Shown here in pieces: positions 1 to 45,778 of a stretch of 45,778 nucleotides of DNA (positions are counted from its first letter, which is position 1; the number at the start of each line of letters is the position of its first letter). The notes under the pieces are model-generated. The model did no database searches and was not told the origin of the DNA. It saw only the letters and a program-made list of their open reading frames with translations. Where the stretch lies: positions 1 through 45,778 of the forward strand of contig JAFYWY010000002.1 in the NCBI GenBank assembly GCA_017546455.1. Reading direction: 5' to 3'. The stretch comes from Opitutales bacterium (lineage in GTDB: Bacteria; Verrucomicrobiota; Verrucomicrobiia; Opitutales; UBA953). Both the position numbers and the translations under genes were made by a program.

Positions 1-242
1 CACCCGTAAGTTTTGATATAAACCCGATTCATAAAGCCGCTGATTCTCTCGAAAATCCCATGCAAGCGCGATAAAGAATTTAAGCAAAGCCGCAAACGCC
101 CCCATCCCTTTTGAGAATAAAATCGCCGTTTTAATTGACTTTTACGACTAAACGTAAAGAATGCCCTTTTGCTTCACGACAATTCCCCTATGTTCAACGC
201 GTTTCGGCGGATTGCAATAAGCTAACGGAGTACCGGAACGCA

Positions 243-1580
243 CTAAATTTCCTCTTTCGTGCCTTCCCAAACGCGACGAAGCAGAATGCGCTTCAGCGAA
301 CCGGCCGGCGTTTCGAGCGGCACAACCTCGATATCTTCGTAACGCAAAGTTTCCCCGCGCTTCGGCGGACGCCCCGGACACAGCGAACGCACCCAGCTGG
401 CAACCGTCTCGTAGCTGTTTCCGTCCCACTCAAAATTCCACCCCGTTTCCGCTTCGAGTTCGTGCATGTTGAGTGTCCCCGCAACGACGATCGAATCTTC
501 GGTCTGGTTGAAAATTTCCTTCTTGTCGGTATCAAATTCGTCACGAATGTCGCCGACGATTTCCTCGAGCACGTCCTCGAAGCTGACCAGCCCGAGCGTG
601 CGGCCTTCGGCGTTGACGACGAGCGCAATGTGATTTTGCGACTGGCGGAAACGCTCCAACACTTCAGCCAACTCCATCTCCGGCGGGAAAACCATCGCAT
701 CGCGCAAAAGCGGCTCGATCGGCGTATCTTCGCCGAGCATCTGAATCTGCCAAAGCCATTCCCGCGTCAGCAAAATCCCGACCGGTTTATCCAAATCGCC
801 GTCAAACACCGGATAACGCGAGTGTCCGGTCCGCTGAGCAACCCGCAGATTCTCCTGGTTCGTGGCATTTGCCCAAAGCGCATTGATCTCATCGCGGGGA
901 ATCATGACTTCATTCACGCGCGTATCGCGCAGGCGCAACGAGCGAATCAGAATGCGGTCGATCAAAACATCGTCCGAAGCCGGGCGGGAATGCGAAAGCA
1001 CGTATTCCATTTCGTCCTTAGAAATGGCATGCGAACCTTCTCCGGCCGGATGGATACCCGCGCGGCGCAAAAAGAAATTCGCGGTTCCGTTCAAGAGCCA
1101 GATAAAGGGGAAAAAGATTTTGTGAAAAACGATTAGCGGAACAGCCACGTTGAGCGAAGTCGCCATCGGGTATTGAATGGCCAGCGATTTCGGTGCGAGC
1201 TCCCCGAAAACGATGTGAAGGAACGTAATAATCGCAAAGGCAACGGCGAAAGAAACCGTCGTGACGGTCGCGACATCCGTGATTCCGAAATTGGCCAAGA
1301 GCGGTTCGACGATTTTGTGAGCGACGATCGGTTCGCCGACCCAACCGAGCGCCAGCGACGCAAGCGTAATCCCGAGCTGGGTTGCCGACAAAACGCCGTC
1401 AAGATGCTTCGTCGCCCGAAGCGCCGCCTTCACGCGCACACCGCCGTCTTTTTCCAGCGGATGTAATTGCGACGGACGCACCTTAACGAGAGCAAATTCC
1501 GCCGCAACGAAGAAGCCGTTGGCGATGACCAACACGATAACGACCAGGATCCCCAGTACGATTAAAAAGATTTCAGCCAT
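243..1580 (-). CDS. CNNM/CorC-family membrane protein (hemolysin-related, probable divalent cation efflux)
   Basis: A 445-residue protein with the complete three-part layout of the CNNM/CorC (HlyC, YfjD-like) family. The N-terminal half (about residues 1-190) is a DUF21 membrane domain starting with a long hydrophobic helix. A CBS pair follows at about 205-335, and the C-terminal CorC_HlyC domain at about 350-435 closes the protein. Family members act in the inner membrane in magnesium or cobalt efflux or resistance; the substrate here is inferred. The gene starts 18 bp after the site-2 protease gene, so the two probably form one transcript. The ATG at 1580 puts the first hydrophobic helix right at the N-terminus, as is usual. 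Nothing recognisable lies between its stop and the window edge. Confidence 0.88.
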   Translation of the reverse strand: MAEIFLIVLGILVVIVLVIANGFFVAAEFALVKVRPSQLHPLEKDGGVRVKAALRATKHLDGVLSATQLGITLASLALGWVGEPIVAHKIVEPLLANFGITDVATVTTVSFAVAFAIITFLHIVFGELAPKSLAIQYPMATSLNVAVPLIVFHKIFFPFIWLLNGTANFFLRRAGIHPAGEGSHAISKDEMEYVLSHSRPASDDVLIDRILIRSLRLRDTRVNEVMIPRDEINALWANATNQENLRVAQRTGHSRYPVFDGDLDKPVGILLTREWLWQIQMLGEDTPIEPLLRDAMVFPPEMELAEVLERFRQSQNHIALVVNAEGRTLGLVSFEDVLEEIVGDIRDEFDTDKKEIFNQTEDSIVVAGTLNMHELEAETGWNFEWDGNSYETVASWVRSLCPGRPPKRGETLRYEDIEVVPLETPAGSLKRILLRRVWEGTKEEI

Positions 1581-1598
1581 AAGGTCTTACAATCGAAA

Positions 1599-3515
1599 TT
1601 AGTCTCCGGACTTCTCCTGCGCAGGCGCATCCGAAGGTTTGGCGACGGGAAAATCCATCGTCTCCAAGAACTCCGGCGTGTATTGGAAACGCGCAATCTG
1701 TACGTTCGCCTTCATGTCGCGATTTCCGCGGAAACGCGCAAAGTCTTTGAACAAAACAAAGCCCATAAAAAGCAGAAGCAGGAAGATAAATACGAACTGC
1801 ACGCCGTTAATCACTCGGGGCGAAATCGGACGGCGGCGCAAGCGCTGAATCGTCGCAATAAGAATGTGGCCGCCGTCGAGTACCGGAATCGGCAAGAGAT
1901 TCAGAATCGCCAGGTTAATGTTGATCAGCACCGTCAACACCAGCACGCTGCGCAAATTCGACGAAACCGCGTAATAGGTATCGCCGATGGAAAAAACACC
2001 GTTCAAATGCGAAATACCGATGTCGGAATTCGGGTTCAAAAGCCCGCCGATAGACTTAAACGTCATGTCAAACGCATCGGAAAACTGTTGCCACGGCGAC
2101 TTGCGTTTCAACTGCTCTTCCCGCAGCAAAAGTACGCCCAGAAAGGCTTCCCGCGCCTCGGGTTCCAGGCTGATGGACGCCGCACTGATGCGGACGCTCG
2201 CCCCCTCGCCGCTCGGTCCGGTAACAAAAACGGAAATCTCGCGAGGCGCTTCTCCCGGGAACAAGGCTTTCAAATCCGCCGGCGTTTTCGGCGCCGCAAT
2301 CCCCGAGCCCTGCTCCGCGACACCGTCAATCAGCGCGCCGGGCAGGAATGTTCCCGCATAAATCGAATCGGCGGGAAGTCCCTCGAGCACGCGCAAGGTA
2401 TCGCGCTTGGCGCGGATAGCGGTATTAGACAAATCCTCCGGCGCGGCAATAAGCCGCAAAACACGCTCCGTCCCGTTTTCCTTAAAGCGGATAAGCGCCG
2501 TCTCGCTCTTGACCGGAATCGCCTTCGGAACGATGCTCAGCTCTTCGGGTTTTCCGCCGTCACGCACATAGCGCACGCGCACGGGCTGCACGCCGTTTTC
2601 GCCGACACTGCCGGAAACGATTTCACGAAATTCGCTGAAGGAATGAAGCGTCTTCCACGAGTCCTCGCGAAGCTCCGCCCCCGTCGCAACCTGCGTCCAG
2701 CGATCGCCGTAACGCACGCCCGCCAAGGCCGCCGGCGAATTTTCCTGCGGCGCGACCGTAACGGTGTTCGTCGGCTCGATGCCGATCATGCGAATAAAAT
2801 CCCCGCTACGCGGATTGTGCGACACCAAGCGCGGAAAAACCTTTTTCTCCAAAACCGCATTGTCGCGCTCGATAAGCAAAGTCGCCTGCGGACGCCCGTC
2901 TTCGCTGCGCTGCGTGCCGAGCGCGATGCCCTGGACAATTTTGTCGAAGCTCTCCACCTTTTCACCGTCGAGCGACAAAATGCGGTCGCCGGGACGCAAT
3001 CCCGCCTCCCAAGCCGGCCCCGGCACCGTCACGCCCGCTTCCACTTCAATCGTCTCGGCAACATAGCCGATTTCGGTCGAATCGTAGCCTTCATGCGACG
3101 GGCTTTTGACCACCCACAAAATACAGGCCAAGACAAGCGCGAACAGAACGTTGAAAAACGCCCCCGCCGCGAAAACAATGACTTTATCCGTATAGGAAAT
3201 TTGCTTGGCGGGAGCCCCTTCACCGGCTCCGCCCTGCGCGGATTTGCCTTCGATGAGCTCCATGTCCGCGAGTTCCGGAATGGCCACATAACCGCCCAAG
3301 GGTAAAAGCGAAATGCGGTAATCGACACCGTCCTTTCCCGTCCAGCCGAAGACACGCGGGCCGAAACCGATGGAAAAGCGTTCGACCTTCAGGCCGCGCC
3401 ATTTTGCCGCGAGGAAGTGCCCCAGTTCATGAACGAAAATCGAACCGCCGAAAAAAAGAACAATAACGGCAATGCCGCGTACCGAATCCAATAGTGAAAA
3501 AAACTGCTCAAGCAT
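1599..3515 (-). CDS. rseP: RseP-type site-2 intramembrane zinc metalloprotease
   Basis: A 638-residue member of peptidase family M50, which cuts membrane-bound anti-sigma factors and remnant signal peptides within the membrane. The zinc motif HELGHF is at residues 29-34 inside the first transmembrane helix. A PDZ domain lies around 160-205, a second PDZ-like stretch around 255-330, and the second catalytic motif PVLDGG is near 543-549 within the last membrane segments. It is much longer than E. coli RseP (450 residues); the extra length is in the central periplasmic part and a hydrophilic C-terminal tail of about 45 residues. It is the first gene of an operon with the CorC-like gene. No isoprenoid or outer-membrane assembly genes, its common neighbours elsewhere, are present here. 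Confidence 0.92.
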   Translation of the reverse strand: MLEQFFSLLDSVRGIAVIVLFFGGSIFVHELGHFLAAKWRGLKVERFSIGFGPRVFGWTGKDGVDYRISLLPLGGYVAIPELADMELIEGKSAQGGAGEGAPAKQISYTDKVIVFAAGAFFNVLFALVLACILWVVKSPSHEGYDSTEIGYVAETIEVEAGVTVPGPAWEAGLRPGDRILSLDGEKVESFDKIVQGIALGTQRSEDGRPQATLLIERDNAVLEKKVFPRLVSHNPRSGDFIRMIGIEPTNTVTVAPQENSPAALAGVRYGDRWTQVATGAELREDSWKTLHSFSEFREIVSGSVGENGVQPVRVRYVRDGGKPEELSIVPKAIPVKSETALIRFKENGTERVLRLIAAPEDLSNTAIRAKRDTLRVLEGLPADSIYAGTFLPGALIDGVAEQGSGIAAPKTPADLKALFPGEAPREISVFVTGPSGEGASVRISAASISLEPEAREAFLGVLLLREEQLKRKSPWQQFSDAFDMTFKSIGGLLNPNSDIGISHLNGVFSIGDTYYAVSSNLRSVLVLTVLININLAILNLLPIPVLDGGHILIATIQRLRRRPISPRVINGVQFVFIFLLLLFMGFVLFKDFARFRGNRDMKANVQIARFQYTPEFLETMDFPVAKPSDAPAQEKSGD

Positions 3516-3570
3516 TGTTTTATAAAGCCGGAATCATGTCACAGCTCCGCCCCCCTTTAAACACAAAAAA

Positions 3571-3600
3571 GCGTTCCCGCGTTTGATTTCACGGGAACGC
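3571..3600 (-). terminator. Intrinsic terminator after tdh
   Basis: The arms GCGTTCCCG and CGGGAACGC pair over 9 bp around a 12-base loop, with an A run on the left and a T run on the right. It would work in either direction but lies after the minus-strand tdh gene. The stem is an inverted pair of the word GCGGGAACG that recurs across the window. Confidence 0.8.
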
Positions 3601-3649
3601 TTTTTTCAGTCTCTTTGGTCTTTAAACTCTAATCTTTAACCTTTTCCGC

Positions 3650-4681
3650 TTAGATATTCGACCAGTCGAGGATGACCTTACCCGCCGTGCCGTTGAGCAT
3701 GGCTTCGAAGCCCTTTTCGAATTCGTCGTAACGCAGGTGGTGCGTGATGATCGGCGAAACGTCCATACCCGCCTGAATCAGCGCCATCATCTTGTACCAG
3801 GTTTCGTACATTTCGCGGCCGTAGATACCCTTCATCGTCAGGCCCTTGAAGATGAGCTTGCTCATATCGATCGCCGCGTTGCCCGGCGGAATGCCGAGTT
3901 GAGCGATGCGGCCGCCGCAGGACATCACTTCGAGCATGCCGTTGAGCGCATGGATGTTGCCGGACATTTCACAACCGACGTCAAAGCCTTCCGTCATGCC
4001 GAGCTGAGCCATCACGTCCTTGAGCGACGTATTCATCGTGTTGACGGCGAGCGTCGGGCCCATCTTGCGGGCGAGAGCAAGGCGCGTATCGTTGACGTCG
4101 GTGATTACGACATAACGTGCACCCGCCGCCTTCGCGAGGGCAATTGCCATGATACCGATCGGTCCCGCGCCCGTGATGAGCACGTCTTCGCCGACCATAT
4201 TGAAGGAAAGTGCGGTGTGCGCGGCATTGCCGAGCGGGTCGAGAATCGCAGCGATGTCGTCCGGGATGTCGTCGGCAAGCGGCACGACGTTCTTCGCGGG
4301 AATCGCGAGCAATTCCGCAAACGCACCGGCGCGGTTGACCCCGACGCCCTGCGTGTTCGGGCAGAGGTGGCGGCGGCCGGCGCGGCAGTTACGGCAGTAA
4401 CCGCAAACGATGTGACCTTCGCCGGAAACACGCTGTCCGACCTTGAGGTGGCGGATGTTTTCGCCGACCTTTTCGATGTGGCCGACGTATTCGTGACCGA
4501 CCGTCATCGGCACGGGAATGGTCTTCTGCGACCACTCGTCCCACTTGTAAATGTGCACGTCGGTCCCGCAGATTGCGGTTTTCTTGATGCGAATCAAAAC
4601 GTCATCCGGACCGCAAACGGGTTCGGGAACGTCCATGAGCCACAGACCGGGTTTTGCTTCTTTTTTAACGAGTGCTTTCAT
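3650..4681 (-). CDS. tdh: L-threonine 3-dehydrogenase
   Basis: A 343-residue zinc-dependent medium-chain dehydrogenase that oxidises L-threonine to 2-amino-3-ketobutyrate with NAD+. E. coli Tdh has 341 residues and its key positions coincide: catalytic-zinc Cys38 in AICGTDVH, and His63-Glu64 in VGHEYVG. The structural-zinc cluster (four Cys in the segment [15 protein letters not shown]) is complete near residues 93-107. The Rossmann fold around 165-195 carries GAGPIGIMA. The usual partner kbl (2-amino-3-ketobutyrate CoA ligase) is not next to it. The gene is divergent from the zinc-ribbon protein gene, so both promoters should lie in 4682-4830. Confidence 0.95.
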
Positions 4682-4830
4682 GTTTTTTTAAGAATGTTCG
4701 TTGTTTGGAATTTCACGGAATTTTCCTCGCGTTCCCGCCAAAATGCAACGCGCAAATGCTGTCGCGGGAAAAAACTTGCGCCGCGCCCCGTTCAGGGGAA
4801 GAATTTCGCCCGCAGTCAATTTATCCGATT

Positions 4831-5361
4831 ATGAGCATCCGAATTCAGTGTCCCCAATGCCTCGAAAAATACAGCGCCGGCGAAGAATACATCGGCAAGC
4901 GCTTTGAATGCCGTTGCGGAGCCCTTATTGAAGTCCCGGAACTAAGCGCACTCTTCCCCGCCGCCGAAGCCCAAAAGCCGAGCAAGCCAACGGAAAAATC
5001 CGCTCCGCCGCCTAAGGAGGACGCCGCTAAAAAAACACCTCCCGCTCCCGAAGCCCATTCCACCCCGAAGGCCGCGACGCCCCCGCCCGAAAGCCGACCC
5101 GACCACGTAACACAAACTCCCGGCACCACCATCTACGGATTCCTGGCAGTTTTGTTCGGCACGACGGGACTCCTGGCCTTTCTCGTAACGGTTCTCTTCG
5201 CCTTCAGCGCCGTTTGGCATCCCTTGCTCGGAACAACGGGAAACGACGGCCGCGCCCTGCTCGTCGCCTTTGCTACATTCGCGTTGTCTTTCCTGCTCGC
5301 CGCCCTTTTCCGCCTCACCGACCTCGCCGTCCGCCGTAGCGGAATACGTTGTTTTTTCTAA
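4831..5361 (+). CDS. Zinc-ribbon protein with two C-terminal membrane helices, function unknown
   Basis: I place the start at the ATG at 4831, giving 176 residues; the open frame continues upstream into tdh but without zinc-ribbon or coding character. The N-terminus carries two short cysteine pairs (CPQC at about 7-10 and CRCG at about 31-34), as in small MJ0042-type zinc ribbons. A Pro/Ala/Lys-rich linker of about 60 residues follows, then two strongly hydrophobic segments at about 102-127 and 144-164. This layout (ribbon, linker, membrane pair) is common in uncharacterised PVC proteins. No Shine-Dalgarno sequence is obvious. The role is unknown. Confidence 0.65.
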   Translation: MSIRIQCPQCLEKYSAGEEYIGKRFECRCGALIEVPELSALFPAAEAQKPSKPTEKSAPPPKEDAAKKTPPAPEAHSTPKAATPPPESRPDHVTQTPGTTIYGFLAVLFGTTGLLAFLVTVLFAFSAVWHPLLGTTGNDGRALLVAFATFALSFLLAALFRLTDLAVRRSGIRCFF

Positions 5362-5390
5362 GGCATCTCCGAAGCAGAGATTCTGAAACA

Positions 5391-5469
5391 CTCTCTCGGA
5401 GACACTTGAATTGAAAGTGTGTCATTTTGCATTCCTGCAATTCTCCGTGCCTCTGCGGCTCCGTAAGAA
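5391..5469. repeat. Partial copy of the dispersed palindromic repeat
   Basis: This is the right half of the family also found at 5482, 9117, 12274, 14047 and 14204. It has the inner inverted repeat around AATTGAAAGTGT and the outer right arm CTCCGTGCCTCTGC, but the left outer arm is degenerate. Confidence 0.6.
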
Positions 5470-5481
5470 TTTCTAAACTCC

Positions 5482-5615
5482 CTCTCACGGAAGCACGGAG
5501 CTTCAAGCAACCAATTTCGCCTTTATTCCAAAACACAACCTTCCGAGACACTCGAATTGGAAGTGTGTCGTTTTACACTCCTGCGACGCTCCGTGCCTCT
5601 GCGTCTCCGTGAGAG
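5482..5615. repeat. Dispersed palindromic repeat, full copy (about 134 bp)
   Basis: The outer arms start CTCTCACGGAAGCACGGAG and end CTCTGCGTCTCCGTGAGAG, an imperfect inverted repeat. An inner inverted repeat (TATTCCAA with ATTGGAAG) surrounds TTCCGAGACACTCG. It lies between the zinc-ribbon gene and hisI and has no coding frame of its own. A non-autonomous mobile element or REP-like sequence is likely. Confidence 0.75.
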
Positions 5616-5719
5616 ATTCTAATAATTTAATAATTAATCATTCTTAAATCGGCCAAACTCGCCCGCGTAGGAAATTCTTTTGCCAAGTCCGCGACGGAAA
5701 GGCAAAATGCGTCCCATCT

Positions 5720-6148
5720 ATGAGTAAAGAAATCGAAGAAGGCCTGAAGTTGGACTTTGACTTCACGAAACTGCGCAAAGCCATGGCGCAATGCGAATCC
5801 GATGTCGTCCCCGTCGTTGCCCAAGACGCCGACACCAAGGAAGTTCTGATCGTCGCCTACGCAAACCGCCTCGCCCTCGAAACCGCGCTGAAAGAAGGCA
5901 TGGCCACTTTTTGGAGCACCTCCCGCAATGAGCTGTGGATCAAGGGAAAGACCTCCGGCGACTTCCTGAAGCTCGTCGAAGTTCGCATCAACTGCGAGCA
6001 AAATTCCCTGCTCTACCTCGTCCGCCCGGCCGGAAAAGGCGCCTGCCACACCAAGGGGAAAGACGGCCTGCCGCGCCGCTCGTGCTACTACCGCACGCTC
6101 AATCTTGAGGACGGCGCGACGCTCGCATTCGTCCCCGGAATGGAATAA
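5720..6148 (+). CDS. hisI: Phosphoribosyl-AMP cyclohydrolase-like protein (HisI family)
   Basis: A 142-residue protein matching the cyclohydrolase of histidine synthesis, which opens the purine ring of phosphoribosyl-AMP. The signature FWSTSRNELWIKGKTSGDFL is at about 64-83, and the cysteines at 92, 109 (in ACHT) and 122 (in RSCYYR) are kept. However, the usual DCDxD motif, whose aspartates bind magnesium in characterised HisI, reads NCEQN at 91-95. This may be a stable sub-type with changed metal use or a paralogue with another substrate. There is no fused HisE domain. It sits 18 bp before the uracil-DNA glycosylase gene and is probably co-transcribed with it. Other his genes are absent apart from the HisN-like gene at 21.6 kb. 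Confidence 0.8.
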   Translation: MSKEIEEGLKLDFDFTKLRKAMAQCESDVVPVVAQDADTKEVLIVAYANRLALETALKEGMATFWSTSRNELWIKGKTSGDFLKLVEVRINCEQNSLLYLVRPAGKGACHTKGKDGLPRRSCYYRTLNLEDGATLAFVPGME

Positions 6149-6166
6149 TTTCCGACAATAACACCA

Positions 6167-7090
6167 ATGCGCGACGCCCTCGAAGTCCTGCTCGACACGC
6201 TCCACGCCCTCAAGGAAGACGGCTTGGAACGCGTTGTCGCGGACGACGCCTCGCTCGCGCAACTGCATGCGGCGGTAAAAGCGATGGGCCTTTCCGCAGC
6301 GGCAACGGCACCCGTTCGCAACGAGGCGCCCAAAGCCGCACCGCGCCCGAGTCCCGCGCCCGCCGCAACTTTCCCGTCTGCCAGTGCTCCCGCTACCCCG
6401 GCACGCCCGCCGGCACCGAGCTTTCCGAAACCGCCGACCGTCAAAATTCCCGCCGAGGGAAGCAAGGCGGAGAAACTCGCCGCCGTCGCCGCCCAGATGC
6501 AGGCGGATCCGGTCTGCAACAAGCATTTACACGCCGGAAAAAATCTCGTATTCGGTGACGGCAATCCGGAATCGCCCGTATTTTTCTGCGGCGAAGCTCC
6601 CGGCGCGGAAGAAGAAACGCAAGGCATTCCCTTCGTCGGACCGGCCGGACAATTGCTCGATAAAATCATCGGCGCGACCGGTCTCTCCCGCCGCGATGTC
6701 TATATCGGCAACATCATGAAATGGCGCCCGGAGCTCCCGACGCTCGTCGGCAACCGCCCGCCGACGCCGGAAGAAATGGCCTACTGCCTGCCCTACGTCG
6801 TCGCCCAAATCGAAATCATCCAACCGAAAGTCATCGTCGCGCTCGGACTGACGGCGGTCAACGGCCTGCTCGGCCACGATCCGGACCGCAAAATGGGCGC
6901 TATCCGCGGAAAACAATTCTCGTTCCACGGAGTCCCCGTAATTCCCACCTATCACCCGTCTTATCTGCTTCGCAACGGCACGGCAAAATCCAAGCGCATG
7001 GTTTGGGAAGACTTCCTCGTCATGATGCAGACGCTCGGCATGCCGATCTCCGACAAACAACGCGGCTATTTTCTCCCCAAAAGCGCGTAG
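6167..7090 (+). CDS. Uracil-DNA glycosylase, family 4-like, with Pro/Ala-rich N-terminal extension
   Basis: A 307-residue protein with two parts. Residues 1-45 form a helical segment, about 50-95 are a Pro/Ala-rich linker, and the catalytic domain runs from about 105 to the end. It has motif A GEAPGAEEE (142-150) with the following PFVGPAGQLLDKI, and motif B YHPSYLLRN near the C-terminus. These belong to family 4 enzymes that remove uracil from DNA. Typical family 4 members hold a 4Fe-4S cluster with four cysteines; here the first CxxC is reduced to a single Cys117 and the third position reads KWRP rather than KCRP, so the cluster is probably lost. The gene follows the HisI-like gene by 18 bp. 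Confidence 0.85.
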   Translation: MRDALEVLLDTLHALKEDGLERVVADDASLAQLHAAVKAMGLSAAATAPVRNEAPKAAPRPSPAPAATFPSASAPATPARPPAPSFPKPPTVKIPAEGSKAEKLAAVAAQMQADPVCNKHLHAGKNLVFGDGNPESPVFFCGEAPGAEEETQGIPFVGPAGQLLDKIIGATGLSRRDVYIGNIMKWRPELPTLVGNRPPTPEEMAYCLPYVVAQIEIIQPKVIVALGLTAVNGLLGHDPDRKMGAIRGKQFSFHGVPVIPTYHPSYLLRNGTAKSKRMVWEDFLVMMQTLGMPISDKQRGYFLPKSA

Positions 7091-7147
7091 GGGCTAACGC
7101 CGGTAAATAGAGACCGGTAAATAGTGAATAGAAGCCAGTGACTAGCC

Positions 7148-8710
7148 CTAAAAATAGCTCACGCGACGATCAAGCGAGCGGTAGTGAATGGCTTCGAGTA
7201 AATGCTCGGTCGCAATCCTTTCCGTTCCCGCAATGTCGGCGATAGTCCGCGCCACTTTCAAAACGCGGTCATACGCACGGGCAGAAAGCCCGAGTTGCTC
7301 CATGGCGCGCTGAAGAATCAGACCCTGAGAATCATCAAGCTCGCAATAGCGACGAATTTGGCGTGATGACATGCGCGCATTACAACGCGTTTTCGCCGCC
7401 GACCCCGCCTCCGCATTTTCTCCGTCAAAGCGTTCGCGTTGTCGTTCCCGTGCGACGAGGATGCGCTCCCGCATCACGGCGGAAGACTCCCCCGGAGCGG
7501 CCGTACGCAATTCGTCGATCGACAGTGTCGGCGCCTCGACATGAATATCAATGCGGTCGAGCAATGGCCCGGAAATGCGGGCACGGTAGCGTTGGACCTG
7601 AACGGGCGTACACGCGCATTTGTGCTGTTTGTCGCCGAGATAGCCGCAGGGACAGGGATTCATCGCAGCCACGAGCATAAAGCGTGACGGAATCGTAATT
7701 TTCCCCGCAGCACGGGAAATGCTGACTTCGCCGTCTTCAAGCGGCTGGCGCATTACCTCCAAAGCGGAACGCTTAAATTCCGGAAATTCGTCCAAGAATA
7801 ACACGCCGTTGTGAGCGAGAGAAATTTCACCGGGGCCGGGAATACTTCCGCCGCCGATTAGACCGACATCGGAAATCGTATGGTGCGGCGAACGAAACGG
7901 TCGGCGAATCGTACAATGTTCGTCGGAAAGCGTAATCCCCGCCGCCGAATGGATTCCCAGGATCTCGAGAAATTCTTCCAGAGACGGCTCCGGCAAAATC
8001 GTCGAGATGCGCTTGGCAATCATGCTCTTTCCGGAACCCGGCGAACCGATCATCAGCAAATTGTGCCCGCCCGCAACCGCCACCTCGACGGCACGCCGCA
8101 CCTGCTGCTGCCCCTTCACCTCCGAAAAATCCACTTCCGGCACACGGGACGTATTGCGACGGAAAGCACTGCCCGAAGAAGCGAGGGCCTCAATCTTCAC
8201 AACGCCCAAAAAGAAATCCACGCATTCCCGCAACGAATTCACCGGAAACACTTGGACGCCCTCCACCAGCGCAGCCTCCTCTGCCGACTGCCGAGGCAAC
8301 ACGACCGAGCGATGTTCCCGCAATGCCAAAAGCGCCAGCGATACCCCACCGCGCACGGCACGCACGTCACCGTTCAATCCCAGCTCCCCCGCCACGATAA
8401 ACCCGTTGAGCCGCTCTCGCGGAACCACGCCCTGAGCCGCCAACAACGCCAACGCAATCGGCAAATCGTACATCGGCCCCTCCTTGCGGATATTCCCCGG
8501 CGCAAGATTGACCACCGTCCGGTTATTCGGCGACGGCAAACGGCAGTTGGACAACGCCGCCAACACGCGGTCCGACGCCTCTTTGACGGCCGCATCCGGC
8601 AAACCGACAATCTGAAAACGGAAATCCCCGGGAAGATCGGATTTCACTTCAACCTGAACGGACACAGCCTCAACACCCTGCAAGGCTCCGGAATAAACAG
8701 TGGAAAACAT
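7148..8710 (-). CDS. comM: ComM/YifB family Mg-chelatase-like AAA+ ATPase
   Basis: About 520 residues with the family layout: an N-terminal Lon-protease-like (ChlI) domain beginning [14 protein letters not shown], a central AAA+ domain with Walker A GSPGSGKS at about 222-229 and the LFLDEFPEF Walker B, and a C-terminal Mg_chelatase_C domain. ComM is a hexameric helicase that aids branch migration when incoming DNA recombines during natural transformation. I chose the ATG at 8710 because family members start right there; an in-frame ATG at 8737 would add nine residues. The gene stands alone, convergent with the glycosylase gene. Its presence is of interest because of the uptake-like word described in the findings. 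Confidence 0.92.
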
Positions 8711-9116
8711 AGCTACACAATAGAGAATAAACCTCACATGGCGAAACTAAATTTACCCAAAAGAAAAAAGTAAAAGGTGGATGGCGAACAGAGCCCGGAC
8801 TTCGAGGTCTGATTCTCCTAAAGCCAACCATAGAATTTGCTAAGCGGTAATCATTCGGAATTCGAGATTCACAATTACCTCTTCGAGGCCGTGCGCCGGA
8901 GGTGCACTACATGGGATAACCGCGGGTGCAGACGTAGTCAGAACCCGCGGATAATCCATAAAGCGCCGCAAAATGACAGGCAAAGCTCTGTTTGCGTGCC
9001 TGCGGTGTAACGGAATGAGTTGCGTGTTTTCGCAAAAGCGAATTTCCAGAGCTAGCCTTAAGACGCAACCAGACATAGGTAACACTTTAGAGTCAGAGAA
9101 GGGATTCCGGGATTGT
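8711..9116. other. Non-coding stretch upstream of comM
   Basis: No convincing gene is present. It must contain the comM promoter at its left end. It also holds a hairpin at 8920-8950 (arms CCGCGGGT and ACCCGCGG around a 15-base loop) and the 35-bp inverted repeat at 9065-9099. It looks like decayed mobile-element sequence. Confidence 0.5.
9065..9099 (+). repeat. 35-bp repeat, inverted partner at 16132-16166; probable insertion-sequence end
   Basis: This stretch (starting GCAACCAGACATAGGTAACA) matches the reverse complement of 16132-16166 over all 35 bases. The core TGTTACCTATGTCTGG on the opposite strand resembles terminal repeats of DDE-type insertion sequences, but no transposase gene is present. 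Confidence 0.65.
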
Positions 9117-9260
9117 CTCTCGCGGAGACGCAGGGGCACGGAGGCTCAAGCGACATCCACCGTTTCCATTCCAAAGCTATCCCCTCCCCCAAAAAATTCG
9201 AATTGGAAGCGTAACCATTGGCTCTCCCGCGATGCTCCGTGGCTCTGTGCCTCCGTGAGA
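9117..9260. repeat. Dispersed palindromic repeat, full copy (about 144 bp)
   Basis: The left arm CTCTCGCGGAGACGCAGGGG and the right arm CTCTGTGCCTCCGTGAGA pair imperfectly. The inner arms are CATTCCAAAG and AATTGGAAG. It belongs to the same family as the copy at 5482. Confidence 0.75.
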
Positions 9261-9390
9261 AATACTGCCTGCAGAAAAAGGATCTGAGATCGGTGAAACG
9301 AAACCATTCACCTATTCACCGCAACCGCTCATTCCTCTTTACCATTCTTCTTTCCTTCTGTGCGGCAAGAGCGTATCTTTCGCCGAAAAC

Positions 9391-10317
9391 ATGACAAAAG
9401 AGCGTACCATCGGCCACCTACTGATTTTCGCATCGGCGTTGATTTTTGCCCTCAACTACCCGATTTCGAAATGGCTTTTGTCCAATCACCTCACCCCCGA
9501 TTTCTACCTCTCCGCCCGTCTCCTCGTCTCCTGCATCCTGTTCTGGGGACTCTCGCTTTTCCTGCCCGCCGAACCGCTTTCCCGCAAAGAAATCGGCATC
9601 TTTTTTCTCTGCTCCCTCGGCGGCATCACGGGCAACCAATTCCTCTTTGTTTGGGGGCTGGCGCAAACTTCGCCGATTGATGCCTCCGTCATCATGACGG
9701 CACGCCCGCTCCTCGTACTCCTCCTCTCCGCACTGATTCTGCGCGAAGCCGTCACACGGCACAAAACACTCGGCGTCCTGCTCGGCGCAACGGGAGCCAC
9801 CTGGCTCATTCTTCAATCCGCCGCCCCCGACAACGCCAACACCACATCGAGCCTGCTCGGCAACCTCCTCGTCTTCGGCAGCGGCATCGTTTACGCCCTC
9901 TACTTCGTATTTTCCAAACCGCTCTCGGAAAAATACCGGGCAACGACGATGATGAAATGGATGTTCCTCTTCGCCGCTCTGCAAGTTCTCCCGTTCACGA
10001 TTCCCGCCATCGCCGCAAGCGATACACTCCTACTCGCCCCGCTCGACGCCAAAGCCTGGGCAGCCATGGCGTTTGTCTTTATCGGCACCTCCTTCCTGGG
10101 CTACCTGCTAATCCCGATGGCCGTGCGCCGCATCCGCCCGACAACCGCCAGCATGTACAACACCCTCCACCCGATCGTCGCCTTTATCCTTGCCGCCCTG
10201 CTCGCTCAAGACGTCATTACTCCGGAAAAAATCCTGGCAACGCTCGCCGTCATCAGCGGACTCTACATCGTCACCCGCAGCGAATCGCGGGAACTCACGA
10301 CCCGAAACCATGACTAA
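9391..10317 (+). CDS. EamA/DMT-family transporter (copy 1)
   Basis: A 308-residue, very hydrophobic protein with about ten predicted transmembrane helices in two EamA repeats (about 8-140 and 155-300). This is the usual size and shape of drug/metabolite exporters. These inner-membrane carriers move amino acids, nucleosides or other metabolites; the substrate cannot be read from sequence. It is followed directly by a closely similar paralogue whose start overlaps its stop codon. Shared features include GHLLIFA and NYPISKWLL at the N-terminus and SPIDASVI in helix 4. The pair therefore arose by tandem duplication and is probably translated in a coupled way. Confidence 0.88.
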   Translation: MTKERTIGHLLIFASALIFALNYPISKWLLSNHLTPDFYLSARLLVSCILFWGLSLFLPAEPLSRKEIGIFFLCSLGGITGNQFLFVWGLAQTSPIDASVIMTARPLLVLLLSALILREAVTRHKTLGVLLGATGATWLILQSAAPDNANTTSSLLGNLLVFGSGIVYALYFVFSKPLSEKYRATTMMKWMFLFAALQVLPFTIPAIAASDTLLLAPLDAKAWAAMAFVFIGTSFLGYLLIPMAVRRIRPTTASMYNTLHPIVAFILAALLAQDVITPEKILATLAVISGLYIVTRSESRELTTRNHD

Positions 10318-11254
10318 GGAACGCATTCAAGGGCATCTGCTCATCTTCGCCGCCAATCTCATTTTCGGCATCAATTACCCGATTTCGAAATGGCTACTCG
10401 ACGGACGCCTCACGCCGGAGTTTCACACCCTCGCCCGCATGGTCGCCGCCTGTATCCTGTTTTGGGGACTCTCGCTCTTTCTTCCCAAAGAAAAACTCTC
10501 GCTCAAGGAAATCGGCGTCCTCTGCGCCTGCTCGCTTTGCGGGATTGCCGGCAATCAGTCGCTCTTTATCTGGGGGCTGAGCATGACTTCGCCGATCGAC
10601 GCCTCCGTCATCACCACGGGGACGCCGATTATCGTCATGCTTTTCGCCGCCGTCTTCCTGCGGGAACCCATTACCTGGCTAAAAACCGCCGGAGTCTTCG
10701 TCGGCGCCGGCGGAGCCGTCTGGTTGGTGCTGCAGTCCGCCGGTAGCACGGAAAAGGCCGTCTCAAGCCTCGCCGGCAATCTCTGTATCTTCGGCAGCAG
10801 CTTCATCTACGCACTCTACTTCGTTTTCTCCAAACCGCTTTCGGAAAGGTACCAATCCGTCACGATGATGAAGTGGATGTTCCTCTTCGCCGTACTGGAA
10901 GTCGCCCCACTCACCGTTCCCGCCATGCTCCGGCCCGGCGGCATGTTCATCGTCCCGCCCGACGGACAAACAATCGCCGCCATGGCCTACGTCCTCATCG
11001 GCGCCACCTTCCTCGCCTACCTGCTGATCCCGATGGCCGTACGCCGCATCCGCCCGACCAGCGCCAGCATGTACAACTACGTCCAACCCATCGTCGCCTG
11101 CGCCCTCGCCATCGTCGTCGCCCAAGACTCATTCACTTGGTCCAAACTCCTGGCCGCCCTCATCGTCTTCTCCGGTGTCTACCTTGTCACTCAAAGCAAA
11201 GCCCGCCGCGACCTTCTCCCCGACGCCGACACAAAATCAAAAGCGGCAGAATAG
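10310..11254 (+). CDS. EamA/DMT-family transporter (copy 2, tandem duplicate)
   Basis: I start this 314-residue protein at the ATG at 10310, which overlaps the end of copy 1 by 8 bp and begins MTKER exactly as copy 1 does; the longer open frame is not needed. It has ten predicted helices in two EamA repeats. Helix 1 (FGINYPISKWLL) and the motif GLSMTSPIDASVI match copy 1 closely, while loops and the C-terminal tail have diverged. The two halves may work as separate exporters or as partners; overlapping EamA pairs sometimes form heterodimers, but that is inference. tRNA-Ser follows about 90 bp downstream. Confidence 0.86.
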   Translation: MTKERIQGHLLIFAANLIFGINYPISKWLLDGRLTPEFHTLARMVAACILFWGLSLFLPKEKLSLKEIGVLCACSLCGIAGNQSLFIWGLSMTSPIDASVITTGTPIIVMLFAAVFLREPITWLKTAGVFVGAGGAVWLVLQSAGSTEKAVSSLAGNLCIFGSSFIYALYFVFSKPLSERYQSVTMMKWMFLFAVLEVAPLTVPAMLRPGGMFIVPPDGQTIAAMAYVLIGATFLAYLLIPMAVRRIRPTSASMYNYVQPIVACALAIVVAQDSFTWSKLLAALIVFSGVYLVTQSKARRDLLPDADTKSKAAE

Positions 11255-11345
11255 ACAACAAATCTGCTCCGGAGCTTGCAAAGACTTCTTTTCCCTTGCC
11301 AGCGCGCGGAGAAATTCCTTTGATAGTGCGCATCATTTTCTGTAC

Positions 11346-11434
<89 letters not shown>

Positions 11435-11438
11435 TTTT

Positions 11439-11470
11439 AAAGCCCGCAAATCCTCATGATTGCGGGCTTT
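11439..11470 (+). terminator. Intrinsic terminator after tRNA-Ser
   Basis: The arms AAAGCCCGCAA and TTGCGGGCTTT form an 11-bp stem with a 10-base loop, followed by TTTTTC. It ends the tRNA transcript. Confidence 0.85.
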
Positions 11471-11524
11471 TTCGTAGCAAGGCGGATTGTTGAAAAAGAT
11501 CCGTGACGATAGCGATCCGCAGGC

Positions 11525-12175
11525 CTAAAGCAGTGTCTCGTAATCGGAGATGACGGGGACGCCGGATGCCAAGAGGCGTTCGCGCGACTGATGCGCGTGT
11601 TCGCCGTGATCGATCAAAACGCATTGCACGCCCATCGCCTGTGCGGTTTCGACATCGTGCAGCGTGTCGCCGATGTAGAGCACGAATTCGGCGGGAATGC
11701 CGAGCTTTTTGAGATGGCCGGGCGCACGGTACGATTTGTCCCGCGCAAAAATGTCGTCGTTGCCGCTGAGGTGGACGAAGTATTTTTCCAAATCGTGTTC
11801 GGCGATAATCGAAGTCAGATAATCGTGGCGATAAGCGGAAAGCACGGATTGGCTGATTCCGTGCGCATGAACGGCGTGGATGAATTTGCGGGCACCTTTC
11901 TGCAGGGTGCAGTCGAGGCGGTGCGCTTCGTAATAGCCCATGAACTCGTGACTCATGGCTTCGAAGGCACTCTGCTCCGTCGAAAATCCGAGGCTTTTGT
12001 AAACATTGATTACGGGAAAATCAAAAATACGCTGATAGGTCGGAATATCGATGGGCGCTTTGCCCGCCGCCGCCAAAAGGCGATTCAGCGATTCCCGGCA
12101 AAGCCATAAATCGTCGAGCAAAGTCCCGTTCCAATCCCAAACGATGTGGCGAAAATCCTTCAGCTTAATTTCCAT
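11525..12175 (-). CDS. HAD-superfamily phosphatase (phosphoglycolate phosphatase-like)
   Basis: A 216-residue HAD hydrolase of the Gph/PGP type with a helical cap inserted after motif I. Motif I reads VWDWNGTLLDD (residues 12-22): the nucleophile Asp is kept, but the second Asp of the usual DxDGT, the general acid/base, is Asn. This DWNGT variant occurs in a recognisable sub-group of the family. Motif IV GDTLHDVETA near the C-terminus keeps the metal-binding acidic pair, and a Lys of motif III (GHLKKLGI) is present. Small phosphorylated metabolites are the usual substrates. It converges on tRNA-Ser and has no operon partner. Confidence 0.82.
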   Translation of the reverse strand: MEIKLKDFRHIVWDWNGTLLDDLWLCRESLNRLLAAAGKAPIDIPTYQRIFDFPVINVYKSLGFSTEQSAFEAMSHEFMGYYEAHRLDCTLQKGARKFIHAVHAHGISQSVLSAYRHDYLTSIIAEHDLEKYFVHLSGNDDIFARDKSYRAPGHLKKLGIPAEFVLYIGDTLHDVETAQAMGVQCVLIDHGEHAHQSRERLLASGVPVISDYETLL

Positions 12176-12273
12176 GGCGGCATATTAATGCGGGAAAAAG
12201 AAAAAAGAAAGCAGAGATGCATAAGTGCCGTTCCCGCGTTCCCCGCAGCTCTGGGAGCAATAAATATCGAAAG

Positions 12274-12408
12274 CTCTCACGGAGACACAGAGACACGGAG
12301 ACTCGCCGGAACGCAAAACATAACGTTTCTAATTCCAACCTCCCCAAGAATTCGCGTTGGAATGAAAAACAAAGGAACGTCGATTGATGCTCCGTGGCTC
12401 TGTGAGAG
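12274..12408. repeat. Dispersed palindromic repeat, full copy (about 135 bp)
   Basis: The left arm CTCTCACGGAGACACAGAGA and the right arm GCTCCGTGGCTCTGTGAGAG form an inverted repeat. The inner arms are AATTCCAACC and CGTTGGAAT. It lies between the HAD gene and the divergent agmatine deiminase gene. Confidence 0.78.
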
Positions 12409-12513
12409 AAAAATCGGAAAGTTCCTGCGGAAGAGCGGAACGGAGCGCTTGAGACCGATTCGCTTCAACATTTTTATTTAATATTTCCGAAAAACGGCTA
12501 AGATATTCCGATT

Positions 12514-13554
12514 ATGGAAAATACAAACTCTCCGAAAGCAATGGGCTTCCGCATGCCCGCCGAATGGGAAAAACAAGCCGCGATCTGGCTGACCTGGCCG
12601 ACAAATCCGGAACTTTGGCCGGGCTACTTCGAACCCCTGCTCGAGCAATACGCCGCCTTTGCCGCAAAAATTTCGCATTTTCAGCCCGTACGCTTCAACT
12701 GCGCTGCGGGAGTGCTTGAAGCCCAGGCGCGCAAATACCTGGAAGCCGCAAAAGCGGACATGAGCGTCATCGAATTTTTCGACCACCCCGCCAACGACGT
12801 CTGGTGCCGCGACCACGGTCCCCTCTTCGTCAAAAACGACGCAACGGGAGAAGTCGCCGTCACCGACTGGATTTTCAACGGTTGGGGCGGTAAATTCACC
12901 GCGAATTTGGACAACGGCATTCCCGCCTGCATCGCCCGCTCGCTCGGCATGAAGCGCTTCGCCTACAACTTCGAACTCGAAGGCGGCGGAATCGAACTCA
13001 GCGGAGACGGATTGTTGCTCACAACGGAATGTGTCCAGAAAAATCCGAATCGTGCCTCCGGACGCGACGATGACGCCTTCGAAAAGGCCATCAAGAGCGG
13101 ACTTTCCATAAACGAAATCTTATGGATTTCCAATGGTCTCGCCAATGACGATACGGACGGGCACATCGACAACCTTGCGCGCTTCGTCGCCCCGCGCACC
13201 ATCGTCGCCGTCTCCGAAAACGATGCTTCGAAGCCGAACTACGCGCCGTTGAAGAAAAATCTGGAGCAATTGCGCGCCATGAAGACTCCGGAAGGCGGGT
13301 CTTTCGAAATTATCGAGCTTCCCATGCCGGAACCGTTCTCGCTCGCGGGAAGAGATTTACCGCCGAGCTACGCGAACTTCCTGATTTTGAACGATGCCGT
13401 CATCGTTCCCGCCTACGGCCAGGCCAACGACTCCCGCGCGCAGGGCATCCTCTCGGAAGTCTTCCCGGGGCGCAAGATCGTCGGCCTGGATTCCCGCCTC
13501 ATCCTCATCGAAGGCGGTTCGTTCCACTGCCTTTCCCAGCAACAACCCGCGTAG
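12514..13554 (+). CDS. aguA: Agmatine deiminase (peptidyl-arginine deiminase family)
   Basis: A 346-residue protein of the PPAD/guanidine-modifying superfamily. These enzymes hydrolyse agmatine to N-carbamoylputrescine and ammonia, a step of polyamine synthesis from arginine. It has the substrate-binding motif NDVWCRDHGP (94-103), FELEGGGIE (153-161), the catalytic His in TDGHIDN at about 214-220, and the nucleophile Cys339 in GGSFHCLSQQ at the C-terminus. The length fits bacterial AguA (about 350). The usual partner, N-carbamoylputrescine amidohydrolase, is not in the window. It is followed after 4 bp by a small ArsR-like regulator, so the two are probably co-transcribed. Confidence 0.92.
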   Translation: MENTNSPKAMGFRMPAEWEKQAAIWLTWPTNPELWPGYFEPLLEQYAAFAAKISHFQPVRFNCAAGVLEAQARKYLEAAKADMSVIEFFDHPANDVWCRDHGPLFVKNDATGEVAVTDWIFNGWGGKFTANLDNGIPACIARSLGMKRFAYNFELEGGGIELSGDGLLLTTECVQKNPNRASGRDDDAFEKAIKSGLSINEILWISNGLANDDTDGHIDNLARFVAPRTIVAVSENDASKPNYAPLKKNLEQLRAMKTPEGGSFEIIELPMPEPFSLAGRDLPPSYANFLILNDAVIVPAYGQANDSRAQGILSEVFPGRKIVGLDSRLILIEGGSFHCLSQQQPA

Positions 13555-13558
13555 TCCC

Positions 13559-14032
13559 ATGACCGCCGACAAAATTTTCAAGACGCTCGGAAACAGCATT
13601 CGCCTCCGCCTGCTCTGCCTCCTGCGGGAGCGCGACTGGCGCGTGGGCGACCTGCAGGCGATTACGGGCTTACCCATGGCCATGGTCTCAAAAGACCTCA
13701 TGCGTATGCGCGCACAAAAGCTTGTCGCGGCAACACGACGCGGGGTCTCGATCACCTACACGCTTCCGCCGGGGCCCGAGACGGAAATCCTGCGCGGCAT
13801 TTTGGCCGCTGCTCAGGCAATGCTGCCTCCGGAAGTCCTCGCGGATGCCGAAACCGTGAAGTCGTACGTCCCGAGCGAAATGCCGCAAACCGAAGCCGAG
13901 AGCCGGGCGTTCGTTGGCAACGGCTCCCGCGGATCCAAGCGCCCGGGCAAGCCGGAGAAAACGCCCGCTCCCACCGCGCCGAAGGCCTCCGAAAGCGACC
14001 ACTTCGGCACGCTTCCGACCAACCTGCTCTAA
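13559..14032 (+). CDS. ArsR-like winged-helix transcriptional regulator
   Basis: A 157-residue protein starting at the ATG at 13559, only 4 bp after the agmatine deiminase stop. Residues 1-75 form a winged helix of the ArsR type, with FKTLGNSIRLRLLCLL and a recognition helix LPMAMVSKDLMRMRAQKLV. The cysteine pair of the metal-sensing motif (ELCVCD) is absent; that position reads DWRVGDL, so it is unlikely to sense arsenic or cadmium. From about 110 the chain is a Pro/Lys/Ala-rich tail of low complexity. It may control the upstream gene or the SLC13 gene downstream; both are guesses from position. Confidence 0.8.
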   Translation: MTADKIFKTLGNSIRLRLLCLLRERDWRVGDLQAITGLPMAMVSKDLMRMRAQKLVAATRRGVSITYTLPPGPETEILRGILAAAQAMLPPEVLADAETVKSYVPSEMPQTEAESRAFVGNGSRGSKRPGKPEKTPAPTAPKASESDHFGTLPTNLL

Positions 14033-14046
14033 AAATTTAATATTAT

Positions 14047-14190
14047 CTCTCACGGGGCCGCAGAGACACGGAGCCTCAATCCCCGTTTCTCATTTCTTGT
14101 TCCAAAGCCTAATCTTCCGAAGAAATTTGGATTGGAAAAGTTTTGTTTTGTATTCCGGAGATGCTCCGTGTCTCTGTGCCTCCGTGAGAG
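14047..14190. repeat. Dispersed palindromic repeat, full copy (about 144 bp)
   Basis: The left arm CTCTCACGGGGCCGCAGAGA and the right arm GTCTCTGTGCCTCCGTGAGA pair imperfectly. The inner arms are TGTTCCAAAG and GGATTGGAAA. It is directly followed by a second copy in the same gap. Confidence 0.78.
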
Positions 14191-14203
14191 TTTCCGATAT
14201 TGC

Positions 14204-14344
14204 CTCTCGCAGAGACGTGGAGACGCGAGCATCAATCGACACCTTTTATTTTCTATTCCAAGACCTAATCTCCGAAGAGCGTTGAATTGGAATTATATTG
14301 TTTGGACTTCCTTTTGCGCCCCGTGACTCGGTGTCTCCGTGAAA
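14204..14344. repeat. Dispersed palindromic repeat, diverged copy (about 141 bp)
   Basis: The left arm CTCTCGCAGAGACGTGGAGA and the right arm GACTCGGTGTCTCCGTGAAA pair imperfectly. The inner arms are TATTCCAAGA and GAATTGGAAT. Together with the copy at 14047 it fills most of the gap upstream of the SLC13 gene. Confidence 0.72.
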
Positions 14345-14440
14345 ACTTTCGGCATTATTTCCCGCTGATCCGCGGAGCATCATTTAGGGCTTTTCATCAT
14401 CAAAAAAGCTCGGTATTTTTAGCGATTTCTAATTTCTATC

Positions 14441-15925
14441 ATGAACAAAGCAAAACTCATCAAGGCCGTCATTGCGCTGCTCATCGCAGGCTCGGTCTTC
14501 TTCGTTCCCTTCGAAGCGATGGGACTGAACCTGACTCCGGTCGAAGTGCGCGTTATCGCCATCTTCCTGATGGCTGCACTCTTCTGGATTCTTGAGCCGG
14601 TGCCGATTTGGACGACCTCGATGCTCGTCATCGTCACCTCGTTGGCAACGGTTTCCAACCAATGCCTTCCGTTCCTGAACGGGGACGATGTCGGAAAGCT
14701 CGTCAGCAGCAAAGCCATCATGGCCACCTTCGCAGACCCGATTATCATGCTCTTCTTGGGCGGGTTCTTCCTCGCTGCCGCAGCGACGAAATACCAGCTC
14801 GACATGAACCTTGCCAAGGTCCTGCTCAAGCCCTTCGGGAAGAACCCGAAGTTCGTTCTGCTCGGCCTCATGATGATCACGGCAGTGTTCTCCATGTTCA
14901 TGAGCAACACGGCAACGGCCGCTATGATGCTCGCGATTCTCGCTCCGGTCTTGGCAATGTTTGATGCCGACGACAAGGGCCGCGCCGCGTTCGCACTCGC
15001 CATTCCGATCGCCGCTAACGTCGGCGGGATGGGTACGCCGATCGGTACGCCGCCGAACGCCATCGCCCTCAAGGCCCTCGGCGACATGGGCAACACCGTT
15101 TCCTTCGGCACCTGGATGGCCTTCGGTATCCCGTACGTCATCATCCTCATCCTCATCGCTTGGGCACTCCTGCTTTTCCTGTTCCCGATTAAGAAAAAAT
15201 CGATGGAACTCAATGTCGGCGGCAAGTTCCTCAAGACCCCGAAGGCGATTATCGTTTATATCACCTTCGCCGTCACCGTCCTCCTCTGGGTACTCGGTAA
15301 GGGCATCGTCGGTATGGACTCCAACGTCGTCGCTATGATTCCGATGGCCGTCTTCGCGGTCACGCAGGTCATCACGAAGGACGACCTCAAGAAGATGAGC
15401 TGGGACGTCCTCTGGCTCGTTGCCGGCGGTTTCGCGCTCGGTCTCGAACTCCAGCAAACCGGCTTGGCCAAGAACCTCATCGACGCGATTCCGTTTGCCA
15501 CCTGGTCGCCCTTCGGTCTCATGATCGGTGCCGGCGTCATCTGCCTTTTCATGGCCAACTTCATGTCGCACACGGCAACGGCTTCCCTGCTCGTTCCGAT
15601 TATCGCGGTTGTCGGCGTTAACGTCGGCTCGAACCTCGACGGACTCGGCGGCGTCGTCGCTCTGCTCGTTTCCGTGGCGTTTGCCTCCTCGCTCGGTATG
15701 TCGCTCCCGATTTCCACGCCCCCGAATGCACTCGCCCACGCCACCGGCCTGGTCGATACCAAGGGCATGGCCAAGACGGGTGTCTTCATCGGCGTCGTCG
15801 GCATGGTGCTGACCTACGCAATGATGATCCTGCTCGCTCAGCTCAACGTCTTCGGTGCTCCGAAAGCTGCCGAAGCCACAGCCCCGGCAGCAGCGCAAGT
15901 CAGCGCTCCCGCAGCCCAGAAATAA
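14441..15925 (+). CDS. SLC13/DASS-family sodium-coupled anion symporter
   Basis: A 494-residue integral membrane protein with about 11-12 hydrophobic segments and the inverted-repeat layout of the divalent anion:Na+ symporters (VcINDY type). The two signature SNT-like motifs are visible: SNTATAAMML at about 150 and SHTATASLLV at about 380-390. Each is followed by a GTPPNA or STPPNA loop (IGTPPNAIAL and ISTPPNALAH). These make the sodium and carboxylate sites, so uptake of C4-dicarboxylates, citrate or sulfate is expected. The last 25 residues are an Ala/Pro-rich tail outside the fold. It has its own terminator and no operon partner. Confidence 0.9.
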   Translation: MNKAKLIKAVIALLIAGSVFFVPFEAMGLNLTPVEVRVIAIFLMAALFWILEPVPIWTTSMLVIVTSLATVSNQCLPFLNGDDVGKLVSSKAIMATFADPIIMLFLGGFFLAAAATKYQLDMNLAKVLLKPFGKNPKFVLLGLMMITAVFSMFMSNTATAAMMLAILAPVLAMFDADDKGRAAFALAIPIAANVGGMGTPIGTPPNAIALKALGDMGNTVSFGTWMAFGIPYVIILILIAWALLLFLFPIKKKSMELNVGGKFLKTPKAIIVYITFAVTVLLWVLGKGIVGMDSNVVAMIPMAVFAVTQVITKDDLKKMSWDVLWLVAGGFALGLELQQTGLAKNLIDAIPFATWSPFGLMIGAGVICLFMANFMSHTATASLLVPIIAVVGVNVGSNLDGLGGVVALLVSVAFASSLGMSLPISTPPNALAHATGLVDTKGMAKTGVFIGVVGMVLTYAMMILLAQLNVFGAPKAAEATAPAAAQVSAPAAQK

Positions 15926-15943
15926 GCGGATTCAATCCGATTC

Positions 15944-15974
15944 AAAAAGCTCCCGTTTCACGCGGGAGCTTTTT
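15944..15974 (+). terminator. Intrinsic terminator after the SLC13 gene
   Basis: The arms AAAAAGCTCCCG and CGGGAGCTTTTT form a 12-bp stem with a 7-base loop, followed by more T residues. Confidence 0.88.
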
Positions 15975-16012
15975 TTATGCTAAGCAATAATGGGAAAAGG
16001 AATAGTTGATAG

Positions 16013-16030
16013 CGGATAGGTGTTTTTAGT
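16013..16030. repeat. Short intergenic repeat, inverted copy at 25659-25676
   Basis: The 18 bases CGGATAGGTGTTTTTAGT occur here and in reverse complement at 25659-25676. Both sites are flanked by similar AT-rich GATAGC/TATCA sequence. The rest of 15975-16236 holds this repeat, two small hairpins and the 35-bp repeat; I see no gene. Confidence 0.55.
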
Positions 16031-16131
16031 GAATAACGCTTTCTTCAAAATTTTTGCTCTCGAGCAAAAATCTCCGCATAGAATTATTCGTTGAGCGAAT
16101 CCCCTCTCCGTAACCTTAGAAGTGTAACCTA

Positions 16132-16166
16132 TCTCTGACTCTAAAGTGTTACCTATGTCTGGTTGC
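16132..16166 (-). repeat. 35-bp repeat, inverted partner at 9065-9099; probable insertion-sequence end
   Basis: It is the perfect reverse complement of 9065-9099. Just before it, AGTGTAACCTATCTCTGAC makes an imperfect direct repeat with the inner part AGTGTTACCTATGTCTGG, the kind of repeated binding site seen at transposon ends. No transposase gene is nearby. Confidence 0.65.
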
Positions 16167-16236
16167 GCCGTTGCATCATCTTTAATCTATCTCAACAAAG
16201 CGCTATTCTCTGTTAACGATTCACTGCTCACCAACA

Positions 16237-16273
16237 AAAAAGCGTTCACACGAAAACCGCGTGAACGCTTTTT
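16237..16273 (-). terminator. Intrinsic terminator after gyrA
   Basis: The arms AAAAAGCGTTCAC and GTGAACGCTTTTT form a 13-bp stem around an 11-base loop. It ends the minus-strand gyrB-gyrA transcript. Confidence 0.85.
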
Positions 16274-16290
16274 GTTAGGGGAATCGGCTA

Positions 16291-18759
16291 CTACATGCCG
16301 GGGAGAGTCGGCGTGTTGTCCGACTCGTCGTCGCCGGTAATGACTTTGCAGATACCGATGACTTCTTCGCCCGCCTTGGAATCGATGTCCATGAGCTTCA
16401 CACCCTGTGCGGCACGACCCGTGCGGCGGATGCCCTTGACCGGCATGCGGATCGCCTGCCCGCCCTTCGTCAGGAGCATCACCTGGTCCGAATCGAGGAC
16501 GCTGAGCGCTCCCGCGACACCGGATTTATTTTTGATGCCGATAACGCCGACGCCGCCGCGATTCTGCTTGCGGAAGACTTCGCCTTCTTCGTCGTCGTAC
16601 TGCGTGCGCTTGCCGATACCGTTCTTGCCGGCGATAAGCAGCGTACAAGCGGGATCGACGACTTCCATCGCGACGACGGTGTCGCCTTCGCGCAACTTCA
16701 TGCCCGTCACGCCCGCAGCGGAGCGGCCGAGATTACGTGCATCGGTTTCGTCAAAGCGAATCGTCATTCCGTTTTCCGAAATGAGAATGACCTGGTCGTT
16801 CCCATTCGTGAGCTTGACGGAAATGAGGTCGTCGCCTTCGCGCAGGTTGATGGCGATGATGCCGCGGCGATTGCAATTCTTGTATTCGGAGAGCGTCGTT
16901 TTCTTGATGATCCCGTTCTTCGTGCAGAAGAAGACGTTCTTCGTATCGGTGAATTCCGGGATGCAGAGCAAGGTGGCGAGCTTTTCGCCGTCCTGCATTT
17001 CGATGACGTTCGCGATGGAGCGGCCCTTCGAGGTGCGGGAACCTTCCGGAATTTCGTAAGCCTTTTGGACGTAAACGCGGCCCTTGTTCGTGAAGAACAT
17101 AATCGTGTCGTGCGTCTTCGCCGAAAAGAGGTATTCGATGAAGTCTTCGTTGTGCGTTTCCGAACCGATGAGGCCCTTACCTCCGCGCTTCTGCGTGCGG
17201 TAGAGGTCGAGCGAGGTACGCTTGATGAAGCCCTGGTGCGAAACGGAAATCATGCAGCCTTCGTTCGGGATGACGTCTTCCGGACGGAATTCGCCTTCGG
17301 CCGGACGGATTTCCGTCTTGCGCGGGGAGGCGTATTTTTCGCCCATCGCGCGCAATTCCGTCTTAACGAGTTCGAGCAATTTCTTTTCGTTGGAAAGAAT
17401 TTCTCGGCATTCGTCGATAAAGCCCATGAGCTCGACGTATTCAGCTTCGATCTTGTCGATTTCCAAACCGGTGAGCTGATACAGGCGCATATCAAGGACG
17501 GCATTGCACTGGCGTTCCGAAAGCCCGTACTTTTCCATGAGGCGGGAACGCGCATCGTCACGGTCCTTCGACGAACGGATGATTTTCACGAAATCGTCGC
17601 AGAAACGATAGGCGATCTTCAAACCTTCGAGGATGTGCGCACGGTCTTCTGCCTTGCGGAGACGGAATTTCGTGCGGCGCGTGATGACGTCTCGGCGGTG
17701 TTCGATGAAGCATTCGAGCATTTCGCGGATGTTCATCTGCTTCGGGCGCGTGTGGTCGAGCGCGAGCAAAATGGCGCCGAACGACGATTCCAAGGCCGTA
17801 TGCTTGTAAAGCTTGTTCATCACGACGCGCTCGGATTCGCCGCGCTTGAGTTCGATGACAATGCGCGTGTTCGCGTCGGATTCGTTGCGCAGGTCGCGCA
17901 CTTCCGTGAGCACCTTTTCGTTCACGAGTTCCGCAATACGCTTCACGAGCGCTTCGCGGTTAACGTTGTACGGGATTTCCGTGATGACGATTTGCTCAAA
18001 ACCGTTTTTAACTTCCTCGATGTGGGCCGTCCCGCGAACCTTGACGATGCCGCGGCCGGTGCGCAGGTATTGCTTAATACCTTCCGTCCCGCAGACATAA
18101 CCGCCGGTCGGAAAGTCCGGGCCCTTGACGATTTCTTCGATTTCATCGAAAGAAAGCATCGGATTGTCGATGAGGCGGCAGCAAACTTCGACGAGTTCGC
18201 CGAGATTGTGCGGCGGAATATTCGTCGCCATCCCGACGGCAATCCCGGTCGAGCCGTTCAAAAGCAGGTTCGGAAGCGCACTCGGAAGCACGCTCGGCTC
18301 CGTCGTCGATTCCTTATAATTCGGCTGAAAATCGACGGTGTCTTCGTCGATGTCGCGCAACAGGTCTTCGGAAAGCTCCTGCAGGCGGCACTCGGTATAA
18401 CGGTAAGCAGCCGCGGAGTCACCTTCAATTGAGCCGAAGTTACCCTGCCCGTCCACGAGCGGATAGCGCATGACCCAGTCCTGCGTGAGGCGCACGAGCG
18501 TGTCGTAAACGGAGCTGTCGCCGTGCGGGTGGTAGTTTTTCAGCACTTCCCCGACAACGCCGGCGCATTTGTCATAGGCCGTGTTGTGACGCAGACCTTC
18601 CCGCAACATCGCGTAGAGTACGCGACGCTGCACCGGTTTCAAGCCGTCGCGGGCATCCGGAAGCGCACGGGAAACGATGACCGACATCGAGTAATCGATG
18701 TACGCGGTCTGCATAATATCGGTAATGTTCGTCGGAGAAAGACGTTCGGTTAATTCCAT
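16291..18759 (-). CDS. gyrA: DNA gyrase subunit A
   Basis: An 822-residue gyrase A subunit, the strand-cutting and rejoining half of the A2B2 enzyme that adds negative supercoils. The catalytic tyrosine is Y121 in YRYTECRL. The quinolone-resistance region reads HPHGDSSVYDTL, with Ser82, Ser83 and Asp86 in the drug-contact positions, that is, without the classic resistance changes. The C-terminal beta-pinwheel carries the GyrA box QKRGGKG, which marks gyrase rather than topoisomerase IV. A short acidic tail ends the protein. It lies 39 bp downstream of gyrB, and the two form one operon. Confidence 0.97.
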   Translation of the reverse strand: MELTERLSPTNITDIMQTAYIDYSMSVIVSRALPDARDGLKPVQRRVLYAMLREGLRHNTAYDKCAGVVGEVLKNYHPHGDSSVYDTLVRLTQDWVMRYPLVDGQGNFGSIEGDSAAAYRYTECRLQELSEDLLRDIDEDTVDFQPNYKESTTEPSVLPSALPNLLLNGSTGIAVGMATNIPPHNLGELVEVCCRLIDNPMLSFDEIEEIVKGPDFPTGGYVCGTEGIKQYLRTGRGIVKVRGTAHIEEVKNGFEQIVITEIPYNVNREALVKRIAELVNEKVLTEVRDLRNESDANTRIVIELKRGESERVVMNKLYKHTALESSFGAILLALDHTRPKQMNIREMLECFIEHRRDVITRRTKFRLRKAEDRAHILEGLKIAYRFCDDFVKIIRSSKDRDDARSRLMEKYGLSERQCNAVLDMRLYQLTGLEIDKIEAEYVELMGFIDECREILSNEKKLLELVKTELRAMGEKYASPRKTEIRPAEGEFRPEDVIPNEGCMISVSHQGFIKRTSLDLYRTQKRGGKGLIGSETHNEDFIEYLFSAKTHDTIMFFTNKGRVYVQKAYEIPEGSRTSKGRSIANVIEMQDGEKLATLLCIPEFTDTKNVFFCTKNGIIKKTTLSEYKNCNRRGIIAINLREGDDLISVKLTNGNDQVILISENGMTIRFDETDARNLGRSAAGVTGMKLREGDTVVAMEVVDPACTLLIAGKNGIGKRTQYDDEEGEVFRKQNRGGVGVIGIKNKSGVAGALSVLDSDQVMLLTKGGQAIRMPVKGIRRTGRAAQGVKLMDIDSKAGEEVIGICKVITGDDESDNTPTLPGM

Positions 18760-18798
18760 ATTACAAATTTTTAAAAGGTTAAAACGCTACGGGAACGA

Positions 18799-21420
<2,622 letters not shown>

Positions 21421-21615
21421 TTAAGGCCTAAGTCTGTCTTAATTTCGGGGCGGAGGCAAACGATTTTTTATTTTTATTTCCGCTCAGCATTCTCAGTATT
21501 TATGCGGGAAAGACGGCTTTTCCGCAGCACGGAATCCGGAATAAAAACAGCCGCAAAAACGCCCTCCCGAAATTTAACTTTGCAGGCGGAAAAAGAATCC
21601 GCGAAAATACGCCCC

Positions 21616-22395
21616 ATGCTCGCAGAAAAACACCTGAACGAACTTCGCAATTTTGCCGAAAAACTCGCCGACGCCGCGCGGGAAATCGTCTCCGGCTACC
21701 ACGCCAAATTTTACACCGAAATCGAAACGAAAAAGGACGGCTCGCCCGTCACCGTCGCCGACAAGGAATGCGAACGCGCCCTCCGCGCCATGATTCGCGA
21801 AACCTACCCGCAACACGGCATCATCGGCGAAGAATTCGGCAACGAAAACACCGACGCCGAATTCGTCTGGTCCCTCGACCCCATCGACGGCACGAAGTCC
21901 TTCGTTTCCCGCGTCTCCCTCTACGGCATCCTGCTCGGCCTGCTTTACCAAGGTAAACCGCTCATCGGCGTCATCGACCAACCGATGACACGGGAACGCA
22001 TCGTCGGCGACAGCCGCGACACGCGCTACAACGGCGTCCCCGTGCGCGTCTCCGACACTCCGAGCGTCGATAAGGCTCTGCTGCTGACAACGGATTTAAT
22101 CGACTGCGAAACCAAGCACCCGAACGAAAACTGGAACGCCCTGCTCCACCGCGCGCGCCTCTTCCGCACCTGGGGCGATTGCTACGGCTACCTGCTCGTC
22201 GCCAACGGGCGTGCCGACATCATGGCCGACCCGGAACTCTCGCCCTGGGACCTGTACCCGCTGCTGCCGATTCTCCGAGGCGCCGGCGCGCAAGTCACCG
22301 ACTGGAACGGCAACGATCCGCTCAACGCCAAATCCATCCTCACCGCCAACCCGCGTCTCCACGCGGAAGCCCTGGAAATCCTAAACCGAGGTTAA
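21616..22395 (+). CDS. hisN: Inositol-monophosphatase-family phosphatase, probable histidinol-phosphatase (HisN-like)
   Basis: A 259-residue lithium-sensitive, magnesium-dependent phosphatase. The metal-binding motifs are all present: GEEFG at about 73-77, SLDPIDGTKSF at about 90-100, and LSPWDLYPLLPIL near 213-225. The segment WGDCYGYLLVANGRADIM is closer to bacterial HisN (histidinol phosphate to histidinol) than to SuhB or CysQ, hence the call; inositol or nucleotide phosphates remain possible. I start at the ATG at 21616; an in-frame ATG near 21500 lies in sequence without family similarity. It is divergent from gyrB and has no close downstream partner. Confidence 0.82.
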   Translation: MLAEKHLNELRNFAEKLADAAREIVSGYHAKFYTEIETKKDGSPVTVADKECERALRAMIRETYPQHGIIGEEFGNENTDAEFVWSLDPIDGTKSFVSRVSLYGILLGLLYQGKPLIGVIDQPMTRERIVGDSRDTRYNGVPVRVSDTPSVDKALLLTTDLIDCETKHPNENWNALLHRARLFRTWGDCYGYLLVANGRADIMADPELSPWDLYPLLPILRGAGAQVTDWNGNDPLNAKSILTANPRLHAEALEILNRG

Positions 22396-22423
22396 ACGCA
22401 AGCCACCGCTTACTCTATTCCCG

Positions 22424-22549
22424 CTACGCATCTCCGGACAACTCGGCGGCAATCATTTCCGCCTGCTTGATGACGGTCTCCGTCGCCAGTAATTGCATGT
22501 CCGGCGGATAACCGTAGCGGCGCAGAAGGCGCTTAACGGCAACCCGCAT
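22424..22549 (-). pseudogene. Relic: last 41 codons of a type I restriction enzyme HsdR
   Basis: An intact little frame on the minus strand encodes RVAVKRLLRRYGYPPDMQLL and then ATETVIKQAEMIAAELSGDA before a stop. This matches the extreme C-terminus of type I restriction subunit R (RLLRKYGYPPD ... QAE). The rest of hsdR, hsdM and hsdS is missing: upstream of the frame the sequence runs into unrelated DNA and then the HisN gene lies on the other side. The most economical reading is loss of a type I restriction-modification locus by deletion. It is too short to be seen by ordinary gene callers. Confidence 0.7.
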
Positions 22550-22605
22550 TCAACCCGAGAATGGTTTTTATCCCACTTTTCTCAAAAGAGTCGCGTTGAA
22601 AATGC

Positions 22606-23436
22606 CTAAAATCTGCTGCGGCAGATTTTAAGTACCCACGCGGCGAAGAAAACGAGCGATTCCGCGACGACGATGGAGGCACCGGCGGGTAGCCCGTCAA
22701 CGTAGTAAGAGGCGTACAGACCGGCGATGCCCGTCACAATCGAAATTGCGACGGCCACGGCCATCATTCGCCCGACCGAGCGCGTCAGCAGCTGAGCCGA
22801 AGCGGCGGGAATGACGAGCAAGGCCGTCGTCAGCAACGCGCCGATGATGCGGACCGAAGCGACGGATGCCAAGGCGACGAACGAGAGGAAGAGCACCTGC
22901 ATGAGCTGCGGTCGCGCGCCCGCAAGCTGCGCATATTCCGGATCGCAACTCGCGAGCTTTAAGGGCACTCGGAAGAACGCAAAGAACAGCAGTGCCGCCA
23001 GACAGGTCCCCGCCGCGACGCCGAGGTCCGCCCCGCTCACGCCGAGCACACTGCCGAACAGCAGGCTTGCGAAGTCGCGGAAAGACTGCGTCAGCGTCAT
23101 CAGCAAAATCCCGAGGGCGAACATAAACGCAAGCAGCACGCCGATGGCAGAGTCTTCGGACATTTTTTGACGCGAGGACAGCAAACCGACCCCAAGCGCG
23201 GTGATCAATGCGGCGACAAAGGCTCCGAGGTAAAGCGAAACGCCCAGCAGGGCGGCGCCGACGACTCCGGGAAGAATCGTATGCGACAGCGCCGACGTGA
23301 TAAAAACGCTCTTCCGCAGCACGACGTAACAACCGAGCATGGCGGTCCCGGCGCCGATAAGGATAATGCTCGCAAACGCGCGAAGCATGAAGTCGTATTC
23401 CAAGGGCTCGACGAGCCAGGCGTAAAGCATTTCCAT
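22606..23436 (-). CDS. Metal ABC transporter permease (ZnuB/MntB family)
   Basis: A 276-residue permease with eight or nine hydrophobic segments and the ABC-3 family pattern, including GCYVVLRKSVFITSALSHTI early and RIIGALLTTALLVIPAASAQ late. The family imports zinc, manganese or iron(II). I choose the ATG at 23436, one base after the ATPase stop codon (an ATG two codons later is also possible); a longer frame reading into the ATPase gene is not credible. It works with the upstream ATPase. No periplasmic metal-binding protein gene is adjacent, so that subunit must be encoded elsewhere or supplied by another system. Confidence 0.88.
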   Translation of the reverse strand: MEMLYAWLVEPLEYDFMLRAFASIILIGAGTAMLGCYVVLRKSVFITSALSHTILPGVVGAALLGVSLYLGAFVAALITALGVGLLSSRQKMSEDSAIGVLLAFMFALGILLMTLTQSFRDFASLLFGSVLGVSGADLGVAAGTCLAALLFFAFFRVPLKLASCDPEYAQLAGARPQLMQVLFLSFVALASVASVRIIGALLTTALLVIPAASAQLLTRSVGRMMAVAVAISIVTGIAGLYASYYVDGLPAGASIVVAESLVFFAAWVLKICRSRF

Positions 23437-23437
23437 C

Positions 23438-24166
23438 TCAGAAAGTCTCCACAAAGTGTTCGCGGCAGGAGCAGTCCCGCACGGAATGCAGGCGCTCGTT
23501 CCGGATTTCCAAAATGGAATCAAAATGCCCCAGCGCGTCGGACAAATCGTGCGTCGCCATAATCAGCGTGAGCGCCTCCCCGGTTTTTCCGAAAAGCATT
23601 TCGTCCATAACATCGCGAGAGCGTGTGTCCAAACCGACATAAGGTTCGTCGAGCAAAAGCAAGCGCGCCTCCTGACAAAGCGCCCGGGCGAGCAATACGC
23701 GCTGCTGCTGTCCGCCGGAAAGTTCTCCGATATTGCGGCGGGCAAGCTCGGCAAGCTTCAGTTTTTCCAACGCCGCATCCGCTTTTTCCCAATCGAGCTT
23801 GGAGTTGCCGGCAAAGAAACGCTTCCGCACGCGGCGTCCGAAGACGACCATTTCCCGCACGGAAACCGGAAACGCCCAATCGATGCGGCTACGCTGAGCC
23901 AGATAACAGAGCTCCGGGATTTTCGTTTCCGGAGCATTCCCGAAAATGCGTACGCTCCCCGCAAGCGGCGAGAGCAAACCGGCGAAAGTCCGCAGCAGGG
24001 TTGATTTCCCGCTTCCGTTGGCGCCGACCAAGGCTGCGCGGCATTTCTCGGTAATTGTCAAATCTACGCCCTTAAGGACCGGCTCCCGACAGCCGAGCGG
24101 CGCAACGGCCAGTCCTTCCGCACAAATCGGCGGCGCAGCAACGGTAAATCCGGAAAAATCAGCCAT
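23438..24166 (-). CDS. Metal ABC transporter ATP-binding protein (ZnuC/MntA-type)
   Basis: A 242-residue ABC ATPase with Walker A GANGSGKST at about 48-56, signature LSGGQQQR and Walker B LLLLDEP. The stretch YLAQRSRIDWAFPVSVREMV is characteristic of the Zn/Mn/Fe uptake branch. The last residues include a CSC-containing tail (DCSCREHFVETF) that may bind metal. It is the first gene of the pair, followed by the permease with no gap. Whether zinc or manganese is carried cannot be decided; no Zur or MntR box was recognised upstream. Confidence 0.88.
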   Translation of the reverse strand: MADFSGFTVAAPPICAEGLAVAPLGCREPVLKGVDLTITEKCRAALVGANGSGKSTLLRTFAGLLSPLAGSVRIFGNAPETKIPELCYLAQRSRIDWAFPVSVREMVVFGRRVRKRFFAGNSKLDWEKADAALEKLKLAELARRNIGELSGGQQQRVLLARALCQEARLLLLDEPYVGLDTRSRDVMDEMLFGKTGEALTLIMATHDLSDALGHFDSILEIRNERLHSVRDCSCREHFVETF

Positions 24167-24203
24167 AAATCAGCCTTTAAGCGCAAAAAATTAAACCTTT
24201 CCC

Positions 24204-24752
24204 CTATCGCAAGCGGAGAAGCGGATCGATACGAAAATAAACATAGGCGTCCCCGGAAGCCCCGGTATCGAATCCTGTTTTGACAAAACGCTCTAAAGCA
24301 TCCGTATAAAACGCAAAATCAGAAACTTCCACTCCAAGCATAGGATTCTCGCTGCACCCCAGTCGCACAAGTGCCTCCTTGTCTTCCTCATAAAAAGATC
24401 TCCGAAACTCGGAAAAGAGGAAGTCACAATCTCCACGTTTCCCGAAATAATAAAATGCTCCGTCCTCCAGTTTGATCTTTCCGTAGTAAGTCGTCCCCCT
24501 CCAATTATTCAGCCCTCCGCGCCGGGAGTACACCAACAGCCCATCTGTCTTGCCCTTCAAGAAAGGCATTGCGCCAAAAATCCGATCTTCGTAACATACC
24601 AGTTCGGTCTCTTCCCAGGCTTCTTCCCGCCATCCCCAATCGATTTTCACGTCAAAATACAGATCCAAGAGCAGCTCGAAAATCGGAAAGAGAATGACCA
24701 TACACGCCACAAAGAAAAGCAGCACAGCCAGCCTGATGATTTTTTTCAACAT
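24204..24752 (-). CDS. Hypothetical membrane-anchored protein
   Basis: 182 residues that I do not recognise. The first 30 residues form one strong hydrophobic helix after a basic start (MLKKIIRLAVLLFF), suggesting an inner-membrane anchor or uncleaved signal with the rest outside the cytoplasm. The remainder is rich in aromatic and acidic residues (WGWREEAWEE, GAFYYFGKRGDCDF) with no known motif. It is more AT-rich than its neighbours. It lies 11 bp after rsmI on the same strand, so it is probably co-transcribed with it. Confidence 0.6.
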   Translation of the reverse strand: MLKKIIRLAVLLFFVACMVILFPIFELLLDLYFDVKIDWGWREEAWEETELVCYEDRIFGAMPFLKGKTDGLLVYSRRGGLNNWRGTTYYGKIKLEDGAFYYFGKRGDCDFLFSEFRRSFYEEDKEALVRLGCSENPMLGVEVSDFAFYTDALERFVKTGFDTGASGDAYVYFRIDPLLRLR

Positions 24753-24763
24753 CGCCGAGGCGT

Positions 24764-25525
24764 TTAAAGTTCAAAATCGGCGGGAGCGATGAGGACGACG
24801 AATTCGCCCTTGAGATTGCGCCCGACAAGCTTCGGCAACACGTCTGCGATGGTGCCCGTAAGCACGGTTTCGTGAAGTTTGGTCAGTTCGCGGGCGAAGC
24901 AGACCACGCGCTCGTTACCGAGCACCTCCGCAATTTCTTCCGCGAATGCACGAATCCGGTGACAGGATTCGTAAACAGCAAGCGTAATTTTCGATGCACG
25001 GTTTTCGTCCAGAAAGCGACGCCGCGCCGCTGTCTTCGGAGGCAAAAATCCGTGGTAGGCGAAGGCATTCGTCGGCAGGCCGCTGGCGGAGAGCGCGGTA
25101 ATCAGTGCGCAGGGGCCGGGAATCGGTTCGACCGGCAAGCCGCGGCGACGGCACTCGCGTACCACACGGAAACCGGGATCCGAGAGCGTCGGCGTTCCCG
25201 CATCACAGACCAAAGCCACGCGGGCCCCGCTTTCGATCTTGGCAGCAATTCCTGCTGCGGAAGCCTGCTCGTTGTGCTCGTGATAAGCGATGAGCGGGCG
25301 CTCGATGCCGAATTTCCGAAGCAGATTGCCCGTCGTTCGCGTATCCTCACAAGCGATGCAGTCAGCCGCCTCCAAGGTTGCACGTGCGCGCGGCGACAAA
25401 TCGGAAAGGTTCCCGATCGGTGTCGCGACCACGCTTAAGCGCGGCACGCCGTTGTCTGCGGGAGCGGCGGCTTCCGGGGAAATACAATCTTCGTCCATCG
25501 ACTTATCCATGGCCCTATTGGACAA
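24764..25525 (-). CDS. rsmI: 16S rRNA 2'-O-methyltransferase RsmI
   Basis: A 253-residue SAM-dependent methyltransferase of the tetrapyrrole-methylase fold, which modifies the 2'-OH of C1402 in 16S rRNA at the ribosomal P site. The diagnostic motifs are VVATPIGNLSDLSPRA (about 32-47), CDAGTPTLSDPGFRVV (about 105-120), PIPGPCALITALSASGLPT and YHGFLPP. The first 25 residues before the fold are poorly conserved, and an internal ATG at codon 6 or 10 may be the real start. Confidence 0.93.
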   Translation of the reverse strand: MSNRAMDKSMDEDCISPEAAAPADNGVPRLSVVATPIGNLSDLSPRARATLEAADCIACEDTRTTGNLLRKFGIERPLIAYHEHNEQASAAGIAAKIESGARVALVCDAGTPTLSDPGFRVVRECRRRGLPVEPIPGPCALITALSASGLPTNAFAYHGFLPPKTAARRRFLDENRASKITLAVYESCHRIRAFAEEIAEVLGNERVVCFARELTKLHETVLTGTIADVLPKLVGRNLKGEFVVLIAPADFEL

Positions 25526-25569
25526 CGATAAGACAATTTTCGCAACGGAAATTCGAAGCGACGCGACTG

Positions 25570-25686
25570 CCTTGAGGTCTTCGGCGGTGAATGGTTATCG
25601 GTTAGCAGTGAACAGAATTCTTCGCATATCGCTATTCGCTATTAACCATCCGCCATTAACTAAAAACACCTATCCGTTATCAGCTA
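25570..25686. repeat. AT-rich intergenic repeat region beside the recombinase gene
   Basis: The gap between rsmI and the recombinase contains iterations of short words such as TATCGGTTA, GCTATTCGCTATTAAC and TATCAGCTATCAG, including the 18-base copy (25659-25676) shared with 16013-16030. It has no gene. Its position just past the recombinase stop makes it a place to look for an attachment site, but I see no clear one. Confidence 0.45.
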
Positions 25687-26754
25687 TCAGTTATCCCTTA
25701 TCACGATCGCCGCGTTCCAAAAGCGGCTCGCGCTCTCCGCCGTAATCCCGGACATCGACAAATACCGCGTCCGCAACAAATTCGCGCTCGCATGCCCCAT
25801 TTCCTGCTGCAACAAATGAAAATTCTTAAAAAACTTCGCGTGGTAACTCGCAAAAGTGTGACGTAGAACATCCTGCTGCCAGGGGTTTTCCCCGGTATTC
25901 CATCCGGCGTTACGCCGCACGCGCAACCAACGCTTATCGAAATTTCTCGGCGCAATCAGCTCCCGTCCGGAGCCAGGAGCCTCAATCCTGTCTTTCCGCT
26001 CGAGGAGCAATTCCCGCAAGGGTTCGTGAATCGTCACATGCCGCGCCCCGCCGGTTTTCGAATTGTACGGCGAAATGCGGACGACATTTTCCTCCAAATC
26101 AATATCGCCCCAGCGCAGACGCGCCATTTCCCGCGGACGAATTCCGCCGAAGAGCATTAGCGCAAACGGAATCAGGCAAAGCCCGGCCTCACAGCGCCGT
26201 GCCGCCGCCAAGAGCCGGCGGACCTCCTCAAGCGTTAAGGGAACAATCTCCTTTTCGCGCACCCGCGGCGTTGTCGTTGCCGTAACGGGGTTGAAATTCA
26301 CCCAACGCCGTTTCTCCGCATAGCTAAAAATGGAATGCAAAATCGCACGTCCCTTGCGGCGTTGCTGGGCGGTCGGGAACACGGAATCGAGTAGCGCCTG
26401 CACCTGCTCGTGAGTCACGGCACGCGCCCGGCAACGCAAAAACTCGGGACACTGCTCGCCGATGCGCCGCATCACCTGCTTGTAATCGCGCTCCGTGCGG
26501 GAACGCCAGCCCTCCTTTTTCTCCAAGAAAATCCGGTAAAGCTTATCGACGGAAACACTCAAACGGCTACGGGCCAAACTTTCTTCGCCCAGTTTGATGA
26601 TTTTTCTTAACGCATTAATCGTGCGCCCCCGCCCCGCCGCCTCCTTGAGCTCGAGCGTAAGGCGCGCCGCATCCGTCAGACTCAAGCCCGTTCCCGCCAA
26701 AAGCACGCGAGCCGCCGCCGCTTCGTTATCTGTCATCCATGCCTGCTCGTTCAT
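25687..26754 (-). CDS. Tyrosine recombinase / phage-type integrase (orphan)
   Basis: A 355-residue site-specific recombinase. Residues about 60-155 form a SAM-like N-terminal DNA-binding domain and about 170-350 the catalytic domain. Catalytic Arg is in GGIRPREMARL, the Lys in NSKTGGARH, the second Arg in VLRHTFASY, the His in MGHASANLL, and the nucleophilic Tyr in RTRYLSM. In the usual HxxRH box the first His is replaced by Asp (DVLRH). No excisionase, phage or plasmid gene is next to it, and it does not look like XerC or XerD in length. It may be the last remnant of an integrated element. Confidence 0.85.
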   Translation of the reverse strand: MNEQAWMTDNEAAAARVLLAGTGLSLTDAARLTLELKEAAGRGRTINALRKIIKLGEESLARSRLSVSVDKLYRIFLEKKEGWRSRTERDYKQVMRRIGEQCPEFLRCRARAVTHEQVQALLDSVFPTAQQRRKGRAILHSIFSYAEKRRWVNFNPVTATTTPRVREKEIVPLTLEEVRRLLAAARRCEAGLCLIPFALMLFGGIRPREMARLRWGDIDLEENVVRISPYNSKTGGARHVTIHEPLRELLLERKDRIEAPGSGRELIAPRNFDKRWLRVRRNAGWNTGENPWQQDVLRHTFASYHAKFFKNFHLLQQEMGHASANLLRTRYLSMSGITAESASRFWNAAIVIRDN

Positions 26755-26845
26755 AGCGGGAAGAGCTTATAGGCGCTGCCGTAACGATGAAAGTTGAGAG
26801 CGCCGGAAACTCATCGGCGCCCACACCCGAGACCTAAAAAACGAC

Positions 26846-26885
26846 AAAAAACAGACGCCCCTTGCGGAAGCGCCTGTTTTTTTTG
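26846..26885 (-). terminator. Intrinsic terminator after rpsA
   Basis: On the minus strand the arms ACAGGCGC and GCGTCTGT (one G-U pair) enclose a short loop and are followed by a T run. It closes the rpsA transcript. Confidence 0.75.
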
Positions 26886-26903
26886 TGATCTCGATTACTC
26901 GGT

Positions 26904-28610
26904 TTAGAGATTGTCGAGAATGTCGCCGAGGTTGGCGAAGTCCTGAGAACCGGTGCTCGTGGACATCGAAGCCGGAGCGCTGTTGCGTTCCGAAACCGGA
27001 CCGCGGACGCGTTCGTAAGCATTGATTTCCGCCTGGAGCTGAGCCGGGTCGTAGTTCGCAGCCTTGATCGAGAGACCGATGCGGCGTTCGTCCTTGTCAA
27101 TCTTGATGACGCGAGCCGAAACGTCCTGGCCGAGCTTGAGCACGTCCTTGATCTTTTCAACGCGTTCTTCGCTGATCTGCGAGATGTGAACAAGGCCGTC
27201 GATTTCGTCGGCAAGTTCGATGAAGGCGCCGAAGTTCGCGATCTTGGAGACCTTACCGGAGACGATGTCGCCGATGTGGAACTTGCGGTCGATGTCATCC
27301 CACGGGTCATCCTGCGTCTGCTTGATGCCGAGGGCGATGCGCTGCTGGTCAGCGTCAACGTCGAGAACGATGGCTTCGACTTCGTCACCCTTCTTGAGCA
27401 TTTCGCCCGGGTGGTTGATGTGACGCGTCCAGCTCATGTCGGAGACGTGGACCATACCGTCGATGCCTTCTTCGAGTTCGACGAACGCACCGAAGGTCGT
27501 GAGATTGCGGACCTTGCCGTGAACGCGAGCGCCGACCGGGTAGTTGTGGCGAACCATTTCCCACGGATTCTGTTCGAGCTGGCGGATGCCGAGGGAGATC
27601 TTCTGTTCTTCCTTGTTGATGCCGAGAATGACGGCGTCAACTTCCTGACCGATCTTGAGAACGTCGGACGGCTTCGTGATGCGCTTCGTCCAAGAGAGTT
27701 CCGTGACGTGAACGAGACCTTCAACGCCCTGTTCGAGTTCGACGAATGCGCCGTACTGAACGAGGTTGACGACCTTGCCGTGAACCTTCGCGCCGACCGG
27801 GTACTTCTTTTCGATGGAATCCCACGGGTTGCTCGTGCACTGCTTGAGGCCGAGCGAAACGCGTTCGCGGTCGCGGTCGATTTCGATGATCATAACGTCG
27901 ATTTCTTCGCCGACCTTGAGGACTTCGCTCGGGTGCGAGATGCGGCCCCAGCTCATGTCCGTGATGTGGAGAAGACCGTCGAGGCCGTCGAGGTCAACGA
28001 ACGCACCGTAGTCGGTGATGTTCTTGACGACGCCGCGGCGGATATCGCCCGGCTTGACTTCTTCGAGGAGAGCGCGGCGCTTTTCGTTGCGCTGTTCTTC
28101 GATCAGTTCGCGGCGCGAAATGACGAGGTTCTTTCGTTCGAGGTTGATCTTGAGAATCTTAAAGTCGTAGGTCTGACCGATGTACTGGTCGAGATTCTTC
28201 GGCGGCTGAACGTCGATCTGCGAAGCCGGGAGGAAAGCGTCGATACCCATCGAGACGATGAGACCGCCCTTGACCTTGGCCTTAACGCGACCCGGCATGA
28301 CCGAGCCTTCTTTGCATTCGGCAACGATGGTTTCCCAGTTCTTCTTCTGTTGCGCCTTGTCGTAGGAGATAACGGGAGCGCCGCTGCGATCTTCCGCCTT
28401 TTCCAAATAGACTTCGATTTCGTCGCCGATTTGGATTTCGCTGACATCCGCAAATTCGTTTGCGGGAATGACGCCTTCGGATTTTCCGCCGATATCGACA
28501 ACAACGCTGTTGTCGCGGATTTCGATAACCGTGCCCTTAACGATCGAGCCCGGAATGAGTGAGTTGAGGCTGCCGCTTTCTGCGAGCAGTTGTTCCATGA
28601 TGGAGGACAT
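26904..28610 (-). CDS. rpsA: 30S ribosomal protein S1
   Basis: A 568-residue protein with six S1 (OB-fold) RNA-binding repeats. The first two diverge and bind the ribosome ([20 protein letters not shown] at about 25-45 and [18 protein letters not shown]); the next four are close to each other, each with a GAFV/GAFI core followed by GLLH, GLVH, GMVH and GLVH. This is the full-length type that helps load structured mRNA on the 30S subunit. The C-terminal tail is short and Ser-rich. A start at codon 5 is also possible. Confidence 0.95.
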
Positions 28611-28957
28611 ATTTATTCTTTCTGTATCTGCGGGAACGCGAGTTCACGCAGGGTTGATGGTTATTGTTCTTCCTTTTTCACCGGAACGGGCACCCGCCCG
28701 AACGGCAAAAGGAAGAACAAGCATGGACGAGAACGTTCCGATTGAAAAGACAAAACTGCGCCTTTCACGAGAAAAATTACCGAAACGCCAAGAGCTCCGA
28801 CACTCCGGCATCGCAGTGCAAGCCAAGCCGCAACATCTACTAAAAATAAGAAGTGTCCGGAAGAAGCAGTCTAAGATCCGATGAGCTTCCGAATGTACGC
28901 GCCCGAGCATAAAACTTGCCCGCATCGCCTATCGACGACGTCCATCTCCCGAAAAAC
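28611..28957. other. rpsA leader and promoter region, no gene seen
   Basis: About 350 bases between the tRNA-Asp terminator and rpsA hold no credible gene. The stretch is expected to contain the rpsA promoter and 5' leader. I could not recognise a definite promoter or a structured autoregulatory site by eye. Confidence 0.4.
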
Positions 28958-28985
28958 AAAAAACCCGCATTGCTGCGGGTTTTTT
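28958..28985 (-). terminator. Intrinsic terminator after tRNA-Asp
   Basis: The arms AAAAAACCCGCA and TGCGGGTTTTTT form a 12-bp stem with a 4-base loop, just past the tRNA 3' end. Confidence 0.88.
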
Positions 28986-28988
28986 AAA

Positions 28989-29065
28989 TGGCGGGATGGA
29001 CGGGGCTCGAACCCGCGACCTCCTGCGTGACAGGCAGGCGCTCTAACCAGCTGAGCTACCACCCC
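28989..29065 (-). tRNA. tRNA-Asp (anticodon GUC)
   Basis: A 77-base gene on the minus strand starting GGGGTGGTAGCTCAGCTGG. The loop CTGTCAC gives anticodon GTC. The T-loop GTTCGAGCC is standard, the acceptor stem pairs over 7 bp with one G-T, and CCA is encoded. Confidence 0.97.
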
Positions 29066-29128
29066 AGGTCGGATACAACCTCAATCGAAATTGTATGAGA
29101 CTAACTAAATCCTTTTTCGTGATGAAAG

Positions 29129-29578
29129 TCAAGCGATTTTAAAAGTTTTTAAAACTTTTTTTAAATCAGCCGGAATTTCTCCCCGGGAACGCAGTTCTCC
29201 GCTCACCGGATTGATGCTTGCATAAACGCTTGTCCATGAGCCGCGGGCAGCAAGCAGCTCCCGGCCGTCCCGCATACAAACGACTTCAAACATCCAATGA
29301 AGTGCGACGGAATCTTCCTCGGGAAGGGAGCGCGGACGAATTTTCACGCGCACGCAATCGCCGTAACGCAACGGCGCCAGAAAGCTCGCCTCCACACGCA
29401 CCCGCGGCCAGCCGGAAAGCATTCCCGCCTCTTCACTCACCAAAAAGAGGCCGTGTTTCCGGAAAAACTCCCCTTCCGCATTCTCTGCCCAACGCAGAAT
29501 TTGCGAGAAGTGCACGACACCGGCCATGTCCGTTTCCGAAAAACGCACGCCGAACGGCTCTGAAACATAGAATTCCAT
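29129..29578 (-). CDS. Acyl-CoA thioesterase, YbgC/4-hydroxybenzoyl-CoA type
   Basis: A 149-residue single hot-dog-fold protein. The signature FSETDMAGVVHFSQILRW at about 13-30 holds the catalytic Asp (the DxxGxVxxxxY/F pattern of YbgC). It is likely to hydrolyse short- or medium-chain acyl-CoA thioesters in the cytoplasm. Proteins of this group also occur in menaquinone synthesis, where they release 1,4-dihydroxy-2-naphthoate from CoA; no men genes are near, so this is open. It lies between tRNA-Asp and the lipoprotein/uvrB cluster on the same strand. Confidence 0.85.
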   Translation of the reverse strand: MEFYVSEPFGVRFSETDMAGVVHFSQILRWAENAEGEFFRKHGLFLVSEEAGMLSGWPRVRVEASFLAPLRYGDCVRVKIRPRSLPEEDSVALHWMFEVVCMRDGRELLAARGSWTSVYASINPVSGELRSRGEIPADLKKVLKTFKIA

Positions 29579-29629
29579 GGAATAAAACTAATTTCGCAGA
29601 CCGATTCCGCAAAGCAAAAACCGAGCAAT

Positions 29630-29968
29630 CTAATCCATCCGGAAAAAATCTTCCGGGACTTCCCGGCGAACTGTTCCGTCGCTGAATGTAAGATAAAGAT
29701 CGTAGGGAAACAAAAGCGTGTCCGCCGCCAAACCGAACGGCAAGATCAGCGACGAAACCACAATATTGGGCACGAGCGTTTCATCGAAGACATTCCCAGC
29801 CGCCAGATCAATTGTATTATCCGCAAGAAAGCCGAAAATGCTTCGTGTCTTATAAAACGGCTCGCGCACACGCGCACGCGCTTCAAACGACAGACATCCG
29901 CCGTGCAAAAGCACACTGACGGACAAGATTGTCAAAACGCCAAACGGCACGTAGTTTTTACTTCGCAT
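29630..29968 (-). CDS. YceK-like lipoprotein, second of a tandem pair
   Basis: Starting at the ATG at 29968 gives 112 residues with a lipoprotein signal: basic start MRSK, hydrophobic run FGVLTILSVSVLLHGG, then Cys24. The C-terminal segment LPFGLAADTLLFPYDLYLTF matches the core of YceK/YidQ-type proteins (the D-x-LxxPxD pattern). Their function is unknown; E. coli YceK is an outer-membrane lipoprotein. It overlaps the end of the similar upstream gene by 11 bp, so translation is probably coupled. A start 21 codons further upstream exists but would bury the signal peptide. Confidence 0.72.
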   Translation of the reverse strand: MRSKNYVPFGVLTILSVSVLLHGGCLSFEARARVREPFYKTRSIFGFLADNTIDLAAGNVFDETLVPNIVVSSLILPFGLAADTLLFPYDLYLTFSDGTVRREVPEDFFRMD

Positions 29969-30302
29969 CTCCGGCACAGGAATAAGGGTCATCCGAAAAA
30001 ATCTGCCCGTAATCGATTGTATAAACATCATACGGCAGATAGAGCACGTCCCAAAACAAACTTATCGGAATATCAACGACATTCCAGATCTTCTCGACAA
30101 GCCATGCGGGAAGCGAGTATTCGATATCCGTATCTGACGCGAATTGCCCCGTAAGATGCAAAACCGCAAGCCGTGTTCCCGCGAAAGGCTCCCCTTTCGT
30201 ATCCGTAATGCGCGCCAAGGTTCCGTGGCTGAAGCATCCCGGCAAAAGCAACGCAAACAATAAAACGGTAAAGACGGTGACGATTCGTGTTTGCGGCTTC
30301 AT
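29958..30302 (-). CDS. YceK-like lipoprotein, first of a tandem pair
   Basis: 114 residues with a clear lipobox: MKPQTR, a hydrophobic stretch VFTVLLFALLLPG, then Cys23. The stretch DIPISLFWDVLYLPYDVY closely follows the YceK pattern of a DxPxSLxxDxLxLPxDxx core. Mature chain sorting to the outer membrane is plausible since Phe-Ser follows the cysteine rather than Asp. It starts 11 bp after uvrB and is probably transcribed with it, although no functional link to DNA repair is known. Confidence 0.75.
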   Translation of the reverse strand: MKPQTRIVTVFTVLLFALLLPGCFSHGTLARITDTKGEPFAGTRLAVLHLTGQFASDTDIEYSLPAWLVEKIWNVVDIPISLFWDVLYLPYDVYTIDYGQIFSDDPYSCAGDAK

Positions 30303-30313
30303 GATTCGGCTTT

Positions 30314-32377
30314 CTATTTTCTGCGGCGAGCCTTGGCCTTGACGGCCGGATAATAGGGTTTGGACTTCGCCGGTGCGGAGCTTCCCGCAGAGCCCTTTTT
30401 GAGCAATGCGATTTGGTCGCGTAAGAGAGCGGCTTTTTCAAATTCGAGCCGGTCGGCGGCGGCGAGCATTTCTTCTTCCAGCTCGGCAAGCACGGCGGCG
30501 ACATCTTCGTCACTCGTTCCTTCCGCCGCCATGAGCAACGTCCCCGCATCCTCTTCCGGCGGCGGGAGCAAGCTTGCCTGAACGGCGCGACGCACCCCGC
30601 GCGGCGTAATTCCGTGTTCGGCGTTGTAAGCCGTCTGCCGCTCCCGACGTAGCTGACAAATCGCAATGGCGCGCGCAAGCGACTGCGTCATCACGTCGGC
30701 ATAGAGAATAACGCGCCCGTTTTCGTGACGCGCCGCGCGCCCCGCCGTTTGGATAATCGAAGTTTCGCTGCGCAGAAAACCTTCTTTGTCGGCGTCGAGA
30801 ATCGCGACGAGCGCGGCTTCGGGAATATCCAAGCCTTCGCGCAGCAAATTGACGCCGATAAGCACGTCAAACGCGCCCTGACGCAAGCGCCGCAGGATTT
30901 CCACGCGTTCGATCGCATCGATGTCCGAATGCAAATATTCCGCTCGCATGCCGCGTTCCCGCATGAATTCGCAGATGTCTTCGCTCATGCGCTTGGTCAG
31001 CGTCGTGACGAGCACGCGTTCGCCGCGCTCAATCGCAAGCGTCGATTCGTGAATCACGTCTTCGATTTGCCCCTTAATCGGACGCACCTCCATCACGGGA
31101 TCCAGCAGTCCCGTCGGGCGGATAATCTGCTCGGCGACGACGGCGGAGTTTTCCAATTCAAACGGCGCAGGCGTGGCGGAAACAAACACTGTCTGCGGGA
31201 CAACGTCGTCGAATTCGGCCGGCTTGAGCGGACGATTTTCCACCGCGCTCGGCAGGCGGAAACCGAATTCCACGAGGCGGTTTTTGCGGGAACGGTCGCC
31301 GTGCGACATACCGTGAATCTGCGGAAGCGTGACGTGCGATTCGTCGATAAAAACGAGAAAATCTTTCGGAAAAAAGTCCAAGAGGCACCACGGGCGCTGC
31401 TCCGGCGTTCGACCGCCGATGTGCATGGAATAATTTTCAATGCCGAAGCAAAACCCGGTTTCGCGCAGCATCTCGATGTCGTTTTCCGTACGCATACGAA
31501 TGCGCTGAGCTTCGAGCAATTTGCCTGCACGCTCGAATTTTGCAACCTGTTCATCGAGCTCGGCCTGGATTTTTACAATCGCCGCATTGATGCGTTCCCG
31601 AGTCGTAATATATTGGCTCGCCGGATACAAATCGAAACGTTCAAGCCGTGCGCCCGCACGCCCGGTCAGCGGATCAAGCTCGCGGATGCTTTCAACTTCG
31701 TCGTCAAAAAACGTGATGCGGATCGCCGTCTCCATGTACGCGGGAAACACATCGACAGTGTCGCCGCGCACGCGGAACGAGCAACGTTCCAATTCGACAT
31801 CGTTGCGCTGATACACATTGGCAACGAGGCGCTCGAGCAATTCGTCGCGCCGCAAACGCATACCGACGCGCATCGGAATCATCATCTCGCGGAAATCCTG
31901 CGGCGAACCCAAGCCGTAAATGCAGGAAACGGAAGCAATGACGATGACGTCGCGGCGGGAAAGCAGCGCCGAACTCGCCGCGATGCGCAGGCGCTCGATA
32001 TCGTCGTTAATGGCGGAATCTTTTTCAATGTAAGTATCCGTCGCGGGGACGTAGGCCTCCGGCTGGTAGTAATCGTAATAGCTGATGAAATATTCGACCG
32101 CGTTGTCGGGGAAGAAATGCTTGAACTCGGAATAGAGCTGCGCGGCGAGCGTCTTGTTGTGCGAAATAATCAGCGTCGGGCGTTGCACGCGCTCGATGAT
32201 ATTGGCCATCGAAAAGGTTTTTCCGGATCCGGTGACGCCGAGCAACGTCTGATATTTATTTCCCTGCTCGACACTGCGTGCGATGAGGTCAATCGCCTGC
32301 GGCTGATCGCCCGTCGGTTTAAATTCCGATGAGAGCTTAAAAGGCTTTTCGCCGCTGGTAAAAACACCGTCCGACAT
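30314..32377 (-). CDS. uvrB: Excinuclease ABC subunit B (UvrB)
   Basis: A 687-residue nucleotide-excision-repair helicase-like subunit that verifies damage handed over by UvrA and positions UvrC. Walker A is GVTGSGKTFSM at about 48-58, the strand-separating beta-hairpin YYDYYQPEAYVP is at about 100-111, and Walker B is VFIDESH near 345. The C-terminal UVR motif EEEMLAAADRLEFEKAALLR, which recruits UvrC, is followed by a basic tail. The length is typical. It heads a run of minus-strand genes with the two lipoproteins. Confidence 0.97.
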   Translation of the reverse strand: MSDGVFTSGEKPFKLSSEFKPTGDQPQAIDLIARSVEQGNKYQTLLGVTGSGKTFSMANIIERVQRPTLIISHNKTLAAQLYSEFKHFFPDNAVEYFISYYDYYQPEAYVPATDTYIEKDSAINDDIERLRIAASSALLSRRDVIVIASVSCIYGLGSPQDFREMMIPMRVGMRLRRDELLERLVANVYQRNDVELERCSFRVRGDTVDVFPAYMETAIRITFFDDEVESIRELDPLTGRAGARLERFDLYPASQYITTRERINAAIVKIQAELDEQVAKFERAGKLLEAQRIRMRTENDIEMLRETGFCFGIENYSMHIGGRTPEQRPWCLLDFFPKDFLVFIDESHVTLPQIHGMSHGDRSRKNRLVEFGFRLPSAVENRPLKPAEFDDVVPQTVFVSATPAPFELENSAVVAEQIIRPTGLLDPVMEVRPIKGQIEDVIHESTLAIERGERVLVTTLTKRMSEDICEFMRERGMRAEYLHSDIDAIERVEILRRLRQGAFDVLIGVNLLREGLDIPEAALVAILDADKEGFLRSETSIIQTAGRAARHENGRVILYADVMTQSLARAIAICQLRRERQTAYNAEHGITPRGVRRAVQASLLPPPEEDAGTLLMAAEGTSDEDVAAVLAELEEEMLAAADRLEFEKAALLRDQIALLKKGSAGSSAPAKSKPYYPAVKAKARRRK

Positions 32378-32457
32378 CTTCCGGAATTCTTTGATGTTCG
32401 CGTCGGGAAATCAATTTTTATCTTGCGACAAAAACAACTCGGGAGGAAAATTTTGAC

Positions 32458-33045
32458 ATGCTCAAAAAGATTGTCTCACTGCTTTCATTTGCCCTTTTAT
32501 CCGGAGCCCTGCTCCCCGCTTCCGCCTACGCGCAGGAAAAACCTACGGCACCTGCCGCGGAGAAAAGCGATAAGCCCGCCAAAGCCGAAGAGCACGACTG
32601 GAAAAATGTGTTTCCGGACGGCCTGATCAAAGCCGGCGAAAAAGCGGACAAAGCCAAGCCCGACGCCGTCAAAACGCTCAAGGGCAAGTTCGTTGCCGTT
32701 TATAATTCCGCGAGCTGGTGCGGTCCCTGCCGCGTCTTCACGCCGGAATTGGTAAAATTTTACAAGAAGAATCAAAAGCAGATGGAAATCATCTTTAAGT
32801 CCGCCGACCGGACGGAAGACGCCATGATTGCCTACGCCAAGAAAAACAAGATGAAGTGGCTTGCGATTCCCTTCGGCAAGCGTTGCACGACAAAAGCCGC
32901 CGGCGGCATCCCGCACTTCGTCGTCTATGCGCCCGACGGAACCCTGTTCGCCGAGATCTCCGGCAGCGGAGAAAAATCGATGAAAGCACTCAATGCCCTT
33001 CCCGAACAAATGAAGGAATGGCAAAAAGAACACAAAAAGCGCTAA
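32458..33045 (+). CDS. Exported thioredoxin-like protein
   Basis: 195 residues with a signal peptide (KK start, hydrophobic core, probable cut after ASAYA at about residue 25) and a charged linker. A thioredoxin-like domain from about 70 has the active site WCGPC (Cys88, Cys91) in YNSASWCGPCRVF. The following sequence (ELVKFYKKNQKQMEIIFKSA) resembles the nucleoredoxin/tryparedoxin sub-group. Periplasmic disulfide reduction or isomerisation is the likely role. A good Shine-Dalgarno (GGGAGGA) lies 10 bases before the ATG. It is divergent from uvrB and has its own terminator. Confidence 0.85.
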   Translation: MLKKIVSLLSFALLSGALLPASAYAQEKPTAPAAEKSDKPAKAEEHDWKNVFPDGLIKAGEKADKAKPDAVKTLKGKFVAVYNSASWCGPCRVFTPELVKFYKKNQKQMEIIFKSADRTEDAMIAYAKKNKMKWLAIPFGKRCTTKAAGGIPHFVVYAPDGTLFAEISGSGEKSMKALNALPEQMKEWQKEHKKR

Positions 33046-33065
33046 GCCTCAGCATTGCCGAATAC

Positions 33066-33096
33066 AAAAAGCGTTCCCGCTCGGGAACGCTTTTTT
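33066..33096. terminator. Bidirectional intrinsic terminator
   Basis: The arms AAAAAGCGTTCCCG and CGGGAACGCTTTTT form a 14-bp stem with a minimal loop. It serves the thioredoxin gene and the convergent DUF58 gene. The stem is an inverted pair of the recurrent word GCGGGAACG. Confidence 0.9.
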
Positions 33097-33098
33097 CG

Positions 33099-33962
33099 TC
33101 ATCGCTCAAAGTAGCGGATGAGCGGGAGAACAACATCTTCGCCGCAGGTCAGCGAAATCCAGCCCGCCTTGGCTCGGGCGGCTTCCTTTTCCAGAGCCGC
33201 GTGCTCCTGCGCAGCCATTTCCGCGTAAAGACTGCGAAAAGCATTGTCCGCGCGGAAGCTGCCTTCGGAAAGGGTTTCGGCGTCAACGATATTCCAGTTC
33301 CCCGCGAGCGGCCACTTCTTTTCCACGGGGTCGTTGACATTGATTAAAACAACGTCATGGCGGCGCGCCAGCATCCCGAGCGACCGTGTCCACTGTTCCC
33401 GCGCTTCCAGAAAATCGGAAATGACAAAAATCACGGTGCGCTTCTTCAGTAGGCGATGCATCTGCGTCAACGCACCCGCGATATCGGTCTTTCGCCCCTG
33501 CGGCTCGGTCGCGACGAGTTCGCGTATCATGCGCAGGACATGGGCTTTCCCGCTTCGCATCGGCAAATGCTTTTCGACGCGGTCGGAAAACATCAGCATG
33601 CCGACCTTGTCGCGGCTGCGCACGGCACTCAGAGCGAGCAATGCGGCAATTTCCGCCTGCGTCCGAATCTTCGTTTTTTCCCCCGAGCCGAAAAGCCCGG
33701 AAGCCGAAACGTCAATCGCAAGCAAAACGTGAAGCTCGCGTTCTTCGACGTATTTTTTAACAAACGGCGCCCCCATGCGCGCGGAAACGTTCCAATCAAT
33801 ATCGCGCACATCGTCGCCGAGTTCGTACTCGCGCACTTCCTCGAACTCGATTCCTCGCCCTTTGAAGCGGGAACGGTAAGCGCCGCCGACCATATTGTCC
33901 ACGGCACGGCGCGTCCGAATTTCCAAACGGCGCACCTCCGAAATCAGTTCTCCGACGTCCAT
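33099..33962 (-). CDS. DUF58 (von Willebrand A-like) protein
   Basis: 287 residues of the DUF58 family. The signature FEEVREYELGDDVRDIDWN is at about 40-58. The following domain resembles a von Willebrand A fold with a DxSxS metal site (IDVSAS at about 88-93) and FVISDF near 180. Such proteins are almost always encoded next to a MoxR ATPase, as here, and are thought to act with it in assembling or activating other proteins, possibly envelope proteins. The further genes (batA/batB-type von Willebrand proteins) that often follow are absent; a terminator closes the pair. Confidence 0.9.
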   Translation of the reverse strand: MDVGELISEVRRLEIRTRRAVDNMVGGAYRSRFKGRGIEFEEVREYELGDDVRDIDWNVSARMGAPFVKKYVEERELHVLLAIDVSASGLFGSGEKTKIRTQAEIAALLALSAVRSRDKVGMLMFSDRVEKHLPMRSGKAHVLRMIRELVATEPQGRKTDIAGALTQMHRLLKKRTVIFVISDFLEAREQWTRSLGMLARRHDVVLINVNDPVEKKWPLAGNWNIVDAETLSEGSFRADNAFRSLYAEMAAQEHAALEKEAARAKAGWISLTCGEDVVLPLIRYFER

Positions 33963-34001
33963 AGATAGATATCCGAATGATTTTGCGGGAGACGGGTAGC
34001 G

Positions 34002-35024
34002 TTACGGGGTCTTCAGATTTTCCAGGATGAAATTCACGATATCGTGCGACGAAATATTTTCCGCCTCGGCCTCATAGGAAGGCGCCACGCGGTGGGCGAG
34101 AATATCGACGGCGACGGCCTTGACGTCCTGCGGAACGACGTAGGCACGTCCGTCCAGAAAGGCGTGAGCGCGGGCGGCGAGTGCCAAAGCAATCGGCGCG
34201 CGCGGAGAGGCACCGACGGCAACCCAATCACGGATGCGGGAAAGATCCACTTCGCTTTGGCGGCCCGAAAGACCGTCGCGCTTGCCCGGGCGCGTCGCGA
34301 TAACGAGGTCGAGGATGTAATCCAGGATTTTTTCGTCCATGTAAATCCTGTCGAGCCATTTGCGCGCTTCGAGGATTTCGTCGAGTGTGCATACTTGCGA
34401 AACCGCCAAATTGTTTTCCGGGTGCGCCATGCGTTCGACGACGAGGCGTTCTTCGGAGCGCGACGGATAATCGATTTTTACTTTAAAGAGGAAGCGGTCG
34501 ATTTGAGCTTCGGGAAGCGGGTACGTGCCCTCCTGCTCGATCGGATTTTGCGTCGCCATGACGAGGAAGGGGTGCGGCAGTTTGTGCGTTTCGCCGCCGA
34601 TGGTCACCTGCTTTTCCTGCATGGCTTCAAGCAAGGCCGCCTGAACTTTCGCGGGAGCGCGGTTAATTTCGTCGGCAAGCACGATATTGGCGAAAATCGG
34701 CCCGAGGCGCACGGAAAACTCACTCTTGGCGGCGTTGTAAATGGTCGTACCCATCACGTCGGCGGGAAGCAGGTCCGGCGTAAACTGCACGCGGGAGAAC
34801 GAAGCGCCGATCGCCTGCGAAAGCGTCTTGATAGCCAGCGTCTTGGCCAAGCCCGGCAAGCCCTCCACGAGCAAATGCCCGTTCGTGAGCAGGCCCATAA
34901 TCATTCGCGTCACCAGGGTGTCCTGACCGGCGATAACGCGCCCGATTTCAATTCTCAATCGGCTGACGAATGCCGAGGCCGCACGAATGTTTTGCTGAAG
35001 TTCGTTGAGTTCGTTCTGTTCCAT
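34002..35024 (-). CDS. MoxR-family AAA+ ATPase
   Basis: A 340-residue AAA+ chaperone-like ATPase. Walker A is EGLPGLAKT at 54-62 (the Gly-Leu-Ala-Lys form typical of MoxR) and Walker B VLADEINRAP at about 115-124. The C-terminal helical lid includes GASPRAPIAL. MoxR proteins remodel or insert cofactors into partner proteins that carry von Willebrand domains. It starts 39 bp upstream of the DUF58 gene on the same strand and forms a two-gene operon with it. It is divergent from rnhB. Confidence 0.93.
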   Translation of the reverse strand: MEQNELNELQQNIRAASAFVSRLRIEIGRVIAGQDTLVTRMIMGLLTNGHLLVEGLPGLAKTLAIKTLSQAIGASFSRVQFTPDLLPADVMGTTIYNAAKSEFSVRLGPIFANIVLADEINRAPAKVQAALLEAMQEKQVTIGGETHKLPHPFLVMATQNPIEQEGTYPLPEAQIDRFLFKVKIDYPSRSEERLVVERMAHPENNLAVSQVCTLDEILEARKWLDRIYMDEKILDYILDLVIATRPGKRDGLSGRQSEVDLSRIRDWVAVGASPRAPIALALAARAHAFLDGRAYVVPQDVKAVAVDILAHRVAPSYEAEAENISSHDIVNFILENLKTP

Positions 35025-35154
35025 AATTTTTTCGGATTATAAAAAACAGCGGCGCAAAATCCAAAATTTTTCTTTTATTCCGACGTTTTAAACCCGCCGT
35101 CTCTCGTTTCGTTCTTTAATCTTCATCGCTTTCGCGTTAGTCTCTCCGAGAAAA

Positions 35155-35967
35155 ATGGCTTCACACTCGCTCATCAGATACGACAAAAAACGGCTCGGGA
35201 ACGCGCCGGGAATTGTCGGCGTCGATGAAGCCGGTCGCGGCTGCTTCGCCGGCCCCGTCGTTGCGGGCGCCGTTTGGGTGCAACGCAAATTCTACGAAGT
35301 TTCGACCCCGGTACGCCGTGCCGGATTCATCAACGACTCCAAACAGCTTTCCCAGGAAACACGCGAGGAAGTCTTCGCCCTAATCGAGCACTGGGAACGA
35401 AGCGGTAACCTGATTTTCTCCGCGGGAACGGCCAGCGTACGCGAAATCGACACGCTGAATATTCTCGGAGCCTCACGCCTGGCCATGCAACGCGCCGTCG
35501 CCGGAGTCCTCGAAAAATTCAACGCCGCCGCCCCGGAGGGCACACCCTGTCCCTTCGCCACGGCCGGAGCCGACGATGCCCCGCTCTTCGATAAAGGCAT
35601 TTCCTTCCCTCCGATGCTCGTGGACGGACGTCCGCTCGTCCCCTTCGCCTGGCGCCACGAGGCCATTGTCAAAGGCGACGCCACCAGTCTCGCCATCGCC
35701 CTCGCCTCGATCGTCGCCAAGGTCACGCGCGACCGCCTGATGTGCGATTTCGACAAGGAATTTCCGCAGTATAATTTCTCCGAACACAAGGGCTACGGCA
35801 CGCCGACGCATATCGCCGCCATCCGCGCCCACGGCATTACACCGCTGCACCGCATGAAGTTTTTGCGTAATCTCGCAGCCAACTCCCCGCAGCAAATCGC
35901 CGGCCTCGAAGATCTCTTTCCGCCGGAAAGCGCCGCACCGCCGCAGAGCGAATTCTCTTTCCTATAG
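35155..35967 (+). CDS. rnhB: Ribonuclease HII
   Basis: 270 residues. RNase HII cuts RNA of RNA/DNA hybrids and excises single ribonucleotides. The active-site motif VGVDEAGRGCFAGP starts at about 21 (Asp24, Glu25), and further conserved blocks are SLAIALASIVAKVTRD and the HKGYGTPTH signature. It is longer than E. coli RNase HII (198) because of an insertion of about 30 residues before VDGRPL and a Pro/Glu-rich C-terminal tail. It lies about 150 bp upstream of rpmI. Confidence 0.93.
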   Translation: MASHSLIRYDKKRLGNAPGIVGVDEAGRGCFAGPVVAGAVWVQRKFYEVSTPVRRAGFINDSKQLSQETREEVFALIEHWERSGNLIFSAGTASVREIDTLNILGASRLAMQRAVAGVLEKFNAAAPEGTPCPFATAGADDAPLFDKGISFPPMLVDGRPLVPFAWRHEAIVKGDATSLAIALASIVAKVTRDRLMCDFDKEFPQYNFSEHKGYGTPTHIAAIRAHGITPLHRMKFLRNLAANSPQQIAGLEDLFPPESAAPPQSEFSFL

Positions 35968-36123
35968 GCTCTTCCCGCCGGGAATTTGAGTCTTAAAGGC
36001 GGATTCCGCAGCATCGCCGCCCGCATGCTTCCGACACGCCTGATTTTAGCGCAAGAAAAACGCTCAAAGTGTCAAAAACCGCTTTACAAGCACGAGCGAA
36101 AACGTTTTCATAGGAGGCTTCTT

Positions 36124-36315
36124 ATGCAAAAAACTAAGAAATCCATCGCAAAACGGTTCAAAGTGACCGGCAGCGGCAAACTCATGCGTCGTTCGCCCAA
36201 CACTCGCCACCTCCTCCGCAACAAGAGCACGAAAGCACGTCGTCGCTCCGGAGCTGACAAGCGAGTCGATGAAGGCTTCGAAAAGACGTTTAAGTCTGCA
36301 ATGCCGTTTGCTTAA
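36124..36315 (+). CDS. rpmI: 50S ribosomal protein L35
   Basis: 63 residues, strongly basic, matching bL35 ([33 protein letters not shown]). I start at the ATG at 36124, which follows a strong Shine-Dalgarno AGGAGG; the open frame continues upstream without similarity. It is paired with rplT as nearly everywhere in bacteria. The usual first gene of this operon, infC, is not immediately upstream; rnhB is. Confidence 0.95.
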
Positions 36316-36358
36316 TCCCTACCAAAGGAAATTAAGAGCCCAAACAATAACTGCACTT

Positions 36359-36387
36359 GCCGGGTGAACTCAAAATGACGACCCGGC
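36359..36387 (+). promoter_or_regulatory. Hairpin in the rpmI-rplT spacer
   Basis: The arms GCCGGGT and ACCCGGC pair perfectly over 7 bp around a 15-base loop, about 27 bases before the rplT start. It has no T run, so it is not a terminator. L20 represses its own operon through mRNA structure in several bacteria, and this may be such a site, but that is inference. Confidence 0.35.
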
Positions 36388-36413
36388 GGTCTTAAAAAAG
36401 TAGAAGTAAAAAC

Positions 36414-36770
36414 ATGTCACGTGTAACAAACTCTCCCGCAACCCGCGCACGCCGCAAACGCGTCCTGAAACAGGCGAAAGGCTACTTCGGGTTGAAATCC
36501 CGTGCCTACACGCACGCTAACGATGCGGTCAATCGCGCGCAGAAATATGCCTACGTGCACCGCCGCCACAAGAAGCAGGACTTCCGCCAGCTCTGGATCG
36601 TCCGCATCAACGCGGCTTGCCGTCCTCTCGGCATCACCTACAGCCGCCTGGTTGCCGGTCTGAAGAAAGCGGAAATCATCATCGACCGCAAAAACCTCAG
36701 CGAACTCGCGATTCACGACGCCGCTGCTTTCGCCGCGATCGTCGAAAAAGCAAAAGCCGCTATCGCATAA
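36414..36770 (+). CDS. rplT: 50S ribosomal protein L20
   Basis: 118 residues of bL20 with the basic N-terminal extension (SRVTNSPATRARRKRVLKQA) and the conserved YRSRA-like segment GLKSRAYTHANDAV. Its length is standard. It binds 23S rRNA early in 50S assembly and usually feeds back on its operon. It follows rpmI by 98 bp and ends with a strong terminator. Confidence 0.97.
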   Translation: MSRVTNSPATRARRKRVLKQAKGYFGLKSRAYTHANDAVNRAQKYAYVHRRHKKQDFRQLWIVRINAACRPLGITYSRLVAGLKKAEIIIDRKNLSELAIHDAAAFAAIVEKAKAAIA

Positions 36771-36796
36771 GTTTTATTAACTGAATTTCAAAAAGG

Positions 36797-36832
36797 AAAC
36801 ATTCCCGCAGAATCTTTTCTGCGGGAATGTTT
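36797..36832 (+). terminator. Intrinsic terminator after rplT
   Basis: The arms AAACATTCCCGCAGA and TCTGCGGGAATGTTT form a 15-bp stem with a 6-base loop, followed by T residues. It contains the GCGGGAATG variant of the recurrent word on both arms. Confidence 0.9.
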
Positions 36833-37008
36833 TTTATATACCTTTCGCCCGGAAACGGGAACCGCAACCCGCCCGAATTCGCGCTCTGCGAAAATTACTT
36901 CCTCTTAGCTATCCGCCTACCGAACTGCGGAGGAAATTTCGCTTTTCATTGAAAATAAATTCTGATAGCCTTGACCTCTTAATTTTTACACAGAAAACAA
37001 AACACATA

Positions 37009-39576
37009 ATGGCAAAAGCATCTAAAACAAAAAAAACGGTCTCCAAGGTAAAAATTGAAGCCGTCGAAGCTCCCGCCCAAACGGAAGTTATCGCGACGCC
37101 GACCCAGTCGGAAGTCGATTCGTTCAAGCAGTGGATCCTCTACCACCTGCGTTGCACGCTCGCCTGCAACAAAAACACGGCGACGACGCATGACTGGCTT
37201 TTCGCGACGAGCTGCGCCGTCCGCGACCTGATTCACCACCGCTTCATCAATACGCAGTCGGTGCACGTCAACGAAAAGACGCGTCGTTGTTACTACCTTT
37301 CCGTCGAATACCTGATGGGCCGCCTGCTCCGCAACAATCTTTCCAGCGCAGGTCTGCTCGAAACGGCTCAAGCCGCTTTGAAGGAACTCGGCGTCGATCC
37401 GGAATCCGTTCTCGAAGAAGAAAAGGATATGGGCCTCGGTAACGGCGGTCTCGGCCGTCTCGCTGCCTGCTTCCTGGACTCCCTCGCTACGCTCGACCTC
37501 CCGGCAATCGGTTACGGGATTCACTACGAATTCGGTCTCTTCCGCCAGACGTTCTCGAACGGCTATCAGGTTGAAAACGCCGACAACTGGCTTTTCTCCG
37601 GCAACCCGTGGCACGTCCAGCGCGCAACCCGACGCGTCGAAGTTCCGCTTTACGGCCATGTCGAACTCTCTTACGACGAAAACGGCCACCTCAAGCCGCG
37701 CTGGGTGAACACAACCCCGATCATCGGTGTTCCGTGGGATATTCCGATCGTCGGCTACAAGGCGAAGACGATTAACTTCCTCCGCCTCTGGGAAGCCAAG
37801 GCAACCCGCGAATTCGACTTCCACAAGTTCAACGAAGGCGGCTACATCGAAGCTATCCGCGAAAAAGCCAACAGCGAAACCGTCTCGAAGGTGCTCTACC
37901 CGAACGACAAGACCGCCGTCGGCCGCCAGCTCCGCCTCGTCCAGCAGATCTTCTTCGTTTCCTGCTCGCTCCAGGACATCATCCGCCGTCACAAGAAGGA
38001 AAACGGCACGCTCGACACGCTCGTCGAAAAGGCTGCCATCCAGCTCAACGACACGCACCCGACGATTGCTATTCCGGAATTGATGCGCCTCCTCATGGAC
38101 GTCGAAGGCTTCTCCTGGGACAAGGCTTGGGATACGGTTACGAAGGTCTTTGCCTACACGAACCACACCCTGCTTCCGGAAGCGCTCGAAAAGTGGAGCG
38201 TACCGCTGTTCGAAAAGGTCCTCCCGCGTCACCTCCAGATCATTTACGAAATCAACCGCCGCTTCCTCCTCGAAGTCGACAAAAAGTGGCCGGGCGACGA
38301 GCTCAAGAAGCGCGAACTCTCCATCATCGAAGAAGGTTCGGTCAAGCAGGTCCGCATGGCGTACCTCGCCGTTATCACGAGCCACTCGACGAACGGTGTC
38401 GCCGCGCTCCACACGGAATTGCTCAAGCAGACGCTCTTCCACGACTTCTACGAAATGTACCCGGAACGCTTCAACAACAAGACGAACGGCATCACGCCGC
38501 GTCGTTGGTTGCTCTCCTGCAACAAGGGGCTTTCCTCGCTGATCAACGAAAAGATCTCCGGCGACTGGCCGAAGGATCTCGACCTGCTCCGCGGCCTTGA
38601 AAAATACGCCGATGACGTTGCCTTCCAGCAGCGCTACATGGACATCAAGCGCGAAAACAAAGTCGAGCTCGCACGCATCATCAAGAAGCTCTGCAATGTC
38701 GAAGTTTCCCCGGATGCGCTCTTCGACGTCCAAATCAAGCGTCTGCACGAGTACAAGCGCCAGCACCTGAACCTCCTGCACATCCTGACGCTCTACTATC
38801 GCCTCCTCAACGACCCGAAATTCGAAATGACGCCGCGCGTCTTCGTTTTCGGTGCCAAGGCGGCTCCGGGCTACGACATGGCCAAGCACATCATCCACGC
38901 CATCAACGCGGTCGGCGAAAAGATCAACAACGACCCGCGCGTGAACGGCAAGATCAAGGTGGCCTTCCTTCCGGACTACCGCGTCTCCCTCGCAGAAAAG
39001 ATCATTCCGGCAGCAGACCTCTCGGAACAAATTTCCACCGCCGGTAAGGAAGCTTCCGGAACGGGCAACATGAAGCTCGCTCTCAACGGTGCACTCACCA
39101 TCGGTACGCTCGACGGCGCAAACGTCGAAATCGGCGAAGAAGTCGGCGACGACAACATCTTTATCTTCGGTCTCACCGTCGATGAAGTGAAGGAACTCCG
39201 TCAGCGCGGCTACAACCCGTGGGAATACTACAACCGCGACGAAGAGCTCAAGGCCGTTCTCGGCTGGCTCTCCGGCGACTACTTCACGCCGAATCAGCCG
39301 GGCTCCCTCGCTCCGGTCGTCCGCAGCCTCCTCGACGGCGGCGATCCGTTCCTCGTCCTCGCAGACTACCGCTCCTACGTCGAATGTCAGGAACGCGTCG
39401 GCAAAGCCTTCCAAGACAAGGCCAAGTGGGCGAAGATGGCGATCCTCAACACCGCACGCGTCGGCAAGTTCTCTTCCGACCGTACCATTTCGGAATACGC
39501 CAACGACATCTGGAAACTCAACCCGCTCTCCGTTGAACAGAACAACGTTGAATGGGCGATCTCCATCAAGGAGTAA
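37009..39576 (+). CDS. glgP: Glycogen/starch phosphorylase
   Basis: I start at the ATG at 37009, giving 855 residues; the first 30 or so are a Lys/Ala/Thr-rich extension not needed for the fold. It is a GT35 pyridoxal-phosphate enzyme that releases glucose 1-phosphate from alpha-1,4-glucans. Visible motifs include [28 protein letters not shown], and the cofactor-binding Lys in [20 protein letters not shown]. The length and order match bacterial GlgP. No other glycogen gene is in the window. It stands as a single transcription unit with its own terminator. Confidence 0.96.
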
Positions 39577-39591
39577 TTCGTTTCCGATTAC

Positions 39592-39629
39592 AAAAAACGT
39601 TCCCGTGAGCTTTCGCGGGAACGTTTTTT
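39592..39629 (+). terminator. Intrinsic terminator after glgP
   Basis: The arms AAAAAACGTTCCCG and CGGGAACGTTTTTT form a 14-bp stem with a 10-base loop. Another inverted pair of the recurrent CGGGAACG word makes its core. Confidence 0.9.
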
Positions 39630-39648
39630 ATGTCCGAACCGAAGACAA

Positions 39649-39682
39649 AAAAAAGAAGCAGGATTGCCCCTGCTTCTTTTTT
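39649..39682 (-). terminator. Intrinsic terminator after the M42 peptidase gene
   Basis: The arms AGAAGCAGG and CCTGCTTCT, flanked by A and T runs, form a stem with a 6-base loop. It lies just past the minus-strand peptidase stop codon. Confidence 0.85.
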
Positions 39683-39694
39683 GTTTCGCCGGAA

Positions 39695-40789
39695 TTACCA
39701 GGCGAAGGATTCGCCGTCTGCGACGGACTTCGTGAATTCGACGAGCAGTTGCACGCATTGCTCGACGACTGCGATATCGACGACTTCGCCCGGCGTGTGC
39801 ATATAGCGCAGCGGCACGGAGATCAGGCCGGCAGCCACGCCGCCGTTAGCCATCTGGATTACGCGGGCGTCCGTTCCCGTCGGGCGGGATTCGGCTTCGA
39901 GCTGATACGGGATGCCGAGCTTTTCCGCCGCAGCAACCAGCTTATCGAAGACAAGCGGATTGATATTCGGTCCGCGGCAGATAACGGGGCCGCCGGAAAG
40001 CGTCACGCGGCCGAACTTGCGGTTATCCGCGTCCGGGTGGTCCGTGGAGTGCGTCACGTCAATCGCAATGCCGACCGTCGGGTTCAGGCCCTGGGCCGCC
40101 GTTTGCGCGCCGCGCGTACCGATTTCTTCCTGAGTCGTCGCCACGGCATCAACGCGCACGGCGAGTTTCTTTTCCTTCGCCAGGCGGCGGGCGGCTTCCA
40201 TGGCGATATAGCAGCCGGCACGGTCGTCAAACGCACGCGCAACGGCGACGGAGCCGTTCAGAATTTCGACCGTTTCGTCGTAAACCGCGGGATCGCCGAT
40301 GGACACGCGCTTCAGAGCTTCTTCGCGGGAGGTCGCACCGATGTCGATCCACATTTCGTGGACTTCGGGGACCTTCGTGCGATCGGCCGGGCTCATCAGG
40401 TGAACCGCGCGCTTGCCGGTCACGCCGAGCACGATGCCGTTTTTCGTCATAATCAAAACGCGGCGGCCGCTCGGGATAATCAAATCGTGCCCGCCAAGCA
40501 GATTGAAATAGAGGAAGCCCTTGTCATCGACATAGGAAATCTGAAGTCCGAGTTCGTCGATATGTCCGGCGAACATGACGGAAGTCTTCGCCTTCGGGTT
40601 GAGCGTCGCGATGCGATTGCCGAGGACATCCTTACGGTAATCGTCGGCGACGGTTTTCATGTACTTATCGCAAACCGCCTGTGCTTCGAATTCGTGTCCG
40701 GTAGGAGCTTTTGCTTCGAGCAATTCCCGCAGAAACGCCGGGATTTCAAACGGTTTTTCTTTTACCTGTTTCGTCGTTTTCTTTGCCAT
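39695..40789 (-). CDS. M42-family metallo-aminopeptidase
   Basis: 364 residues of the M42 family (tetrahedral TET aminopeptidases, formerly annotated as endoglucanases). The metal-binding features are visible: EAKAPTGHE near 27-35, MFAGHIDELGL (His and Asp), TTQEEIGTRGA with the catalytic Glu pair, and AIDVTHSTDHPD. The middle holds the beta-barrel dimerisation domain (about 85-190). These large cytoplasmic or secreted complexes trim peptides from proteasome-like degradation. The gene is alone on its strand, divergent from cysK. Confidence 0.93.
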   Translation of the reverse strand: MAKKTTKQVKEKPFEIPAFLRELLEAKAPTGHEFEAQAVCDKYMKTVADDYRKDVLGNRIATLNPKAKTSVMFAGHIDELGLQISYVDDKGFLYFNLLGGHDLIIPSGRRVLIMTKNGIVLGVTGKRAVHLMSPADRTKVPEVHEMWIDIGATSREEALKRVSIGDPAVYDETVEILNGSVAVARAFDDRAGCYIAMEAARRLAKEKKLAVRVDAVATTQEEIGTRGAQTAAQGLNPTVGIAIDVTHSTDHPDADNRKFGRVTLSGGPVICRGPNINPLVFDKLVAAAEKLGIPYQLEAESRPTGTDARVIQMANGGVAAGLISVPLRYMHTPGEVVDIAVVEQCVQLLVEFTKSVADGESFAW

Positions 40790-40968
40790 AGTCCCGAAAA
40801 TCTATGCGGGAACGCGGCCCCGTGCGATAAAAAAGTTCATCAAAAGGAAGGAACGACGGCCGGGATACGCAATTCTGAATTCGAGGTTCGGAATCGGTAA
40901 AATACCCCGCATCGCAAGGCTTGACTCTGCAATAATTAAAGCATCATCATTGGAGCAGAGTTTAAATT

Positions 40969-41934
40969 ATGGAAAAAGTGCAACCTTCTTTTCTTCAAAC
41001 TATCGGACGCACTCCGCTCGTCCGTCTGAATCGCATCGCGCCGGATTGCCCGGCAGAAATTTTCGTTAAATGCGAATTCCGCAATCCGCTTTTCTCCGTC
41101 AAAGACCGCGTCGCCAAGGCCATGATCGAGGCGGCGGAAGCAGCGGGAACGCTCAAGCCCGGCGCCGTCATTATTGAGCCGACGAGCGGCAATACGGGAA
41201 TTGCGTTGGCGGCGTTGGCAGCGGCCAAGGGTTACCGGTGCATGCTCGTCATGCCGGAATCGATGTCGCTTGAACGCCGCACGCTATTGCGCATGCTCGG
41301 CGCCGAAGTCGTTATCACGCCGCGCCATCTCGGCATGAAAGGCGCTATTGATTACGCAGAAAAACAACTGCGGGAACTCCCGAATGCCTTCGGTCCCCGC
41401 CAATTTGAAAATCCCGCCAACCCCGCGGCGCACTACGCAGGGACGGGCCCGGAAATTTACGAAGCGCTCGACGGGCAAATCGATGCCTTTGTCGCCGGCG
41501 TCGGCACGGGCGGTACGTTCTCGGGCACCATGCGCTTCCTCAAAGAAAAGCTTCCGCAAGTACGCGGCATTGCAGTGGAACCGGCGGAAAGCGCCGTTCT
41601 CTCCGGTAACGAACCCGGCATCCACGGCATTCAAGGCATCGGCGGCGGCTTCGTTCCTAAAAATCTCGACCGCTCGCTCATCGACGAAATCGTCCCCGTC
41701 AAAACGGAAGATGCTCTCGCGACCGCCCGCGCCCTCGCACGCGAGGAAGGCCTGCCTTGCGGCATTTCCACCGGCGCCAATGTCTGGACGGCACTCCGCC
41801 TCGCACAACGTCCCGAATTCGCAGGGAAAAACATCGTCACCGTCGCAGCCAGCGCCACGGAACGCTACCTTTCCACGCCGCTCGCCGCCGTCGCCGCCGC
41901 CGAAATGGCCAATCTCACAGTTCAAAAAATATAA
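40969..41934 (+). CDS. cysK: Cysteine synthase (O-acetylserine sulfhydrylase)
   Basis: 321 residues of the pyridoxal-phosphate fold II family. The cofactor Lys45 lies in NPLFSVKDRVA, the substrate loop in EPTSGNTGIALA, the phosphate-binding loop in GVGTGGTFSGT, and a C-terminal CGISTGANV block is present. It condenses O-acetylserine with sulfide to cysteine. A possible -35 TTGACT lies at 40921, but the -10 is unclear. A relic of a class V aminotransferase gene (44955) on the same strand suggests that this gene once had a neighbour of the cysteine-desulfurase type before an insertion. Confidence 0.95.
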   Translation: MEKVQPSFLQTIGRTPLVRLNRIAPDCPAEIFVKCEFRNPLFSVKDRVAKAMIEAAEAAGTLKPGAVIIEPTSGNTGIALAALAAAKGYRCMLVMPESMSLERRTLLRMLGAEVVITPRHLGMKGAIDYAEKQLRELPNAFGPRQFENPANPAAHYAGTGPEIYEALDGQIDAFVAGVGTGGTFSGTMRFLKEKLPQVRGIAVEPAESAVLSGNEPGIHGIQGIGGGFVPKNLDRSLIDEIVPVKTEDALATARALAREEGLPCGISTGANVWTALRLAQRPEFAGKNIVTVAASATERYLSTPLAAVAAAEMANLTVQKI

Positions 41935-41972
41935 GCTTCGGCGAAACAAAGCGTATTTTCCGAACAACAAAC

Positions 41973-42006
41973 AAAAATCCCTTGCAGTTTTCGCAAGGGA
42001 TTTTTT
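41973..42006. terminator. Bidirectional terminator between cysK and the metallo-hydrolase gene
   Basis: The arms AAAAATCCCTTGC and GCAAGGGATTTTT form a 13-bp stem with a 7-base loop. It stops both convergent transcripts; the minus-strand stop codon at 42005 overlaps its right edge. Confidence 0.9.
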
Positions 42007-43183
42007 ACAGGGAAACTTCTTCGCCGTCATCCGGAAGCAGGATTTTTGTATCCGGGCAAAGCTCTTTCAGCACTTCCGGTTTTTCACTGTGCATCGGAAT
42101 TACGACGTCAGGTTTTGTGATTTCGATAAGTTCTTTTATTGCCTCATGCGACGCGTGCCCGCTTGTATGCAATTTTTCCCATTGCCCGGTAAGTTTCAAA
42201 AATTCGGGTATTTTGCTTTCCGGTTTCGTAAGGTAGCCGCTCCACATCGAATACAGGATAATGCTTTTTCCCGAATCGAATTTTTTGATGATTTCTTCAA
42301 ATTTTCGGTTGGCTCGTACGACCATTAAGCCGCCGCGAGCTTCTATTTTTTTCTGAATATTATCGCCGTATTCTACGACTTTGAGATTTCGATAAAGTTC
42401 GGAATATTCGCTCCAGTGATGCGTCAATAAATCAAGCAAGCGTTTCTGGTATGCATCGCAGAGAAAATATTTTCCGCGCGGCACTGCTTTCGACAAAGCG
42501 CAAATGCGTTCCAAATTCGTAGATGCACAAAGAACGAAAACGTATTTGTAGTCTCGGAGGTACTGCCTCACTTTTTGTTGAAGGTCCCGCTCGCTCATCG
42601 CGGGAACGGCATTCGAACGAGAAAGCGTTGTGCCTTCCGTTACGAGCGCATCAACTCTCCCGACTTTGCGCCAGATTTTGGGAAGTGCCTTCCCGCGAAA
42701 CCCGTGCGTACGAAAATCGCCGGTGTAAAGCAGGCGTTTTCCGTTTGCTTCGATTAAAAACGTGTAGCTGTCGCACGCAGAATGATCGATGGAATAAGGC
42801 ATGATTCGGATATCGCCGATTTGGATTTCTTTCCCGTCCTTAAAGGTTTGAATTTTTTGAAATTTTTCGAGAAGAGCATCATCATTCCGTTTTTTTGCGA
42901 CTTCGAGCATGACATCTTTTGCCAGCGCTCCCGCATAAAGCGGAACGTCGTCACGAATACGTATCATTTGTCCGACGTGATCGCCATGATAATGCGTGAA
43001 AAACACCGCATTGCAAGCACCGTTCCCGTCGGTTACGCCGGGGATGTTCAAATCGGCGGGAACAAAATTCGGATCGAGCGAAAGCTCGTTGCCCATATCA
43101 ATTATAATTCGGGTATTTCCGCTTCGAATCTCTGTCGCAATCCCGCCAATTTGATGCGTGCCTCTATGGATGGTGATCACCAT
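42005..43183 (-). CDS. RNase J-like metallo-beta-lactamase/beta-CASP hydrolase
   Basis: About 392 residues, with a start at the ATG at 43183 (beginning MVITIHRGTHQIGG) or a GTG four codons earlier. The lactamase fold carries THYHGDHVG at about 63-71, DHSACDSYTF, and YTGDFRTHG; the beta-CASP insert spans roughly 195-335, followed by TSGHAS and IPMHSEKP. All zinc ligands of RNase J/CPSF73-type nucleases appear to be kept, so RNase or DNase activity is expected. It is far shorter than RNase J (about 550) because the C-terminal domain is missing. The start overlaps the end of the nuclease-like gene upstream, showing translational coupling. Base composition is lower in GC than in surrounding genes. 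Confidence 0.85.
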   Translation of the reverse strand: MVITIHRGTHQIGGIATEIRSGNTRIIIDMGNELSLDPNFVPADLNIPGVTDGNGACNAVFFTHYHGDHVGQMIRIRDDVPLYAGALAKDVMLEVAKKRNDDALLEKFQKIQTFKDGKEIQIGDIRIMPYSIDHSACDSYTFLIEANGKRLLYTGDFRTHGFRGKALPKIWRKVGRVDALVTEGTTLSRSNAVPAMSERDLQQKVRQYLRDYKYVFVLCASTNLERICALSKAVPRGKYFLCDAYQKRLLDLLTHHWSEYSELYRNLKVVEYGDNIQKKIEARGGLMVVRANRKFEEIIKKFDSGKSIILYSMWSGYLTKPESKIPEFLKLTGQWEKLHTSGHASHEAIKELIEITKPDVVIPMHSEKPEVLKELCPDTKILLPDDGEEVSL

Positions 43184-43998
43184 TTTCGGGTACACTCATT
43201 TATTTCATAGGTTTCACCGACTTTACTAATTTCAAAAAATTTGAACCTCGGGTTTGAATATTCGGGCTGTCTTTCACGCATATTTTTTTCTAGCGCTCCA
43301 ATTAGTTTTGCCAGGTTCGGTCTATTTCCCTCGTTAAGCTCTTCATACTCGTTGTGAGGGAGGCTACCCTTAAAAATGAGAATCGCCGGTATAATGGTAA
43401 GCCCTTGATTGGTTTCTAACTTTTTAACAAAGTTCTTAATAAATTTTTCATGATCCAACTGACACCAATAAGTATATATTTCCAAAATACACCGCAAAAG
43501 AGTTTCAGTGGAGCTATCTTTTTTAAGCTCCAGCAAATAGACTTCCTTTTTTGATGAATCTTTTGCTGTTGCAACTAAATCAATTTTCCCGACTCCTCTA
43601 TCACTTTGCCCCCCCTTAAGCGGGATTTGATAACCCATGACACAGAAATCACATTCTACTTTTATGTCAGAATTTTCGGGTTCGTTGTGCGCTTTAGCCA
43701 GCCTAATCGCAAATTTCTCTTCTTTACGATTTGAGTCCGGATTAATCTTGTATTCATGTTTTAAGGCGTAAGGTTCTGATCTCTTTACGACTTCAATATT
43801 TTTTAGTGCCGCCAAATAGCAACTTTCTAAAAGTTTCTCTGCTATGACCTCGGAATAAGGTCTTTCGGAGTCGGTTGGTTTTCCACGCCAATTCACACAA
43901 TTATTTTTGTAAAGCGTTTTGGCCCATTTGACACTGTCGTTATCAAATCCTTCTAATAGTTCTTTAATTGTTGTTTCCTCTCCGTGCTTTATCGACAT
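43177..43998 (-). CDS. PD-(D/E)XK nuclease-like protein of unknown system
   Basis: 273 residues that match no family I can name, but with a clear nuclease-like core: GKIDLV (Asp140) followed by VYLLELKK (Glu157, Lys159), the D-x16-ExK spacing of the PD-(D/E)XK superfamily, with a possible upstream Glu50 in YSEVIAEKLL. The protein is charged and rich in Lys, Glu and Asn, with an AT-rich coding sequence unlike its neighbours, suggesting horizontal transfer. A Shine-Dalgarno AAAGGA precedes the ATG. Its last codons overlap the start of the beta-CASP hydrolase gene by 7 bp, so the two proteins are probably made together and may form one defence or mobile-element system. Confidence 0.7.
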   Translation of the reverse strand: MSIKHGEETTIKELLEGFDNDSVKWAKTLYKNNCVNWRGKPTDSERPYSEVIAEKLLESCYLAALKNIEVVKRSEPYALKHEYKINPDSNRKEEKFAIRLAKAHNEPENSDIKVECDFCVMGYQIPLKGGQSDRGVGKIDLVATAKDSSKKEVYLLELKKDSSTETLLRCILEIYTYWCQLDHEKFIKNFVKKLETNQGLTIIPAILIFKGSLPHNEYEELNEGNRPNLAKLIGALEKNMRERQPEYSNPRFKFFEISKVGETYEINECTRKW

Positions 43999-44077
43999 TT
44001 TATTCCTTTCTGTGTGTGCTTTTTTGATGTATTTTACAACCGCTTCCTCCGCGAAAGCAACTGCAGAGGATTTTAGC

Positions 44078-44839
44078 TTACTTCCGCCTGTTTTTCCAGT
44101 CTCCGCCTTTAATGACGGAAGAAGATTCGGGAAGCGAGTTCATGATATAAACCCAACCGAGAGCTTCGGCACCATCCGGCAGTTTTGCGGAAAGTACGCT
44201 TCGATTATAGAAATCCGGATAGCCTTCAAGGGCATCCACGGCATTCCAATCGCGAAGCGGAAGCTCGATAAGTTCGGCTTTTACGGTGTTCGTTCCGTAG
44301 GGTGAAAAAGCGGGAAATCCGTAGCCGGTGTCGTATAGCGTTCCCGTGATTGTGCACGGCGTAATGCGAATAGCGTTTCGGCAGAATCGGTGATTCCGTT
44401 CTCCCGACATCAGTGTTCCGTAAACGATAAACTTAACCGTCGAAAATCCGTTTTTGACGCCGTAATAATCGGCTCCGTCGGAACAAATTTTTTGGTAGGT
44501 TTTGTCGTAAAGCTTTCCGGTTCGCCGGGTTTTTGTTTCTAGTGTTTGTTCGTAAGCGATTGCCTGGTAAATCTGTCCGTCACATTCGACATCAACTAAG
44601 ATACGCTTGTAAACATCCGGACAGCCTTCGTAGTAATCCAGATTTTGAAGATGTTCCGTCGAGACGGAATAGAGAACGCCTCCCGTTTCCGCGCCCTTTT
44701 CAAAATCAATGTCCGCGTATAAGCGTTCCGCCAATCGGTAGTTTCGAAGAAGCGCCTTACCGAGAGCAACTGCGCCCGGGCAACGCTCTTGCATTCGGGT
44801 CGGGTTCATATTGGAGCCGTAAGCAAAGTAGTGAATCAT
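44078..44839 (-). CDS. Double-domain gamma-glutamylcyclotransferase-like protein
   Basis: I start at the ATG at 44839, which gives 253 residues beginning MIHYFAYGSNM; the longer open frame is not family-like. It holds two GGCT/AIG2-fold domains in tandem. Domain 1 has the phosphate-like loop YGSN at 7-10 and a catalytic Glu71 in LDYYEG; domain 2 has YGTL at 140-143 and Glu205 in VDALEG. Both Glu are kept, so both may be active. Single-domain relatives release 5-oxoproline from gamma-glutamyl peptides or gamma-glutamylamines. It lies upstream of the nuclease-like gene on the same strand (79 bp gap) and shares its lower GC. Confidence 0.82.
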   Translation of the reverse strand: MIHYFAYGSNMNPTRMQERCPGAVALGKALLRNYRLAERLYADIDFEKGAETGGVLYSVSTEHLQNLDYYEGCPDVYKRILVDVECDGQIYQAIAYEQTLETKTRRTGKLYDKTYQKICSDGADYYGVKNGFSTVKFIVYGTLMSGERNHRFCRNAIRITPCTITGTLYDTGYGFPAFSPYGTNTVKAELIELPLRDWNAVDALEGYPDFYNRSVLSAKLPDGAEALGWVYIMNSLPESSSVIKGGDWKNRRK

Positions 44840-44954
44840 AGAAGCAATTCTATCAACGATGTGAATTTTTAAACAGGGCGAGATTTGTCCACATATTACT
44901 TCACTTGAAAAATCATTGTCTGACTTAAAATATTGCGCATAAAAAAATGAATGC

Positions 44955-45077
44955 ATGCGCCGAAGCGATTTCGTTCTTCCCGGCATGGTGCGCGTCAGCT
45001 TCGGGATTTACAACGACGAATCCGATGTCGATGCCCTACTCGAGTGCATCCGACAAATCGTCGCCGAAAAGAAATAG
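44955..45077 (+). pseudogene. Relic: C-terminal tail of a class V aminotransferase (cysteine-desulfurase type)
   Basis: A 40-codon plus-strand frame ends RRSDFVLPGMVRVSFGIYN and then DESDVDALLECIRQIVAEKK before a stop. This is the usual end of class V aminotransferases such as cysteine desulfurases (VRVSFGIYNTEEDVDAL pattern). Everything upstream, including the PLP site, is gone, and the sequence becomes AT-rich and belongs to the GGCT gene region. A terminator of the host type follows at 45107. The rest was most likely replaced by the AT-rich block at 42.0-44.9 kb. Confidence 0.7.
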
Positions 45078-45106
45078 TTTTCCGAAAAATTAAAATCCGG
45101 AAATTT

Positions 45107-45136
45107 AAGGAGCGTTCCCGCGGGAATGCTCCTTTT
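45107..45136 (+). terminator. Intrinsic terminator after the aminotransferase relic
   Basis: The arms AAGGAGCGTTCCCG and CGGGAATGCTCCTT (one G-T pair) form a nearly perfect palindrome followed by T residues. It is built from facing copies of the words GCGGGAACG and GCGGGAATG. Confidence 0.85.
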
Positions 45137-45159
45137 TTAGAGGCTTTTTATAAAATGTA

Positions 45160-45187
45160 TTGACTGTGTTTTTGTAACTATTATAAA
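45160..45187 (+). promoter_or_regulatory. Probable sigma-70-type promoter of the superoxide dismutase gene
   Basis: TTGACT at 45160-45165 and TATAAA at 45182-45187 are 16 bases apart in a strongly AT-rich stretch, about 75 bases before the start codon. This is the most canonical promoter I can see in the window. Confidence 0.6.
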
Positions 45188-45263
45188 TTATAGAAAATTA
45201 AACAGACAGTTCCCACAGAAAAAAACGCTTTTAAGTTAATCATAAATAAGGAAATCAAAAATC

Positions 45264-45778
45264 ATGTCATACATCCAAACACCACTGCCCTACGACGTTA
45301 ATGCGCTCGAGCCTGCCATGGACGCGGAAACGCTCTCGATTCACTACGGGAAGCACCACGCGACCTACACGAAAAACCTGAACGCTGCGCTCGAAAAGCA
45401 CCCGGAATTTACGCCCCCGCGCTGCCCCGGCAAACTTCTGATGGAAATCGACAAAGTTCCGCCCGCGATTTTCAATGCCGTTCGCAATTTCGGCGGCGGA
45501 CACTTCAACCACGCCTTCTTTTGGAAATGCCTCTCCGCACCCCGCGAAAACAACCAAGCCGTCGGCGAATTGGCCAAAGCCATCGATGCGCAATTCGGCT
45601 CCTTCCAAGCGTTTCGCGATGCCTTCACGGCTGCGGCAACCGGCCTTTTCGGCTCCGGATGGACCTGGCTCGTTCTCAAAGACAACGGCAAACTCGCGAT
45701 CGTCACGACGCCGAATCAGGACTCGCCTCTCATGCCGGAAAGCATCGTCGGCGCCGCTCACGGACGTCCCCTGCTCGC
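45264..45778 (+). CDS. sod: Fe/Mn superoxide dismutase (5' part, runs off the window)
   Basis: The ATG at 45264 opens 171 codons to the window edge. The product starts SYIQTPLPYDVNALEPAM and has the first metal ligand region SIHYGKHHATYTKNLN (His27) and the second GGGHFNHAFFW (His83). The FGSGWTWLV block follows at about 129-137. The remaining two ligands (DVWEHAYY region) would lie beyond the window. The GGGHxNH context is more like the manganese type, but metal choice is not settled. The enzyme converts superoxide to oxygen and peroxide. A Shine-Dalgarno AAGGAA is 11 bases before the ATG. Confidence 0.92.
   Translation, partial: MSYIQTPLPYDVNALEPAMDAETLSIHYGKHHATYTKNLNAALEKHPEFTPPRCPGKLLMEIDKVPPAIFNAVRNFGGGHFNHAFFWKCLSAPRENNQAVGELAKAIDAQFGSFQAFRDAFTAAATGLFGSGWTWLVLKDNGKLAIVTTPNQDSPLMPESIVGAAHGRPLL

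Follow-up and report, generated by a model that had tools for sequence, protein, structure and literature searches.

In the window, by which we mean the whole 45,778-nucleotide stretch of Opitutales DNA analysed here, a predicted PD-(D/E)XK nuclease gene overlaps the gene of a short, RNase J-like beta-CASP metallo-hydrolase (Table 1). Relatives of the hydrolase in distant bacteria, plasmids and viral contigs almost always stand beside a PD-(D/E)XK-like gene, and it is nearly certain that the hydrolase and such a partner form a functional unit. From sequence comparison, the unit consists of a constant hydrolase and a swappable PD-(D/E)XK nuclease, and the window carries one version of it. We infer from genomic context that this modular two-component nuclease system has a role in defence, a reading to which we assign a probability of about 0.6.

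Table 1. Features of the nuclease-hydrolase locus in the window
Feature	Positions	Strand	Basis
Predicted PD-(D/E)XK nuclease (partner gene)	43177-43998	-	273 aa ORF; active site D140, E157, K159
RNase J-like beta-CASP metallo-hydrolase (constant gene)	42005-43195	-	396 aa ORF, motifs, Pfam matches
Nuclease stop / hydrolase start overlap	43177-43195	-	Sequence
Intrinsic terminator-like hairpin ending the pair	41973-42005	-	14-pair stem and T-rich tail
AT-rich segment with the pair and a gamma-glutamyl cyclotransferase gene	41935-45080	.	GC 0.40-0.47 vs about 0.56 for most of the window

The nuclease is the upstream gene of the pair, and its TGA stop (43179-43177) lies inside the hydrolase ORF. 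Counted from the hydrolase GTG at 43195, the overlap is 19 nt, and counted from the ATG at 43183, which is favoured by homologues and is likely the true start, it is 7 nt (ATGGTGA). This overlap of stop and start makes translational coupling of the two genes likely. The first-pass annotation had described the overlapping ORFs, the AT-richness of the pair and the terminator at its end, and all of these hold: the pair has a GC content of 0.40-0.46, whereas most of the window is at about 0.56, and the strong terminator-like hairpin, which also faces the convergent cysK gene, stands out from the remaining, weaker hairpins, which are at chance level. The pair is flanked by cysK and a gamma-glutamyl cyclotransferase gene, and the other window genes are mostly housekeeping genes, so the window copy does not lie in a clear defence island.

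The two-domain cyclotransferase gene (44078-44986) shares the AT-rich segment with the pair, and in PHROGs it is matched best by a family of phage accessory genes. We considered it as a third component and rejected it, because it was not seen beside the other pairs inspected. The pair had also been proposed to occupy a site where a resident gene was cut off, a proposal that finds weak support. A 40-residue remnant on the plus strand (44955-45074) does resemble the C terminus of a class V aminotransferase (Aminotran_5, a Pfam match below cutoff at E=0.0023), but some 1 kb and the intact cyclotransferase gene separate it from the pair, and the related genomes examined contain no clean empty insertion site, their gene order after cysK differing from that of the window. 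The window nuclease was not found in 7 same-genus and 29 other same-family genomes, and the hydrolase matches in these genomes are weak fragments, with one weak match within the 7 same-genus genomes. On these grounds, the pair appears to be a patchy acquisition in this lineage.

The hydrolase matches Lactamase_B_2 (7.8e-14) and RMMBL (4.8e-6, above cutoff) in Pfam, and it has the features that define beta-CASP enzymes, namely an HxHxDH motif with downstream His and Asp and the motifs A, B and C. Across 21 aligned hydrolase relatives, the zinc ligands H68, H70, D72 and H73 (HxHxDH), H138 and D160 are invariant, as are E187 of motif A, the SGH of motif B (H347) and H369 of motif C. This invariance suggests that catalysis is under selection. 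Among beta-CASP enzymes, motif C carries His in RNA-type and Val in DNA-type members, by which H369 would be an RNA-type residue. The protein is not an RNase J proper, since it scores far under the NCBIfam cutoffs for that family (67 bits versus 400 for TIGR00649, 65 versus 820 for NF047419) and, at 396 aa compared with about 550 for RNase J, has no room for the RNase J C-terminal domain; this is in agreement with the earlier description of a short RNase J-like protein with complete zinc motifs that lacks this domain. The nearest solved sequence is that of PDB 2az4 (EF2904; 3.7e-17), with RNase J structures next. We considered the EF2904-like hydrolases as members of the same family and set them apart; the plasmid example (OL539428) sits on a long tree branch and is in an ABC transporter operon, not beside a PD-(D/E)XK gene.

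The window nuclease has no significant family match in Pfam, NCBIfam, PADLOC or PHROGs, and PADLOC has no model for either protein of the pair. All 12 relatives in the alignment keep its D140, E157 and K159, so that the proposed triad is retained in homologues, and the ExK is followed by an 'LEIYTY' helix. The AlphaFold model of the protein (pLDDT 82, pTM 0.87, from a seven-sequence alignment) was compared with PDB structures, and the comparison is headed by Upx, NucS/EndoMS, XisH, PaqCI, FokI, AF1548, Can2 and McrC, mostly PD-(D/E)XK enzymes. The Z scores are modest (5.5 for the window protein, with values of about 5 in the list), but a single fold dominates the list, and the fold assignment rests also on the motif. 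Together, the modelled core fold and the invariant D...(D/E)xK triad fit a predicted PD-(D/E)XK nuclease, as the first-pass annotation had suggested.

Searches of viral, phage and plasmid sequences with the window nuclease as sole query returned no matches. The nuclease is too divergent to serve as a query, and the hydrolase was therefore used as bait. With the hydrolase as sole query, a set of 84,980 species genomes yielded at least 26 full-length members (L028-L053), and reading of their neighbours placed a PD-(D/E)XK-like gene beside nearly all of them. Plasmid matches added nine further loci, most with a PD-(D/E)XK-like partner, and viral contigs added three more distinct loci (L095, L096 and L098), all three with a partner. 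Furthermore, an independent sample of 398 Bacillota genomes, for which the hydrolase profile was the sole query, contained 8 further members, in about 2% of the sampled genomes, and a partner was present in 8 of 8. The loci span Bacillota, Bacteroidota, Pseudomonadota, Verrucomicrobiota, plasmids and viral contigs, and the hydrolase family is missing from nearly all relatives of its hosts.

Among the matches listed, a PD-(D/E)XK-like gene is the direct neighbour of the hydrolase, or separated from it by a single gene, at 45 of 48 loci; the partnerless loci are L030, L059 and L068. Since partners outside the larger groups were identified by motif reading, we also ran a strict D..ExK motif test, which finds an adjacent match at 31 of 39 loci and is passed by 34 of 67 adjacent genes versus 10 of the 267 remaining genes of these loci (Fisher p=3e-19). 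The two genes are mostly overlapping or within 30 nt of each other; for 36 pairs that were tabulated, the gap has a median of 2.5 nt, 17 pairs overlap, and 34 are on the same strand, where the partner precedes the hydrolase in 24 and follows it in 10. Convergent pairs occur at L047 and in the same-order relative G052 (L003), where the stops overlap. The conservation survey that the first-pass annotation had set in advance thus finds the pairing kept across phyla, with two amendments. The exact pair is not the conserved unit: the hydrolase is the constant core, and its partner comes from any of many PD-(D/E)XK families. Likewise, the association is strong when seen from the hydrolase, whose loci are nearly all paired, but the window-type nuclease also occurs without it, at L025-L027 in the same phylum and at L112 in Bacillota. 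The hydrolase would therefore depend on a nuclease partner, whereas the window-type nuclease can work in other settings.

Several of these settings have features of their own. At L025-L027, the window-type nuclease adjoins a different PD-(D/E)XK-like gene (motif recognised by eye), and a trio recurs at all three loci, comprising the window-type nuclease, an 'IAVE(A/G)K' protein with a weak DUF6946 match and a small 'RYKTLMRYKRLW' protein; this three-gene set is possibly another undescribed system. The L026 copy (4272-10272), a relative without hydrolase, lies between apparent genes for the RNA cyclase RtcA and the RNA ligase RtcB, a position that suggests a possible connection to RNA damage and repair. 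At L114 (276-2575), a shortened window-type nuclease stands behind an HTH regulator resembling that of L095 and precedes what looks like a VapBC toxin-antitoxin gene pair.

The partner proteins tested from the first loci fall into 13 phmmer groups, a few of which are joined by weaker profile matches. In the largest partner set, R36, Y43, E113, D129, E131, D145, E158 and K160 are invariant, and the model of its representative from L043 (pLDDT 84.5) has a core that structural comparison identifies as PD-(D/E)XK (Upx Z 8.7, NucS Z 8.4, then HamA, Can2 and SduA). The profile of this set aligns with the window nuclease family across the nuclease core (E 0.0016, at a probability of only 16%). In this commonest partner (L043, 5155-5982), the part N-terminal to the core is similar to frataxin folds (Z about 6.5). 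For ten representative partners, no Pfam or PADLOC family scores above cutoff, and the partner alignments, used as profile queries against the PDB, yielded no useful match. On the maximum-likelihood tree of the hydrolase, partner labels change 16 times, versus a minimum of 6, and the window-type partner alone needs at least 4 changes; indeed, the close relatives L033 and L034, and L044 and L049, have differing partner sets. These repeated changes, together with the 13 partner groups, argue that the hydrolase is held constant while the nuclease is exchanged.

WYL-domain proteins, which are known from several defence loci, account for nine neighbours of the pairs in Pfam. PADLOC matches near the pairs, many of them strong, include type IIG restriction enzymes, AbiL, RT UG29, SoFic, HEC-06, PDC-M12A/B, PDC-S10 and others, whereas a control of 67 genes contains eight mostly weak PADLOC families; this control contains fewer genes than the set of neighbours and is not taxon-matched, and the enrichment is thus indicative only. 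Enrichment near defence genes, which had been named beforehand as a test, is found in this form, with many more defence-family matches and WYL regulators than in the rough control. One plasmid locus adjoins a restriction-methylase gene pair and another adjoins DUF262 genes, the L096 pair lies among phage tail-like genes, the L098 pair is beside a serine recombinase (read by eye), and many Lachnospiraceae copies adjoin replication genes. The neighbourhood looks like mobile defence cargo; the Lachnospiraceae replication genes would also suit a maintenance role. At L040, L059 and L065, the hydrolase gene overlaps at its end with a downstream gene for a calcineurin-like metallophosphoesterase, and on the alphaproteobacterial plasmids L061, L063, L064 and L068 the hydrolase has as its neighbour a conserved small 'IFW' protein (about 124-158 aa).

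In the defence reading, the system would protect its carrier from phages, plasmids and other foreign DNA. Recognition and cutting of the invader DNA would fall to the variable PD-(D/E)XK protein, and we propose that it diversifies because of this recognition. The hydrolase, with its RNA-type His at motif C, would then degrade RNA of the invader or of the host; less likely, it would trim the cut DNA ends. Co-translation may keep the two enzymes in balance. A more specific form of this proposal, which we put forward tentatively and hold to be somewhat improbable as a whole, is a combinatorial immune class in which a fixed beta-CASP ribonuclease effector serves many dissimilar PD-(D/E)XK DNA-cutting sensors, so that cleavage of invader DNA is coupled to destruction of RNA.

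The same enzymes might instead process broken or stalled DNA or RNA on behalf of a carrier plasmid or phage. Such a repair or replication-maintenance module would suit the position of several copies, in Lachnospiraceae and on plasmids, close to genes for replication or recombination and the presence of EndoMS/NucS among the top structural matches, and beta-CASP enzymes include DNA-repair nucleases. It is nevertheless unlikely, given that repeated swapping of nuclease families and very patchy presence are unusual for repair and that motif C carries the RNA-type residue. The first-pass annotation had offered anti-phage defence and a toxin-like module side by side; context supports defence, inferred as above, and the toxin-antitoxin or addiction alternative becomes a lesser rival. 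Here one enzyme would be toxic alone and the other would neutralise it or its product, as might be read from the overlapping two-gene layout, the plasmid carriage and the decayed copies at L094 and L114. Full active sites are kept in both components, however, the gene order varies and is convergent at L003 and L047, unlike the antitoxin-first order of classical modules, and one antitoxin for 13 dissimilar nuclease groups would be odd, all of which makes this quite improbable.

The pairs on plasmids and viral contigs, in particular the L096 pair between tail-like genes, raise the question of whether the system serves mobile elements in counter-defence or competition, for example by destroying nucleic acids or signals of the host or of rival elements, and phages do use other nucleases to disarm signalling defences (PMC9117128). 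Most copies, though, are in genome contigs with no clear adjoining phage genes, and several adjoin WYL regulators like those found in defence loci; we regard this role as very improbable. That an ordinary RNA-processing hydrolase has its nuclease neighbours by chance has in its favour the RNase J-like sequence and the EF2904-like relative in a transporter operon, yet the statistics of the pairing (p=3e-19; all 8 members of the independent sample paired) already contradict it, the absence of the family from nearly all relatives of its hosts also speaks against it, and it deserves next to no weight.

Full-text literature searches, whose scope left out most preprints and subscription papers, found no description of the pair, in line with the earlier remark that no known defence system of this composition could be named, and the main text on DefensePredictor mentions no beta-lactamase-fold system (PMC13092281). 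If confirmed, the defence role would add a system missed by current catalogues, presumably because no tested partner has a significant Pfam or PADLOC model. It would also provide a clear case of immune modularity, in which one enzyme is kept and its nuclease partner is replaced again and again, and it would give an RNase J-type ribonuclease an immune role outside CRISPR.

With RNase J and related beta-CASP ribonucleases (COG0595-like), the hydrolase has in common the zinc-ligand motifs, the beta-CASP insert, the SGH of motif B and the His of motif C; unlike RNase J, it lacks the C-terminal domain and is a patchy accessory gene paired with a PD-(D/E)XK gene. The window nuclease shares its core fold and D..ExK site with Shedu SduA, HamA, LmuA, Can2/Card1 and Upx, which are among the top structural matches, although none of them matches it as a sequence family; SduA is a match in fold only, with no DUF4263 match in Pfam or PADLOC. 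We know of no PD-(D/E)XK defence nuclease of this set that is paired with a beta-CASP hydrolase. In type VII CRISPR, Cas14 is a beta-CASP effector nuclease used in immunity (PMC12669027), and the hydrolase is likewise of beta-CASP type; unlike Cas14, it scores 10.8 bits against the NCBIfam Cas14 model (cutoff 800), and no Cas proteins were noticed beside the pair. Trypsin-MBL and HamM arrangements have a protease partner, whereas the window neighbours are cysK and the cyclotransferase and the partners at other loci are PD-(D/E)XK-like. In the nuclease-protease pairs, a ComEC-like MBL nuclease is activated by cleavage by its protease partner (PMC12799240); in the present system the hydrolase is of beta-CASP type, the partner is a nuclease, and no protease is seen. 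These MBL and trypsin/caspase pairs of Hachiman, AVAST, Lamassu and canu (PMC12799240) are nonetheless the nearest known arrangement, in that they too combine an MBL-fold nuclease with varied immune partners.
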